64,000 nucleotides of DNA from an uncultured Prevotella sp. (GTDB taxonomy: Bacteria > Bacteroidota > Bacteroidia > Bacteroidales > Bacteroidaceae). Numbering within the stretch: position 1 is the stretch's first letter; each line of letters begins with the position of its first letter. The DNA lies in the NCBI GenBank assembly GCA_945869265.1, contig CAMBOI010000002.1, forward strand, positions 1 through 64,000, read 5' to 3'. Below, in pieces: positions 1 through 64,000 of this stretch. Under the pieces are notes generated by a model. The model was not told the DNA's origin. It ran no database searches and saw only the letters and a program-made list of their open reading frames with translations. The position numbers were made by a program, and so were the translations under genes.

Positions 1-1005
1 ATAGAAAAGTTAAGAGGGATATTATCAGTAGGAAATGACACACCCAAGGAGTCACTACCTATGGTGATATTGGATACAGACATCGCTTCGTCTGCCGATG
101 ACCTTGTCACGATGAGTTGCCTGTATCACATGGCCGACAAGGGGAAGGTGAATTTTGCGGCAATCATGGTAAACCGCAATGGGGATACGAACGCCAAGAT
201 GGCGGACATCATGAACACATACTACAAGCACCCGGAAGTGAAGATAGGAGTGACGCATACTGGTCCTGAGAATCCAATGGTTTGGATTGACTATTGGAAG
301 ATATGCGAGCCGGGGACGTATGCCGGCGAACCAGTGTTTCCGCGTAGTTTGTCGGATGCCGAAATCAGTAGTCTTCCGGATGCTGCCAAGCTATACAGGA
401 AGATACTCGGCAGGAGCGAAGACCATAGTGTGGTGATTCTGTCGATTGGTTTTGCCAACAATCTTGCGCGGCTATTGGAGAGCCAAGCCGATGAGTATTC
501 TCCGCTTGACGGTGTGGAACTGGTGAGACGCAAGGTAAAAGGCATATATCTTCAGGCAGGGCACTATGGAGTGGCAATGGAGCCCGATTTTAATTTTATG
601 AGCGACCCCGAGAATGCCATCAAGTTGATGGACAAATGTCCTGCACCAATGTATTTCTCTCCACAAGAGGCAGGAGACAATTTCGACTATACACCCAGTG
701 TAATGCTTGCCGACCTTAAAGCCGCAGGTATGGCAGACGGTCCGCTATATCATTGCTACAAGCATCACGATTGCGAAACCGGTCAGCGCATGTGGGATAT
801 GATGCCTCTGCTCAGTTGGCTTCATCCCGAATACTTCGACACATTCGGCCCTTATGACATCACACTTGAAGACGACATGATACTCAACCTCAAATTGCCT
901 GAGGCGACATCCAATCACAACCGCTATGTACAATTTCCCAACTTGATAGAGCAAGAGGCCATTATGGGATTGATAAGACGATATTGCTCATTATACGACA
1001 AATAA
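1..1005 (+). CDS. Nucleoside hydrolase-like (IUNH fold) protein, 5'-truncated by the window edge
   Basis: Frame 1 is open from base 1. ILDTDIASSADDLVTMSCL resembles the N-terminal DTDxxxDDxxA motif of inosine/uridine nucleoside hydrolases. ATG at 61 is internal or an alternative start. Confidence 0.7.
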   Translation: MEKLRGILSVGNDTPKESLPMVILDTDIASSADDLVTMSCLYHMADKGKVNFAAIMVNRNGDTNAKMADIMNTYYKHPEVKIGVTHTGPENPMVWIDYWKICEPGTYAGEPVFPRSLSDAEISSLPDAAKLYRKILGRSEDHSVVILSIGFANNLARLLESQADEYSPLDGVELVRRKVKGIYLQAGHYGVAMEPDFNFMSDPENAIKLMDKCPAPMYFSPQEAGDNFDYTPSVMLADLKAAGMADGPLYHCYKHHDCETGQRMWDMMPLLSWLHPEYFDTFGPYDITLEDDMILNLKLPEATSNHNRYVQFPNLIEQEAIMGLIRRYCSLYDK

Positions 1006-1033
1006 TGACGTTATACTTCAAAAAAATTTAAGT

Positions 1034-2308
1034 ATGCAGACAGCAATCAAGCACTATCCACTGACAACAAATCAGAGTGAGATGTTTCAAGAGTGGGAGG
1101 AAGACACGAAGATGACACAGTTTAATATCTGTGGCTACTATCTTATAGAGGGACATCCTCTCATTGCTAAGCGGATGAGAGATGTCTTTAAGATGATTAT
1201 TGAATCACATCCAGTATTCCGTATGCGACTGCTGCATGTGGGCGAACAGGAAGTGGCACCCCTAAAACACTACGACGACCCCACACGCCTCATTAGGCAA
1301 TATCCCGATTATTCGCAGGATATAACCATGACGTTCCAGACAATGAGCGACGAACAGCTAGACAGCCACATAAAGAAGCCGTTAAAGCCCTTCGACCCTT
1401 TCGGCGAACCGCTTTTAAGAGCCGAATTCATCGAGACGCCAAGTCGCCAATACCTGTGCTTTGAGTTCTTCCATCTGCTTGCCGACGGACTCACATATCA
1501 GTCGTTTGTAAATGATATTAAGGCTGCATACGCAGGATTGGACTTAAAACCACAATCCCTTGAGTTCTTCGAATATGCCGAACAACAGTATCAATGGTGG
1601 GACACGGAGGAATATTTCCGTCTCCAGCATTTCTACGAGAGTAAATATGCCGATGGACTGTCATTCACCCGTCTGCCTGAAAGTCATGGAGAAAACTATC
1701 CTTGGGGAGAATTGTTGCAGGAGAGTCATGTCGTGGATAAGGACAGGATTGAGGATTATTGTGAGCGCCATGACTTGTCGGTTGCATCGGTAATGATGGC
1801 TGTGTATGGATGGGCATTGTCGAAGGCAAGCGGAGAATCCACTGTTGCCTTCCTCACGGGGTATCATGGCAGAGGGAAGGGCAATATCGACAAGGCTCTA
1901 TATGGAAATTACATGAAGGAGATAGTTATAAGACTGAATATCACTGACACTATCTCTTTGCAATCCCTTACGAAGCAAATGGAGCGTGAGATGATGGAGG
2001 GAATACGGCATAGTGATTATCCTATCGACCACTACCTCCACACGCATCTGAGTGATGAGGATTATGATTGCACCGAATGTCTGTTTAATAGCTCCTATCT
2101 CGACATGACCACCTCGATGGGCGACATCAAGGTGAGTGCACACATCAAGACCACTGGCATGACATCAATCCCACTCATTCTCACCATTCACCGTTTTGAT
2201 GACAAATACGTTCTTGAGGCGCAAGGCAGTGGAGGGCGTTACAGCCGAAGGCAACTACGTGACTTTCTCCAATTGTATGCCGACATAATTGGCAAGGAGA
2301 TGGTTTAG
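1034..2308 (+). CDS. Stand-alone condensation-domain-like acyltransferase
   Basis: 424 aa; FFHLLADGLTYQ matches a degenerate HHxxxDG motif (FHLLADG); N-terminal YPLTTNQSEMFQEW resembles C-domain starts. No adenylation or carrier domain. Confidence 0.6.
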   Translation: MQTAIKHYPLTTNQSEMFQEWEEDTKMTQFNICGYYLIEGHPLIAKRMRDVFKMIIESHPVFRMRLLHVGEQEVAPLKHYDDPTRLIRQYPDYSQDITMTFQTMSDEQLDSHIKKPLKPFDPFGEPLLRAEFIETPSRQYLCFEFFHLLADGLTYQSFVNDIKAAYAGLDLKPQSLEFFEYAEQQYQWWDTEEYFRLQHFYESKYADGLSFTRLPESHGENYPWGELLQESHVVDKDRIEDYCERHDLSVASVMMAVYGWALSKASGESTVAFLTGYHGRGKGNIDKALYGNYMKEIVIRLNITDTISLQSLTKQMEREMMEGIRHSDYPIDHYLHTHLSDEDYDCTECLFNSSYLDMTTSMGDIKVSAHIKTTGMTSIPLILTIHRFDDKYVLEAQGSGGRYSRRQLRDFLQLYADIIGKEMV

Positions 2309-3534
2309 CTCAGCAGTTCGTGCCACCAATGCATGAATCGGTTGATGAAGCGTTCCATGTCCTCCTCGGTGTACAGGGGTTCGCTATAAAAGAATTCCAT
2401 TTCAAATCGTCCGACACATCCAATAAGCGTTCCTGACAGGAATTGGTAGGCGGAGTCAAATTGTGTCCATTGCGCCCAGACAGTATTTCCATCCACCAAT
2501 ATATTATACATGTTCTCGTTGAAAAGTACGGTAGTGCCGCAATCGTATGCATTATGTTCTTCCCTCAAATCTTGATTGGTATAGAGGGAATGGCGATTGG
2601 CGGCAAACAGTTCACTGCGCATCTGTTCGACCATTTGCGACAAGGATATATCAGGATTAATATCCACGCACACTGTTGTCTCAAACAGGAAATTGCCAAG
2701 GCTTTCCAGCTCATTGCGCGTCCTGCCTCGTTTAGTGGTGGAAAACAATACTTGTCCTCCTCCACTTGACATATTCGTCATGTCAGCCAATGCCATAGCC
2801 CACGCCACACTGAGCACCTCATTCACGGTGATTTGTTTCCTTTGGCATCTTGCCTCGGTGTCCAATCTGTCGATTACCCTGACCTTCTTTATAAAGCGTC
2901 CTTTCTCATAATGCTCCTTGATGGCGAAATCCGTAAGACGCAGACGTTCTACATTACCGCCCACCTTGTCAAGCCACCACTGTCGGTCGGCATTGTATCG
3001 CTCTGAATGGCGGTTGGCTTCCAGTCGTTCCAAGTGACTGAAGAAAGACATATCATTAAACACTGGCGTATAGTCGTCATTGAAAGTGGCGAACATTATG
3101 CGATTGGTAAACTTGCTCAATGACCATCCGTCGAGTAGCAAATTTGCCACAATAGGAGAATAGAACTTACGTGTAGGGGTAACGAGTATAAAGATGCGTA
3201 TCATTGGACCTGCATAATAATCCAGTTCAACACCAGTATGCTCTATGTACTTGTCGCAATCATCATCAGACAAATATCTTACTTCGGCTTCCAATTGCAT
3301 ATTCATGTCGGGGAATAATCGCGGTTCACCTGAGATATTCACTATACGTGAATGGCATACAGGCGACTCTTGCATATAGAGTGTAGCAATTTTTGCCATG
3401 AGATGTTCGTCAGTGTGATATGGTATAGGCACAACGAATGACAAAAGAAGCTCTTCGTCGCAATGGTCGTTTTGCCAGAAATATAGCATCTCCCTTTGCA
3501 AGGGAGTTAACATATAAGTTTTCTCGTTCTCCAT
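2305..3534 (-). CDS. Stand-alone condensation-domain-like protein with degenerate active site
   Basis: MENEKTYMLTPLQREMLYFWQ is a C-domain-like start; VANLLLDGWSLSKF sits at the HHxxxDG position with the histidines missing. ATG at 3534 preferred over the ORF-track start at 3567, which overlaps the upstream gene. Confidence 0.55.
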   Translation of the reverse strand: MENEKTYMLTPLQREMLYFWQNDHCDEELLLSFVVPIPYHTDEHLMAKIATLYMQESPVCHSRIVNISGEPRLFPDMNMQLEAEVRYLSDDDCDKYIEHTGVELDYYAGPMIRIFILVTPTRKFYSPIVANLLLDGWSLSKFTNRIMFATFNDDYTPVFNDMSFFSHLERLEANRHSERYNADRQWWLDKVGGNVERLRLTDFAIKEHYEKGRFIKKVRVIDRLDTEARCQRKQITVNEVLSVAWAMALADMTNMSSGGGQVLFSTTKRGRTRNELESLGNFLFETTVCVDINPDISLSQMVEQMRSELFAANRHSLYTNQDLREEHNAYDCGTTVLFNENMYNILVDGNTVWAQWTQFDSAYQFLSGTLIGCVGRFEMEFFYSEPLYTEEDMERFINRFMHWWHELLS

Positions 3535-3551
3535 AATGTATGTATAAGTTA

Positions 3552-4439
3552 TTATCGGGTCATACAATTAACATGCAATACGCAACATGAGAGTGAGCCA
3601 CCGCCCTTGAGATACTCGTCCATCTTGAAATATACTGGTTGCATGGCATTCGAGACACAGATTTCTTCCATGCGCCTGAGTTTGGCGCGCTCCTGGCGAT
3701 ATTCTTCGCTTCGAGGATTCAAGGAGTCGATATTCGACGCATTGAGAATGAAGTTGCCCACCGCAACACTGTTCGTAAGTCCGCCGTAAGCCTCAAGGCG
3801 ACTGATGGGGATAATCTCAGCCACCCGTTCGATGGCAGCCAGTTCGCTATGCGTAAAACTCTCAACCGACACAATCACCTTTTCCTTGGTCAAGGGAAAG
3901 ACCGCACAGTCGAGATGATAGAGGAAAGGGTCATTCTGTTCCAAGGCAATGACATTCATCCCGAACGACTCCTCCATCCATTCATAGCTTTTCCTTTCGG
4001 AGCGCATGCCATATCCCCCGATATAGATATTGTCACGCAGGTATTTCAGTTCGGCTTCTCCTTCAAAGAGATGAGGGCATTTGATGGTATTATAACCCAA
4101 ACGACAGAAGAAGTCCATGCCCAAAACCTCCTCACCCCTGCGGTTGGCTACTCTGAAATTGGAGCCTATATACGTAGGCTCAGACATGTGGTGAAGCACT
4201 ATGCCATTGTTGGATACGAACACCAAGTCCTGCAATCCGCAGTCACTTGTAGAGGGCAGAAGATACACAAATCCATAGCGTGAGAGGAAAGAATAAACCT
4301 CCCACAGCTCATGTATGGCTTCCGTAAGATTCACGGATATTTCCTGTTCCGAATATGTTTCCATCCATGCGTTATTCCTTATTGATGTGTCGTAACTCAC
4401 GGGGATATTCATCATGTATAATGGATATTGTATTCCCAT
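3552..4439 (-). CDS. Amidinotransferase/dimethylarginine dimethylaminohydrolase-like (GME superfamily) protein
   Basis: DLVFVSNNGIVL, HLFEGEAELKYL, FLYHLDCAVFPL and C-terminal YLKGGGSLSCCVLHVN are typical GME/DDAH signatures including the catalytic His and Cys regions. Confidence 0.75.
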   Translation of the reverse strand: MGIQYPLYMMNIPVSYDTSIRNNAWMETYSEQEISVNLTEAIHELWEVYSFLSRYGFVYLLPSTSDCGLQDLVFVSNNGIVLHHMSEPTYIGSNFRVANRRGEEVLGMDFFCRLGYNTIKCPHLFEGEAELKYLRDNIYIGGYGMRSERKSYEWMEESFGMNVIALEQNDPFLYHLDCAVFPLTKEKVIVSVESFTHSELAAIERVAEIIPISRLEAYGGLTNSVAVGNFILNASNIDSLNPRSEEYRQERAKLRRMEEICVSNAMQPVYFKMDEYLKGGGSLSCCVLHVNCMTR

Positions 4440-4467
4440 AATAAGTTGTTAATGTCTGTATCTGTTA

Positions 4468-6234
4468 TTAATATTTTTTCTTTCTGAAGATTAATGTTGT
4501 AATGTTAAGACCGAACATATACTTATGAGATATATCCTCGCTCATTGCCTTCACCAGTCGGAGACCGATGCCTTGGTTGCTCTCGTCGGTTGTCTTACTA
4601 TTGTTGAAGGCAGTGGGCGAGAAGGGTTTGCCGGCATCCTTCAGTCGCACCTCCATACGGTCGGGGAAGTCGGTTATCAGTACCTCGAAGCATCCGCCGT
4701 TAACCCTGTCTGAACAATGTTTGAGGATATTGCATATCAGTTCCTCGCAGCAGAGAATGGCTCTGTTGGTCTTTTCCTCGCCCATTTCCACCAAGGTGGC
4801 GAATGCCCTCACATCGAGCAAGGCCTGTTTTACCGATTCAATGTCGTAGTTGATGCATAGTTTTGTAGACACCTCATTGGGTAGCAGTGGCAATAACAGT
4901 AAGCGGCTCCTGAGTTTGCTCCTCTTGGATAAGATAAATGTAGTGAGCATCTGTATGGCGGCGAGTATGGCCATGCCTATGGGGAACGCCCACCAAAACC
5001 AGTCCTTGTTGATAGTGGCGGCTGCAAACGGTACGGCGATGAGTGCTATGGCCTGCAGGATGTTGAACACTATTGACAGACGCTTAAATCCTAACAGGGC
5101 GTGAATCCTGGTGTTGACGTATATAATAAAATATGGTATAAGCACAAGGCTTATTATGCTCAGGTATCTATCCTCGCGCTCTACCGATTGGATGTCATAT
5201 TCTCCAAATATATTGAGGAACATGGTGGGGACGAACACCATTGCGCATGTCACGACACCCACCAACACCACCATCAGTGTATTGCCCCTGCCGAGCAGTT
5301 GGCGAAACGACGAATAGTCGCCTTCGCCCAAATACATTCCTCCCGCACTCTCGTAAATCTCGTTGATGCCCTCGTTGATCATTGTACAAAATGCCAATAT
5401 CTGAAGAGCCACTGCGATGACGAATAGCCCTGAGTCGCCATAATACTCCATCACGATATGGTTGATCAACAACGCTGTCACTCCCGACGACATCATGCCA
5501 AGCGTAAGTGGGAGTCCTTCGCTGAGGATATGCCTGAATATGGACAGGAAATTCTTGACCCTCGTAAAACCGAAACTGCACTTGCCGCTCCTGAGATAGG
5601 TAAGCAGAATGCCAAAACCGACGCACTCACTTATTATTGTGGCACAGGCTGCACCCCTTATTCCCATCCCCAAAGAGCCAATAAACAGGAAGTCAAGACC
5701 GGCATTGACGACAAGGGTTACCAACATTGATAAAGTGACACGTTGTGGATTGCCGTCGCTGTTGGCAAACAAGCATAGCACCACCATTGGAGCCTGGACA
5801 ATGAAGGCGCCAAGCATCACACTCACATAATCCCAAGTGAGTGAATAAATGTGAGGAATGTCTCTGTCGGCAAGCAAAGATATGAGATTGTCGAAGAACA
5901 AAGTGCAGATACCCACAAGTGTTAATATGATGGCAATGCTTGATATGAATGCCACCGTGAATTGCCTACTTGACGCAGAGAAGTCCTGCTTGGCAATGTC
6001 TTGTGCCGACAGGAAGCTCGCCCCCAAGGCAAAGAGCGTCATCACTGCATACATAAAACTGTCAAGCGGCATAAACAGGTTGATGGCCGACAAAGCGTCA
6101 GGCCCCAAGTACTGGCTTGCCACTATGCCGTCGGTCATTGTTCTCACTTGCTGCATTATGCTTGTAAGTATCGACACTGCGAGAAAGCTGCGGAATGTCT
6201 TGTCGATTATATAGTCTTTCTTCATAATATGCAA
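4468..6234 (-). CDS. MATE-type transporter with C-terminal histidine kinase-like ATPase domain
   Basis: About 450 aa of polytopic MATE-like sequence followed by CCEELICNILKH (N-box), KDAGKPF (G1-like) and NQGIGLRLVKAM (G2-like). Confidence 0.75.
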   Translation of the reverse strand: MHIMKKDYIIDKTFRSFLAVSILTSIMQQVRTMTDGIVASQYLGPDALSAINLFMPLDSFMYAVMTLFALGASFLSAQDIAKQDFSASSRQFTVAFISSIAIILTLVGICTLFFDNLISLLADRDIPHIYSLTWDYVSVMLGAFIVQAPMVVLCLFANSDGNPQRVTLSMLVTLVVNAGLDFLFIGSLGMGIRGAACATIISECVGFGILLTYLRSGKCSFGFTRVKNFLSIFRHILSEGLPLTLGMMSSGVTALLINHIVMEYYGDSGLFVIAVALQILAFCTMINEGINEIYESAGGMYLGEGDYSSFRQLLGRGNTLMVVLVGVVTCAMVFVPTMFLNIFGEYDIQSVEREDRYLSIISLVLIPYFIIYVNTRIHALLGFKRLSIVFNILQAIALIAVPFAAATINKDWFWWAFPIGMAILAAIQMLTTFILSKRSKLRSRLLLLPLLPNEVSTKLCINYDIESVKQALLDVRAFATLVEMGEEKTNRAILCCEELICNILKHCSDRVNGGCFEVLITDFPDRMEVRLKDAGKPFSPTAFNNSKTTDESNQGIGLRLVKAMSEDISHKYMFGLNITTLIFRKKKY

Positions 6235-6515
6235 TTAATCGATTGCAAAGGTAGCAATAATTATTGAAATGGGAGAAATTTATTCTGATATTTTTTGTGT
6301 CATTCGTTCAAAAACAAGTCAAATAATTAAAAAATATGCCGAACCTACAAAAAAGTGAGTCCAAAATATGCCCGATAAAATCATTGTTTTTCCTTGGAAG
6401 GGCGACATAACATAGCACAGGGCTACGCTTTGTCATGAATCAGTGAGGCCAGTCAAAATGGTCTGTCATAGTCCAAAAATGTAAAAATGCGATTTTGAGG
6501 TACTTCCTCAGAGAG

Positions 6516-6635
6516 CTAAAATGTCTCTCCGAGGTAGTGATAGAGGAGCTTCACCTGCAACTTCTTTAAGGCTGCGGTGTAGTCGATGTCAGGACAATAT
6601 GCCTGGGCAAGCTCTTTTTTTGTTGTATAGATCAT
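6516..6635 (-). pseudogene. Short ORF resembling the N-terminus of DUF4248-type small proteins, likely truncated
   Basis: Manual translation MIYTTKKELAQAYCPDIDYTAALKKLQVKLLYHYLGETF*. The xKELAxxYxPDxxxxxAxxKL pattern resembles DUF4248, but the ORF is only 39 aa. Confidence 0.35.
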
Positions 6636-6783
6636 AGTGGTACTGGGATTTTTATTTTGTTATTGATGTGATTATTATGTGTGCAAAGGTAATACTTTTT
6701 CACGAGAATCTGTGACGTTGGGTCTCAAAATTGCAGACGTTGGAGAGAATAATCTGAGACGTGTGGGAAGAGGACGTGAGAGG

Positions 6784-6839
6784 AATTAGGAATTAGGAAT
6801 TAGGAATTAGGAATTAGGAATGAGGATTGAGGAATGAAG
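6784..6839. repeat. Heptamer tandem repeat (AATTAGG)5 plus three degenerate units
   Basis: aattagg x5 then aatgagg, attgagg, aatgaag read directly. Confidence 0.95.
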
Positions 6840-7075
6840 AATTTTTTAAGCCGTGGATTTCTGTGCCTAACAAAATCTGTGATAATCCAACCTTATTTTT
6901 TCATCTGTGGAAATCTGTGGATAAAGGAATGTTGAACAATTATAATTATGGAGGACAAATATTGTTAGACTCCTAAAACAATAGATGGGCTAATTCATAA
7001 ATTTTTGATAATATCAAAGCGTGGGAAATAATCGTAATTAATGTAAAGACATGCGGAGGTTTTCATTATTTGCAT

Positions 7076-7083
7076 TATCTTTG
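7076..7083 (+). promoter_or_regulatory. Bacteroidota -7 box TATCTTTG
   Basis: Matches TAnnTTTG just 5' of the ATG at 7092; the very short leader makes assignment tentative. Confidence 0.4.
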
Positions 7084-7091
7084 CAACCGAA

Positions 7092-7568
7092 ATGAAGCGG
7101 ATGATGTTCTTGTATGCATTTTGCATGGTGGTAAACATGTTGTGCGGGCAGCGCACTTGCGTTGTGGCAGATATGTTCACTCACATTCCGATTGGGAATG
7201 TGAGGGTGATAGCCGACCATTATGAGAGCAAGGCTGTGAGAACCAACTACAAGGGCGAATTCGATATCACTTCCTCTGATTTCAAACATCTCACTTTTAT
7301 AGCCAGTGGATATATGCGCAGGGTGCTCGATTTGAATGAGATAGGTGATACCATATTTCTCATTGCCAATGACAACCGTCTTGACGAGGTGGTGATATAT
7401 GGCAAGGAACCTATGAAATCATCAGCAGTAGCCAGTTGGGGAGCAAAGCTTAGGGAGCAAGGCAAGTCGATGCCCAAACCCTCGGGTCATGACTTCCTGA
7501 GCATCTTCCGTCGCAAGGTGTCGGCAAAGAAACGCCGGGAGCGAATGAAAGCTATCGAGAACTATTAG
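7092..7568 (+). CDS. Secreted protein with carboxypeptidase-regulatory-like (beta-sandwich) domain
   Basis: Signal peptide followed by CVVADMFTHIPIGNVRVIADHYESKAVRTNYKGEFDI, resembling CarboxypepD_reg-like domains; basic C-terminus. Confidence 0.5.
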   Translation: MKRMMFLYAFCMVVNMLCGQRTCVVADMFTHIPIGNVRVIADHYESKAVRTNYKGEFDITSSDFKHLTFIASGYMRRVLDLNEIGDTIFLIANDNRLDEVVIYGKEPMKSSAVASWGAKLREQGKSMPKPSGHDFLSIFRRKVSAKKRRERMKAIENY

Positions 7569-7608
7569 AGACCTCTTATAATTGTCATTCTACATTAACA
7601 AAGTAGAG

Positions 7609-8400
7609 TTAATAGCTGTGCAGGCTTGATGAGGCTGAGGGCAGGAGATTGACACCCCACCAGCACATCTGCAGTAAGAGAAAACCGATGATGAGGATGA
7701 GATAGGAGAGGACGTCATGGCACGAAGATGTCTTCACCCTGCAGCTGCGGCGGTGGATATACACGAGATATGCACACCATGTGGCTGCAGCCCATGTCTC
7801 CTTGGGGTCCCAAGTCCAATAGCTGCCCCATGCCTGCTTAGCCCAGATGCAACCCGAGACCATGCCGAAGGTGAGCAGAGACATACCGATGTTAACAAGT
7901 TGGTCGGTGGTGGCGAGATACTTGCCGCTATGCCGCCACAGTCCCCCCACAGCCAAGAGGAAGGCGCAACCGAAGACACTGTAGGAGAATATATACACCG
8001 TTACGTGGGGCACAAACCATGCACTCTGCAGCGCCGGCATCAGACTCTGGTCGTGTATCTCGGGATTGAGGATGTTGATGCAGATGAACACTGCCGCCAC
8101 TATCAGTGAAAATAACTGAATCCACCGGTATCTCCATCTGATATAAACTATCAGAGCTGCCACCATCATGAACAGCGAATACCACAGTCGTGTCTCGCCG
8201 AGAGTGCGTAGAGGCGGGCGCTGGAGACTTGTCCACAGTCCGCCGATGAACACGGCATACACCACTATCCCTGCCACCATAGCCCACAGGCTCCACCTGC
8301 TGCATCTCTCGTCATGTCGAAATGCAGCAACAGCCCCGATTGCCCACAATGCCATGGCAGCCAAGGCAAATATCATATATACATCCCAACTAATCATCAC
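7609..8400 (-). CDS. ccsA: Cytochrome c biogenesis protein CcsA-like
   Basis: Polytopic protein with the tryptophan-rich WGSYWTWDPKETWAAATW motif of CcmC/CcmF/CcsA heme handlers. Confidence 0.85.
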   Translation of the reverse strand: MMISWDVYMIFALAAMALWAIGAVAAFRHDERCSRWSLWAMVAGIVVYAVFIGGLWTSLQRPPLRTLGETRLWYSLFMMVAALIVYIRWRYRWIQLFSLIVAAVFICINILNPEIHDQSLMPALQSAWFVPHVTVYIFSYSVFGCAFLLAVGGLWRHSGKYLATTDQLVNIGMSLLTFGMVSGCIWAKQAWGSYWTWDPKETWAAATWCAYLVYIHRRSCRVKTSSCHDVLSYLILIIGFLLLQMCWWGVNLLPSASSSLHSY

Positions 8401-8403
8401 TCT

Positions 8404-9180
8404 TTAATTTTTTAATCTCGCCATTGCCCCCAAGAGCAATAGCGACAACCCTGCCAGCATAGGATATTTCATCGGTTGCCTCTCCACCATCATCAGGCAT
8501 GTATTAACTTCGCCGCTGCTGCCTTCAGGGTTGAAATCCACGAGATAGATGTCCTCGCCTAATCCCATGGAGTGGGGCGCGTTTACCGCCACCTCGGTCA
8601 CTTCTTTGCCGTCGATAATCACTGTGGCAGCATACTGCGTAGGGGTGGCGTCGGCAGCATCGCGCTCTATCCTGAAATCCTTGAGTCGGAGCGAGTAGGG
8701 CAGTCGCACAGTGCGATAGTCACAGTCGAAGGCTTCGTTGGTGGCATATCCATTAGTCACCATCACCCTCAGTTCCTCGTTGAGGCAAGCCCCTGCAAGA
8801 CCGCTCACCAATGCGAGCCAAATGCCCACGTGGGTGGCGAGAAAGGCCCAATCACTAATCACACCTTTTGTCTTCATCCTGTGGATGATTACAAGCGACA
8901 GATGAACCACGAGAGCCACGAGCAAGGCCACGAACACTGGTGACGACTGGAAGCTCCATTCCGCGGGCATGCATCCACCCGCCACGCAAACCGCAGCCGT
9001 CAATCCGATGAGCCAGCATGCCATCGATTGCGAGCGCAATGCCCTCATCCATCTGTGTAATTTATGTAAGTCATTCATTCTGGCTGCAAATATAAAAAAT
9101 AAAAATGAAAGCAGATAATAAAATGTATAATTAAAATGCAAAGAAATCATAAATTGCTCCCAAAAAGCACGGAGTGCCAT
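8404..9180 (-). CDS. ResB/Ccs1-like cytochrome c biogenesis protein
   Basis: Transmembrane helices plus periplasmic LPYSLRLKDFRIERD region; next to the ccsA-like gene in the same orientation. Confidence 0.7.
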   Translation of the reverse strand: MALRAFWEQFMISLHFNYTFYYLLSFLFFIFAARMNDLHKLHRWMRALRSQSMACWLIGLTAAVCVAGGCMPAEWSFQSSPVFVALLVALVVHLSLVIIHRMKTKGVISDWAFLATHVGIWLALVSGLAGACLNEELRVMVTNGYATNEAFDCDYRTVRLPYSLRLKDFRIERDAADATPTQYAATVIIDGKEVTEVAVNAPHSMGLGEDIYLVDFNPEGSSGEVNTCLMMVERQPMKYPMLAGLSLLLLGAMARLKN

Positions 9181-9219
9181 AAGATATTTGATAATGGTTA
9201 AATATAATTAAGGTTAATC

Positions 9220-9238
9220 ACTTTGTGGACCACAAAGT
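9220..9238. promoter_or_regulatory. Perfect palindrome ACTTTGTGG-A-CCACAAAGT, operator-like
   Basis: 9-bp perfect arms around one base; the next bases supply a TTG (9238-9240) located 20 bp before the -7 box at 9261. Confidence 0.65.
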
Positions 9239-9260
9239 TGTGAACCTCGAATATTATATG

Positions 9261-9268
9261 TATCTTTG
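9261..9268 (+). promoter_or_regulatory. -7 box TATCTTTG upstream of the gene at 9340
   Basis: TAnnTTTG with TTG 20 bp upstream. Confidence 0.6.
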
Positions 9269-9339
9269 CAGAAAAATAAAATATATTTTTGTATGGATGA
9301 ACCGTTCATATTTTTTTAATCTTAAACAACAATAAAGAA

Positions 9340-12300
9340 ATGGAAACCAAGATACCGCAGGAATGGAATAAGTTTTATCTGAAGGATGTGTCGTTTGTGA
9401 ATATCATGACACGACGCATCTTCAACGTGCTGATAGTGGCAAATCCATACGACGCCTTCATGCTGGAGGACGACGGACGTGTGGACGAGAAGATATTTGA
9501 CGAGTATATGGATCTGGGATTGAGATACCCGCCCACGTTCCGACAGGTGAGTACGACGGAGGAGGCCAACGAGGTGCTGCGCAATACTGCCATCGACCTC
9601 GTGATATGTATGCCGGGTAATGCCGACAACGACGCCTTTGACGTGGCGAGACAGGTGAAGCAGGACTCACCCGACATACCGTGCGTGGTGCTGACGCCTT
9701 TCTCGCATGGTATAACGCGACGCATGCAGGACGAGGACCTCTCGATGTTCGACTACATCTTCTGCTGGCTTGGAAACACCAACCTCATCCTCTCGATAAT
9801 CAAACTGATTGAGGACAAGATGAACCTCGACCACGACATCCAGGAGGCGGGAGTGCAAATGATTCTGCTGGTGGAGGACGGTATCAGGGATTATTCGTCG
9901 ATTCTGCCCAACCTGTACAATTATATCCTGCAGCAGAGCAAGAATTTTTCGCAGGAGGCGCTCAATCCCCATGCCGCCGCACAGCGCAAGAGGGGGCGAC
10001 CGAAGGTGGTGCTGGCAAGATGCTATGACGAGGCGATTGCCATATTCGAGAAATATCACGAGAACACATTAGGAGTGATAAGCGACACGCGATTCCCTAT
10101 CCACGGCATGATGACCGACGACAGGAAGGGCATAGGATATTCTCCCGAGAAGATGGAGAAAGACCCCGAGGCAGGACTCAAACTGCTGCGCGAGATAAGG
10201 AGCAGGGACGAGTTTGTGCCGCTCATATTGCAGAGCTCGGAATCGGCAAACCGCCAGAAGGCCGAGAGGGAGCACTTCCGCTTTGTGGATAAGACATCCA
10301 AGAAGATGAGTGTTGACCTGAGGCATATACTTGAGGAGCACATGGGATTCGGCGACTTTATCTTCCGCGACCCCAACACTCATGAGGAGATAATGAGAAT
10401 AAGGTCGCTGAAGGAGTTGCAGGACAATATCTTCAAGATACCCAACGACTCGATGCTCTACCATATCTCTCGCAACCACATGAGCCGATGGCTGTGTGCA
10501 AGGGCCATCTTCCCCGTGTCGGCATTCCTGAAGCATGTGACGTGGAGAAAGCTGCAGGACGTGGATGCCCACCGACAGATTATCTTCGAGGCCATTGTGC
10601 AGTATCGCCACATGAAGAACATCGGAGTGGTGGCAGTGTTCGACCGCGGAAAGTTTGATGCCTACAGCCACTTCGCCCGTATCGGCGATGGTTCGCTCGG
10701 CGGTAAGGGTAGGGGATTGGCATTCCTCGACAATGTGATAAAGAAGCATCCGGAGCTCAACCAATTTACCGGAGTGTCGGTGAGCATACCGCGCACGGTG
10801 GTGCTCTGCACTGATATCTTCGACGAGTTTATGGACAAGAACAACCTCTATCATATTGCCCTGAGCGACGCCTCGGACGACGAGATACTGCAGCATTTCC
10901 TCAGGGCGCAGTTGCCCGACTCGCTGATTGCCGACTTCTTCACCTTCTTTGATGCGGTGAAGTCGCCGATAGCCATCCGTTCGTCGTCGCTGCTTGAGGA
11001 CAGTCATTATCAGCCTTTTGCGGGAATATATTCCACATACATGATACCCTATCGCGAGGATAAGTATGAGATGCTGAGGATGCTGGCTTGCGCCATCAAG
11101 GGCGTGTATGCATCGGTGTATTACAAGGACTCGAAGGCATATATGACTGCCACGAGCAATGTGATAGACCAAGAGAAGATGGCTGTGATACTGCAAGAGG
11201 TGGTGGGACATCAGTATGGCGACCACTACTATCCTAACTTCAGCGGTGTGCTGCGCTCTATCAATTATTACCCCATCGGCGACGAGAAGGCTGAGGAGGG
11301 TATTGCAAGTCTGGCATTGGGATTGGGAAAATATATCGTGGATGGCGGACAGACCTTGCGCGTGAGTCCGTATCATCCCCACCAGGTGCTGCAGACAAGC
11401 GAGATGGAGACTGCCTTGAGGGACACGCAGACGAGATTCTATGCCTTGGACATGACCAACGTGAGCGAGGACTTCAAGGTGGACGACGGATTTAATATCA
11501 AGAACCTGAGAGTGAAGGAGGCCGACAAGGACGGGTCGCTCAACTATATAGCATCGACCTACGACCCTTACGACCAAGTGATACGCGACGGTATATATGA
11601 GGGCGGACGCAAGATTATCTCCTTCTGCGGGGTGTTGCAGCAGGGGGTATTCCCATTGCCCGAGTTGCTGCAGATGTCGCAGTTGTTTGGTGAGCAGGAG
11701 ATGAAGCGCCCGGTGGAGATTGAGTTTGCATGTAATATCAACAACGACAAGACGGGGGAATTCTATCTGTTGCAGATTCGTCCGATTGTGGATAGCAAGC
11801 AGATGCTTGAGGAGGACCTGACGAAGATTCCCGACGAGCAATGCCTGTTGCGCTCGCACAACTCGCTCGGGCATGGTATCAGTGAGGATGTGACGGATGT
11901 GGTGTATGTGAAGGTGGATGATAATTTCACGGCAGTGAACAATCCCGATATTGCTATGGACGTGGAGAGAATCAACCGCAAGTTCCTCGACGAGGGCAAG
12001 AGCTATATACTCGTAGGACCGGGACGCTGGGGATCGAGTGACCACTGGCTTGGCATACCGGTGAAGTGGCCGCATATCTCGGCAGCCAAACTGATTGTGG
12101 AGTTGGGATTGAAGAACTATAGGGTGGATCCAAGTCAGGGAACGCACTTCTTCCAGAACCTCACTTCCTTCGGTGTGGGATATTACACCATCAATCCATA
12201 CAACAATGACGGCATCTTCCGTCAGGACATCCTCGACGCCATGCCAGCTGTGGAGGAAACGCAATACGTGCGCCACGTGAGATTCGACCATTCGATTAAG

Positions 12301-12345
12301 ATCATGATGGATGGAAAGAAACAGGAGGGAGTGGCGTTGATATAA
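9340..12345 (+). CDS. PEP synthase/pyruvate phosphate dikinase N-domain-like protein with N-terminal receiver-like region
   Basis: N-terminal receiver-like segment (NVLIVANPYDAF...DLVICMPGN...IPCVVLTPF); C-terminal PPDK-type ATP-grasp signatures (GSLGGKGRGLAFL, SPIAIRSSSLLEDS, FYLLQIRPI). No obvious phosphohistidine swivel domain. Confidence 0.75.
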   Translation: METKIPQEWNKFYLKDVSFVNIMTRRIFNVLIVANPYDAFMLEDDGRVDEKIFDEYMDLGLRYPPTFRQVSTTEEANEVLRNTAIDLVICMPGNADNDAFDVARQVKQDSPDIPCVVLTPFSHGITRRMQDEDLSMFDYIFCWLGNTNLILSIIKLIEDKMNLDHDIQEAGVQMILLVEDGIRDYSSILPNLYNYILQQSKNFSQEALNPHAAAQRKRGRPKVVLARCYDEAIAIFEKYHENTLGVISDTRFPIHGMMTDDRKGIGYSPEKMEKDPEAGLKLLREIRSRDEFVPLILQSSESANRQKAEREHFRFVDKTSKKMSVDLRHILEEHMGFGDFIFRDPNTHEEIMRIRSLKELQDNIFKIPNDSMLYHISRNHMSRWLCARAIFPVSAFLKHVTWRKLQDVDAHRQIIFEAIVQYRHMKNIGVVAVFDRGKFDAYSHFARIGDGSLGGKGRGLAFLDNVIKKHPELNQFTGVSVSIPRTVVLCTDIFDEFMDKNNLYHIALSDASDDEILQHFLRAQLPDSLIADFFTFFDAVKSPIAIRSSSLLEDSHYQPFAGIYSTYMIPYREDKYEMLRMLACAIKGVYASVYYKDSKAYMTATSNVIDQEKMAVILQEVVGHQYGDHYYPNFSGVLRSINYYPIGDEKAEEGIASLALGLGKYIVDGGQTLRVSPYHPHQVLQTSEMETALRDTQTRFYALDMTNVSEDFKVDDGFNIKNLRVKEADKDGSLNYIASTYDPYDQVIRDGIYEGGRKIISFCGVLQQGVFPLPELLQMSQLFGEQEMKRPVEIEFACNINNDKTGEFYLLQIRPIVDSKQMLEEDLTKIPDEQCLLRSHNSLGHGISEDVTDVVYVKVDDNFTAVNNPDIAMDVERINRKFLDEGKSYILVGPGRWGSSDHWLGIPVKWPHISAAKLIVELGLKNYRVDPSQGTHFFQNLTSFGVGYYTINPYNNDGIFRQDILDAMPAVEETQYVRHVRFDHSIKIMMDGKKQEGVALI

Positions 12346-12353
12346 AATAAAAA

Positions 12354-12379
12354 AGCCCTGCAAATCGCAGGGCTTTTTT
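12354..12379. terminator. Bidirectional intrinsic terminator
   Basis: AGCCCTGC-AAATC-GCAGGGCT perfect 8-bp stem, T-run after and A-run before, between convergent genes. Confidence 0.9.
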
Positions 12380-12391
12380 ATATAATAAATA

Positions 12392-13330
12392 TCAATTGTA
12401 TTTCAGAATCTGTCCTGGCATGAGGCGGATGTTCCTGCCAATGCGGTTGAGACGGCAAATCTCGTCGATGGTAGTTCCACGCTTGCGGGCAATCGATGCG
12501 AGGGTCTCGCCACGCTTCACCTTGTGGAATTTCACATCCTTGGCATAAGTAGCCTCAGGAGCGGCAATTGCCAATTCGGTATCCTCGTCTGCCTCGATTT
12601 TACCCTTGCCTCCTACGCCACGCAGACGGTTGGCAACGATAGACTCCTTCTGGTATGTGTCGCGATAGAACATATAATAGTCTCCTACAACATCCTGGTT
12701 CTTGAAGTCGAACATAAGTGCTGGATTGAGAGCTACACCGCAGAGGCGTGTCTCGAAGTGGAGGTGAGAACCAGTGCTTCGTCCGGTGTTGCCTCCAAGA
12801 CCGATGGGCTGTCCTGCTTCCACTATCTCGTCTTCAGCCACAAGGTGCTTTGACATGTGACCATAGATAGTCTCAAGGCCATTGCCATGACGTATGACCA
12901 CATACTTGCCATATCCGCCAGCTTCATACTTCACCATGCGCACCTTGCCACTGAAAGCAGCACGGATGGTGTCGCCGATATACACCTTGACGTCGATACC
13001 CTTGTGCCGACGTCCCCAGCGTGCACCGAAGTTGGATGTCACCACGCGGTTGTCGGTAGGCATGCAGAATCCACGGAGATTAATCTTGAATGTATCGGGG
13101 AGGGCTGTCGCACGATGGGCATAAATATTGTTCCAATCCTCATAGAGATCGGCGGCAGGAGTTTCTGCCTGCTCATTAAGAATGAGCTGGTGGAGTGCTA
13201 CAGAATCGACAGCCTTCATCTTTCTGTCTATTGGGGCTTGGCGCGCGAGCAGGTCCTGAGCCATCACTGGAAGGGACGTCATAGACGCCAATGCCAATAT
13301 TGCTAATGTCTTCAGTTTTCTAAATCTCAT
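12392..13330 (-). CDS. M23 family metallopeptidase with C-terminal LysM domain
   Basis: FGARWGRRHKGIDVKV and HLHFETR M23 motifs; FHKVKRGETLASIARKRGTTIDEICRLN LysM. Confidence 0.9.
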   Translation of the reverse strand: MRFRKLKTLAILALASMTSLPVMAQDLLARQAPIDRKMKAVDSVALHQLILNEQAETPAADLYEDWNNIYAHRATALPDTFKINLRGFCMPTDNRVVTSNFGARWGRRHKGIDVKVYIGDTIRAAFSGKVRMVKYEAGGYGKYVVIRHGNGLETIYGHMSKHLVAEDEIVEAGQPIGLGGNTGRSTGSHLHFETRLCGVALNPALMFDFKNQDVVGDYYMFYRDTYQKESIVANRLRGVGGKGKIEADEDTELAIAAPEATYAKDVKFHKVKRGETLASIARKRGTTIDEICRLNRIGRNIRLMPGQILKYN

Positions 13331-13461
13331 AATTTGTTTAAGTTATTGAATCAAGTGCTTCTAAAACGAGCATTGTCCGGTTATCAAGGTGGGCTTAAAT
13401 ATTAATTACAATCCAATTACAATTCTTGCCCAAATATGCCGATTTTGTAAAATCGACGTTG

Positions 13462-13469
13462 CAAAGTTA
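13462..13469 (-). promoter_or_regulatory. -7 box TAACTTTG (minus strand) upstream of the M23/LysM gene
   Basis: caaagtta on plus, about 130 bp upstream of the start codon. Confidence 0.45.
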
Positions 13470-13612
13470 GTAAAAAATCCCCAAAGTTGTTCTTTTTTGG
13501 GCTCACTTTATAGCTTATTTAACATTTTAAGGTGGTTTCTTACGGCTTATTAAGTGTTTTCGAACACAAATTGAGTATATTAACAAATAAACTTCGAGCC
13601 TCTGTGTTTAAT

Positions 13613-15751
13613 CTACGAAATAGCCGACCAATCGATATTTGTCTTTTTCAGTTCGCGAAGTCGGTTCCACAGCATTGCATGTTCGGGTAGATTGCAGTCG
13701 GGATCCTTGGTGATGATGTCCTGGGCCTCGTCGCGAGCCAACTGCACGAGGAGTCCGTCGCGTGCAATATCGGCTATCTTGAGGTCGAATGCCATACCGC
13801 TTTGCTGGGTACCTTCGAGGTCACCGGGACCGCGCAGTTTGAGGTCGGCTTCGGCAATGCGGAATCCGTCGTTAGTGTCGCACATGATGTCAATCCTCTT
13901 GCGCGTGTCCTCGCTAAGCTTGTATGGGGTGACGAGAATACAATAGCTTTGGTCGGCACCACGTCCAACACGTCCGCGCAACTGATGGAGTTGGGACAAG
14001 CCGAATCGTTGTGCCTCAAGGATGACCATCACCGAGGCGTTGGGCACATTCACTCCCACCTCAATCACAGTGGTGGCAACGAGCATCTGTGTCTCGCCGA
14101 TGACGAAGCGTTGCATCTCCTCCTCCTTGTCCTTGGCTTTCATCTTGCCGTGTACCTTGCTCATGCGGAATTCGGGGAACACCTCGCGCAGAACCTCAAA
14201 GCCGTCCTCAAGGTTCTTGAGGTCGATCTTCTCGCTCTCCTCAATAAGAGGGAAGACTACATACACCTGTCTGCCCATGCCCACCTGACGACGTATGCTT
14301 TCGTAGAGGCGTGGCAGTTGGGTGTCGAAGACGTGTTGGGTTTGAACGGGTTTGCGACCGGGAGGCAGTTCGTCAATGACACTCACGTCGAGGTCGCCAT
14401 AGAGCGTCATGGCGAGAGTGCGGGGAATAGGTGTGGCTGTCATCACGAGCACGTGGGGAGGAGTGGTGCTTTTGCCCCATAGTTTGGCACGTTGTGCCAC
14501 TCCAAAGCGATGTTGTTCATCTACAACCACAAGACCGAGTTGCCAGAATATCACAGTGTCCTCGATGACGGCATGAGTGCCCACGAGGATATCTACCTTG
14601 CCAAGCGCAAGGTCGGATAGGATGGTCTGTCGCTTTTTGCCTTTCACCATTCCCGTCAGCAGTTCCACCCTGATGTCCATGTCGCCGAGAAACTGGCGTA
14701 TGGTCTGCAGATGCTGTTCGGCGAGAATCTCAGTGGGTGCCATGATACAAGCTTGATAACCATTGTCGAGGGCTATGAGCATCGCCATGAGAGCCACAAG
14801 AGTCTTGCCGCTTCCCACGTCGCCTTGCAGCAGACGGTTCATCTGTCGTCCGCTTCCCACGTCAGTCCTTATCTCCCTGACGACGCGCTTCTGCGCCCCA
14901 GTGAGTTCGAATGGAAGATGATTGTGGAAGAAACCGTTGAACTTGTCGCCGATGCGTGAGAACACCAAACCACGATATTTGCGGCGGTGGTCGCTTGCAT
15001 ACCTTACTATATTAAGTTGCACATAGAAGAGTTCCTCAAATTTCAGTCGCACTCGTGCTGCCTCCAATGCCTTGGCATCGTAGGGAAAATGGATATTGCG
15101 CAAGGCAAAGTCGCGCGAGGCGAGGTTGCGCTTGTTGCGGATGAAGTCGGGGAGTGTCTCGGGGATGGGACAGGCTGCGGGGGACCCTGCAGGACTGATG
15201 GCAGCGATGTTGTCAAGACGTTCGAATAGTTTTCGCATTAGCTTCTCGATGAAGCGTGACGAATATCCTGCCTTGCGCATCTTCTCGGTGAGTGAGTAAT
15301 AGGGTTGCATTCCCATGCCTTGTGTCTGCATTTCCTCTGCGGGGTCAACATCGGGTTGTGAAACGTTGATGCGGCCGTTGAAGACGTTGGGTTTTCCGAA
15401 GATGATGTATTCCTTGCCAATCTTATAGTTTGTCTTGGCATATTTACCACCGGCAAACCATGTGAGGTCCATAATGCTCTCGCCATCGGTGAAGTGGGCT
15501 ACGACGCGCTCCTTTCTTGGACTTGTCTTGAATGTCTCGAATCCCATTATGTGCCCCTTTATCTGTATGTAGGGCATTTCGGTGGTCACCTCTCTGATGC
15601 GGTATATCTTGCTGCGGTCGATGTATTTGTAAGGAAAGTATTGCAGAAGGTCATTAAAGGTGTGGATGCCGAGTTCGTCTCTCAGCATCTTCTCCCTTTG
15701 AGGACCTACGCCTGGGAGGTATTTTATCTCGGTGTCGAGGATGGTGGGCAT
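13613..15751 (-). CDS. recG: ATP-dependent DNA helicase RecG
   Basis: MNRLLQGDVGSGKTLVA, VVDEQHRFGV, MTATPIPRTLA and QLRGRVGRG motifs, 712 aa. Confidence 0.97.
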   Translation of the reverse strand: MPTILDTEIKYLPGVGPQREKMLRDELGIHTFNDLLQYFPYKYIDRSKIYRIREVTTEMPYIQIKGHIMGFETFKTSPRKERVVAHFTDGESIMDLTWFAGGKYAKTNYKIGKEYIIFGKPNVFNGRINVSQPDVDPAEEMQTQGMGMQPYYSLTEKMRKAGYSSRFIEKLMRKLFERLDNIAAISPAGSPAACPIPETLPDFIRNKRNLASRDFALRNIHFPYDAKALEAARVRLKFEELFYVQLNIVRYASDHRRKYRGLVFSRIGDKFNGFFHNHLPFELTGAQKRVVREIRTDVGSGRQMNRLLQGDVGSGKTLVALMAMLIALDNGYQACIMAPTEILAEQHLQTIRQFLGDMDIRVELLTGMVKGKKRQTILSDLALGKVDILVGTHAVIEDTVIFWQLGLVVVDEQHRFGVAQRAKLWGKSTTPPHVLVMTATPIPRTLAMTLYGDLDVSVIDELPPGRKPVQTQHVFDTQLPRLYESIRRQVGMGRQVYVVFPLIEESEKIDLKNLEDGFEVLREVFPEFRMSKVHGKMKAKDKEEEMQRFVIGETQMLVATTVIEVGVNVPNASVMVILEAQRFGLSQLHQLRGRVGRGADQSYCILVTPYKLSEDTRKRIDIMCDTNDGFRIAEADLKLRGPGDLEGTQQSGMAFDLKIADIARDGLLVQLARDEAQDIITKDPDCNLPEHAMLWNRLRELKKTNIDWSAIS

Positions 15752-15848
15752 TCTTTCATTTTAGGCTCGGCGACGAAATCGCCGAGAACGGTGGCTGACG
15801 AACTTTAATTGACTTCGTCGAACGTTGTTTCTTTAATATTTTAATTTT

Positions 15849-16517
15849 TTAATTTCTTAAAATCGCCTCGGCGATTTTGAGATCAAACGGGGTTGTGATT
15901 TTGATGTTCTCACGATTGCCTTCAACGAGGGTGATAGTATCGCCAAGGGCTTCCACTACCGAGGCATCGTCGGTGAACATAGGAGTGAAGGGTTGGCGAT
16001 AAGCACGCTTGAGCAGTTGGATGTCGAATGTTTGCGGCGTTTGCACAAGTCTGTATTCATCGCGTGACACCGTCCTGCTGTCGTTGTCTTCAAGATGGCG
16101 CACCGTCTCTACTACAGGTATGACGGGAATGACAGCACCTTGATGGCGTGCTGTTTCATAACATCTCGCAATTACATCTATTGATGGGAATGGGCGCACA
16201 CCGTCGTGCACTCCCACCACGCCCTCGGCATTGTCGGGAATAAGTGACAGACCATTGCTCACCGAATGGAAGCGGGTTTCACCACCGTCGGCGATACTGT
16301 ATCTCTCGTCAAACTGATACTCCTTGCACAGTGAGTGCCAGTAGTCCTGTTGTGATTTGGGCAGGACGAGGATGATATTAATATCGGCACTGTATTCGCG
16401 GAAACGGCGAATGGTACGCATGAGCACTGGCAGATTGCATACAGGAAGAAACTGCTTGGGAATATCACTCCCCATGCGCAGTCCCTTTCCGCCAGCCACT
16501 ATAATGATATAATCCAT
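15849..16517 (-). CDS. ispD: 2-C-methyl-D-erythritol 4-phosphate cytidylyltransferase
   Basis: [40 protein letters not shown]. Confidence 0.95.
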
Positions 16518-16559
16518 AGCGAGCCTTATATCTTTAATACTTTAATATTTCAATATTTT

Positions 16560-17132
16560 TTAATTTTTCAATTCTTCCTCCAGGTGCTTATACATCATTC
16601 CCTCCCTGATAGGATCAACGGGTTTGCTGCCTGCAATCTGCTCAAGCAGTGTGTAGGCAAACTCCAACGAGGCTGCTGGACCCTCGCCTGTGGTGATGTT
16701 GGAGTCAACAGTTACCAAGTCGGCAGTATATTCTGCATCAGTCAGGAATTTCTCAAATCCAGGATAGCAGGTAGCTTTTTTGCCCTTGAGCAGTCCCAAT
16801 CCGCCGAGAACAAGTGGAGCAGCGCAGATGGCTCCAATCTTCTTGTGTCTGAGGTTGTGCTCGATGAGCAGGTTGCGCAATCCCTGATGCTCGTTGAGGT
16901 TGGTGGCACCAGGCATTCCACCAGGAAGAACGAGCAAGTCGGCATCGGTAAATTTACACTCGGCAAATACCTTGTCTGCCTTGATAATCACGTTGTGGGC
17001 GCCCTTGACAAACTCGCTGCCTGTGATGCTCACTGTTACTACTTCAATTCCTGCTCGACGGAATACGTCAACTGGTGTCATGGCCTCAACTTCCTCAAAG
17101 CCATTTGCAAGAAATACATAAACCTTTGCCAT
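16560..17132 (-). CDS. DJ-1/PfpI family protein
   Basis: VYVFLANGFEEVEAMTPVDVFRRAGIEV, PGGMPGATNL, GAICAAPLVL (nucleophile elbow). Confidence 0.93.
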   Translation of the reverse strand: MAKVYVFLANGFEEVEAMTPVDVFRRAGIEVVTVSITGSEFVKGAHNVIIKADKVFAECKFTDADLLVLPGGMPGATNLNEHQGLRNLLIEHNLRHKKIGAICAAPLVLGGLGLLKGKKATCYPGFEKFLTDAEYTADLVTVDSNITTGEGPAASLEFAYTLLEQIAGSKPVDPIREGMMYKHLEEELKN

Positions 17133-17172
17133 AGTATATAAATTTAGATTTTTAACTTATAAATTACAATTT

Positions 17173-17886
17173 TCATTTAATAGCAGCGAGGTATTGCTTG
17201 ATAGTCTCATGCAGTCCCATGTACAAGGCATCGCAGATGATGGCATGCCCGATGCTTACCTCGTCGGTCCATGGTATCATCTGATGATAGTAGTGGAGGT
17301 TGACAAGACTGAGATCGTGTCCGGCATTAAGTCCAAGTCCCTGTCGGCGTGCCTCCTCGGCAGCCTTGACAAATGGGGCAATGGCAGTCTCGCGGTCACG
17401 GAGGTAGTTGGCTGCATAGGGCTCGGTATATAGCTCCACCCTGTCGGCGCCACATTCCTTGGCATAAGCCACCATTTCCTCGTCGGGATCGACAAAGATG
17501 GATGTGCGAATGCCTGCCTCATTGAATCTTCCCACCACGTCGGTGAGGAATGACTTGTTGGTCTTGGTGTCCCAACCGTGATTCGACGTAATCTGATTGT
17601 CGGCATCGGGCACAAGTGTCACCTGTGTAGGTTTCACCTCAAGCACGAGGTCAATATATTTCGGGATTGGATTTCCCTCGATGTTCAATTCTGTTGTTAT
17701 CCTGGGTTTTATATCCCTGACATCCTGGTATCTGATATGTCTTTCGTCGGGACGCGGGTGTACGGTTATACCCTGCGCACCGAATCGCTCGCAGTCAATA
17801 GCCACCATCTCGACATCGGGATTATTTCCACCGCGGGCATTGCGGATGGTGGCCACTTTGTTGATGTTTACGCTTAATTTCGTCAT
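17173..17886 (-). CDS. pdxJ: Pyridoxine 5'-phosphate synthase
   Basis: [47 protein letters not shown]. Confidence 0.97.
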
Positions 17887-17935
17887 CTCTGCTAAATATT
17901 TTCAGTTTTTATTTTGTATTTTGAGCGAAAAGTAT

Positions 17936-17943
17936 TACTTTTG
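17936..17943 (+). promoter_or_regulatory. -7 box TACTTTTG with upstream TTTG, nadK promoter
   Basis: TAnnTTTG 56 bp upstream of nadK; TTTG at 17913-17916, 19-bp spacing. Confidence 0.6.
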
Positions 17944-17998
17944 CACTGCAAAGATAAGGTAAATCATTGGAATATCCAAATTAATTAATATTTTTTAT

Positions 17999-18883
17999 AT
18001 GACTGCACGCACATTAAAGTTTGCAATTTTTGGAAATAGCTATCAGGCAAAGAAGTCTGTAGCCATAGAAAGCATCATTCGTTGCCTCAATAATTACGGC
18101 GCTTACATCAGTATCGACAGTGAGTATTATCACTTCCTTGTAGAGGAACAGAAAGTTAAGGTTGAGGTCAACAAGGTGTTCCGTGGTGATGACTTTGACT
18201 CCGACTTCGTCATATCCATGGGTGGCGACGGCACATTTCTGAAATCGGTGAGCAGGGTGGGCGAGAAGTCAATACCCATCATTGGCGTGAATATGGGTAG
18301 GTTAGGATTCTTGGCGGATGTATCCCCCAATGATTTTCGTTGTTGCCTTGAATCATTATATTCGGGCGAATATACAGTAGAGAACCGCACATTGATGGAG
18401 GTAGTGGCTAATGCGGATTTTGCTGGCAGCAAATATGCCCTGAATGATGTGGCTATCCTCAAGCGCGACAATGCCTCGATGATATCCATTCATACCGACA
18501 TCAACGGCAACTATCTCACCACATATCAGGCCGACGGACTTGTCATAAGCACTCCTACGGGCAGCACTGCATATTCCTTATCTAATGGCGGACCGATTAT
18601 TGTCCCTGGCACAAAAGTGTTCTCGCTAACCGCCGTGGCTCCCCATAGTCTAAATGTGCGTCCGATGGTCATTGCCGACAATTCGGAATTGACATTCCAG
18701 GTGGAGTGTCGCAGTTCCCACTTTCTACTTGCCATTGACGGACGCTCAGAGACATTGCCTGAAGGCTCCACCTTTTCCATACGTCGCGCCCCGTTCAGCG
18801 TGAAGATAGTAAAGCGTCCAGGCAAGCGTTATTACGACACACTGCGGGAGAAGATGATGTGGGGAGCTGACCCAAGAAATTGA
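17999..18883 (+). CDS. nadK: NAD kinase
   Basis: SMGGDGTFLKSV, GVNMGRLGFLADV, STPTGSTAYSLSNGGPI. Confidence 0.97.
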   Translation: MTARTLKFAIFGNSYQAKKSVAIESIIRCLNNYGAYISIDSEYYHFLVEEQKVKVEVNKVFRGDDFDSDFVISMGGDGTFLKSVSRVGEKSIPIIGVNMGRLGFLADVSPNDFRCCLESLYSGEYTVENRTLMEVVANADFAGSKYALNDVAILKRDNASMISIHTDINGNYLTTYQADGLVISTPTGSTAYSLSNGGPIIVPGTKVFSLTAVAPHSLNVRPMVIADNSELTFQVECRSSHFLLAIDGRSETLPEGSTFSIRRAPFSVKIVKRPGKRYYDTLREKMMWGADPRN

Positions 18884-18964
18884 TTCTTTTATTATATTAT
18901 AAGGTGGAAGTGTTAAACTAATGTTAAACACTGAAAAAGTCATTGTCATATCGCAGAAATGTCT

Positions 18965-18994
18965 TACCTTTGCAGCGTACTATTAAAGTAGTAC
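18965..18994 (+). promoter_or_regulatory. -7 box TACCTTTG (18965-18972) followed by inverted repeat GTACTA-N6-TAGTAC (18977-18994)
   Basis: Perfect 6-bp arms at the expected transcription start of an operon that encodes a GntR/YtrA-type regulator. Confidence 0.6.
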
Positions 18995-19033
18995 ACTATA
19001 ACAGAAGTAAACATAACATTAAAAAGTAAGACA

Positions 19034-19864
19034 ATGATACAAGTAAAGAACATCACATTCAGTTATCCTGGAACACGCAGAAACGTGTTTTCGGATTTTA
19101 GTCTTGAACTCAAAGAGAACAACATCTACGGTTTGCTCGGCAAGAACGGAACCGGCAAATCTACTCTATTATATCTTATCAGCGGACTTCTGCGTGCGAA
19201 GAACGGTGAGGTTGTGGTGGACGGAGTGAACAGCAACGACCGCAATCCCAATATCCAAAAGGACATATTTATCGTGCCAGAGGAGTTTGACATGCCAAGC
19301 ATCACTCTCGACATGTATGTGAAGTTGATGGAACCATTCTATCCCAATTTCTCCAGAGACTTATTGGAGAACTGTCTGAAGGACTTCGAACTTCCTCACT
19401 TCCATAAGCTCAACGAACTGTCGATGGGTCAGAAGAAGAAGGTGTTTATGAGCTTCGCGCTCGCCTCGGGTACAAGAATCATGCTGATGGACGAACCGAC
19501 AAACGGTCTTGACATCCCCTCGAAGACTCAGTTTCGCAAGGTGATTGCCAATAACATGTCGGACGACCGCATACTGATCATCTCCACACACCAAGTGCAT
19601 GACGTGGAGTCGCTGCTCGACCATATCCTCATCCTCAACCAGAGCAACATGCTGCTCAATGCCTCTACGGCAGACATCTGCGAGAAATATTCATTTGAAT
19701 ATCGCAACCCGCAGGAAATGGACGAGACAGTTATATATGCAGAACCAACCCTCCAGGGCAACGCAGTGATAGCCAAGCGCAATGAAGGCGCAAAGGAGAC
19801 GAATATCAATCTCGAACTGCTATTTAATGCTGTGGTGGAAGGAAAGTTGAAGATTGAAGGTTGA
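19034..19864 (+). CDS. ABC transporter ATP-binding protein
   Basis: GLLGKNGTGKSTLL Walker A, LSMGQKKKV signature, IMLMDEPTNGLD Walker B. Confidence 0.93.
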   Translation: MIQVKNITFSYPGTRRNVFSDFSLELKENNIYGLLGKNGTGKSTLLYLISGLLRAKNGEVVVDGVNSNDRNPNIQKDIFIVPEEFDMPSITLDMYVKLMEPFYPNFSRDLLENCLKDFELPHFHKLNELSMGQKKKVFMSFALASGTRIMLMDEPTNGLDIPSKTQFRKVIANNMSDDRILIISTHQVHDVESLLDHILILNQSNMLLNASTADICEKYSFEYRNPQEMDETVIYAEPTLQGNAVIAKRNEGAKETNINLELLFNAVVEGKLKIEG

Positions 19865-19902
19865 AAAATGAAGATTGAAAATTGAATAATTAAAAAATAA
19901 TA
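19847..19902. repeat. Heptamer-period repeat (TTGAAGA-like units)
   Basis: ttgaaga ttgaagg ttgaaaa atgaaga ttgaaaa ttgaata attaaaa aataata; overlaps the 3' end of the ATPase CDS. Confidence 0.85.
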
Positions 19903-19908
19903 AGATTT

Positions 19909-20745
19909 ATGAAAACGATATTTGATACAAATAGATTTATGAATCTCTTGAAATATGAGATTTTCACTGAGTCAAAAGGATTTGCCCGTGGCGCAATAGG
20001 ATTGACAGTAGGACTTGCATTCTACTTTATGGCAAATCTATATTTCCATAAGGAGATGCTGATGTCCAACCTCGATTACTTTGATGTAATGTATGAAAAC
20101 TTCTCCGGCGGAGCTATTTGTGTGGGATTCGCACTGATGATGGTGGCTGGATGCAGCATCTTCAAGAACATGATAACCAAACAGCAGAGAATAAATTTCC
20201 TCTCACTTCCAGCTTCTAATTTGGAGAAATATCTGGCACGCTTCATTTGGGTGAACATTGGCTATCTTGTGATATTTATCATATCGCTTTGCCTTTCAGA
20301 TATCCTGCTGGCCATCTTCTCGGCAGTGCTTGGACTGGGAGTGCATGGTTCGGTGGCAGCAGTATTCTTCGAACATTTCTTTGACTCAGCACCGCTGAGG
20401 ATAAACGGCAGTTTGCTCAATCCCAATTACTTCTATGTAATGCTCTTCACTGTATTCCTTTTTATGCAGTCGTCATGGACATTCTTCGGCGCTTTATTCC
20501 GCAAGAACGCATGGTTGTGGACATTGTGCTTGCAGGTCCTCTTTGGCACATCATGGGCGATGATTGTATCAGGAGACTCATGTATAGCTGCCGCTTGGCT
20601 TGAATTCTATAAGGCAGTAGGTAAGGATCCATTCTTCTGGATTCACATCATCTTCGCTATCGCTGTTTCAGTGTTGATGTATTGGGGAAGCTATAAGTTA
20701 TTCTGCCGTATGCAGGTGGTAAATAACAAGTGGATAAACATTTAA
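19909..20745 (+). CDS. ABC transporter permease-like membrane protein
   Basis: Multiple hydrophobic segments; between the ABC ATPase and the YtrA-type regulator. Confidence 0.7.
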   Translation: MKTIFDTNRFMNLLKYEIFTESKGFARGAIGLTVGLAFYFMANLYFHKEMLMSNLDYFDVMYENFSGGAICVGFALMMVAGCSIFKNMITKQQRINFLSLPASNLEKYLARFIWVNIGYLVIFIISLCLSDILLAIFSAVLGLGVHGSVAAVFFEHFFDSAPLRINGSLLNPNYFYVMLFTVFLFMQSSWTFFGALFRKNAWLWTLCLQVLFGTSWAMIVSGDSCIAAAWLEFYKAVGKDPFFWIHIIFAIAVSVLMYWGSYKLFCRMQVVNNKWINI

Positions 20746-20761
20746 TAGATAGGAGGTTGAT

Positions 20762-21112
20762 ATGAATTTCACGAATGACAAGGCGATATACATACAGATG
20801 GCTGACCGCCTCTGCGACGAGATCCTTGCTGGAACATACAAGGACGACGACCGAATACCCAGCGTCAGGGAGTATGCCGTGATGCTGCAGGTGAACACCA
20901 ATACGGCAGTCAAGGCATACGACCAGTTGGCGCGCGACGGTATCATCTACAACAAGCGCGGATTGGGATACTTCGTCACTGCCGGTGCGAAAAAGGAAAT
21001 CAAGAAGGCGAGAAAGCAGGAGTTTATGAAGCAGACACTGCCCGAAATGTTTCGCCAGATGAAGTTGTTGGACATCACAATAGAAGATATACAGAAATTA
21101 TGGCAACAATAA
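20762..21112 (+). CDS. GntR family regulator, YtrA-like subfamily
   Basis: Short 116-aa protein: AIYIQMADRLCDEILAGTYKDDDRIPSVREYAVMLQVNTNTAVKAYDQLARDGIIYNKRGLGYFV winged HTH, no large effector domain. Confidence 0.93.
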   Translation: MNFTNDKAIYIQMADRLCDEILAGTYKDDDRIPSVREYAVMLQVNTNTAVKAYDQLARDGIIYNKRGLGYFVTAGAKKEIKKARKQEFMKQTLPEMFRQMKLLDITIEDIQKLWQQ

Positions 21113-21206
21113 TCACAATTTTAACATTAATTATGCTTGTCTTTTGCAGCTAATTCGTAGTTTGGTGCGTCTAACGTGTAAATTAGTAGATAAAAAACAT
21201 AGAATT

Positions 21207-21917
21207 ATGAGTATTATACATCTTAAGGACATCAACAAGACCTATCAGGGTGCACAACCGCTGCACGTTCTCAAGGGCATCAACCTCGATATCGAGAAGG
21301 GGGAGTTTGTATCCATCATGGGTGCATCGGGTTCTGGTAAATCCACATTATTAAATATATTGGGTATTCTCGACAACTACGACACCGGTGAGTATCTGCT
21401 CAACGATGTGCCCATCTGGAATCTTAGTGAGACTAAGGCTGCGGAATATCGTAACAAGATGATAGGTTTCATCTTCCAGTCGTTCAACCTCATCCCGTTT
21501 AAGACGGCGGTAGAGAACGTTGAGTTGCCACTGTTCTATCAGGGAGTGGGCCGACGCAAGCGCCACCAGATGGCAATGGAATATCTCGACCGACTGGGAT
21601 TGACACAGTGGGCCAACCACTATCCCAACGAGATGTCGGGAGGTCAGAAGCAGCGTGTGGCTATCGCGCGAGCACTCATCACCCGCCCGCAGATAATTCT
21701 TGCCGACGAACCGACAGGAGCGCTCGACTCGAAGACCAGTGTGGAGGTGATCAACCTGCTGAAAAAGCTCAACGAGGAAGAGGGTATAACTATTGTTGTT
21801 GTGACTCACGAAGGCGGTGTGGCAAATGAGACCAACAAGATTGTGCATATCAAGGACGGACTCATCGGAGAAATCGAGGACAACTATGATCATCATGCCA
21901 ACCGTGGTTTCAAATAA
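21207..21917 (+). CDS. MacB/LolD-type ABC transporter ATP-binding protein
   Basis: GASGSGKSTLLNILGILD, MSGGQKQRVAIARAL, ILADEPTGALD. ATG at 21207 preferred over the track start at 21144. Confidence 0.95.
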   Translation: MSIIHLKDINKTYQGAQPLHVLKGINLDIEKGEFVSIMGASGSGKSTLLNILGILDNYDTGEYLLNDVPIWNLSETKAAEYRNKMIGFIFQSFNLIPFKTAVENVELPLFYQGVGRRKRHQMAMEYLDRLGLTQWANHYPNEMSGGQKQRVAIARALITRPQIILADEPTGALDSKTSVEVINLLKKLNEEEGITIVVVTHEGGVANETNKIVHIKDGLIGEIEDNYDHHANRGFK

Positions 21918-21958
21918 ATCACTACATCTCCCTATACAACCCTTCATCAAATACAACA

Positions 21959-23218
21959 ATGATAGAATTATTCAAAGAAATCTGGAGCACAGCCAAGCGA
22001 AACAAGCTCCGCACGTCGCTCACGGGATTTGCCGTGGCATGGGGAATATTCATGCTGATATTCCTCTTGGGAGCCGGCAACGGACTCATCAATGCCAATC
22101 TCGATCAGTCGGGACGATTCCTCGCCAACTCGATGAAGATATTCGGTGGGCAAACCTCTAAGGCTCATAAGGGACTTAAGGAGGGAAGACCAATCTCGCT
22201 CAATGAGCGCGATGTGAATATGACAGACAAGACATTCGATGAAAACACCGAGGCTGTAGGTTCGGTACTCTCGCAGTATGGAGTGAACATATCGCTCGGC
22301 GAGAACTATATCTCGGCACAAAACCTCAATGGTGTGTATCCCTCAGAGGCTGATATCAACAAGCGCGAGGTTATTTCAGGACGCTTCATCAACGACATAG
22401 ATATGAAAGAACGCCGTAAGGTGATAGCCTTATGGCAAACGCAAGCCAAGGAATTAGCCCATGACTATCTCTCTCTCGTCGGGCGCGACGTAAAAGTGGG
22501 TGACTTGGTGTTTAAGGTGATAGGTATAGTGAAGGATGACAAGCAACAGCAAAATAATGATGCTTTCATCCCCTATACCACCTTGAAAACAATCTATGCC
22601 AAGGGTGATGAGGCGGGGAACATACAGTTTGAAATAAAAGGTCTTGTCACCGAAGAACAGAACAAGGAATTCGAGCGCAACTATCGCGCTCATCTCAACA
22701 TACAGCATGACGCTGCCCCAGACGACGAGTCGGCGGTGTATATCTGGAACAGATACATGGACAACATACAGATGGCGCAAGGTATAAGTATTATTCGCAC
22801 TGCATTGTGGGTCATCGGACTGTTCACCCTTCTGAGCGGTATCGTGGGTGTGTCGAACATCATGCTCATCACCGTGAAGGAGCGCACACGCGAGTTTGGA
22901 GTGCGCAAGGCGATAGGAGCAAAGCCATGGCAGATACTCAAACTTATCATTATCGAGAGCGTCATCACCACCGCCATCTTCGGATACATCGGAATGCTTT
23001 GTGGTATTGCTGCAAACGAATATATGGATGCGACGATAGGGCATGAGGTGGTGGACACAGGACTCTTCCAGGCAACGATGTTCCTCAATCCTACAGTAGG
23101 ATTGGATGTCTGCATACAGGCAACCCTCGTCATCATCATTGCCGGAACCATTGCCGGACTCATTCCCGCACTGAAGGCCTCAAGGGTAAGACCGATAGAG
23201 GCACTGAGGGCTGAATAA
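21959..23218 (+). CDS. MacB-type ABC transporter permease
   Basis: N-terminal TM, periplasmic domain, GVSNIMLITVKERTREFGVRKAIGAKPWQIL and C-terminal LIPALKASRVRPIEALRAE. Confidence 0.93.
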   Translation: MIELFKEIWSTAKRNKLRTSLTGFAVAWGIFMLIFLLGAGNGLINANLDQSGRFLANSMKIFGGQTSKAHKGLKEGRPISLNERDVNMTDKTFDENTEAVGSVLSQYGVNISLGENYISAQNLNGVYPSEADINKREVISGRFINDIDMKERRKVIALWQTQAKELAHDYLSLVGRDVKVGDLVFKVIGIVKDDKQQQNNDAFIPYTTLKTIYAKGDEAGNIQFEIKGLVTEEQNKEFERNYRAHLNIQHDAAPDDESAVYIWNRYMDNIQMAQGISIIRTALWVIGLFTLLSGIVGVSNIMLITVKERTREFGVRKAIGAKPWQILKLIIIESVITTAIFGYIGMLCGIAANEYMDATIGHEVVDTGLFQATMFLNPTVGLDVCIQATLVIIIAGTIAGLIPALKASRVRPIEALRAE

Positions 23219-23239
23219 ATAGAGTGGGCGCAGGGGAAA

Positions 23240-23271
23240 TTTAATTTTTTAATCCTTTAATTCTTTAATTT
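23240..23271. repeat. Octamer-period repeat TTTAATTT/TTTAATCC/TTTAATTC/TTTAATTT
   Basis: Four 8-bp units ending 3 bp before the ATG at 23275. Confidence 0.9.
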
Positions 23272-23274
23272 CAA

Positions 23275-24519
23275 ATGAAATTCGACATAGATACTTACCG
23301 CGAGATTATCGACACGATCACCCGCAACAAGAGTCGCAGTTTTCTTACTGGGTTCGGAGTGTTCTGGGGAGTGTTTATGCTCATCGTACTTATTGGCGGT
23401 GGACAGGGACTCAAGGAGATGCTGCAGAAGAACTTCGCGGGATTCGCCACCAACTCGGCAATGATATGGACGCAGAATACCACCAAGGCATACAAGGGAT
23501 TCCGCAAGGGACGATATTTCTCGATGGTAGAGAAAGATATGACACGTCTGCGCCAACAGGTGCCCGAACTCGATATTATCACCCCAGTGATGTTCGGTGG
23601 CAAGAAGAATGCCGTGAAGGGCGAGCACTCTTTCTCGGCAAACGTGTCGGGAGTGAGCTATGACTATGCCGACGTAACTTCCCCCATCTTGTACTACGGA
23701 CGCTTTCTCAATGAGATGGATGTTCGTGAAGCTCGCAAGGTGTGCGTAATAGGTAAGGAGGTGTATAAGAAACTGTTCCCCGGTGGCGGCGACCCTTGTG
23801 GACAGCGCATTCGTCTCGACTCTACATATTATCAGATTGTGGGAGTGGATTACAAGGTGAGTGGCATCAGCATCAACGGACGCAACGACCAGATAGTGTC
23901 TATCCCATATACCGTATTCCGCAAGGCATACAACTCGGGCGACCAGATTCATAGTCTCGCCGTGACGGCCAAACCGGGAGTGGTGATGAGTACAATCACC
24001 GACCGTATGCGCACGGTGATAGCAAGGGCGCACACTGTCGATCCAACCGACGAGAAGGCGGTAACCGTGTTTAATACCGAGATCATGTTTGCCATGCTAG
24101 ACAATCTCTTTAATGGTGTCAACTTCCTGATATGGCTTGTGGGTATAGGAACATTGCTTGCCGGAGCCATCGGTGTGTCGAATATCATGATGGTGACGGT
24201 GAAGGAGCGCACCACGGAGATAGGCATACGACGTGCCATCGGTGCCACACCTAAGATGATTCTCTCGCAGATTATTTCGGAGAGTATGTTATTGACAATA
24301 GTGGCGGGAATGAGTGGTATTCTCTTCGGTGTTTGCATATTGCAGATGATAGAGATGGCGAACACTACCGACGGTATAGTAGGGGCACATTTCCAGGTGG
24401 GATTCTGGACGGCTATTGCTGCAGCGCTGCTGTTGAGTTGTCTCGGTGGACTTGCCGGTCTTGCCCCGGCATGGAGGGCAATGAGCATCAAACCAGTGGA
24501 TGCAATGAGAGACGAGTAG
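23275..24519 (+). CDS. MacB-type ABC transporter permease (second paralog)
   Basis: GVSNIMMVTVKERTTEIGIRRAIGATPKMIL; C-terminal LAPAWRAMSIKPVDAMRDE. Confidence 0.93.
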   Translation: MKFDIDTYREIIDTITRNKSRSFLTGFGVFWGVFMLIVLIGGGQGLKEMLQKNFAGFATNSAMIWTQNTTKAYKGFRKGRYFSMVEKDMTRLRQQVPELDIITPVMFGGKKNAVKGEHSFSANVSGVSYDYADVTSPILYYGRFLNEMDVREARKVCVIGKEVYKKLFPGGGDPCGQRIRLDSTYYQIVGVDYKVSGISINGRNDQIVSIPYTVFRKAYNSGDQIHSLAVTAKPGVVMSTITDRMRTVIARAHTVDPTDEKAVTVFNTEIMFAMLDNLFNGVNFLIWLVGIGTLLAGAIGVSNIMMVTVKERTTEIGIRRAIGATPKMILSQIISESMLLTIVAGMSGILFGVCILQMIEMANTTDGIVGAHFQVGFWTAIAAALLLSCLGGLAGLAPAWRAMSIKPVDAMRDE

Positions 24520-24523
24520 AAAA

Positions 24524-24555
24524 TTGAAATATTGAAATATTGAAAAATTGAAATA
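24524..24555. repeat. Octamer-period repeat (TTGAAATA)2-TTGAAAAA-TTGAAATA
   Basis: Four 8-bp units, ending one base before ATG 24557. Confidence 0.9.
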
Positions 24556-24556
24556 T

Positions 24557-25669
24557 ATGAAAAAGTACAGAAAACTGATTGTTGCGGTCATCATTGCCGT
24601 AATCTTCATCGGAACATTCGTGTTCCTTTATCAGAAGTCACAACCGACTCCTGTTGTTTACAATGAATTTACTCCTGAGTTGAAGGACATCCAGAAGACT
24701 ACCGTCATCACAGGAAAGATTGAACCCCGCAACGAGGTTACGGTGAAACCGCAGATAAGCGGTATCATTACCGAACTCTACAAGGAGGCTGGCGACATGG
24801 TGCAGCAGGGCGAGGTGATCGCAAAGGTGAAGGTTATCCCCGACATGGGACAGCTTTCTTCGGCTGAGGCCCGTGTGCGCCTTGCCGACATCAACCTCAA
24901 GCAGGCTCAGGTGGATTTCTCCCGCGAGGAGTCGCTCTATAAGCAGAAGTTGGTGAGTGCCGACGAGTTTGACAAAATCAAGCAGACTCTACGTCAGGCA
25001 AAGGAGGAGGTAGTGGCAGCACAGGATGCTCTCGACGTTGTGAAGAACGGTGTGTCGAAGAGTAATGCCAGTGCCAGTTCAACGCTCATCCGCTCCACTA
25101 TCACCGGTCTCATCCTCGATGTACCTGTAAAGGTGGGTAATACTGTTGTGCTCAGTAACACCTTTAACGACGGTACCACTATTGCCACTGTGGCTAATAT
25201 GAACGACCTTATCTTCCGTGGAAATATCGACGAGACGGAGGTGGGACGATTGGTGGAAGGTATGCCGATGAAGATTACCGTTGGAGCATTGCAGGACCTC
25301 TCGTTTGAGGCAAATCTTGAGTATGTGTCTCCCAAGGCAGTGGAGAGCAACGGAGCCAACCAGTTTGAGGTGAAGGCGGCAGTGCATGTCATCAAGGGTG
25401 GAAAGATTCGTTCGGGATATAGTGCCAATGCCGAGATTGTGCTTGCCAAGGCCAGCAAGGTGTTGTCGATTCCCGAGAGTGCCATCGAGTTTAGTGGCGA
25501 CTCCACCTTTGTATATGTTGTCAAGGGTTCTGGTGAGAAGAAGACCTACGACCGACGTGCCGTTACCACTGGACTGAGCGACGGTGTGAACATCGAGATC
25601 AAGAAGGGTATATCCGCCAAGGACAAGGTGCGCGGACCTCAGAAGGTGGCTGACACAAATAATAAATAA
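24557..25669 (+). CDS. HlyD/MacA-type efflux periplasmic adaptor subunit
   Basis: N-terminal TM, VTVKPQISGIITELYKEAGDMVQQGEVIAKV lipoyl-like motif, coiled coil. ATG 24557 preferred; the track start at 24548 is TTG inside the repeat. Confidence 0.92.
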   Translation: MKKYRKLIVAVIIAVIFIGTFVFLYQKSQPTPVVYNEFTPELKDIQKTTVITGKIEPRNEVTVKPQISGIITELYKEAGDMVQQGEVIAKVKVIPDMGQLSSAEARVRLADINLKQAQVDFSREESLYKQKLVSADEFDKIKQTLRQAKEEVVAAQDALDVVKNGVSKSNASASSTLIRSTITGLILDVPVKVGNTVVLSNTFNDGTTIATVANMNDLIFRGNIDETEVGRLVEGMPMKITVGALQDLSFEANLEYVSPKAVESNGANQFEVKAAVHVIKGGKIRSGYSANAEIVLAKASKVLSIPESAIEFSGDSTFVYVVKGSGEKKTYDRRAVTTGLSDGVNIEIKKGISAKDKVRGPQKVADTNNK

Positions 25670-25711
25670 CACATTGATATCTTCCTTAAGTTCCCCAAAT
25701 ATTAAAAATAT

Positions 25712-27052
25712 ATGAAAAAGGTATTTTCAATTATATCAGTTTTCTTGTTTGCGACATCACAGATGATGGCACAGGAGGCAAAGCAATGGACTCTGCAGGA
25801 GTGCATTCAGTATGCCCTCGACCATAATATCCAGGTGAAGCAGCAGCAGAACACCACTCGTCAGCAGAAGATTCAGCTCGACGACAACAAGGGAAATCAT
25901 CTTCCTACTGTGGATGCATCCATCGGTCAGAATTTCTCCTTCGGACGTGGTCTTACGGCTCAAAATACATACGAGAACACCAATACTTCGAGTACATCGT
26001 TCCAACTCGGTGCCTCGGTGCCGCTTTTTGTAGGAGGAAAGATTGTGAATGCAGTTAAACTCTCGCAGCTCAACCTCGACGCATCTCTTGCCGACCTCGA
26101 AAGGGCGCAGGATGACATCCGCACTCAGGTGGCAAAGGCATACGTGCAGATTCTCTATGATATGGAGGTGAGCGATGTTGCAAAGCGACAAATTGCTATC
26201 GACTCTATGCAGGTGTATCGACTTGAGAGGATGATGGAGGCAGGAAAGGCCAGTCAGGCTGAGGTTTCGCAACAGAAGGCGACACTTGCGCAGAGCCGAC
26301 TCACAGCCACTAATGCCGACAACAACTATCGTCTTTCGCTTTTGGCACTCTCTCAGCTTCTCGAATTGCCCACTCCCGAGGGCTTTTCTATCGTGAAACC
26401 TGATGTGGCTGCCATCACTCCGTTGAGTGGCAATGAGGGCAGTATCGTGGCTCCTGATGTCATCTACGCCGAGGCACTCGGTGTGAAGCCCCAAATAAAG
26501 GCAGAGCAACTGCGCCTTAAGGCAACCGACTTCAATATCAAGATAGCTCGTGCCGACTATATGCCCACGCTCTCTTTCTCTGCAGGACTTGGCACCAACT
26601 ATTATAAGACGTCGGGATTTGAAGCCGATGGATTTGGCAAGCAGTTGAAGAACAACTTCAGTCAGTATCTCGGTCTAAACCTCTCCATCCCCGTGTTTAA
26701 TCATTTCTCCACCCGCAACAAGATACGCACGGCGAAGATAGACCGCGAAAACCAGGTGCTGAAACTCGAGGATACCAAGAAGACGCTCTACAAGGAGATA
26801 CAGCAGGTGTATTACAATGCAGTGGCTTCGGAGGCGAAATACACTTCAAGCCAACAGGCGGTGATGAGCAATTCGGATGCCTTTGCACTGATGAAGGCAA
26901 AATATGAGAACGGCAAGGCCAACATCACCGAGTTTAACGAGCAGAAGAACAACTTGCTCAAATCAGAGAGCGACATGGTGCAGGCAAAATATGAATACCT
27001 CTACAATTCCGCCCTCATCGACTTCTATCGTGGCAGGACTCTGAGTTTCTGA
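25712..27052 (+). CDS. TolC family outer membrane efflux protein
   Basis: Signal peptide, TLQECIQYALDHNIQVKQQQ, duplicated coiled-coil architecture. Confidence 0.92.
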   Translation: MKKVFSIISVFLFATSQMMAQEAKQWTLQECIQYALDHNIQVKQQQNTTRQQKIQLDDNKGNHLPTVDASIGQNFSFGRGLTAQNTYENTNTSSTSFQLGASVPLFVGGKIVNAVKLSQLNLDASLADLERAQDDIRTQVAKAYVQILYDMEVSDVAKRQIAIDSMQVYRLERMMEAGKASQAEVSQQKATLAQSRLTATNADNNYRLSLLALSQLLELPTPEGFSIVKPDVAAITPLSGNEGSIVAPDVIYAEALGVKPQIKAEQLRLKATDFNIKIARADYMPTLSFSAGLGTNYYKTSGFEADGFGKQLKNNFSQYLGLNLSIPVFNHFSTRNKIRTAKIDRENQVLKLEDTKKTLYKEIQQVYYNAVASEAKYTSSQQAVMSNSDAFALMKAKYENGKANITEFNEQKNNLLKSESDMVQAKYEYLYNSALIDFYRGRTLSF

Positions 27053-27091
27053 CGCAACGACTAATGTTTTTGTGCTATATATTATATTTTT

Positions 27092-27133
27092 AACGAGACT
27101 GTGCATCCTATATGGTCGCAGTCTCGTTCTTTT
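27092..27133 (+). terminator. Intrinsic terminator after the tolC-like gene
   Basis: AACGAGACTG...CAGTCTCGTT perfect 10-bp stem followed by a T-rich run. Confidence 0.75.
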
Positions 27134-27477
27134 CTTCTCCTGATAAAGAAATTATTTCATTCCGGTAACTCCTCATTGTTACGACTTTCATATTTCACAC
27201 GACCACACCTTAGAATGTGCTCCTTGAGGTTTTCGTTCTGAATCAAGTCAAATATATCCTCATTTTTATGTCTTTGTAATAAACAAAGCATGACAAACAG
27301 TCAGCAAAGATTAAAATAATTATACTTTGCCGACATTATGGCATTTTTGCGGTTATTGGCACATGGATTGCAATATCTATTAGTGAAAGCGGAAGGCTAC
27401 AAAGAGCAACAAAAGCTTGGAGGTAGCCGGAAGCAAAGAACATTAATAGTATAACAATATAAAAATAGGAGGTTATT

Positions 27478-27906
27478 ATGTTACCAGTTATGAATTCAAA
27501 CAGTTGGTTCCCAACAGTGTTCGACGACTTTTTCAACAGTGATTGGATGCCAAAGATGAAGGCCACAGCGCCGGCAGTCAACGTTAAGGAAGATGCAAAG
27601 GCTTACACTATGGAAGTGGCAGTGCCCGGTATCAAGAAGGAATTCTGCAGGGTAAACATCAATGCCGACGGCAATCTCGACATTGCCATCGAGAACAAGA
27701 TGGAACACAAGGAGGAGGACAAGAAGCAGCACTACCTGCGTCGCGAGTTCAGCTACTCCAACTACCAGCAGACCTACGTGCTGCCTGACGACATCGTCAA
27801 GGACAACATCGCAGCCAAGGTGGACGACGGCGTACTGACTATCACAATGCCGAAGGTCACCAAGGACGATGTGAAGAAGATTCAGCGTCAGATTGACATA
27901 GCATAA
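27478..27906 (+). CDS. Hsp20/alpha-crystallin family small heat-shock protein
   Basis: PAVNVKEDAKAYTMEVAVPGIKKEFCRVNINADGNLDIAIENK and VLTITMPKV alpha-crystallin domain. Confidence 0.93.
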   Translation: MLPVMNSNSWFPTVFDDFFNSDWMPKMKATAPAVNVKEDAKAYTMEVAVPGIKKEFCRVNINADGNLDIAIENKMEHKEEDKKQHYLRREFSYSNYQQTYVLPDDIVKDNIAAKVDDGVLTITMPKVTKDDVKKIQRQIDIA

Positions 27907-27925
27907 CGCTATGTATCACACCCAG

Positions 27926-27965
27926 ACAGGCGAGGATTACACAGGTTAATCCCCGCCTGTTTTTG
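27926..27965. terminator. Intrinsic terminator between hsp20 and the convergent 27974-29443 gene
   Basis: ACAGGCGAGGATTA...TAATCCCCGCCTGT 14-bp stem with one mismatch, then TTTTTGTT. Confidence 0.8.
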
Positions 27966-27973
27966 TTATGGTG

Positions 27974-29443
27974 TTATCTTATAGTGCACTTTTTTCTCTC
28001 CTTTGAGTTAAGTTGCTCGCGTGCGGTGCGTATGTCGAAATCCACCTTGGTCAGAGTGAAGTCGGGACAGTTGAATGAGTCGAGGTTGTCCATGTCGGTT
28101 TTTCTCGGATTGCGTTGTGGAAGGAGGAAAGGTTTTGTTATCTTGCCCTTATCGTCTATGGAAGCTATGTAGGCACGCGAGATGGTGCCGTCCTGTCCCT
28201 TGGATGAATATACAAACCAATGGCTATTACTGCTCCAGTTGTGATAGCTCTCCGACTTGTCGGTATTTACTTCCGTGAGGGGGCGTGTCTTACCTGTGTT
28301 AAGGTCCATGAGCCAAAGGTCTGACTCGCGCTGACTAACCGGGAAATTGCATCTCAAGGCAGTGCAATACATAAGCCATCTTCCGTCGTAAGAAGGGCGT
28401 GCAAGCACATAACTTCGGTCGGTGGCAGGACCATTGAGTAGTGTGTCAACCTTTTCGCCTAATTGTCCTGTCTTGGCATCAAAGGCGATGGCGCATAAAC
28501 TGCATTTCACTTTTTCGTATTCTGCCGGTACGTTGCAGTTTTTAGATGTACTGAAATAAAGAGTTTTGCCGTCGGCAGAGAATGCGGGGAATATCTCCAA
28601 GTCGGCAGTGGAGAGTAGGGGAGAGAGGATAAGTTGACCTGTCTTTGTATCGAGCACCATCACGTCGCTAAACTTATGATACACTTCGAGGTTATGATCC
28701 TTGTCGGTAAAGAAACTCTGATGCACCGAGTTGACGGCGTAAGCACAGTATCTACCGTCAGGATGCCATGAGGCATAACTTCCGGCAGCCTTGGTAGAGT
28801 CGGTCTTTGTGTCATACCACGTTTGCTTGCCGTCCTTTTCCACAAGTGTTCCTCCGCCTTCACCTCTCACCTGCGTTGTGAATTGTCGGGGATTGGTGCG
28901 ATTGGCAGTGTGGCAGTTGAAGCACTTGCCTGGCAATGCCGTTTCGGTCATCATGGGATATTCGTCAAATGAGTGAATATCTCGTTGGTATATACCGATG
29001 TTACCGCCCACCTCATATCCTGGTTGGATGCGTCGGTAAGTGATTCCGAAGTCATCAAGTGGATATTGGCTCACGTACATCTTGAATGTGCGGTATTCCT
29101 TCCATTGTCCGTCTTCTGTCTTGGCCCTAACGGTAATGTCGATACTGCCTCCGATGTTCTGTCGGGTGAGTTCGTGCCATTCGTCAACGTCCCATTCCGC
29201 CCATTCGCCTTGTATGTGAATCTCGCCTTGCTTGCTTCCCTTGGCTATGACATCCACCTTCACGCAACCGTTTTCCTCCACGTTGAAGTCCATGGGGGCA
29301 ATGCCAGCGGGAATGGTCACGCCGATGTAGTCGGGATAGATATCCGGCAATCTGTCCACCTTCTCCGCATTATTAACGCTCTCTGTACAAGACACAAGAA
29401 GCGCCACAATCAATGTCCATATATACCCGTTAATATTCTTCAT
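27974..29443 (-). CDS. Lipoprotein with WD40/PD40 (TolB-like) repeats and a single CxxCH motif (copy 1)
   Basis: Lipobox ALLVSC; DIYPDYIGVTIPAGIAPMDF; CFNCHTANRTNP (CFNCH at 28910-28924); repeated SPxxSADGKTLYFSTS-like blades. Confidence 0.75.
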   Translation of the reverse strand: MKNINGYIWTLIVALLVSCTESVNNAEKVDRLPDIYPDYIGVTIPAGIAPMDFNVEENGCVKVDVIAKGSKQGEIHIQGEWAEWDVDEWHELTRQNIGGSIDITVRAKTEDGQWKEYRTFKMYVSQYPLDDFGITYRRIQPGYEVGGNIGIYQRDIHSFDEYPMMTETALPGKCFNCHTANRTNPRQFTTQVRGEGGGTLVEKDGKQTWYDTKTDSTKAAGSYASWHPDGRYCAYAVNSVHQSFFTDKDHNLEVYHKFSDVMVLDTKTGQLILSPLLSTADLEIFPAFSADGKTLYFSTSKNCNVPAEYEKVKCSLCAIAFDAKTGQLGEKVDTLLNGPATDRSYVLARPSYDGRWLMYCTALRCNFPVSQRESDLWLMDLNTGKTRPLTEVNTDKSESYHNWSSNSHWFVYSSKGQDGTISRAYIASIDDKGKITKPFLLPQRNPRKTDMDNLDSFNCPDFTLTKVDFDIRTAREQLNSKERKKCTIR

Positions 29444-29475
29444 TCTTCATCCTTCATTTTTTATTTTTTATTTAG
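29435..29475. repeat. Heptamer-period repeat ATTCTTC-like between copy-1 genes
   Basis: attcttc attcttc atccttc atttttt attttt...; overlaps the start codon region at 29443. Confidence 0.8.
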
Positions 29476-31102
29476 CCTCCCTCATCATTTTCTTCACATA
29501 GGCAGCATACGCCGACCCCGGCACATTGCCTTGTTGCTGTATGGCTTGATAGGCATCGGCATATCCGTAGGGCATTTGGCTATATCCGCCGTATTGCTGC
29601 ACCCACTGCATATACCCCATAAAACTATTGAAATCGCCGTCGAGCAGCAACTGTCCCATAAAGTAGCTTAGGGCGAGGCGGTTGTCGGTGTTCTGTTGGA
29701 AAAGCAGTCCTAACATTTTGTGCTTCTCGGGATAACTATAAAGAAAACTGTCCTTATAGCGATAGCGTCGCAATTTACCCCAAGTCTCATGACTGTTCAC
29801 CTTGGCGTCGTTGTATAGATAAGTCTCGGCATCCTCTGCCCACGACTTGTAGAAAATGGTGTTCTTGAGAATGTTCAGACGCTTTTCAGCTGCCTTGTAG
29901 TCGCCGTTGACGATATAACATTCGGCAATGCGCTTTGTGCATCGTCCGCTCTGTCGGGCATTGAGTATCGACTGTTGGATGTCGGTCATATATCTCTTGG
30001 CGGAGTTAACCATGCCCAACCGCCAGAATGCCTCTGCCGTGGGGAGGTCGGACATATTGTCGCGTACCATTTGCAGGAGTAGGGCGTCGGTGCCGCTTTG
30101 CTTGAATGTGAACATCCTGTCGGCCAACTGCCCCGTCATGCCCAAGGCAAGGTTGACGCAGTTGCTGCTCATGGCAATGTCTGCTTGATGTCTCTCAGCC
30201 CTCTTGATGATGTCGTGCCATCGCTCCTGTCTCACCATTGAGTCTTGCCAAAGAATCTCATATACAAAAGGGTCGAAACCTTTGTTTATGGCGAATATAC
30301 CTACGATGGCCAACGTAGATACCTTTAATGCCAGGTGAAGATATCTGCGTGTCCTACTGAAGGTATCTTCATTTTTCCACGGGTAAAACCGTGCCGCCAA
30401 AGCTATAACTATAGGTGATAGCAACACCACATATTGCATGACGGGAGCCATAAGAGGAATACGGTAGTAATTGATGCCTCCCACCATCATACTGAGAGGC
30501 CATTGATAATCTACTACCCAATATGCCGCCATGATTGATATGGCGAATAGGGTCACATCTTCGATGAATAGTTTCCATCCATATTGCAATCCTCGGATAG
30601 CTACATATATCACGGCTGCAGGTCCTGCTGCCCAGTAAATCACGGGGACAGCCACTATATCGAATAAATAACCATGTCTGCCATACTTGCTCATGGCAAC
30701 TATTGCTCCGAGAGCCAAAACTATTGCCATGGGCAATGACATGAGAGTGTCGATGTCGCCCTGATGCCATAACATCAGCAGTGGTAGCAAGAATGTAATC
30801 GGGAATGCAGTCTTATCCCATTGCCTCACTGTCATCCACATCAACCATTGCATTGCGGCATATACCACACCTATAAGCAATGCCCCGAGCCATGGCACAT
30901 AGTAGAACTGCACCAGGAACTCACTGACATAATCAGCCATTCCTCCTGGCACTGCCATGCGTTGAAAAAAATAATCACCGGTAGTCAGCCACAGTTGGTT
31001 CTGCTCCTGATAGTTCAGTGCCTCAGGATATCCCAAGAGCCAGAACAAGAATACCGCGATACCGAATAACGCAGTAATTATCGCCCTAAGATTATTCTTC
31101 AT
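29468..31102 (-). CDS. DUF6057-like polytopic membrane protein with C-terminal repeat domain (copy 1)
   Basis: YQEQNQLWLTTGDYFFQRMAVPGGMADYVSEFLVQFYY, multiple TM segments, TPR-like C-terminus. Paralogous to 40023-41699 and 45637-46920. Confidence 0.7.
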   Translation of the reverse strand: MKNNLRAIITALFGIAVFLFWLLGYPEALNYQEQNQLWLTTGDYFFQRMAVPGGMADYVSEFLVQFYYVPWLGALLIGVVYAAMQWLMWMTVRQWDKTAFPITFLLPLLMLWHQGDIDTLMSLPMAIVLALGAIVAMSKYGRHGYLFDIVAVPVIYWAAGPAAVIYVAIRGLQYGWKLFIEDVTLFAISIMAAYWVVDYQWPLSMMVGGINYYRIPLMAPVMQYVVLLSPIVIALAARFYPWKNEDTFSRTRRYLHLALKVSTLAIVGIFAINKGFDPFVYEILWQDSMVRQERWHDIIKRAERHQADIAMSSNCVNLALGMTGQLADRMFTFKQSGTDALLLQMVRDNMSDLPTAEAFWRLGMVNSAKRYMTDIQQSILNARQSGRCTKRIAECYIVNGDYKAAEKRLNILKNTIFYKSWAEDAETYLYNDAKVNSHETWGKLRRYRYKDSFLYSYPEKHKMLGLLFQQNTDNRLALSYFMGQLLLDGDFNSFMGYMQWVQQYGGYSQMPYGYADAYQAIQQQGNVPGSAYAAYVKKMMREAK

Positions 31103-31111
31103 TCTTCACTC

Positions 31112-31756
31112 TTAAAAGAAGTCCACATCCTTAATACTTCCGTCCGGCATTTTCTTCTTATATGTCTTTGGGAACTGCTTGAGCAGGAAGTCGCCAAGGC
31201 TTGTGCCCTTCATGCTTTCGCCCATAGCATTTGAAGCCCTGCGGTAGTCGCGGCGCATACTCTCGAGTTTGGCTTTCATAGCCTCGGCAGTGGTAATGTC
31301 GCCTTTCTTCTCGGCATTGCGTCCGTCAATCATGAATGGCTGACATTCCATGTTAAATCTCTCTGTCCTCTCCTTCCATACCTGCAGAGAGTCGTTCTGA
31401 GGAGTACCCTTGCAAGAACTGATACTGTCGATAAACACCTGAATATCGCCCGGCTCTGTCACTATGAGCAGGTCTTGCACTCCTGTGCGGAAATGATAGT
31501 CAACTCGTATCACTCTCAAGTCGCAAGTATCGGCAGTGAATTCAAATTTCCCGTCTGCCACTACCATAGAGTCAACAGTCTCCATAGTGGCCGGTCGGGT
31601 CATTGGCACGAGAAAGATTTTCTTTCCGTTGAACTTAGGGTTAATGGTTCCCATGATATGGCACTTGCCGGTTACTGGTTTTGTGGTGGATTTACATCCT
31701 GCCATTGTCAAAGCCATCAATGTGATGGCACATACAAATAATATTTTCTTCATCAT
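31112..31756 (-). CDS. DUF4369-like lipoprotein
   Basis: Lipobox ALTMAGC; GTINPKFNGKKIFLVPM...METVDSMVVADGKFEF is typical of DUF4369 domains. Met at 31756 preferred over track start 31936. Confidence 0.75.
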   Translation of the reverse strand: MMKKILFVCAITLMALTMAGCKSTTKPVTGKCHIMGTINPKFNGKKIFLVPMTRPATMETVDSMVVADGKFEFTADTCDLRVIRVDYHFRTGVQDLLIVTEPGDIQVFIDSISSCKGTPQNDSLQVWKERTERFNMECQPFMIDGRNAEKKGDITTAEAMKAKLESMRRDYRRASNAMGESMKGTSLGDFLLKQFPKTYKKKMPDGSIKDVDFF

Positions 31757-31911
31757 TATTCTTTTTAGTAAAAACGCTGCAAAGTTACGATTTCTTTTCC
31801 AAACTGCCAAATGTTTTTGAGAAATATTGGTAAGAGACAGAAAGAAAACCCCCGCCCACCTCATGGAGAGGCAAGCGGGGACGAACAGTAATTTAACTAC
31901 TAAAACCAAAA

Positions 31912-33399
31912 TTACTTTTTCTTGAATGCCCACCAAGTGGCTTCACCCCAACCGGCTGTGCCAGGAGCTGCGTAGATGAGCTGCAGTTGGTCTTCGGTAG
32001 CCTTAAGAATTTCGAATTCTGTAGGCTTGGTTCCGCCACCATTAATCTGGAATGGGAAGAGAATAGAACCTGGGTCTGTTACGAGAGTTCCGTATGCCCA
32101 TGTTGCCAGTGAGCCATCGATAGAAGCCTGGGTGCGCTTACCCATCTGCCAGTTCTTAATCTCGAACTTACCACTGCGGATTTCCTTGCCGGAACCATCG
32201 TAAGACTTCACTGCACTTGTCTTCCAGTCGAATGTCATGTAAGCGTCTGCGCTTTCCTCGCCTGTAGCAACGCCAGTGTCAGAGTGCTGGAGCTGACCAG
32301 TGAGTTCCTCAGGAGTAGCACCCCACCAGATTCCACTAGTCCAATCTTCGCCAGGAGCATAACCGAGGTTACCCCATACAGCACCATCTGCACGTAACTC
32401 AGTATCCCAAGTCCATGCTTTAGTGCCAAAGCCTGTGAGAGCACACTCTGCGTCAGAAGAGCTCTTGAATGCCCACCATGTGGCCTCGCCCCAACCGGCT
32501 GTGCCAGGAGCTGCATATATAAGCTGGAGATGGCTTGCATCAAGTTTGACAATTTCGAATGATGTAGGCTTGGTTCCGCCACCATTAATCTGGAATGGGA
32601 AGAGAATTGCACCTTCTGTAGTCTTCAGAGTACCATAAGACCAGTTTGCAACAGAACCATCAATTGAAGGAACATTCTTCTCGCCTGTGTAACCCTCTAC
32701 AGAGTACTTACCGCTACGAATCTGGTTGCCAGCAGCGTCGTAAGTCTTTATGTTACCATCATCATAGAACTCCATATATGCGCCAGCTGCCTCTTCGCCT
32801 GTAGCAACACCAGTATCTGAATGTTGCAACTGAGTCAGAAGACCTGCAGGGTCAGAACCCCACCAGATTCCACTAGTCCAATCTTCGCCAGGAGCATAAC
32901 CGAGGTTACCCCATACAGCACCATCTGCACGTAACTCAGTATCCCACTCCCAAACCTTATATCCGTAAGCGTCAGAAGCGAGGACACGCATTTCGGGTGT
33001 CAACTCCAATGGTACAAATACATTACATGTTTTCTCTGCAATAACCTTTGAACCGTCGAAGTTCATTGTTTCTACATAGAAAGTCTGTTCATTGGGATTG
33101 CCACGCTTCGGTACTATTTTGAACTTGCCGTTGGCAACACCAGAAACGAGAACATTCTCTACTCCATCTGCATCCTTCTGATAGATGCGAACAACTCGTG
33201 ACGGAGATGTCGTGAAGGTGAAGTAGTTACCATCTTCTTTCTCCTGAGTGTAGGTTTCGTCATACTGTTTGAATGAGAAACCGTCAGAAAGCTGCTGCTC
33301 AGACAAGCTGCTGCTTGGCATACTGATGTCGTCCTTTGAGGGATCGCAGGCAGTTAGCAAGCCCACGGCAGCCATCATGAATATAATTGATTTTTTCAT
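31912..33399 (-). CDS. Lipoprotein with two near-identical tandem domains
   Basis: Lipobox AVGLLTAC; two copies of W-x-WDTELRADGAVWGNLGYAPGEDWTSGIWWG...LIYAAPGTAGWGEATWWAFK. Located after susD in a SusC/D operon. Confidence 0.8.
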   Translation of the reverse strand: MKKSIIFMMAAVGLLTACDPSKDDISMPSSSLSEQQLSDGFSFKQYDETYTQEKEDGNYFTFTTSPSRVVRIYQKDADGVENVLVSGVANGKFKIVPKRGNPNEQTFYVETMNFDGSKVIAEKTCNVFVPLELTPEMRVLASDAYGYKVWEWDTELRADGAVWGNLGYAPGEDWTSGIWWGSDPAGLLTQLQHSDTGVATGEEAAGAYMEFYDDGNIKTYDAAGNQIRSGKYSVEGYTGEKNVPSIDGSVANWSYGTLKTTEGAILFPFQINGGGTKPTSFEIVKLDASHLQLIYAAPGTAGWGEATWWAFKSSSDAECALTGFGTKAWTWDTELRADGAVWGNLGYAPGEDWTSGIWWGATPEELTGQLQHSDTGVATGEESADAYMTFDWKTSAVKSYDGSGKEIRSGKFEIKNWQMGKRTQASIDGSLATWAYGTLVTDPGSILFPFQINGGGTKPTEFEILKATEDQLQLIYAAPGTAGWGEATWWAFKKK

Positions 33400-33438
33400 T
33401 GCTTTTTCAATTTGATTAATGATTATACATCTCTTTTA

Positions 33439-35250
33439 TTACCAGCCTCCGTATTCAGAGTCAGCACCTGTCCAACCCTCGTTCTGTACAACAGTACCGA
33501 GTGCCACCTGGGTGTCAGGCATCTTTTGGAATCCGGCAGTTGCGTTGTAACGTACGCTGTAGCCTCCGTTGTGGCTGGCAGCCTCGTTCTTTGCAGGCGA
33601 ACCGCAGTAATAGATGTCCTGACCTTCTTGTTTGTCAAGAGCTACAGAGGCAATGTGCCAACGGCGGATGTCGTTCCAACGGATACCCTCGCAAGCAAAC
33701 TCCCAGCGACGCTCATCCTGGAGAGCCTTGAGTGTATAGGTTGAAATTGGGTCAAGTCCAGCACGGGCACGCACCTTGTTGATACCAGTCACGTCTTCCT
33801 TCAACTCCGACTGCATAAGCAGTACGTCAGCGAAGCGGATAAGAACCTGGTCGTGGATGTTGTCGAGCTGGAAGTTGTTACCATAACCACCCTGCTGACC
33901 GCCAGTCATACCATACATACATGTCTCGAAGCAGAATGCATATTCAGGAGCGGGGTTGCCGTCAGAACCAGGGATTGTACCATCGTTCTTGCATGCGATA
34001 GGCGACCACTTCTTTGCATAATAGTCGGTCTCCTGCACGAAGTCAGCCCAACCGCCACGTCCGTAGTTTGGCATTTCCTTAGTATCGTTAACGTCGCAGA
34101 TGGTAGCCTTCAGACGAATGTCGTTAGGCTCGGCAACCTTCCAGTCTTTCACGAGGTTGGGAGCAACAGGACCTGCGCCCCATCCCTGACCGAACGGGAA
34201 TGTATTTTTTATGTCCTGACCGCCACGAACACCGAAGTGAAGGGCATAGCCGTTTGAGTATCCGATAGTGGTGCTCCAAGAAGCCTGCTTGTTAAACTTG
34301 ATGGCGAACATTGACTCCGGGTTAATGCCATTGTCGTTTTCCACCCAAGCAAGTCCCTTACCGGCAGCGTAAGGATAGTCGTTGATGGTCTTTTTGTTTG
34401 TATAAGCCCAAAGGTTGCGGAAGTCATCTACCAGTGAGTAACCGGAATTGTTAACACAGTCGTCGATATATCCGATAACATCCTGCTTTGTCAGAGTTGT
34501 TCCGTCTGGAAGTTCTACTGATGTAAGAGGGTTGTAGGTTGTGCTAACCATGTCTGCCACGGTAGTACCATTGCAGTACATACCAGTGTAGAACAACCAT
34601 GCACGTCCGAGCATAGCCTCTGCAGTGTATTTGTCAACATGACCAACGCGAGAAGAGTTGAGACTGTTCTCAGCAGGCATTGAAGACGCTGCGTCGCGGA
34701 GGTCCTGGAGAATCTGTCCCCAGAGCACCTTTACGTCGCCCTGCTTGTTGTCGGCCTCGGCAGCATTTCTTACCAAAGGTACGTTGCCGTACATTGAGGC
34801 AAGCTCATAGTAGTAGAAAGCGCGGAGGAACTTTGCCTCACCGATAGCCTGGTTCTTAACGTCCTCAGACATGCTTTCTGAACCTTCGAGCACTTCGAGA
34901 AGGGTGTTGGCACGTGAGATACCCTTGAAACGGTCGGCATAGAACTGGTTGGTCATGTCGGCGTTGTAGTTCATGAGCAAGTCCTCAGCCTGCATCAGCT
35001 TGTCGTTGGTACCGCCACCGCCGAGCTGGTCGTCAGAGGCCAGACAGGCATTGTAGAGGAACGACATCTGAGGATTGGCATGTATTTCGTTCAGGTTCTG
35101 ATATACACCTGCAAGTACAGCCTCTGCGTCGGCATCAGTCTTAGGGAACTGGCTAGATGACATTTCACCAATGTTCTCCACATTGTCGATGTCGCAAGAT
35201 GCAAGTCCCATTGTGCAAAGGGCTGTTGCTATATAAAATATCTTTTTCAT
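33439..35250 (-). CDS. SusD/RagB family nutrient-binding lipoprotein
   Basis: Lipobox MGLASC, SusD-like TPR region (GEAKFLRAFYYYELASMYGNVPLV), C-terminal LQDERRWEFACEGIRWNDIRRW. Confidence 0.95.
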   Translation of the reverse strand: MKKIFYIATALCTMGLASCDIDNVENIGEMSSSQFPKTDADAEAVLAGVYQNLNEIHANPQMSFLYNACLASDDQLGGGGTNDKLMQAEDLLMNYNADMTNQFYADRFKGISRANTLLEVLEGSESMSEDVKNQAIGEAKFLRAFYYYELASMYGNVPLVRNAAEADNKQGDVKVLWGQILQDLRDAASSMPAENSLNSSRVGHVDKYTAEAMLGRAWLFYTGMYCNGTTVADMVSTTYNPLTSVELPDGTTLTKQDVIGYIDDCVNNSGYSLVDDFRNLWAYTNKKTINDYPYAAGKGLAWVENDNGINPESMFAIKFNKQASWSTTIGYSNGYALHFGVRGGQDIKNTFPFGQGWGAGPVAPNLVKDWKVAEPNDIRLKATICDVNDTKEMPNYGRGGWADFVQETDYYAKKWSPIACKNDGTIPGSDGNPAPEYAFCFETCMYGMTGGQQGGYGNNFQLDNIHDQVLIRFADVLLMQSELKEDVTGINKVRARAGLDPISTYTLKALQDERRWEFACEGIRWNDIRRWHIASVALDKQEGQDIYYCGSPAKNEAASHNGGYSVRYNATAGFQKMPDTQVALGTVVQNEGWTGADSEYGGW

Positions 35251-35271
35251 TGTACGTTCAATTTTTAATAA

Positions 35272-38200
35272 TTAGAATTTAACGTTTACACCTACCATGT
35301 ATGTGCGTGGCTGTGGATAGTTACCTACGTCAACGCCGGTTACCCAAGACTCAGAGGCGATAGACTTACCGTTTTCAGGATCCATACCCTTGTAGCCTGT
35401 GATGGTGAAGAGGTTCTGTGCTGCCACGTAGAGACGAAGCTGCTGGAATGGGCAATTCTTCCAGATGGTCTTGAAGTCGTAGCCCAAGGTGAGGTTCTGC
35501 AGACGGAAGTAGTCGGCATTCTCGATATAAATGTCAGAGATAGACTGCCAGTTTACACCAGAGTTCATCTTGGCAAACTGAGGATATCTGTTGCTTGTGC
35601 CCTCGCCGTTCCAGTAAGAATAAACTTCAGATGTGAAGTTCTCGTATTCACCGTCGGTGAACTTACGATAAGAACGAGCTACCTGCTGACCGAGTGCTGC
35701 ATAACCAGTCACGTTAATGTCGAAGCCCTTGTAGCTTGCACCGAGGGTGATACCCATTGTCACGTCTGGTGTAGGATTACCGAGGTCGGTCTTGTCGTCG
35801 TCGTTAACAATACCGTCACCATTTACGTCAACGAACTTCAGGTCGCCCACCTTAAGGCTTGAACCCTGGTGAGAGTTGGCGGGATCGCCGTCCTTCAGAG
35901 TAGCTGTGTAAGCAGCGAGATCCTCTGCGTTCTGGATAACGCCGTCGGTCTTGTAGCCCCAGAAGTAACCGATTGGGTGTCCTTCCTCGAAGCGTGCCAT
36001 GTAGCCAGTGCCCTGTGCGAGCAGGTCGCTACCGCCGTTGTTGTATTTCTGTGGAGAATTAACCTCTGTAACCTCGTTCTTGTTGTATGCGATGTTATAA
36101 CCGATGTTGTACTTGAAGTCCTTTCCAATCTGGTCCTGCCAGTTGAGCGCAACCTCGACACCGGTGTTCTCAACAGTACCGGCATTCTTCAACTGAGAAG
36201 AGAAACCTGTTGTAGGTGATACAGGCACTGCCACGAGCAGGTCTTTGGTCTTCTTCTTATACCAGTCGGCATTTAAGCTCAGCTTGCCACCGAAGAAACG
36301 GGCGTCAAGACCGATGTTCAGCTGCTCTGATGTCTCCCAAGTAAGGTCGGCATTGGCAAGACGTGAGAGAGAAGCACCACGTACAGGAGTGTCCTTGGTA
36401 TTGCCGAATGAGTAGTTGCTGTGTGCGTCGTAAGCGAAAGCAGCCTCATACTGGAATGCAGAGATATTCTTGTTACCGTTCTGACCCCAACCGGCGCGCA
36501 GTTTCAAGAAGTCGAGAGTTCCGGCAAGAGATTCCATGAATTTCTCGTTGCTGATAACCCAACCAGCAGAGAATGATGGGAAGTAACCCCAGCGCTTGCC
36601 AGGAGCGAACATTGAAGAACCGTCGGCACGGATGATAGCAGAGAACATATACTTCTCGGCGAAGTCATAGTTCAGACGTCCGAAGTATGACATACCGCGT
36701 GAGTCGGTGCTTGGCAGACCAGATACAGTGGCTGATGTGTTGTTCTTCATCAGTGTCATGTAAGCATGGTCGAAGTCGGAAATGATAGCGCTTGTAGCAG
36801 TTGCGCTGAGTTGGAATCCAAAGTCAGGACGGCTCTCGCCATACTCGGTACCAACGAGCACGTCGAAGTGGTTATCCTTGGCAATGTCGAACTTATAGTT
36901 CAGGGTATTTGTTGTTCCCCAGCTCCAACCTGTACCAATCTGGTTTGTGGCAGACTCGTTGGTGCGCTGGTCACCCTGGTCGTTGAGGTGATATGTACCG
37001 AGGAAGTTACGCCATGTCCATGTGTTCTGCTTGTAGCTCACCTGTCCACGATAGATAAGACCCTTGATAGGCTGGATTTCAACATAGCCCACAACATCGA
37101 GGTTTTGATTTACGCTCTTGTTGTTTGCACTCTGATTCTTTACCAAAGATGCGAGCGGGTTGGTAGCGTAAGATGTATAGTTGAAGAAACCTGAGCTCTT
37201 CAGGTCATCATAACCGAAGAATTCGCCATCATTATTATAAATAGGTATAAGCGGGTTGGCACGGAGCATGGTAGAAAGCTGGTTGGAATACTGGCCGCCA
37301 TCGTCGAGACCCTGCTTCTGGCGGTGCCCATAATAGAGGTTCTCACCCACCTTGATTACGTCCATACCCTTGGAGTTACGCAGGATAACGTGCTCAGAGT
37401 TCAGACGCAGTGTGAAGCGGCGGAAGTCAGACTTTGCATAGTCGCCACCGAATACACCATCCTGATACTGATAGCCAAGACCCATTGAGAACTTCGAGAG
37501 GTCGGAACCACCGGTAATGTTCAGAGAGTGGCTGGTAGTAACGGCGTTCTTGTTGCGCAGTGCCTCAACCCAGTTGGTTCCGGGGTTAGCTCCACTCTGA
37601 TAGTCGGCGAGGAGCTGCTCGTTGCCCTGGAAAAAGTCTGCCCAGTTATAAGGAGTCTCACCAGAGTTGTATTTGGCGAGGTCCATCACCTTCATATATT
37701 CGCCAGCGGTAAGCATCTGCGGCAGGCGATAGATGTTTGACCATCCCATATAACCGTCGTAAGAAACCTGTACCTTACCAGCCTTACCCTGCTTTGTGGT
37801 AACGAGGATAACACCGTTGGCAGCAGCCGAACCGTAGATGGCACAAGAGGCGGCATCCTTCAGCACGTCGATACGCTCGATGTCGGCAGGGTTGATGTTA
37901 TTGATATCACCACCTGATACACCGTCAATAACGTAAAGAGGTGCTGTGTTGCCGTTGGTACCGGCACCACGGATGGTAACCTTAAATCCGTCACCTGGCT
38001 GACCAGATGAGGCCTGAATGTTTACACCAGGAGTCTGGCTCTGCAATGCACCGAGAGCCTGGGTAGTGTTAAGCTTTGCGATGTTCTCGCCCTTCACCTC
38101 AACTGTGGCACCAGTGACGAGCTTCTTCTTCTGAACACCATAACCTACGACTACTACTTCCTCCAATTCTTGGCTGTTGCTTTCGAGCTTAACGTTGTAG

Positions 38201-38517
38201 GTATTAGCATTGCCCACTTTTACTTCCTGCGGCTTTGCGCCCACGAAGGTGATGACGAGCACGTCACCGGGTTTTGCGTTGATAGCGTATTTACCGTCGA
38301 AATCGGTAATCACACCATTGTTGGTACCCTTGATTTTCACGGTAGCTCCGATCACCGGACCCATGTCGTCAGTAACGGTACCCTGCACTTTCTTTGCTTG
38401 CTGAACGGCAGCTACTGGAGATTCCTTCGCGCCTGCGTATGCGTCAGATGGCAAGGCTGCGCCGAGCACCGAGCAAACGCCCATCAGCATGACTGATTTT
38501 TTGAATTTCAAATCCAT
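35272..38517 (-). CDS. SusC/RagA family TonB-linked outer membrane protein
   Basis: N-terminal carboxypeptidase-like domain (GTVTDDMGPVIGATVKIKGTNNGVITDFDGKY), VVVGYGVQKKK, plug and barrel, C-terminal aromatic strand. Confidence 0.97.
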   Translation of the reverse strand: MDLKFKKSVMLMGVCSVLGAALPSDAYAGAKESPVAAVQQAKKVQGTVTDDMGPVIGATVKIKGTNNGVITDFDGKYAINAKPGDVLVITFVGAKPQEVKVGNANTYNVKLESNSQELEEVVVVGYGVQKKKLVTGATVEVKGENIAKLNTTQALGALQSQTPGVNIQASSGQPGDGFKVTIRGAGTNGNTAPLYVIDGVSGGDINNINPADIERIDVLKDAASCAIYGSAAANGVILVTTKQGKAGKVQVSYDGYMGWSNIYRLPQMLTAGEYMKVMDLAKYNSGETPYNWADFFQGNEQLLADYQSGANPGTNWVEALRNKNAVTTSHSLNITGGSDLSKFSMGLGYQYQDGVFGGDYAKSDFRRFTLRLNSEHVILRNSKGMDVIKVGENLYYGHRQKQGLDDGGQYSNQLSTMLRANPLIPIYNNDGEFFGYDDLKSSGFFNYTSYATNPLASLVKNQSANNKSVNQNLDVVGYVEIQPIKGLIYRGQVSYKQNTWTWRNFLGTYHLNDQGDQRTNESATNQIGTGWSWGTTNTLNYKFDIAKDNHFDVLVGTEYGESRPDFGFQLSATATSAIISDFDHAYMTLMKNNTSATVSGLPSTDSRGMSYFGRLNYDFAEKYMFSAIIRADGSSMFAPGKRWGYFPSFSAGWVISNEKFMESLAGTLDFLKLRAGWGQNGNKNISAFQYEAAFAYDAHSNYSFGNTKDTPVRGASLSRLANADLTWETSEQLNIGLDARFFGGKLSLNADWYKKKTKDLLVAVPVSPTTGFSSQLKNAGTVENTGVEVALNWQDQIGKDFKYNIGYNIAYNKNEVTEVNSPQKYNNGGSDLLAQGTGYMARFEEGHPIGYFWGYKTDGVIQNAEDLAAYTATLKDGDPANSHQGSSLKVGDLKFVDVNGDGIVNDDDKTDLGNPTPDVTMGITLGASYKGFDINVTGYAALGQQVARSYRKFTDGEYENFTSEVYSYWNGEGTSNRYPQFAKMNSGVNWQSISDIYIENADYFRLQNLTLGYDFKTIWKNCPFQQLRLYVAAQNLFTITGYKGMDPENGKSIASESWVTGVDVGNYPQPRTYMVGVNVKF

Positions 38518-38575
38518 ACTTAAGTACTTTTCTTTAGATTTTAATTTCTCATTGTTGTTAATTACTAAATTAGTG

Positions 38576-38604
38576 AGGACACATCCACCTGGTGGACACG
38601 TCCT
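38576..38604 (-). promoter_or_regulatory. Hairpin in the susC leader
   Basis: AGGAC-ACA-TCCACC-T-GGTGGA-CAC-GTCCT: two perfectly paired stems with a symmetric internal loop, between the -7 box and susC. Confidence 0.55.
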
Positions 38605-38741
38605 GGAATGATTTTGGTTTCTTTGTTACGTACTGTTTCTTTTTAACATGTTAGTTTAAATTTATTTACGATAAATATTATGTTTCGAATCGGTTTTGGC
38701 CTCATAAAAATGGGCTTTTTTGATTGTTCACTTTTCGGTTG

Positions 38742-38749
38742 CAAAGATA
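38742..38749 (-). promoter_or_regulatory. -7 box TATCTTTG for the susC operon
   Basis: caaagata on plus; implies a leader of about 215 nt. Confidence 0.5.
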
Positions 38750-39136
38750 GGTCTTTTTTCTGAAATAGAATGATACTTTTTTGCTAAGTATTAATACTAT
38801 TTTGTAAAATTGTGTCTTTTTATGCCATTTTTCTATTAATTTGAGAGAAAAACGGGTATTTTTGCTTAATTTGTGTAAATAATACACTTAAAATTAAAGG
38901 TATTCCTAATAAATAGTTAAAACCTGTAATTAGGTCGTTAATTTATATATACTTACTTCTATCAGATGTACAATACAAGTATTTCTATAAATAATTATAT
39001 TAATGTACGCGCGTAAGTGATACTTTATCCTCAATGACAATTAAGTTATGTATATCTTGTTGTCCTGTCGTTGTCTTTTCATAACAACGATTGGAACAGT
39101 TGTTCCATAACTGTTGTCACATCTGTTCCATCACTG

Positions 39137-39177
39137 TTGTCACAATCGTACCATAGCTACTGGTACGATTGTGACAA
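39137..39177. repeat. Perfect inverted repeat, 17-bp arms and 7-nt loop, flanked by further partial copies
   Basis: TTGTCACAATCGTACCA-TAGCTAC-TGGTACGATTGTGACAA; related units span about 39090-39226. Confidence 0.9.
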
Positions 39178-39511
39178 TCGAAGTGGTACGACTGTGACAA
39201 CAACTGTGGTACGACTGTGACAACAGGCATCTGTCTTGTTCATCAAACAGGTTGACTAGTTTTTTTATTATTTGTATTTCTCGTTGACTCTTCTTGTCAT
39301 TGTTCACTCTGAAAGTTGACTATTATATATGAACAAGAATATGGATGATAATTGCTGAAATAACCCTAAAAATTGCGTTTTTATGGCATATTATTAAAGA
39401 AATAGCACCAGTTCTGATTTATCTGTCACTATATAAATATTTATAAACATCTGTGTTTCAGATATATAATATAAATAATGACACTGACAGATAAATTGCA
39501 ACATTTTATCC

Positions 39512-39529
39512 TGCGTGCGCACGCGCGCG
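39512..39529. other. 18-nt perfectly alternating pyrimidine-purine tract
   Basis: TGCGTGCGCACGCGCGCG, containing the palindrome GCGTGCGCACGC, in an AT-rich region. Confidence 0.85.
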
Positions 39530-39569
39530 AGAGTAATTATTAAACGTAGAAAACAAAACTTATCTTGTA

Positions 39570-39638
39570 AAAAACAGCCAAATACCATAATGAAAAACGG
39601 CCAAATACCATAATGAAAAACGGCCAAATATCATAATA
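39570..39638. repeat. Three tandem copies of a 23-bp repeat
   Basis: aaaaacagccaaataccataatg / aaaaacggccaaataccataatg / aaaaacggccaaatatcataata. Confidence 0.95.
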
Positions 39639-39715
39639 TAACTTTTTTTAAACTTTTAATGTACTGAATATCAATAATTATTCGTAATTTTGCTGCCGAA
39701 TAGAATAATGAAGAA

Positions 39716-39898
39716 ATGAAGCAGTATAAAAACAGAGTTATTGACCGCCTTTTGGCGGATAAACTTGAAGCAATGGGAGCAGTACTTATTGAGGGACCGA
39801 AGTGTAGTGCCAATCGGCTGTTTGAAAGACTAATTGCGTTTTATGGCTTATTCTTAATATGTAGAAACAAGTATTCAACAATGTGGCAAGTTGTTTAA
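39716..39898 (+). pseudogene. Remnant of an AAA/DUF4143-type ATPase, truncated at the Walker A region
   Basis: MKQYKNRVIDRLLADKLEAMGAVLIEGPK resembles the N-terminus of AAA_14/DUF4143 ATPases (xGAVLIEGPKWCGKTT); similarity ends at GPK. Confidence 0.6.
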
Positions 39899-39999
39899 TA
39901 ATCAAATACAAATATGTTACAATTATCTTTCAACGTCATTGAACAGTTAATTATTTTTAATAAACTGAGGCTTTTCTTGGTGATAATGAAAATAATGCC

Positions 40000-40007
40000 T
40001 ACATTTG
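40000..40007 (+). promoter_or_regulatory. -7 box TACATTTG upstream of DUF6057-like copy 2
   Basis: TTG at 39977-39979, 20 bp upstream; 15 bp before the ATG. Confidence 0.5.
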
Positions 40008-40022
40008 CAGTAAAAAAAGAAG

Positions 40023-41699
40023 ATGCCAATAATTAAGAATAATAATGAAGCAGTCGTCAGATGGGCACTCACTGCCGTGCTTGGAGTGGGTGCCTATCTG
40101 TTTTGGTTTAAGGGATATCCCTATGCCATGGGGTATCAAGAGCAGTTTCAGCTCTTTCTCTTTGATTCTTCTTATTTTGCAGAGCGCATTGCTGTTCCCG
40201 GTGGATTAGGAACATACGTTGCGGAGTTCCTGACACAATTTTATAATAGTCCAGCTATTGGTGCGATAGTCATTGCGGCAGTTTATGTGTTGCTGCAAAG
40301 GTTGGTGTGGATGATAGCCAAGAATAATATGCGCAAGGATGACAACCCCTGGTTGGCATACATACTATCGTTTGTTCCGTCGCTGATGATATGGTATCAG
40401 ATGGGAGATGAGAGTACGATGTTGGCATATTCCGTATCGCTGATTTTTGCGTTGGTGTTTATGTTGTTGCTTCCCCGTGGATGTATTACCGGTGTCTGTA
40501 GCTCACTGGTGGCAATTCCCGTGGTATATTGGCTTATAGGTCCGGTTGTCTTTGTGTTTGCCATATATTCAGGAGTAAAGATTGCAGGACAATTCAAGAC
40601 ACGCTTGTCGGCAATTGCCATTGTCATTTTGTCGTTAGTATATGCTTTGGTGTGGATACTGGTGAGTGCATCGTTTGTGCCATATCCATTATACAGACTA
40701 TTTGTTGGAATATACTATTATCGTTTTATTGAGGTTATACCATATACCTTAATTATAATAACTATTATTACATTGCTGTTGGCAATTATCCCTATCCATT
40801 TGTCGATAAAGAACACCAAGATACTTATTCCCGTGTCGGGTATAGCAGTGGCAGGATTGGCTGTGATAATGATTCCAAAGGCATACAACGATCTGAAATA
40901 CGACTTGGTGGAATATGATTGGCTTGTGCGTCAGCAGAGATGGAATGATGTTATCGCCAAGTCGGAGCGCAAGCAACCTTCACTACCGATGAGTGTATGT
41001 GCCACCAACCTTGCACTCGGTATGACGGGACAGTTGGGCGACCGTTGCTTCGACTTCTTCCAGCATGGCACAGAAGGCTTGTTGCCGGAGTTTGAGCGCA
41101 ATTTCTCTACCACGATGCTTACTGGCGATGTGTATTTCCTGCTCGGACTGGTCAATACTTCACAACGTTATGCGTTTGAGGCGATGGAATCCGTTCCGAA
41201 TTACAACAAGAGTGCGAGGGCGATAAAGCGTCTTGCCGAAACCAACCTAATCAACGGGCAGTATGCCGTGGCAAGGAAGTATCTCGCTATGCTCAAGAAA
41301 ACCATCTATTATAGACTATGGGCAGAGCGACGTTTGGAGATGATAGACAATCCGAGACTTATCGAAGAGAACAACGTGTATGGTTATCTGCGCAAGGTGC
41401 GCCTTGCTGATGATTTCCTCTTTAGCGACAAGGAGGTGGATAAGATATGCGGACAATTGCTCATGCGCAACAAGGAGAATATGATGGCAATGCAGTATCT
41501 GCTCGTCTATCCGCTGCTCAACCGCGACTTCCCTACCTTTATGGAGTATTCTACTTATATTAAGACATTGAAGAATTATACTCCTCGTGCAGCTGTTGAG
41601 GCTATGGCATTAGCATACGCACAACAACGGAAGTTGCCACAGGCAGAGATTCAGAGATACCAGGGATGCTCAACGTGGAGGTACTTGTTGGGGAATTAG
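40023..41699 (+). CDS. DUF6057-like polytopic membrane protein with C-terminal repeat domain (copy 2)
   Basis: YQEQFQLFLFDSSYFAERIAVPGGLGTYVAEFLTQFYN aligns by eye with copy 1; shared NLALGMTGQL segment. Confidence 0.7.
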   Translation: MPIIKNNNEAVVRWALTAVLGVGAYLFWFKGYPYAMGYQEQFQLFLFDSSYFAERIAVPGGLGTYVAEFLTQFYNSPAIGAIVIAAVYVLLQRLVWMIAKNNMRKDDNPWLAYILSFVPSLMIWYQMGDESTMLAYSVSLIFALVFMLLLPRGCITGVCSSLVAIPVVYWLIGPVVFVFAIYSGVKIAGQFKTRLSAIAIVILSLVYALVWILVSASFVPYPLYRLFVGIYYYRFIEVIPYTLIIITIITLLLAIIPIHLSIKNTKILIPVSGIAVAGLAVIMIPKAYNDLKYDLVEYDWLVRQQRWNDVIAKSERKQPSLPMSVCATNLALGMTGQLGDRCFDFFQHGTEGLLPEFERNFSTTMLTGDVYFLLGLVNTSQRYAFEAMESVPNYNKSARAIKRLAETNLINGQYAVARKYLAMLKKTIYYRLWAERRLEMIDNPRLIEENNVYGYLRKVRLADDFLFSDKEVDKICGQLLMRNKENMMAMQYLLVYPLLNRDFPTFMEYSTYIKTLKNYTPRAAVEAMALAYAQQRKLPQAEIQRYQGCSTWRYLLGN

Positions 41700-41724
41700 G
41701 AATCGTTTAAATAAAGAGTGAAGA

Positions 41725-43254
41725 ATGAAGAATGAAGAAATAAGGTTTAGCGACCGAAGGGAAAGCCAATGGCTACGCGAACTAATTAATGAAAAATGTT
41801 TCGCATATATTGGGGTATTGATTGTTTCGTTTCTTGTATCTTGTACGGAGACGGTGGATAATGCGGTGCTTTCTGATAAGATGCCGACGATATTTCCAGA
41901 CTATGTGGGAGTTACGATACCTGCAACGATTGCTCCGATGAACTTCAATGTTGAGGGCGATGTTGATAAGGTGGATGTTGTCGTCAAGGGAAGTAAAGGG
42001 GGCGAAATGCATGTGCAGGGTGAATATGCCGACTTCAACCTTGACGACTGGCATAGTCTTGTGGCAAGCAATAAGGGCGGAAAACTTACCTTTACTGTAT
42101 GTGCCAAGAGTGATGGTAGGTGGACACGCTATCGCGACTTTGAGATGTATGTGAGCAAATACGATATGAAAGACTATGGACTGACCTATCGACGCATTGC
42201 TCCTGGATATGAGGTGTATAGTCACATGGGACTGTATGAGCGGCGACTTGACAATTTCGATGAGCGTGCAATCATTGAGAATACTCAGGTGCCGGGAATG
42301 TGCGTCAACTGCCATACGTCGTGCAAGACCAATCCCGACAACTTCGTTTTCCATATCCGTGGCGACCATGGGGCAACACTCGTGAAGTCAGGGGGGAAAT
42401 GTGAACTACTCAAGGCAAAGAACGATTCCATCAAGGGCTCTATGGTTTATCCCTATTGGCATCCGTCGGGGAAATATTGCGCTTTCTCCACCAATATGAC
42501 TCGACAGGGATTCCATATAGTGAAGGACGAGAGGGTGGAGGTGTTCGACCTATCTTCGGATGTTTTTGTATATGACATAGAGAAGCACCAGCTGATACTC
42601 GACACTCTTCTCTCGACAAAGCTCTATTCAGAGAATTCTCCCGTCTTTTCAGCCGATGGACGCACTTTATACTATCTCACCAGCTTACAAAAGGAATATC
42701 CATTGCAATTCAAGGATCAGAAATATAATCTATGCAGTATAGCCTTCGACCCCGAAAAAGGTGCTTTCGGCAATAAGGTTGACACCGTTTATAATGCTGT
42801 AAGTATGGGAAAAACAGTAACATGGCCTCGACCCTCATACGACGGGCGTTATCTAATGTTTACGCAGATGGATTACGGATATTTCTCAATTTGGCATAAG
42901 GAGAGCGACCTATGGTTGCTCGACCTGCGCACTATGAAAGCCCAACCTCTGAAGGCTGCTAACAGTGACGATGCCGACAGTTTCCACAATTGGAGCATCG
43001 GGTCGCATTGGTTTGTCTTCACCTCGCGACGTATCGACGGACTCTATTCCCACCTCTATTTGTCGTGTATCGACGAGAAGGGACAACCGACCAAGGCATT
43101 CCTTCTTCCACAAAAGAATCCCAAGGAATATTACACTACATCCATATATTCATTCAACACGCCCGACTTTACCTCCCGTCCAGTGGAACTTGACAGCAGG
43201 GAGGCAGCGAGACAAATCAGTTCGGATAAAAGAATAGAAACAAACGTAAGATAA
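41725..43254 (+). CDS. Lipoprotein with WD40/PD40-like repeats and a single CxxCH motif (copy 2)
   Basis: FLVSC lipobox; TIFPDYVGVTIPATIAPMNF; CVNCHTSCKTNP (CVNCH at 42301-42315). True start may be internal to the track ORF. Confidence 0.75.
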   Translation: MKNEEIRFSDRRESQWLRELINEKCFAYIGVLIVSFLVSCTETVDNAVLSDKMPTIFPDYVGVTIPATIAPMNFNVEGDVDKVDVVVKGSKGGEMHVQGEYADFNLDDWHSLVASNKGGKLTFTVCAKSDGRWTRYRDFEMYVSKYDMKDYGLTYRRIAPGYEVYSHMGLYERRLDNFDERAIIENTQVPGMCVNCHTSCKTNPDNFVFHIRGDHGATLVKSGGKCELLKAKNDSIKGSMVYPYWHPSGKYCAFSTNMTRQGFHIVKDERVEVFDLSSDVFVYDIEKHQLILDTLLSTKLYSENSPVFSADGRTLYYLTSLQKEYPLQFKDQKYNLCSIAFDPEKGAFGNKVDTVYNAVSMGKTVTWPRPSYDGRYLMFTQMDYGYFSIWHKESDLWLLDLRTMKAQPLKAANSDDADSFHNWSIGSHWFVFTSRRIDGLYSHLYLSCIDEKGQPTKAFLLPQKNPKEYYTTSIYSFNTPDFTSRPVELDSREAARQISSDKRIETNVR

Positions 43255-43257
43255 ATT

Positions 43258-44130
43258 ATGAAGACACCTAAGACACTATTATTGATTATCGCCGCTTTAT
43301 TATTTGCGGCATGCGAAAAGTATGTAGCCGAAGATGTGGCTCAGACGGAATCCAAAGTTGTTGACGGCAACTTGGTGGTGACGGCGGAGTGCTTAGTCAC
43401 CAAGTCGGGTGTAGAGGATGAAGAGACGGCGACATTACCGCTCAATGAGAGATTTACTCGAATGAGCATGGTGATTTATCAGAATGACGTGAGAGTGGAT
43501 TATGTAAATCAGGTGAATACCGACAAAGACTTCGGCACGATGTCGGTTGACTTGGAACCCGGTACTTATCAGCTCGTGGTCTTAGCACACTCGGGCACAC
43601 GCTCGCCTACAACAACCAATTGCCACAAGATCTCCTTTTCAGCACCTCTCACTGATGTCTTTTCCTATTATGGGGAGATAACAGTGGGAAAAGAGGCCAA
43701 CAAGATATCCGTACAACTCGCGCGTGCAGTGGCTAAGATACAGCTCAACATCAAAGATGATATTCCTGCCAATGTGTCTTTCTTCAATTTCATATATAAG
43801 GGTGCGTCGGTGTCGTTTGATCCAACCACAAAGGTTGGACTGGCTTCCTCCACTCGTCGCAATATGGAGATAGAGAAGGTGGAAGGAGTGAAGACTTTCG
43901 AGTTATATACCTTCGTCACAGGAGCTGACCAATTGGTGGACTTGGATGTGGCGGGGTATTCTGAGGCAAAGGATGTTGTTGGAGCTAAGAAATTCCCAGG
44001 TATATCTGTAGAACTGCGCAAGGTGTCAAAGATTGACAGCCCGGTGTTTGATGGGGTGATAGAGGGTCCCACCGACATATCGGTTATATTAGATGACACT
44101 TGGGATGGTGTGATTGATTATACATTCTAA
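43258..44130 (+). CDS. FimB/Mfa2-like fimbrial-subunit-type lipoprotein
   Basis: Lipobox LLFAAC; beta-rich architecture; VDLEPGTYQLVVLAHSG and VQLARAVAKIQLNI resemble Mfa2/FimB families. Starts 3 bp after the upstream CDS. Confidence 0.5.
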   Translation: MKTPKTLLLIIAALLFAACEKYVAEDVAQTESKVVDGNLVVTAECLVTKSGVEDEETATLPLNERFTRMSMVIYQNDVRVDYVNQVNTDKDFGTMSVDLEPGTYQLVVLAHSGTRSPTTTNCHKISFSAPLTDVFSYYGEITVGKEANKISVQLARAVAKIQLNIKDDIPANVSFFNFIYKGASVSFDPTTKVGLASSTRRNMEIEKVEGVKTFELYTFVTGADQLVDLDVAGYSEAKDVVGAKKFPGISVELRKVSKIDSPVFDGVIEGPTDISVILDDTWDGVIDYTF

Positions 44131-44145
44131 GCCAGTTGCCGTTTA

Positions 44146-45597
44146 TTAGAATGTAAACGGCAGTGGCTTTGACCTAAACAGCCTGCCTACGTCTTCTGCC
44201 TTGAAGGGCAGGGGACCACGGCCTAATTCGGGTGCGTTGTATGATTTCAGGAAGTTGTCGTAGAACGACGGGTATTTCTGTGGCATCACGAATGGTTTGT
44301 GTGCCTTGCCTTGACGATCGACATAGCAGAAATATGGCTTGCCGTAGAGCCCGTCGTCGCGCTTGCTGGCAAACACAAACCATCGGCTGTTGCTGCTCCA
44401 TGAGTGATAGGTGTCGGACATGTTACTGTTTACGACACTCAAGGAATCCACTTTTCTTGTTTCCAAGTTAATCATCCTTAGGTCAGTCTCGCGGTGCCAG
44501 ATTGGGAATGTGCCGTACGCCTGTTGGGTATATAGTAGCAGTTTGCCATTGGGCGACACTCGTGGATGGCATACCGACGTGGAAGCCTCGGTGAGAGTGT
44601 CGGCCTTGGTGCCGATAGTCTCGTTGGTGGCGTCAAAAGGAATGCGGCAGAGCACATACTGCAATCCTCTTACGGCAGTCCCGAGGTCGGCAGAGTCGCG
44701 ACGTAACAACGAGTTGCGCGCCGTGCAGTAGTAGATGTATTTGCCGTCGGGCGAGAATGTGGGGAAGGTCTCGAGCCACAGACTGTCGGCAAGTAGGGGA
44801 CTGCGGATAATCTTACGTTGGTCGAGGTCGGCAATATACACATCCGACGCAGTGTCAAATACTTCTAATCGCTTACTGCCTGCAGCATGGAAGGCTGGAA
44901 TAATCTTGTTGGCTGAAAAGACTATATGCCTTCCGTCGGGATGAAAACCGAAATACACGCTTCCGCCAACCATCCCTTCGGCCTTGATGTCGAGCAGCTC
45001 CAGTTTGCCGTTGCGGTTGAGCACTGCTCCACCGCCTTCGCCTCTGACGTACATCATTGACAAATCGGGCGACTGATTGCTATATGTGTGACAATTCATG
45101 CAGCGGTTGCCCACTCGCTCATAGTCGCAGAAGTTGCGTGTGGTAAAATCCTCAAGACAACGCTCCTGCAACTGCAGACGGCTGAACACCTCATAGTCGG
45201 GTTCTATCAGTCGGTAGGTGAGCCAGGGGTCGATGCTATCACCCATGACAGTCCATGTAAACGGACGGTATTCCACCCACTCGTTCTCCTGTCCTACGCT
45301 CACGCTCACAGTGATTTTCTTGCCTACATTGTCGGCAAGCAACTTGCGCCAGTCGTCGATGTCAAATGTCACCTCATTTCCATTTTCGCTGCATAGCGTC
45401 TCTCCATTTACCTTCACCTTGACATCCTGGCATAGCGAATCGCGCACAAGGAAGTTAAGTGGAGCTATATTCACGGGTATGGTCACGTCGCGATAGTCGG
45501 GATAGATGGGTGCATCCATATCGGCTGTCACCTCCATCCTGTTGTCGCATCCTGTTGCCACAATCAGCAACATCATCCAATATATTATTCTTTTCAT
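44146..45597 (-). CDS. Lipoprotein with WD40/PD40-like repeats and a single CxxCH motif (copy 3)
   Basis: VATGC lipobox; PIYPDYRDVTIPVNIAPLNF; CMNCHTYSNQSP (CMNCH at 45088-45102); FSPDGKYIYYCTAR blade. Confidence 0.75.
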   Translation of the reverse strand: MKRIIYWMMLLIVATGCDNRMEVTADMDAPIYPDYRDVTIPVNIAPLNFLVRDSLCQDVKVKVNGETLCSENGNEVTFDIDDWRKLLADNVGKKITVSVSVGQENEWVEYRPFTWTVMGDSIDPWLTYRLIEPDYEVFSRLQLQERCLEDFTTRNFCDYERVGNRCMNCHTYSNQSPDLSMMYVRGEGGGAVLNRNGKLELLDIKAEGMVGGSVYFGFHPDGRHIVFSANKIIPAFHAAGSKRLEVFDTASDVYIADLDQRKIIRSPLLADSLWLETFPTFSPDGKYIYYCTARNSLLRRDSADLGTAVRGLQYVLCRIPFDATNETIGTKADTLTEASTSVCHPRVSPNGKLLLYTQQAYGTFPIWHRETDLRMINLETRKVDSLSVVNSNMSDTYHSWSSNSRWFVFASKRDDGLYGKPYFCYVDRQGKAHKPFVMPQKYPSFYDNFLKSYNAPELGRGPLPFKAEDVGRLFRSKPLPFTF

Positions 45598-45610
45598 TAG
45601 CCCTTTATTT

Positions 45611-45642
45611 TTTCAATATTTCAATTTTTCAATATTTCAATT
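45611..45642. repeat. Octamer-period repeat (TTTCAATA-TTTCAATT)2
   Basis: Four 8-bp units between the two copy-3 genes. Confidence 0.9.
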
Positions 45643-46920
45643 TTTAAACAGTTCCCTGTACATCGGCTCTGTCGGTTGTCCATAGACTGGGATATAGTAT
45701 TTCTTCATATCCTCCATGAACATATCCCTTGCCCCGACGATATAATCAGTGCAGAGCAAGTAGTCGAGAGCCACACGGTTGTGAGGATTGGCAGCCAACA
45801 GTGTTGTCAGCACGTCACGGCAGTTGGCGTTGGCGCGCAGTGTGTCATTCTTGATGGCATATTCCCGCTTGGAGGTCAGTGACATCGAGCGCAGTTTGCC
45901 ATCGCGTGTGGGGCGGTTGGCTTTTGCCCATCTGCTGTAGGCAAGTGTGTTGTCGAGAATGCGCAGGTATTTCATTGCCGCAGGGTAGTCGCCTGCCACA
46001 AGGTTGGCCTCGGCAAGTCGTTTTACCATTCTCACGTTGCGGTTGTCGGGTGCGAACACGCATGCCAACAGTGCCTCGCGCTCGGCAAGTGTCATGTCGC
46101 CGAGGGCATAATACAGTTCGCCTACCATCTTTATCTCAACGGGAGTGGATTTAGGTCCTATCTCGTATAGCGTACCGAGATTCACCGGTTTCACCTTATT
46201 AATAACTTCAGGCAGTTGGCGGCGTTGGGCCATCACAAGATAATAATAGAAGGCCGCCTCGTTGGTGGGATTAGGCATTTCCCTCACCTTTGCCAACATC
46301 TCGTCGTGCCTGCCAAAGTAATACAGACTCTCTATCTCAAGATACTTCTCGACATCCATGTCGGGTTTTTGCAGGCGGCCAAGATTCGGTTGCCAGAACA
46401 TCCATACACATAAGGGCATGAAGGCTATTGACAAGAGAGCTGCTATCTTGGCAGTTCCCTGGCTGTATCGAATATATCGCCATTTAGGGGTGGCGATGAT
46501 TATCATTGTGAGTAGCATACCCGTGATAGACAAAAGCTGTCCCAAACGGTATTCTACATCAAAGTTGAGTGCTGCCGTAAGTAACATCATTGTTATTCCG
46601 GCAGCGAAGGCCAAGGGGCGCATTAATCCAATCTTGCGCAGGAGACATGTGAGCATAAGTCCGGTGACGGTGATGACGACGGTGAGTATTGCTGCCCCCG
46701 CATAGGTGTAGTAATACATTTGCGTCAGGAAGTCGCCCGCCATATTGGCTGCCCACGCCTTGCGGTCGAAGTAGGTGGCAAGGTAGTCGGCAGACATCAG
46801 GAACAGTTGGTTCTGCTCCTTGTAGTAGAACGAGTATTCATAAGCAAACTGGAAAAAGCTCCAGATGCCTAATGCAGTGATCAATACTGCAATATATGGA
46901 ACGATTCTATTGGCTTTCAT
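45637..46920 (-). CDS. DUF6057-like polytopic membrane protein (copy 3, shorter)
   Basis: YYKEQNQLFLMSADYLATYFDRKAWAANMAGDFLTQMYYY; C-terminal MVKRLAEANLVAGDYPAAMKYLRILDNTLAYSRWA aligns with copies 1 and 2. Met at 46920 preferred. Confidence 0.65.
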   Translation of the reverse strand: MKANRIVPYIAVLITALGIWSFFQFAYEYSFYYKEQNQLFLMSADYLATYFDRKAWAANMAGDFLTQMYYYTYAGAAILTVVITVTGLMLTCLLRKIGLMRPLAFAAGITMMLLTAALNFDVEYRLGQLLSITGMLLTMIIIATPKWRYIRYSQGTAKIAALLSIAFMPLCVWMFWQPNLGRLQKPDMDVEKYLEIESLYYFGRHDEMLAKVREMPNPTNEAAFYYYLVMAQRRQLPEVINKVKPVNLGTLYEIGPKSTPVEIKMVGELYYALGDMTLAEREALLACVFAPDNRNVRMVKRLAEANLVAGDYPAAMKYLRILDNTLAYSRWAKANRPTRDGKLRSMSLTSKREYAIKNDTLRANANCRDVLTTLLAANPHNRVALDYLLCTDYIVGARDMFMEDMKKYYIPVYGQPTEPMYRELFKN

Positions 46921-47058
46921 ATAGTAAGTTGTCTTTATCGGGTGCAAAAATACTAAAACTTTTCCGTATATGGCTACAAAACTGATGTTTTTTTGATGTT
47001 TTTTCTGATATATGGATTAAAAAGTGTAATTAGATTTGGCTGCTTGGTCAAAATAATG

Positions 47059-47066
47059 TAACTTTG
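47059..47066 (+). promoter_or_regulatory. -7 box TAACTTTG with TTTG -33 element
   Basis: TTTG at 47035-47038, 20-bp spacing; 34 bp before the S9 peptidase ATG. Confidence 0.65.
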
Positions 47067-47099
47067 CAGTCGTTAGGACATTAAAAAATAATAATAGCA

Positions 47100-49544
47100 A
47101 TGAAACTATACCGAAATCTTATGCTTGCCATGATGCCGATGGCATTGGCAACTACTATCAGTGCCGCCGATTATCAGGTGGAGAGGGTGCGATATGCAGG
47201 ACCGTTTAATGTCGTGCAACCCCTTGTACTCGACAGTATCGACAATAACCAGACACGTTATTCGGCTGACAATGCCGTGGCTACAACATTGTCACTTGAT
47301 TTGACTAATGCAAAACCGCTTGTCGATTTGTCTTCTCTCAAGCTCGACTCCGCCACACTTAATATGGTGCGTTTCGACGTTATGGCATCAAACTATATAA
47401 AGGAACTGAAGGCTAATGTCAAGGGAGCAAAGAAATATAAACTCTATGCCGACGGAGTGGAGCAGGGGGGAGCCTTATCCTTGCAGCCGGGCTATCATTC
47501 GTTGACTCTGAAGTTTGTGGCGGACAGTACGGGATTGGCTATATCATTGCCCTCGGAATCATTGTCATCGGCAGACGGCGGAAAGCATGCCCTCATGATG
47601 GCTGACGTGTTGGCAACGCGCATAACCAACAAGGCGTCTCTCTCTCCTTCGGGCAGATGGGCTCTTGTGGGATGGCGTTGGCTTGATGCCACTAACAAGA
47701 CACGCTCGCAGAATCTGCTCGTTGACCTAAAGACAGGAATGAAACGCTCCGTAAGCGACCGACTGTCGTGGATGCCCTCTTCCGACAGATATTATTATTT
47801 GGCAGAGGAGGGAGACAAGAAGCCCCTGAAGGCTGTTGACCCCGCAACAGGAGTTGAGACGGTGCTCACTCCCGACATGCCCACCTATTACTATGCAATA
47901 TCACCCACCGAGACATTCGCCATCATAATGCAGTCGCATGATGGACCTAAGAAGGAAGACGGTGTATTTGAGATTGTGCATCCCGACGACCGTCAACCTG
48001 GGTGGCGCACGAGATATTCGTTGGCACGTCTTGACTTTGCAACGGGAATGGTGCAGCCACTTACCTATACTTACCATCCTGTGTCGATAAGCGACATAAC
48101 TCCCGATGGCAGACATATCCTCTTCTCTGTAGCCACCGACTCGCTCACGCAGCGACCTACAACACGTCAGACATTCTACGATCTCGACTTGCAGACCATG
48201 CAAAGCAAAATGCTGGTAGAGAAGGACGGATTTATAGGCAATGCCATCTATGGAGGCAATAGCGACAAGGTGTTCTTTGTGGCAAGCACTGAGGCTTTCG
48301 GCTGTATTGGCAAGAGAGTGCCCGAGGGCGCAACACCGAGCATGTATGACTATCATCTCTATGTTATGGACACCGCCACCCGCAAGGTCACTCCTCTCAC
48401 TGCTGACGATGCCACAAGTATCGAGGATGTGGTTTATTCGTTGTATGACAAGTGTCTGTATTATACCGCGCAGAACGGGGACAGTGTAAGTCTGTATCGC
48501 CTCGACCCCAAGACCTTGCGCTCGTCTAAGGTGCGCCAACCGCTTGAGGTGATAAGTGGAATGAGTGTTGCCGAAAAGGGTGGCAATATTATGGTGCATG
48601 GTTCGTCGGCGGATGTGCCCTATGAGATATATAATATCACATCTCCTGCAGGCAGACCCAAGGTTGTGCTTGTGGCTGACCCCAATGCAGAGGTCAAATC
48701 TTCTCTCGACATCAGCGAGGTGAAAGCATGGAGCTTCCAGTCGCCACGAGGCTATCGTGTCACGGGATTTTATAGTCTGCCCGTCAATTTCGACCCGTCA
48801 AAGAAATATCCCGTTATTGTGCATTATTATGGTGGTTGTTCGCCTACTTCGCGCCGCTATGGTAATGGTTCGCATTATCCGGCATTCTATTGGAACGCTC
48901 TCGGCTATATCGTCTTCACGGTTAACCCCTCGGGAGCGTCGGGTTATGGTCAGGAGTGGGCGTCACGCCATGTGAACACTATGGGCGAAGGCCCGGCACA
49001 GGACATTATCGACGCCACGCGACAGTTTGCCAAGGATGTTCCGCAGTGTGATGCCGACCACATCGGTTGTATATCGGCATCTTATGGCGGATTTATGACC
49101 CAGTATATGATGACCAAGGACAATCCTTTCGCCTGTGGAGTGTCGCATGCGGGTATATCCAGTCACACCAGCTATTGGGGTGAGGGATATTGGGGATATT
49201 CATATAGCGAGACATCGGCTGCCAACAGTTATCCCTGGACACGCAAGGACCTGTTTGTTGAGCGTTCGCCACTTTATAATGCTGACAAGATAAAGAAGCC
49301 TATCCTCTTCACTCATGGCACTGCCGACACTAATGTGCCTGTGGGCGAGAGTATTCAGATGTACACGGCACTTCGTCTGCTAGGTGTGCCTACGGCATTT
49401 GTCGAGGTTGAGGGTGAAAATCATGGTATCATGGATCCCGCAAAACGCATCAAGTGGATTAACTCAATCATGGCTTGGTTTCAGAAGTGGCTCAAGGACG
49501 ATTCGTCATGGTGGGATGCCATATATACTCCGAAGAAGCTGTAG
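47100..49544 (+). CDS. S9 family (DPP-IV/prolyl oligopeptidase-like) peptidase
   Basis: Signal peptide, N-terminal propeller, GCISASYGGFMTQYM nucleophile, HGTADTNVP (Asp), VEGENHGI (His). Confidence 0.93.
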   Translation: MKLYRNLMLAMMPMALATTISAADYQVERVRYAGPFNVVQPLVLDSIDNNQTRYSADNAVATTLSLDLTNAKPLVDLSSLKLDSATLNMVRFDVMASNYIKELKANVKGAKKYKLYADGVEQGGALSLQPGYHSLTLKFVADSTGLAISLPSESLSSADGGKHALMMADVLATRITNKASLSPSGRWALVGWRWLDATNKTRSQNLLVDLKTGMKRSVSDRLSWMPSSDRYYYLAEEGDKKPLKAVDPATGVETVLTPDMPTYYYAISPTETFAIIMQSHDGPKKEDGVFEIVHPDDRQPGWRTRYSLARLDFATGMVQPLTYTYHPVSISDITPDGRHILFSVATDSLTQRPTTRQTFYDLDLQTMQSKMLVEKDGFIGNAIYGGNSDKVFFVASTEAFGCIGKRVPEGATPSMYDYHLYVMDTATRKVTPLTADDATSIEDVVYSLYDKCLYYTAQNGDSVSLYRLDPKTLRSSKVRQPLEVISGMSVAEKGGNIMVHGSSADVPYEIYNITSPAGRPKVVLVADPNAEVKSSLDISEVKAWSFQSPRGYRVTGFYSLPVNFDPSKKYPVIVHYYGGCSPTSRRYGNGSHYPAFYWNALGYIVFTVNPSGASGYGQEWASRHVNTMGEGPAQDIIDATRQFAKDVPQCDADHIGCISASYGGFMTQYMMTKDNPFACGVSHAGISSHTSYWGEGYWGYSYSETSAANSYPWTRKDLFVERSPLYNADKIKKPILFTHGTADTNVPVGESIQMYTALRLLGVPTAFVEVEGENHGIMDPAKRIKWINSIMAWFQKWLKDDSSWWDAIYTPKKL

Positions 49545-49581
49545 TGTATTGATATAAATCAATAATATTACACTTTAATAC

Positions 49582-49642
49582 AAAAACACGATGCAAAAGT
49601 TGCAGATTGAAAGAAATATGCTTAATTTTGCATCGTGTTTTT
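49582..49642. repeat. Inverted repeat with 17-bp perfect arms and 27-nt loop enclosing a -7-like box
   Basis: AAAAACACGATGCAAAA / TTTTGCATCGTGTTTTT; TAATTTTG at 49623-49630. Confidence 0.85.
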
Positions 49643-49676
49643 CATAGTATTAGATTTAAGGTTAACAAAGGTTTTG

Positions 49677-49700
49677 GGGTCGCAGCGGCGGCCCTTTTTT
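49677..49700 (+). terminator. Intrinsic terminator in the region upstream of GH43
   Basis: GGGTCGC-AGCG-GCGGCCC stem (one G-T pair) followed by TTTTTT. Confidence 0.65.
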
Positions 49701-49749
49701 GCAGGTAACAACTGAGTCTATAAATATTAATATAATAACTATTCCCAAA

Positions 49750-51264
49750 ATGAGAAAAATCAAAATGACAATCGCTGCCTCTTTGTTTGCCCTTATGGCA
49801 TTGGCACAGAGTATCAATCCGGTGATTCCCGGATTTCATCCCGACCCATCGGTTTGCAGGGTGGGGGATAAGTTTTATCTTGTAAACTCGTCGTTCCAGT
49901 ATTTCCCTGGTGTGCCCGTCTTCGAGAGCAGCGACATGCAGCACTGGACGCAGATAGGTAATGTGCTCGACCGCCCCTCGCAGTTGCAGCTCAAGGGGGC
50001 AACCTCGTGGCAGGGTATATATGCCCCTACGATTAGGTACAATGACGGTATCTACTATATGATAACGACAAACGTGGGCAATGGCGGCAACTTTATGGTG
50101 ACGGCATCAGATCCCCGTGGTCCATGGAGCGAACCGATGTGGCTCGAACAGCAAGGTATCGACCCTTCACTTTATTTCGAGAACGACGTGTGCTATATGG
50201 TGAGCAATCCCGACAACACGATAATGCTCTGCGAGATTGACCCTCGCACGGGTGGACAACTGACGGAGTCAAAACCGATATGGAGAGGTACGGGAGGGCG
50301 CTATCCCGAAGGATCACATATATATAAAAAGGATGGCTATTACTATCTGCTTATTTCCGAAGGAGGCACTGAGATTGCCCATAAACTGACAATTGCCCGC
50401 AGTAAGAATATCTATGGCCCGTATGAGGGCTGTCCTGATAATCCTATCTTCACTCATTGCTGTATGGCAGCACAGACATCGCAGATACAGGGCACCGGTC
50501 ATGGCGACTTTGTGCAGGGTGCCGACGGCAGATGGTGGTTGTCGTTCCTTGCCTTCCGTTTCATTGGTGGTAGCTATCATCATCTCGGACGTGAGACTTT
50601 TGTGTTGCCTGTGGAATGGCCTGAAGGCGGTTGGCCTGTGGTTAATGGCGGAAGACCGGCGGAAGTGACAGGTCAATCCACTGCCATTGCAAACAGTTGT
50701 TCGACCACATTCCAAAATATCGGTCCGGAGTTTATTCATATCCAGCAACCAGTGGAGGAGAGATACGAACATGTGGGCACGGCTTTGCGACTGCATTGCT
50801 CACCATCATCTCTCACTGCCAACAACCAACCGACATTCATAGGCCGACGAATGCAGAATGCTAACATGGCTGCCACAACATTCATGGATGCCACGGGATT
50901 GCAGTCGGGTGATGAGGCTGGATTCACTCTGTATCAAATACACGACGGACACAGTGACATTGTTGTAGGCCGTGAGACAGACGGACGACTATATGTCACG
51001 TTGCGCCACACCATCAAGTCGCTTGTGAAGGAAGAGCCGCGCCGATATGTTGACAATCCCAAGATGTTCATGAGAATACAGACCACCACACCCGAAATTG
51101 TCACTTTCCTTGTGGGTGAGACACTCTACAACATGCAGCCTCTCGGCACTATCGACTCACCTCTACTCTCTACCGAGGTGGTGGGCGGATTCACAGGTGC
51201 CATTCTCGGATTGTATGCCACAGGTAAGGGCTATGCCGACTTTTTCCACCTCGATTACCGATAA
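49750..51264 (+). CDS. Glycoside hydrolase family 43 protein
   Basis: NPVIPGFHPDPSVCRVGDKFYLVNSSFQYFPGVPVFESSDMQHWTQIGNVL is a canonical GH43 start; ATG 49750 followed by a signal peptide. Confidence 0.92.
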   Translation: MRKIKMTIAASLFALMALAQSINPVIPGFHPDPSVCRVGDKFYLVNSSFQYFPGVPVFESSDMQHWTQIGNVLDRPSQLQLKGATSWQGIYAPTIRYNDGIYYMITTNVGNGGNFMVTASDPRGPWSEPMWLEQQGIDPSLYFENDVCYMVSNPDNTIMLCEIDPRTGGQLTESKPIWRGTGGRYPEGSHIYKKDGYYYLLISEGGTEIAHKLTIARSKNIYGPYEGCPDNPIFTHCCMAAQTSQIQGTGHGDFVQGADGRWWLSFLAFRFIGGSYHHLGRETFVLPVEWPEGGWPVVNGGRPAEVTGQSTAIANSCSTTFQNIGPEFIHIQQPVEERYEHVGTALRLHCSPSSLTANNQPTFIGRRMQNANMAATTFMDATGLQSGDEAGFTLYQIHDGHSDIVVGRETDGRLYVTLRHTIKSLVKEEPRRYVDNPKMFMRIQTTTPEIVTFLVGETLYNMQPLGTIDSPLLSTEVVGGFTGAILGLYATGKGYADFFHLDYR

Positions 51265-51355
51265 TTTTTGTAAAGTCCACATATCAAAATTAACAAAATA
51301 ACAACTTTTATCATAAAAAAACGTCAAAATGCTTGTAAGTGAGAAATAAAATGAG

Positions 51356-51363
51356 TAATTTTG
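51356..51363 (+). promoter_or_regulatory. -7 box TAATTTTG upstream of fba
   Basis: TTG at 51333-51335, 20-bp spacing. Confidence 0.55.
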
Positions 51364-51414
51364 CGGTCGATAACAGAAAGATTATTTTTAGTAACATAAA
51401 AAAACATAAAGAAA

Positions 51415-52419
51415 ATGGTTAGTTACAAGGAATTGGGTCTCGTGAATACTCGCGAGATGTTTAAGAGAGCAGTAGCCGGTGGCTATGCTATCCCAGCTTT
51501 CAACTTTAACACAATGGAGCAGATGCAGGCTATCGTGCAGGCTGCAGTAGAAACAAAGTCACCTGTCATCATGCAGGTATCAAAGGGCGCTCGCAACTAT
51601 GCCAACGCCACTATCCTCCGCTATATGGCTCAGGGTGCAGTAGAGTATGCTAAGGAGCTCGGTTGCGAGCATCCTGAAATCGTGCTCCACCTCGACCACG
51701 GTGATAGCTTCGAGCTTTGCAAGGATTGCATCGACATGGGCTTCTCTTCAGTGATGATCGACGGTTCACACCTCCCCTACGAGGAGAACGTTGCTCTCGC
51801 TAAGAAGGTTGTTGACTATGCTCATCAGTTTGACGTAACTGTTGAGGCTGAGCTCGGTGTCCTCGCTGGTGTTGAGGATGAGGTTTCGGCTGCTGAGTCA
51901 CACTACACAAAGCCTGAGGAGGTTATCGACTTCGCTACTCGTACAGGTTGCGATTCACTCGCTATCTCTATCGGTACTTCTCATGGTGCATACAAGTTCA
52001 CTCCTGAGCAGTGCACACGCGATCCGAAGACTGGTCTTCTCGTTCCTCCTCCATTGGCATTCGATATCCTCGCCGAGATCGAGCAGAAGTTGCCTGGATT
52101 CCCTATCGTGCTCCACGGTTCTTCTTCAGTTCCTCAGGACGAGGTTGCAACTATCAACAAGTTCGGTGGCAAGTTGCCCGATGCTATCGGTATCCCCGAG
52201 GATCAGCTCCGTCAGGCAGCAAAGAGCGCTGTTTGCAAGATCAACATCGACTCTGACTCTCGTCTCGCCATGACTGCTGCTATTCGTCAGCACCTTGCTG
52301 AGCATCCTGGAGACTTCGACCCACGTCAGTATCTGAAGCCTGCTCGTGAGAACATGAAGAAGATGTACATCCACAAGATTGTGAACGTACTCGGTTCTGA
52401 CGGCAAGCTCGCTCAGTAA
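51415..52419 (+). CDS. fba: Class II fructose-bisphosphate aldolase
   Basis: YAIPAFNFNTMEQMQAIVQAA, VLHLDHGDSFELCKDCIDMGFSSVMIDGSHLPYEENV, KINIDSDSRLAMTAAIR. Confidence 0.95.
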   Translation: MVSYKELGLVNTREMFKRAVAGGYAIPAFNFNTMEQMQAIVQAAVETKSPVIMQVSKGARNYANATILRYMAQGAVEYAKELGCEHPEIVLHLDHGDSFELCKDCIDMGFSSVMIDGSHLPYEENVALAKKVVDYAHQFDVTVEAELGVLAGVEDEVSAAESHYTKPEEVIDFATRTGCDSLAISIGTSHGAYKFTPEQCTRDPKTGLLVPPPLAFDILAEIEQKLPGFPIVLHGSSSVPQDEVATINKFGGKLPDAIGIPEDQLRQAAKSAVCKINIDSDSRLAMTAAIRQHLAEHPGDFDPRQYLKPARENMKKMYIHKIVNVLGSDGKLAQ

Positions 52420-52441
52420 TTGAATAACTACAAAATAAAAA

Positions 52442-52468
52442 GGGCAACCATTGCGGTTGTCCTTTTTT
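52442..52468. terminator. Bidirectional intrinsic terminator between fba and the convergent purH-side genes
   Basis: GGGCAACC-ATTGC-GGTTGTCC stem, T-run after and A-run before. Confidence 0.85.
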
Positions 52469-52471
52469 ATT

Positions 52472-52660
52472 TTATTTATGTCGGTTGGCCCTTTGTTCGC
52501 GGTACTTGGCCTTCTGTCGGGCTGAACCGCTGCCGTGGGCTCCTGTGATGTATTTCTTTTTCTTGGCCTTGGTCTTCACCTTGTCCTTATTGGGATCGCC
52601 CTTTGGCATTCCCTTGAACACCATCCCGCCGCCGGCAATAATATCGTCAATATCTGCCAT
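52472..52660 (-). CDS. Small lysine-rich protein of unknown function (62 aa)
   Basis: MADIDDIIAGGGMVFKGMPKGDPNKDKVKTKAKKKKYITGAHGSGSARQKAKYREQRANRHK; 1-bp gap to purH-like CDS, same strand. Confidence 0.6.
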   Translation of the reverse strand: MADIDDIIAGGGMVFKGMPKGDPNKDKVKTKAKKKKYITGAHGSGSARQKAKYREQRANRHK

Positions 52661-52661
52661 A

Positions 52662-53843
52662 TCAATGGTGGAAAAGTCTTACGCCAGTGAATGCCATGGC
52701 AATGCCATACTTGTCGCAGGTGTCGATAACATGGTCGTCGCGCACGCTGCCTCCGGCTTGTGCGATGTATTCAACTCCACTCTTATGAGCACGCTCGATA
52801 TTGTCTCCAAAGGGGAAGAAAGCGTCGCTGCCAAGGGCAACACCCGTGTTCTTGGCTATCCATTCCTTCTTCTCTTCGCGAGTGAGCACCTCAGGCTTCT
52901 CCTTGAAGAACTGCTGCCATGTGCCTTCGCGCAATACATCATCATGGTCGTCGGAGATATACACGTCGATGGTGTTGTCGCGATCGGCGCGGCGGATGTT
53001 GTCAACAAACGGCAACGACATTACCTTTGGATGCTGGCGCAGCCACCAGATGTCGGCCTTGTTACCGGCGAGACGTGTACAGTGGATGCGGCTCTGCTGA
53101 CCGGCTCCAATACCGATGGCCTGTCCGTCCTTGACATAGCATACTGAGTTGCTCTGAGTGTATTTCAGTGTGATAAGTGCGATGATAAGGTCGCGCTTAG
53201 CTGCATCGCTGAATGTCTTGTTCTGTGTGGGGATGTTCTCGAAGAGAGCGGGATCGTCGAGCTTCACTTCGTTGCGACCCTGTTCGAATGTGATACCGAA
53301 CACCTGTTTACGTTCGATAGGTGCAGGCACGTAGTTGGGATCAATCTTGATGACATTATATGTTCCCTTGCGCTTGGCTTTGAGAATCTCAATAGCCTCG
53401 GGAGTATAGTCGGGGGCGATGACACCGTCGCTCACCTCACGCTTGATGAGAAGGGCTGTGGCCTCGTCGCAGGTGTCGCTAAGTGCCACGAAATCACCGT
53501 ATGAGCTCATGCGGTCGGCACCGCGGGCACGGGCGTAGGCACAGGCAATGGGTGATAGTTCCACCTTGAGATCGTCAACGAAATAGATTTTGCGGAGTGT
53601 ATCATCAAGAGGCAGACCGACAGCAGCTCCTGCCGGTGAGACATGCTTGAATGAGGCTGCAGCAGGCATACCTGTGGCTGCCTTCAGCTCCTTGACAAGT
53701 TGCCATGAATTGAATGCGTCCAGGAAATTGATATAACCAGGGCGACCGTTGATTACCTCAATAGGCAACTCTCCCTCTTCCATATATATGCGTGAGGGCT
53801 TTTGATTCGGATTACATCCGTACTTTAATGCTAATTCTTTCAT
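52662..53843 (-). CDS. purH: AICAR transformylase (PurH-like, lacking the IMP cyclohydrolase domain)
   Basis: MKELALKYGCNPNQKPSRIYM, AAASFKHVSPAGAAVG, C-terminal DAFFPFGDNIERAHKSGVEYIAQAGGSVRDDHVIDTCDKYGIAMAFTGVRLFHH. Met at 53843 preferred. Confidence 0.9.
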   Translation of the reverse strand: MKELALKYGCNPNQKPSRIYMEEGELPIEVINGRPGYINFLDAFNSWQLVKELKAATGMPAAASFKHVSPAGAAVGLPLDDTLRKIYFVDDLKVELSPIACAYARARGADRMSSYGDFVALSDTCDEATALLIKREVSDGVIAPDYTPEAIEILKAKRKGTYNVIKIDPNYVPAPIERKQVFGITFEQGRNEVKLDDPALFENIPTQNKTFSDAAKRDLIIALITLKYTQSNSVCYVKDGQAIGIGAGQQSRIHCTRLAGNKADIWWLRQHPKVMSLPFVDNIRRADRDNTIDVYISDDHDDVLREGTWQQFFKEKPEVLTREEKKEWIAKNTGVALGSDAFFPFGDNIERAHKSGVEYIAQAGGSVRDDHVIDTCDKYGIAMAFTGVRLFHH

Positions 53844-53853
53844 TTTCTTAGAC

Positions 53854-53898
53854 GTTAATGAAGTTAAGGAATTTAAAGAAGTTAAGGACGTTAAGGAA
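53854..53898. repeat. Nonamer-period repeat (GTTAAGGAA-like, five units)
   Basis: gttaatgaa gttaaggaa tttaaagaa gttaaggac gttaaggaa, immediately upstream of the purH start. Confidence 0.9.
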
Positions 53899-53904
53899 TT
53901 AACC

Positions 53905-53950
53905 AAAAAAGAGACAATCCCCATAGTCCTATGCGGCTTGTCTCTTTTTT
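53905..53950. terminator. Intrinsic terminator downstream of rplS
   Basis: AAGAGACAA...TTGTCTCTT perfect 9-bp stem with A-run before and T-run after. Confidence 0.8.
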
Positions 53951-53978
53951 ATTCCTTGTAGAGTCGAATGTGGTGATT

Positions 53979-54338
53979 TTACTCGCCAACGTTGACTCTT
54001 CTCTCCTTGATACGGGCCTTCTTACCGGTGAGTGCACGCAGATAATAAAGCTTAGCGCGACGTACCTTACCATGCTTGTTGATCTCGATGCTCTCGATGT
54101 TCGGAGACTCGATTGGGAAGATACGCTCAACACCTACGGTACCTGACATCTTGCGCACGGTGAAGCGCTTCTTGTCGCCATGACCGGAAATCTTGATAAC
54201 TACACCACGGTAGAGCTGGATACGCTCCTTGCTACCCTCGATAATTTTGTAAGCGACAGTGATAGTGTCACCTGAACGGAACTCAGGGAACTTCTTGCCG
54301 GTTGCAAATGCTTCTTCAGCAACTTTAATTAAATCCAT
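53979..54338 (-). CDS. rplS: 50S ribosomal protein L19
   Basis: [33 protein letters not shown]...[32 protein letters not shown]. Confidence 0.97.
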
Positions 54339-54501
54339 TTTCTTGTATAAAATTAAATTTGTTTATCGTTCCAACGCAACATAACAGGCAACACGTTACT
54401 TCCTGCCAGCGATTACGCCGAAAAGCGGGTGCAAAGGTAATACTTTTTATTGGATTATGCAATTTTCTTCGTGTTTTTTTTGTGTTTTCATTGGAAATTT
54501 G

Positions 54502-54509
54502 TACTTTTG
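54502..54509 (+). promoter_or_regulatory. -7 box TACTTTTG with upstream TTTG
   Basis: TTTG at 54479-54482, 19-bp spacing; 19 bp before the ATG at 54529. Confidence 0.6.
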
Positions 54510-54528
54510 CACAGTAATTTTGATTATT

Positions 54529-55290
54529 ATGAGGAAAAATTTGCTTCTCACGTTGACTATCTGTATGATAGCTGCTGCTGCCTCCGCACAAAAATATCGT
54601 GTTTCGGGGGTGGAAAGAACGAGACTGACTGTGGATTCCACTTACGATGCCTGTAAGGATAATGCCACTGCTGTGTTTCTCGTTCCGTATAAAAGTATCA
54701 TCGACAGTATTATGTTGCCCGTTGTTGGCCGGTTGGAATGTGCTGCCGAGATTGACAAACCCGAGAGTAGAATGACCAATCTTATGGCAGACATTATGCT
54801 ATGGTCGGGGGTGTTATGTGGAGAGAAAATTGACGTGGGCGTGTATAACATCGGAGGGATACGCTCGCCCATGGCTGCTGGCGACGTCACTTATGGCGAT
54901 GTGTTGTCAGTGGCTCCTTTTGAGAATAAGGTTTGTTTTCTTTCTCTCACTGGTGATGCTCTAATTGAGTTGTTTTCACAGATGGCATTCACTGGTGGCG
55001 AATGTGTGAGCAAAGGGGTGAACTTAGTGTTCACAAAGGATGCCAAACTGAAGTCGGCTAAGCTCAACGGGCAGGATATCCTACCCGAAAGGAAATATCG
55101 CATAGCTACCAACGATTTCCTCGCACAGGGCAATGACAAGATGCTCGCTTTCAAGAAGAAAACGGATTTCGTCGTCTTAGACGACAAGGCCTACAATGCC
55201 CGTGAGGTGATGGTGAAATACTTCTCATATATGAAGGAGCATGGCCTTAAGGTGAATCCACAAGTTGAGGGTAGAGTTGTGGTGGAATGA
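54529..55290 (+). CDS. 5'-nucleotidase C-terminal-domain protein
   Basis: Signal peptide, then ESRMTNLMADIML...VGVYNIGGIRSPMAAGDVTYGDVLSVAPFENKV (5_nucleotid_C signature). Confidence 0.88.
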   Translation: MRKNLLLTLTICMIAAAASAQKYRVSGVERTRLTVDSTYDACKDNATAVFLVPYKSIIDSIMLPVVGRLECAAEIDKPESRMTNLMADIMLWSGVLCGEKIDVGVYNIGGIRSPMAAGDVTYGDVLSVAPFENKVCFLSLTGDALIELFSQMAFTGGECVSKGVNLVFTKDAKLKSAKLNGQDILPERKYRIATNDFLAQGNDKMLAFKKKTDFVVLDDKAYNAREVMVKYFSYMKEHGLKVNPQVEGRVVVE

Positions 55291-55334
55291 GGGATTATGA
55301 ATTAGGAAACGTAGTTCGACGAAGTCAATTAGGA

Positions 55335-56192
55335 ATGAAAAGGTTATCGATGATTTTTGCTTTCTTGCTTGTAGTATTGGCAGGAAATGCACAGGAGAAA
55401 AAGCAATTGGTGATATTGCATACCAATGACACTCACAGCACGATTCTGCCATTGAAGAGTACCTTTGAGGACTCTATTATGGCAGGTAAGGGAGGAGTGG
55501 TCAGGCGTACCAATCTTATTAATGAGGAAAGGCGCAAGACTCCCGACTTGCTCTTGTTCGATAGTGGTGATTTCTCACAGGGGTCGCCTTTCTACACTAT
55601 GTTCAAGGGTGATGTAGAGGTAGGAGTGATGAATGCCATGGGATATGATGCCACTACTCTTGGCAATCATGAGTTTGACAATGGCTTGGATAATTTGGCA
55701 CGCCTTGCACGAATGGCAAAGTTCCCGATGGTGTGCTCCAATTATGATTTCACGGGTTCTGTACTTGAAGGTCTTATCAAGCCATGGATTATTCTTGAGA
55801 GAAATGGAGTGAAAATTGGTGTGTTCGGTCTTACTCCCAAACTTGAGGGTATAGTGATGGAAAACGCCATCAATGGTGTTCGCTATATCGACCCGATAAA
55901 GGCAACACAGCAGACGGCTGACTATCTGCGCAATGTGGAGAAATGCGACCTCATCATCTGCCTCTCGCACACGGGATGGGATTTGTGGCCTAAGTATATC
56001 GACGATAACCATGTCTTTGCCGCCACAAGAAATGTTGACCTCATCCTCGGTGGACACTCGCATACATTCATGGAGCACCTTGAATATGTCACTGACATTG
56101 ATAGTAATAAGGTGCCCGTTGACCAAAACGGCAACCTTGGCGTATATGTTGGAAAACTTACATTGAACCTCGAACAGATTTACTCGAAATAA
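55335..56192 (+). CDS. Metallophosphatase (5'-nucleotidase N-terminal domain)
   Basis: Signal peptide, LVILHTNDTHSTI, LLLFDSGDFSQGSPFY, TTLGNHEFDNGLDNL, LILGGHSHTF. ATG 55335 preferred. Confidence 0.92.
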   Translation: MKRLSMIFAFLLVVLAGNAQEKKQLVILHTNDTHSTILPLKSTFEDSIMAGKGGVVRRTNLINEERRKTPDLLLFDSGDFSQGSPFYTMFKGDVEVGVMNAMGYDATTLGNHEFDNGLDNLARLARMAKFPMVCSNYDFTGSVLEGLIKPWIILERNGVKIGVFGLTPKLEGIVMENAINGVRYIDPIKATQQTADYLRNVEKCDLIICLSHTGWDLWPKYIDDNHVFAATRNVDLILGGHSHTFMEHLEYVTDIDSNKVPVDQNGNLGVYVGKLTLNLEQIYSK

Positions 56193-56923
56193 AACGATAG
56201 GACAATCATCTTGGAATGGCCGGCACGCACACTGCCGGCCATTTCCTTTAGTGTGTCGTCCTTCAGCTGTGAGGCCTGACCTTTGTCGAGAGCATTCGAC
56301 AAGCTATAGCAGAACTTCAGCTCTGGTATTAGTTTGAAGAAGGGCAGATAGAGGTCGCAGCCCACTCCAATCTCAATCATCGTGTCGAAGCGTTTCAACT
56401 TTATGATGTCCTGCTCCTTAGATGTGAGGTTGAACATGGGGTTTATGCCCGCCATGAGGTAGGGGCGATAGTTGTTATGGCGCTTGCTACTGAACTTTAA
56501 GTCGATGGGGAAACTTACGTAGGTGTTTTTCAGTTCCTGAGTCTCAGTGCGGGCCTTGCCGCTCTCGTCAAGATTGTCGAGATCGCGGAAGGTGAGATAC
56601 TTCGAACCGAAATGCATGGTTGGAGTGATGCGCAGATTAAGATAATCACTCAAGCGCATGTCGGCAAGAACACCAACGGAGATGCCGGGATTCCATTTGC
56701 TCGCGTCGCATACGATGGAGCGAGTCACCTGGCTGCCGTCTTCACGTATGTATGTCTGCGGACCGACGTTCTCGAGTTCTATGTCCTGGGTATTGAATCC
56801 TATTACTATACCAAAATGCATCGGTCGCAGGTCTATATACGGTTTGTTTTCCACTCGCCGTTCCTGTGCCGTTGCCATTATTGTTGTTACTGCCAATAAC
56901 AGTGTTATTATTGCTTTTTTCAT
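56180..56923 (-). CDS. PorT-like outer membrane beta-barrel protein
   Basis: Signal peptide; MHFGIVIGFNTQDIELEN...YVSFPIDLKFSSKRHNNYRPYLMAGINPMFNL is typical of PorT/OMP_b-brl_2; C-terminal aromatic residue. Confidence 0.75.
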   Translation of the reverse strand: MKKAIITLLLAVTTIMATAQERRVENKPYIDLRPMHFGIVIGFNTQDIELENVGPQTYIREDGSQVTRSIVCDASKWNPGISVGVLADMRLSDYLNLRITPTMHFGSKYLTFRDLDNLDESGKARTETQELKNTYVSFPIDLKFSSKRHNNYRPYLMAGINPMFNLTSKEQDIIKLKRFDTMIEIGVGCDLYLPFFKLIPELKFCYSLSNALDKGQASQLKDDTLKEMAGSVRAGHSKMIVLSFYFE

Positions 56924-57086
56924 TGTTTTTTAGTGCTTTTATTATATAAAACGCACATCTTACAACTATATTGTATTAAATTAAGCAAAAAGAATACCTA
57001 AAATATGGTATTTTTCAAAACTTTTTTGTACTTTTGCATCACTATTTCATAGTAAACACATTTATTAATTTAAAAAAGAAAGTAAT

Positions 57087-57257
57087 ATGGCTTACGTAAT
57101 TGGTGACGATTGTATCGCTTGCGGTACATGTATCGATGAGTGTCCTTCTGGAGCAATCTCTGAGGGCGAAAAGTATTCAATTGATCCTGATACCTGCACT
57201 GAGTGCGGTACTTGCGCAGATGTTTGTCCTTCTGAGGCAATCAGTCTTCCCGCTTAA
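57087..57257 (+). CDS. 2[4Fe-4S] ferredoxin (56 aa), absent from the ORF track
   Basis: MAYVIGDDCIACGTCIDECPSGAISEGEKYSIDPDTCTECGTCADVCPSEAISLPA; two CxxCxxCxxxCP clusters. Confidence 0.97.
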   Translation: MAYVIGDDCIACGTCIDECPSGAISEGEKYSIDPDTCTECGTCADVCPSEAISLPA

Positions 57258-57279
57258 TTGATACTTTAAACAAAAAAAA

Positions 57280-57308
57280 GGGGCTGACATTTTTTGATGC
57301 CAGCCCTT
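57280..57308 (+). terminator. Possible terminator after the ferredoxin gene
   Basis: GGGCTGACAT / ATGCCAGCCC imperfect stem; weak T-tract. Confidence 0.55.
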
Positions 57309-57378
57309 ATTATTACCAATAAGTCTAATCTTATCTTCATTCGGGGGATAGTGATTATCCCCCGAAAAAAATCTCTAT

Positions 57379-58806
57379 TTACATACCAAGTACCTGCTTT
57401 GCAACGGCATTCTCCGGATCAATCACGATTAGCTTCTCAGAGAGTTTCTTGGCTGCTGCCATGTTGTCAGCAATACGTGCCTCGTAAGAGATGAGGTAGA
57501 GGTAAGCCTCCTTCAGACGGCTCTTGTCTGAGTTGTTAAGCTCTGTGCGAGTGTTGTAGAGCTCAATAAGCTTCTCGTAGTGAGGCTTGGCATAACCGTT
57601 CTTCTGGTCGTCGTCCATTGCGTTGTTAACGCGTGCGCGCCAGAATGTGGCATACTCAATAGCATCTGCATATTTCTCACCAAGATTCTTGTAAAGTTCA
57701 TCTGACTTCTTCAGCGATGCTACCATCTCGCCATCAGTGAGTTTGCTTGCCTGATAGTAGTAGAGCTGTGCAAGTCCGGCATGGTCGGTGGCAGTTGGAG
57801 TAGAATACTCTGCAAGATACTGCTCGTAGTACTTGATAGCTGATGCGTAGTCTTCAATCTCACTATATGTGTCAGAAAGGGTCTTTATCACACCAGCCTT
57901 CTTGTCCTTTGAGTCAAACTCCTGCTCGATGGCCTTCTTATAGCTTTCGATAGCCTCGTCATACTTCTTTTCTCCCTTCAGGGCATTGCCATAATAGGTA
58001 TAGTCGAAGTATGAGAACTTGGCACTGTCGCTCTTGTTGAAGAGGGCGTCAGCATACTGCAAGGCCTGCTCATACTGCTTGGTGTCTGTTGAGGTGAAGA
58101 ATGCCAAGCGGTTGAAGGCAGCATCGCGTGGAGCCTTTGTCAATCCGAATTTTGCCACCTCAAGGGCATTGGCAGCCTTACCGCTAAGATAGTATGCCAT
58201 GGCGAAATCGCGGATGTCGCGCTCTTCCATCTTGTCCTTGTCAGCCCATGCCTTGCTATAGCTGTCAATGGCATTGCCAAACTTATTTGAGGTGTAGTAG
58301 ATACGACCTGCAAGTGCGTCAACAGCAATGTCGGGACGCTGTGCACGGAGTTCCTCCAACTTGGCAACTGCCTCTGTTGGACTCACCTTCTTATATACGT
58401 TGGCATACTTGTAGTAACCCTCAGGATCCTTCGGGTCGAAGTATATAGCCTGCTGATACTGCTGGGCAGCAGCACCACCGTCGTCGCTCAATGCCTGAAT
58501 GTCGCCGAGGATGATGAATGCCTTGGCACATTTCTTGTTGGCCTTGAGTGCATTCTCTGCCATAATGCGTGCATTGGCAGTATCCTTCACTTCATAATAA
58601 GCCTTTGACATGGCAAGAAGCACATCTGTGTTCTTCTTGTACTTCTTTGCATACTTCTTAGACTGCTCAGCCAGATCGCCAGCCTTGCTCTTAATCATCT
58701 TTGTGATAGCCTCAGTGTCTGCTTTCGGGTCGCCCGTCTGAGCGAACGCTGGAGTACCGATGCCTAGCATCAATGCTCCCATCATTACGTATTTAATTGC
58801 TTTCAT
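57379..58806 (-). CDS. Secreted tetratricopeptide-repeat protein
   Basis: Signal peptide; repeated TPR helices (AFIILGDIQALSDDGGAAAQQYQQAIYFDPKDPEGYYKYANVY, DEAIESYKKAIE). Confidence 0.88.
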   Translation of the reverse strand: MKAIKYVMMGALMLGIGTPAFAQTGDPKADTEAITKMIKSKAGDLAEQSKKYAKKYKKNTDVLLAMSKAYYEVKDTANARIMAENALKANKKCAKAFIILGDIQALSDDGGAAAQQYQQAIYFDPKDPEGYYKYANVYKKVSPTEAVAKLEELRAQRPDIAVDALAGRIYYTSNKFGNAIDSYSKAWADKDKMEERDIRDFAMAYYLSGKAANALEVAKFGLTKAPRDAAFNRLAFFTSTDTKQYEQALQYADALFNKSDSAKFSYFDYTYYGNALKGEKKYDEAIESYKKAIEQEFDSKDKKAGVIKTLSDTYSEIEDYASAIKYYEQYLAEYSTPTATDHAGLAQLYYYQASKLTDGEMVASLKKSDELYKNLGEKYADAIEYATFWRARVNNAMDDDQKNGYAKPHYEKLIELYNTRTELNNSDKSRLKEAYLYLISYEARIADNMAAAKKLSEKLIVIDPENAVAKQVLGM

Positions 58807-58814
58807 AATCTATA

Positions 58815-58846
58815 TTTAATATTTTAATTCTTTAATATTTTAATTC
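58815..58846. repeat. Octamer-period repeat (TTTAATAT-TTTAATTC)2
   Basis: Four 8-bp units between the TPR and PstS-like genes. Confidence 0.9.
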
Positions 58847-59799
58847 TTACTCACCACCACTTCTCTCACTGCCATATTGCCTCTTGCTGGCAAGAGTCCT
58901 GCTTTGAATATTATCTTCTGACCGATAGGCGACTGCAAGAAATTAGAGAATCCCCATGGGAGTCCCTGTCTTGGGTCGGTGAGCAGTGCATAGATGGTAC
59001 GCACCAGCGGATAGTTGCCGTTGTATATATAATATTGGTAGGGTTTCCAACTGTTCATAGGTGTTGCCTCGTCCAGTCTTGACACCGATACCACGCGTAT
59101 ATTCTTTTTGAATGTTACGTTCGTAGTGTCACGAGCGTCGTTGAGCCAGTTGCTGCCAATTATGCCGATTGCATCCTTGTGTGTCGATACATAATTGATT
59201 ACTTCCTCACTCTTTTTTACAGCCTCGATATTGGGGCTATTGATAGGTTTGCCGCCCAAGATACTGTCAACACAGAAGTGGACTGTACTCGATTTGGCAT
59301 TGTCGAATACCACGTCAAATGTGCCGAGTTTGCTCTGCGGGAAAACCTCTTTCCATTTTGTCACCTCTCCACCCAATATTCTCTTTATATCCTTTATAGA
59401 TATACAGGTGTCAGGATTTTCATTGTTGACGATGAGTGCCAGACCGTCGTATGCAATAGGAATACTGCGGGCGATGAGTTTGCGGTCGGCGAAGTTCTTA
59501 ACCTCACTGTCTCTCAGTCGTCGGGCGGCAACGGTAAGCCACACCTTTGTCTGCATAAGCGAGTTGATACCGTCGAGCTCATTGGTGTAGATAGGCTTAA
59601 TAGTCGCCTGTGGGTAGGTGTGTTCAAATACCTCCCTCATTTCTTCGATAATAGGACTGAAACTCTCATCTGAAGTAAATGACATCGTGCCCGATGAGTA
59701 GGTATCAGTTCTACCATTTTTAGGTTTGTTGTGGCATGACCACAACAAACCTAAAATGAGAGTTAATCCAACTAATATGTTGAATGTGCGTTTTGTCAT
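58840..59799 (-). CDS. PstS-like substrate-binding lipoprotein
   Basis: Lipobox GLLWSC; GTMSFTSDESFSPIIEEMREVFEHTYPQATI; YYIYNGNYPLVRTIYALL and GFSNFLQSPIGQKIIFKAGLLPA (PstS-like C-terminus). Confidence 0.8.
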   Translation of the reverse strand: MTKRTFNILVGLTLILGLLWSCHNKPKNGRTDTYSSGTMSFTSDESFSPIIEEMREVFEHTYPQATIKPIYTNELDGINSLMQTKVWLTVAARRLRDSEVKNFADRKLIARSIPIAYDGLALIVNNENPDTCISIKDIKRILGGEVTKWKEVFPQSKLGTFDVVFDNAKSSTVHFCVDSILGGKPINSPNIEAVKKSEEVINYVSTHKDAIGIIGSNWLNDARDTTNVTFKKNIRVVSVSRLDEATPMNSWKPYQYYIYNGNYPLVRTIYALLTDPRQGLPWGFSNFLQSPIGQKIIFKAGLLPARGNMAVREVVVSKN

Positions 59800-59802
59800 A
59801 AA

Positions 59803-60636
59803 TTACTGAAGTCTAAATGTTACAGGTACGGTGAACTTCACACGTACAGCACTACCATTCTGCTTACCGGGAATCCAGTGGGGCATTGCCTTAACCACGC
59901 GCACGGCTTCCTTGTCGAGTGACGGGTCAACCGACTTAACAACCTGTACGTCGGTGATAGAACCGTTACGCTCTACCACGAAGGTCACGATAACACGTCC
60001 CTGTACTCCATTCTCCTCAGCTACAACAGGATACTTGATGTTCTTGCTAAGCCACTCGAAGAGTGCGGCCTGACCACCGGGGAACGATGGCATCACCTCT
60101 ACCACGTCGAAGACTTTTGTCTCTTCTTCCTTTGGAGGCTCTGGCTGGGCAATAACTTCCTTGGCCTTGAGCACCTCGCCGCCAGCCTCGTCGTTACCCT
60201 TTACGTCGAACGAACCGATGGCAGTCTTGGTCTTGTTGAGGTCTTCTTGGCTCTTGAGCTCCTCTTCGGGCTTAACCTCAGAGTCCTTCTTGATGACAGG
60301 CGGTGTGAACTTCACTGAGCTCTTAACCTTCTCAACCACTTTCTGCTCTTCAACCTTAACGGGTGCCTTCTTCTCCACCTTGGCTTCCTTCTTCTGGGCC
60401 AACTTGGAGAGCTCGACATCAGTTTCCATAGCTACCTTCTTGGGGAAAGCGTTCTCGATGGCTACCTTGGCTGCCACTGCTGCCATGATTGCAATGATTA
60501 CTGCAAACACAAGCAACATTGACTTTACGTTACGCTTGCCAGTGTCCTTGCGGAGCACGTATGCACCGTATTCCTTGTTGCGGCCTTCGAATACGAGATC
60601 GACCCAATTATTATCTATAAGATCTACTTTTGACAT
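59803..60636 (-). CDS. tonB: TonB family energy transducer
   Basis: N-terminal TM, Lys/Glu/Pro-rich linker, C-terminal PVVAEENGVQGRVIVTFVVERNGSITDVQVVKSVDPSLDKEAVRVVKAMPHWIPGKQNG. Confidence 0.95.
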   Translation of the reverse strand: MSKVDLIDNNWVDLVFEGRNKEYGAYVLRKDTGKRNVKSMLLVFAVIIAIMAAVAAKVAIENAFPKKVAMETDVELSKLAQKKEAKVEKKAPVKVEEQKVVEKVKSSVKFTPPVIKKDSEVKPEEELKSQEDLNKTKTAIGSFDVKGNDEAGGEVLKAKEVIAQPEPPKEEETKVFDVVEVMPSFPGGQAALFEWLSKNIKYPVVAEENGVQGRVIVTFVVERNGSITDVQVVKSVDPSLDKEAVRVVKAMPHWIPGKQNGSAVRVKFTVPVTFRLQ

Positions 60637-60659
60637 TGTTCTTTACGTTTTAATTGTTG

Positions 60660-61301
60660 TTACTTTACACCCTTCAAATTGAGCAGCTTCTGGTCGTCTT
60701 CACTGATCTTGTCGATCACGTAAGTACCGATACTGCAGATCTGCATTTCATCGAGAGCGTCAACCATGTTCTTATAAGAAGCAGTGTCAAGAGGCTTGAT
60801 GATGATTGTAAGCTTGGGCACCTTCTCGCCGTCCAGGTTACCGTTCTTGATCTCTGCGAGCTCCTTCTGGTAAGTGCTGTCGGGCATATTGTACTTGATC
60901 TTCTTCTCATCCAGTTTCTGCTTTGCCAGCATGATCTTTGCTACCGGTGCAATGCCTTCCTCGGTCATGTGGCTTATCAGCACCTTGCGGATACCATCCT
61001 TGCCCCATGTTGTTTCCTTTAGGCATGTCGGGTCGTCATACTTTGGCAAACCATCGATGTGGTAAATCTTATCATTGCCTGCAAGAATGAGCGTGATGGT
61101 GTGGGAAGCCTTTGTTGCTGACTTGTCCTGTTCCTGCACGTTCTTGTCATTGCTCGGCATCGTCAACTGCATAGCCTGAGGCTTGCTCAGAGTGGTACAC
61201 AGCATGAAGAACGTGATAAGAAGCATCATCATGTCCACCATCGGCGTGAAGTCCACGCGGGTGTTCATCTTTTTCTGCTTGCTTTCTTTTTTCTTTGCCA
61301 T
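60660..61301 (-). CDS. exbD: ExbD/TolR family protein
   Basis: TRVDFTPMVDMMMLLITFFMLCTTL; second of two consecutive exbD-like genes. Confidence 0.93.
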   Translation of the reverse strand: MAKKKESKQKKMNTRVDFTPMVDMMMLLITFFMLCTTLSKPQAMQLTMPSNDKNVQEQDKSATKASHTITLILAGNDKIYHIDGLPKYDDPTCLKETTWGKDGIRKVLISHMTEEGIAPVAKIMLAKQKLDEKKIKYNMPDSTYQKELAEIKNGNLDGEKVPKLTIIIKPLDTASYKNMVDALDEMQICSIGTYVIDKISEDDQKLLNLKGVK

Positions 61302-61303
61302 GT

Positions 61304-61918
61304 TTATTCCTCCGATGACGTTTTAAGATTTGTAATCAGTTGGTAACGGTTCTCTTCCATGTCCTGAAGCTCTGACATAAGTGCCTTGACTGCTTTGTAA
61401 GGAGTCTTGCTATCGCACTTGATGGCGATACGAATGTCAGGGTTGGCATCGCGAGCTGCCTTTACCCACTCTTGAAATTCACTCATTCCCCCCTCGATAC
61501 TATCGGTGGGAACTCCAAGCGTCTTGATGACTTCTGCCATCTTCTCGGGCTCAAGGTTGAGGTAGTCGGGAAGCTTGGTGACGGGTACACCAATCATCGA
61601 CTCTTCCTTGAACTTCTTGATCTGCGCACCGTTCAGCGTTACGCCGAATTTGTCGGTGACAGTCTGCATGATGGCCAACATGTCGTTCTTATTGTCGGTT
61701 CCGACGAAGATTTTGCCGTCCGAGCCAACAAGAATGTTCAGCACATTCTTCTCGGGCACCTTAACCTCCGACACTGAACTTGGCGTAACAACCTGAATAG
61801 GTTCTGGCTGCAAGAATGTTGATGTCAACATAAAGAAGCACAGAAGAAGGGTCATCACGTCCGACATAGGAGTCATGTCAATCCAGACGTCTTTTTTCTG
61901 TATCTTTATTTTACCCAT
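61304..61918 (-). CDS. exbD: ExbD/TolR family protein
   Basis: KKDVWIDMTPMSDVMTLLLCFFMLTSTF. Confidence 0.92.
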   Translation of the reverse strand: MGKIKIQKKDVWIDMTPMSDVMTLLLCFFMLTSTFLQPEPIQVVTPSSVSEVKVPEKNVLNILVGSDGKIFVGTDNKNDMLAIMQTVTDKFGVTLNGAQIKKFKEESMIGVPVTKLPDYLNLEPEKMAEVIKTLGVPTDSIEGGMSEFQEWVKAARDANPDIRIAIKCDSKTPYKAVKALMSELQDMEENRYQLITNLKTSSEE

Positions 61919-61947
61919 TATTATTCGCTAATTAAAAGGTAAAACAA

Positions 61948-62781
61948 TTAAGCCTCTTCTGTGTGGTTAACGTCGTATGTAGATGCAATTGTGTAACCAA
62001 CCTCGTCGAGGGCGTATGTCAACTTGTCGATCTTGTTTGTGAAGAAGTTATAGATAACTACTGCGAACCAAGATGTCAAAATACCTGATGCTGTGTTCAC
62101 AAGGGCCTCAGAAATACCGGCAGACAGTGCCATAGAATCAGCACCACCACCTGCAGACAGAGCCTGGAATGAACGGATCATACCGAGCACAGTACCGAAC
62201 AGAGCGGTAAGTGTACCGAGGGTAACGATGGTTGCTACGATAGGCAAGTTCATCTGGAGAGTAGGCATCTCAAGCTGAGTAGCCTCCTCGTGAGCCTGCT
62301 GGATCTTGGCGATCTTCTGAGCCTTCTTCAGAGTGGTGTTGCCTTCAGCATCCTTGTAGGCGTTGATTGAAGCGAGAACCACGTTAGCTACTGAACCCTT
62401 CATCTTGTTGCAAAGAGCTGTAGCCTCGTCGAACTTACCAGTCTTGATGAGTTCCTTAACCTGGGTTGTGAACTTGCCAAGGCTCATTGTACCGAATGCA
62501 CTTCTAAGAGCGAAGAAACGCTCAACACCGAGGCAGATAACAGAGAGAAGGAGAGTCAAGATAAGACCTACTACGAAACCTCCCTTATACACGGTACCCA
62601 TAAGGTTTACTGGGTGTCCTGTGGGATCGCCACCTGCGAAGTTGTCAGGTGCACCGAGTACCTGGAAATAGAATGCGTAAGCGGCTACACAGCAGATTAC
62701 AAGAATCCAGATAGCGTTCTTTACTCCCTTAAAGCCCGATGATTTCTTAGCTGGGGCTGCAGCATTTGTTTTTGTTGCCAT
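61948..62781 (-). CDS. exbB: MotA/TolQ/ExbB proton channel family protein
   Basis: LPIVATIVTLGTLTALFGTVLGMIRSFQALSAGG...ALSAGISEALVNTASGILTSWFAVVIYNFF. Confidence 0.95.
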   Translation of the reverse strand: MATKTNAAAPAKKSSGFKGVKNAIWILVICCVAAYAFYFQVLGAPDNFAGGDPTGHPVNLMGTVYKGGFVVGLILTLLLSVICLGVERFFALRSAFGTMSLGKFTTQVKELIKTGKFDEATALCNKMKGSVANVVLASINAYKDAEGNTTLKKAQKIAKIQQAHEEATQLEMPTLQMNLPIVATIVTLGTLTALFGTVLGMIRSFQALSAGGGADSMALSAGISEALVNTASGILTSWFAVVIYNFFTNKIDKLTYALDEVGYTIASTYDVNHTEEA

Positions 62782-62985
62782 AATACTTTTAATTTTTTTA
62801 GTTATTTAATGAATTAAAATGATATTCGCTTGATTGTTTTTTTTATGTTCAACAAGTGTCTTTGCGGAGTTGCCTCCTTACGAGCGACAAAGATAATAAA
62901 TAAGTGCCAAAATCGCAATGAATTAATAAGTTTTAACTACATTTTTTTGATTTCTTCATTGATTATGGCACTTATTCCTCTTTTT

Positions 62986-64000
62986 TTATGCTAATTTTGA
63001 CAATGCTTCCTTAATTCGGCGCATCGCCTCAACTATATTCTCGTCGCTTGTGGCATAACTCATGCGGAAACATTCGGGGTCGCCAAATGCATCTCCTCCC
63101 ACGGTTGCCACGTGTGCCTGTTCGAGCAGGTACATGGCGAAGTCGGATGATGTGTTGATGACAGTGTCACCGCATTTCTTGCCGAAGAAACTGCTGCACT
63201 TCGGGAACAGGTAGAACGCTCCCTCGGGCACGTTCACCTCCAAACCAGGGATGTCCTTGGCGAGTTTCACTATGAGGTCGCGACGGCGCTCGAATGCCTT
63301 GCGCATCTCTTCTACGCACTCCTGTGAGGCAGTGTATGCAAATTCGGCTGCTTTCTGGCTCACTGAGCACGGACCGCTGGTGTATTGTCCCTGCAGTTTA
63401 TTGCAGCCCTTGACTATCCACTCGGGGGCGGCAATGTAGCCTATGCGCCATCCAGTCATGGCGTATGCCTTCGACACTCCGTTCACGATGATCGAGCGCT
63501 CCTTCATTCCGGGGAACTGGGCTATGCTCTCGTGGTGACCGATGTAGTTGATGTGCTCATAGATTTCGTCGGCAAGCACGAAGAGGTCGTCGTGCTTCTT
63601 GATAACCTCTGCCAATGCCTCAAGCTCACTCTTTGAATATACGCTTCCCGTAGGGTTGCTCGGTGAGCAAAGGATAATCATGCGTGTCTTGGGCGTGATG
63701 GCAGCCTCAAGCTGCTCGGGAGTCATCTTGAAGTTTTGGCTGAATCCAGCCTCCACAATCACGGGCACTCCGCCTGCCAACTTCACCATCTGGGGATATG
63801 ACACCCAATAGGGGGCAGGGATGATAACTTCCTCGCCGTCGTTGACAAGGGCCATCACCGTGTTGCACACGCTCTGCTTGGCTCCGTTCGAAACGAGCAC
63901 CTCGTTTACCGTGTAGCCAAGACCGTTCTCATTCTTGAGCTTTGCCACGATAGCTTTCCTCAGGTCGGGGTAGCCCGGCACCGGTGAGTATCTTGAGAAG
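62986..64000 (-). CDS. Class I/II pyridoxal-phosphate aminotransferase (aspartate aminotransferase-like), 5'-truncated by the window edge
   Basis: LCSPSNPTGSVYS, VNGVSKAYAMTGWRIGYIAAP (PLP lysine), C-terminal FRMSYATSDENI; frame open to base 64000. Confidence 0.93.
   Translation of the reverse strand, partial: FSRYSPVPGYPDLRKAIVAKLKNENGLGYTVNEVLVSNGAKQSVCNTVMALVNDGEEVIIPAPYWVSYPQMVKLAGGVPVIVEAGFSQNFKMTPEQLEAAITPKTRMIILCSPSNPTGSVYSKSELEALAEVIKKHDDLFVLADEIYEHINYIGHHESIAQFPGMKERSIIVNGVSKAYAMTGWRIGYIAAPEWIVKGCNKLQGQYTSGPCSVSQKAAEFAYTASQECVEEMRKAFERRRDLIVKLAKDIPGLEVNVPEGAFYLFPKCSSFFGKKCGDTVINTSSDFAMYLLEQAHVATVGGDAFGDPECFRMSYATSDENIVEAMRRIKEALSKLA

Follow-up and report, generated by a model that had tools for sequence, protein, structure and literature searches.

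Why should an exporter carry a GHKL-type ATPase domain at its end? The question is raised by a gene (P0001) in the window, i.e., the whole stretch of 64,000 nucleotides of an uncultured Prevotella genome that was analysed. MATE exporters are generally regarded as ion-driven and regulated mainly via expression. An earlier note, made from the sequence alone, had read the gene as a MATE-type transporter fused to a GHKL domain. This was confirmed, because MatE and HATPase_c_2 were both identified in one open reading frame and both exceeded the curated Pfam cut-offs against which they were judged (MatE: E 1.9e-21, two stretches, 76.9 bits vs a cut-off of 24.9; HATPase_c_2: E 2.9e-12, residues 461-568, 47.1 bits vs 27.4). 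The features of the gene are as follows:

4468-6225, minus strand: MATE-HATPase_c_2 fusion gene P0001 (open reading frame; orthologs L033-L035)
6246-6278, minus strand: predicted Bacteroidetes-type promoter, TTTC (6278-6275) and TACCTTTG (6253-6246), by pattern match
4954-6174, minus strand: MATE transporter domain, residues 18-424, with 12 predicted transmembrane segments across the whole domain (Pfam MatE, TIGR00797, PDB 5c6o/4lz6, hydropathy)
4846-4942, minus strand: K/R-rich linker past TM12 (SKRSKLRSR...; positive-inside rule)
4522-4845, minus strand: RsbW/SpoIIAB-like HATPase_c_2 domain, residues 461-568 (Pfam, profile vs PDB, fold search)
4729-4743, minus strand: N box, E495 and N499 (E-x-x-x-N; E in 51/54, N in 46/54 relatives)
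4630-4638, minus strand: G1 box, D530-x-G532 (D in 50/54, G in 53/54 relatives)
4564-4572, minus strand: G2 box, G552-I-G554 (G554 in 44/54 relatives)

Architecture of the fusion protein

The fusion is encoded by a single unbroken frame of 585 aa on the minus strand, starting from the ATG at 6225. The span 4468-6234 given previously implied a start at TTG 6234; the reading frame itself is real, but the ATG is favoured on account of its distance, ~20 bases, from the end of a perfect upstream Bacteroidetes -7 box (TACCTTTG, 6253-6246). A frameshift as the origin of the fusion was rejected, since continuous orthologs with 86-96% identity are present in three other assemblies (Prevotella sp. P2-180 and two Prevotella genomes assembled from metagenomes). 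The area was also scanned for Rfam families and tRNAs, with no match.

The MATE half shows 12 hydrophobic segments in the hydropathy analysis and matches the MATE structures 5c6o and 4lz6 in the PDB; TIGR00797 matched residues 19-401 with a score of 114, below its own cut-off of 147. By sequence it shares the twelve-helix MATE fold of the DinF/NorM-type exporters (PDB 5c6o, 4lz6, 3vvn), the structures of which, unlike P0001, have no C-terminal kinase domain. The HATPase domain comes after TM12, separated by a short linker, and should face the cytoplasm because this linker is K/R-rich (positive-inside rule). Since a potential ATPase is joined to a transporter, ATP hydrolysis by the domain might be supposed to power transport. 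We find this hardly credible, because the full 12-helix MATE architecture is retained and the domain is missing from many close relatives; moreover, GHKL switch kinases have a slow turnover and phosphorylate proteins, which also counts against an ATP-driven MATE.

Identity and conservation of the kinase-like domain

In a search of the PDB with a domain profile built from 12 fused relatives, RsbW of B. subtilis (6m36) was the top match (E 1e-4), and SpoIIAB and DesK-type kinases were weaker matches. RsbW and SpoIIAB were also the best Foldseek matches of the isolated domain; since none of these passes E 0.001 and the model has a pLDDT of 50, we count this low-confidence result only as agreement. 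The full-length AlphaFold2 model (four sequences) had a pLDDT of 33 and was too poor for use. Taken together, the searches support the assignment of the GHKL domain to the RsbW/SpoIIAB type, as previously proposed. A two-component histidine kinase was considered and rejected: the Pfam matches of P0001 include neither HisKA nor HisKA_3 (the dimerisation and phospho-acceptor domain), which bears out the earlier remark that no dimerisation His-box is visible, and the HATPase domain follows right after TM12 via the short linker.

The motifs quoted for the ATP site are all in place, namely EELICNILKH (E495, N499), KDAGKPF (D530, G532) and NQGIGLRLVKAM (G552, G554), and the match goes beyond chance. 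Five residues (E495, N499, D530, G532 and G554) were checked in 54 non-redundant fused proteins. All five are intact in P0001 and 42 other fusions (43/54), and they are conserved among domains that are just 23-32% identical to that of P0001. The ATP site is degenerate in the remaining 11 (L036, L037, L040, L041, L043, L044, L047, L049, L150 and two in L154), and therefore some fusions cannot be active kinases. Retention of the ATP-binding residues in homologs, on which the earlier reading depended, holds for the 43 but fails for these 11 distant proteins. In a comparison of the window with L034, dN/dS was ~0.27 in the HATPase domain vs 0.19 in the MATE part, and both parts are therefore under purifying selection.

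The degenerate members bear on another explanation, in which the domain serves as a structural tail or is a vestige, its kinase action lost. It would fit the 11 proteins with degenerate N or G boxes in which the C-terminal Y-x-Y....N strand nevertheless persists, and the two fusion genomes without a full PP2C partner (G101 and G200, see below). Against it stand the five residues retained in P0001 and 42 others despite the low identity of their domains, and the dN/dS of the domain, so that we consider a mere tail quite improbable.

Distribution of the fusion

The fusion was found in 64 of 398 Prevotella genomes (mostly ~25-33% identity) and in 14 of 201 genomes of the family. Among 324 genomes of the order, fused-length proteins were present in three from other families: that of G1244 keeps its boxes intact and is encoded next to an adenylation-domain gene, and those of G1010 and G1216 have no recognisable boxes. 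In 396 genomes of the phylum, searched at E 1e-30, no match outside the own genome has an open frame extending across the HATPase domain, and in plasmids and phages, the only sample from outside the Bacteroidota, no match covers 80% of the query. The taxonomic spread, named in the earlier note as a check, thus extends over Prevotella, other genera of the Bacteroidaceae and, rarely, other families of the Bacteroidales. The fusion is single-copy in its own genome (G000), where the two other matches are an ordinary MATE and a stand-alone RsbW.

In the tree of the MATE domain, most fusions cluster; MATEs that are NRPS-associated but unfused branch next to these or in their midst, and some branches are long. 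The unfused MATEs among the fusions may reflect losses of the domain or repeated fusion, both of which are possible.

Partner genes of the switch

RsbW-type kinases act with a small STAS protein and a PP2C phosphatase, and a search for such partners near the gene had been suggested. The window was scanned for them and none was found; no STAS, PP2C or NRPS gene adjoins the fusion there. Elsewhere in the genome, on contig C13 and therefore on a different contig from the fusion, lies one PP2C(dCache-HAMP)-RsbW-STAS trio, which includes its own RsbW (the stand-alone one mentioned above), so that all three switch parts are encoded. Orthologous trios are present in G933 and G606. In G670, the fusion of which is 96% identical, no ortholog of the trio was found, and its PP2C is unlinked with neither HATPase nor STAS beside it. 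The window thus holds no STAS or PP2C partner, and in several relatives such partners adjoin the fusion.

In the trio locus (L051, G000:C13:24297-33160), an NMT1-like binding protein adjoins the trio; judging by the appearance of their sequences, an HlyD-like gene and two C39-peptidase/ABC exporters adjoin it as well. Possibly the same switch also governs this second locus for export.

A SpoIIE-type PP2C was identified in 260 of the 398 Prevotella genomes sampled. It is present in all 64 fusion-bearing genomes vs 196 of the 334 others (59%; Fisher 1.4e-13, shared ancestry uncorrected), and in the family sample in 12 of 14 fusion genomes vs 59 of 187 others (shared ancestry likewise uncorrected). 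The two exceptions are G101 and G200, which have no full PP2C partner and carry degenerate HATPase domains in which ATP-site residues are lost. The genes are also frequently linked. A SpoIIE gene lies within 15 kb at 15 of 30 places of the MATE subfamily, fused and unfused, vs 0 of 101 other MATE places (8e-12), and at 5 of 15 places vs 0 of 101 (1.9e-5) for the fused members alone, the 101 being the best-scoring among the matches listed. Within flanks of 1.5 kb, switch genes showed a weak enrichment (7/39 vs 0/33, p 0.013).

A STAS gene lies immediately upstream of the fusion, overlapping it or a few bases off, at three loci (L042, L048 and L145), and in the gene array of the fusion at four others (L037, L132, L139 and L149). 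The loop with the phosphorylatable Ser is retained in all 8 STAS proteins examined. The array of L149 comprises a PP2C, a STAS gene, an acyl-ligase-like gene, the fusion and an NRPS. Here and in L042 the PP2C lacks a kinase domain, which leaves the domain on the MATE as the sole HATPase seen in the locus. A complementary layout occurs in L050, where an unfused MATE lies beside a PP2C-HATPase protein and a STAS gene; a PP2C-HATPase protein coexists with the fusion in L037 and L139. Most PP2C partners examined bear periplasmic Cache sensors.

The closest solved relatives of the domain, RsbW and SpoIIAB, are anti-sigma factors, and the fusion might accordingly be a membrane-held anti-sigma factor that sequesters a sigma factor until STAS frees it. 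However, no sigma-factor gene (Sigma70_r2) was found on the fusion and trio contigs of G000 or on the linked-locus contigs of G881 and G054. Sigma-factor matches elsewhere are in open frames mostly of ~290-320 aa (housekeeping-sized) or ~160-240 aa (ECF-sized), a few having other sizes, a division by length in which the sigma-B/F subtype is not separated. On this evidence we judge an anti-sigma role to be very doubtful.

Local operon and biosynthetic neighbours

The fusion is followed in its operon by P0002 and then P0003; P0004 is convergent:

3552-4439, minus strand: DDAH/arginine-dihydrolase-like hydrolase P0002, next operon gene (Pfam DDAH_eukar 1.1e-7; NCBIfam DDAH 4e-28, below the model cut-off)
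2305-3567, minus strand: stand-alone condensation-domain protein P0003, without the catalytic His of HHxxxDG (VANLLLDG; Pfam Condensation 5.8e-20)
1034-2308, plus strand: second stand-alone condensation-domain protein P0004, convergent, catalytic His kept (FHLLADG; Pfam Condensation 5.9e-29)

Positions 1-6371 of the window are syntenic with G933 and G606, with a breakpoint near 6334-6371. In G670 the cluster is partly lost, P0002 and P0004 being mostly deleted, which suggests cluster decay. Further along the window, positions 38001-40000 are AT-rich (35.7% GC), vs ~44-52% GC in the rest.

Some 17 fused loci have an NRPS beside the fusion, and several further ones have stand-alone condensation proteins. 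The neighbouring NRPSs of the relatives are of the form C-A-T-C-A-T-reductase, and in several distant relatives both a PP2C and such an NRPS adjoin the fusion. Since a stand-alone condensation protein also occurs at the distant fused loci L126, L135, L136, L153 and L038, the link between fusion and condensation protein is not unique to the window. These five loci also share an HlyD-like gene and DUF6056-type proteins, so that an uncharacterised export cassette recurs among them. At five other loci (L119, L123, L128, L129 and L134; by Pfam in L129 only) a TonB-dependent-receptor-like gene adjoins the fusion, and it sits between NRPS and fusion where an NRPS is visible.

A proposed partner switch on an exporter

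In RsbW and SpoIIAB, the ATP-bound kinase phosphorylates and releases the STAS protein, and the ADP-bound kinase binds unphosphorylated STAS. We propose that P0001 is an ion-coupled MATE exporter that bears a serine-protein-kinase domain of this type at its cytoplasmic C-terminus, and that this domain would be the kinase half of a partner switch. Its substrate would be a small STAS protein (RsbV/SpoIIAA-like), which it would bind and phosphorylate at the serine conserved in the Y(I/M)(S/A)S(S/A)GLR loop; removal of the phosphate would fall to a PP2C (SpoIIE/RsbU-like) that typically has a Cache sensor in the periplasm. Whether STAS is bound or released would then govern export of a small product, acylated or peptidic, of condensation-domain enzymes, the putative makers being the C-A-T-C-A-T-reductase NRPSs in the relatives and the stand-alone condensation proteins with the DDAH-like hydrolase in the window. 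With the domain fused to the MATE, control of export by STAS occupancy would be the simplest consequence. Computation shows the fusion and its intact ATP site, its spread, its co-occurrence and frequent linkage with genes for a PP2C, a STAS protein or an NRPS, and a lack of sigma-factor genes on the contigs tested; that STAS is phosphorylated and bound by the domain on the MATE, which way control runs and what is exported are what we infer. Counting against the proposal are the trio's place on another contig with an RsbW of its own, the lack of that trio in G670, the lost ATP-site residues of 11 fusions and the weak enrichment within 1.5 kb. We regard it as fairly probable that a membrane-tethered partner switch exists here in which STAS phosphorylation controls a natural-product exporter. 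The fuller version, in which the kinase half is built into an exporter of NRPS or condensation products and a Cache-sensing phosphatase switches secretion post-translationally, free of sigma factors, in gut Bacteroidales, is a tentative proposal that falls just short of probable.

The earlier note had allowed for regulation of the transporter as well as for signalling through it; we infer the former. The main rival to export control by STAS takes the latter course: the MATE would be a sensor in which substrate binding or flux alters the kinase, and STAS, phosphorylated by it, would report the export status to some other target, e.g., a second RsbW, biosynthetic enzymes or gene expression. The second RsbW-type kinase in several fusion genomes, between which and the first STAS could relay, would suit such a sensor, and so would the NRPS in the fusion's own array at several loci. 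However, a second sensor is not required where most PP2C partners examined already have periplasmic Cache sensors, and there is no separate output gene with consistent linkage; a sensing MATE therefore appears unlikely to us.

If control of export by STAS is correct, an exporter-borne conserved kinase domain would provide a post-translational gate on metabolite secretion by gut bacteria, and the common PP2C/RsbW/STAS modules of Prevotella would gain a concrete output, none being found for them in the literature searched.

Relation to known systems

The switch proteins RsbU-RsbV-RsbW and SpoIIE-SpoIIAA-SpoIIAB of Bacillus resemble the Prevotella components in the kinase family, in a STAS protein with a phosphorylatable Ser and in the PP2C. 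What sets the Prevotella arrangement apart is the covalent attachment of its kinase to a MATE exporter and the lack of a linked sigma factor. SiaABCD of Pseudomonas (SiaB-SiaC, PDB 6kko) is likewise a PP2C/kinase/STAS-like switch without sigma-factor output, although its kinase is a separate protein and its output a diguanylate cyclase.

Partner-switch proteins of Bordetella (BtrU-BtrV-BtrW) control type III secretion (PMC8256260), and thus act on secretion rather than, or besides, a sigma factor; in contrast to the fusion, BtrW is separate and soluble, and the target is an injectisome of many proteins in place of a MATE carrier. In SulP/SLC26-STAS transporters and in MlaB on the MlaFE ABC transporter, STAS is thought to regulate the transporter (PMC8256260, PMC7367683). 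There, too, a component of a partner switch sits on a membrane transporter, but SulP/SLC26 and MlaFE bear or bind the STAS half, whereas the Prevotella MATE bears the kinase half and its STAS is separate. The parts are of known kinds; their arrangement, a kinase half on a MATE with a link to NRPS-type genes, was not found described in the literature searched.

NRPS clusters that end in a reductase are also known from the gut, as are condensation enzymes that stand alone, e.g., OaaC (PMC13142362). These resemble the C-A-T-C-A-T-reductase NRPSs and free-standing condensation proteins that adjoin the fusion, and differ in that no A or carrier gene adjoins the condensation proteins of the window. 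The motifs of the latter end in DG, where those of fatty-acid-amide enzymes commonly end in DS or DA (PMC13142362).
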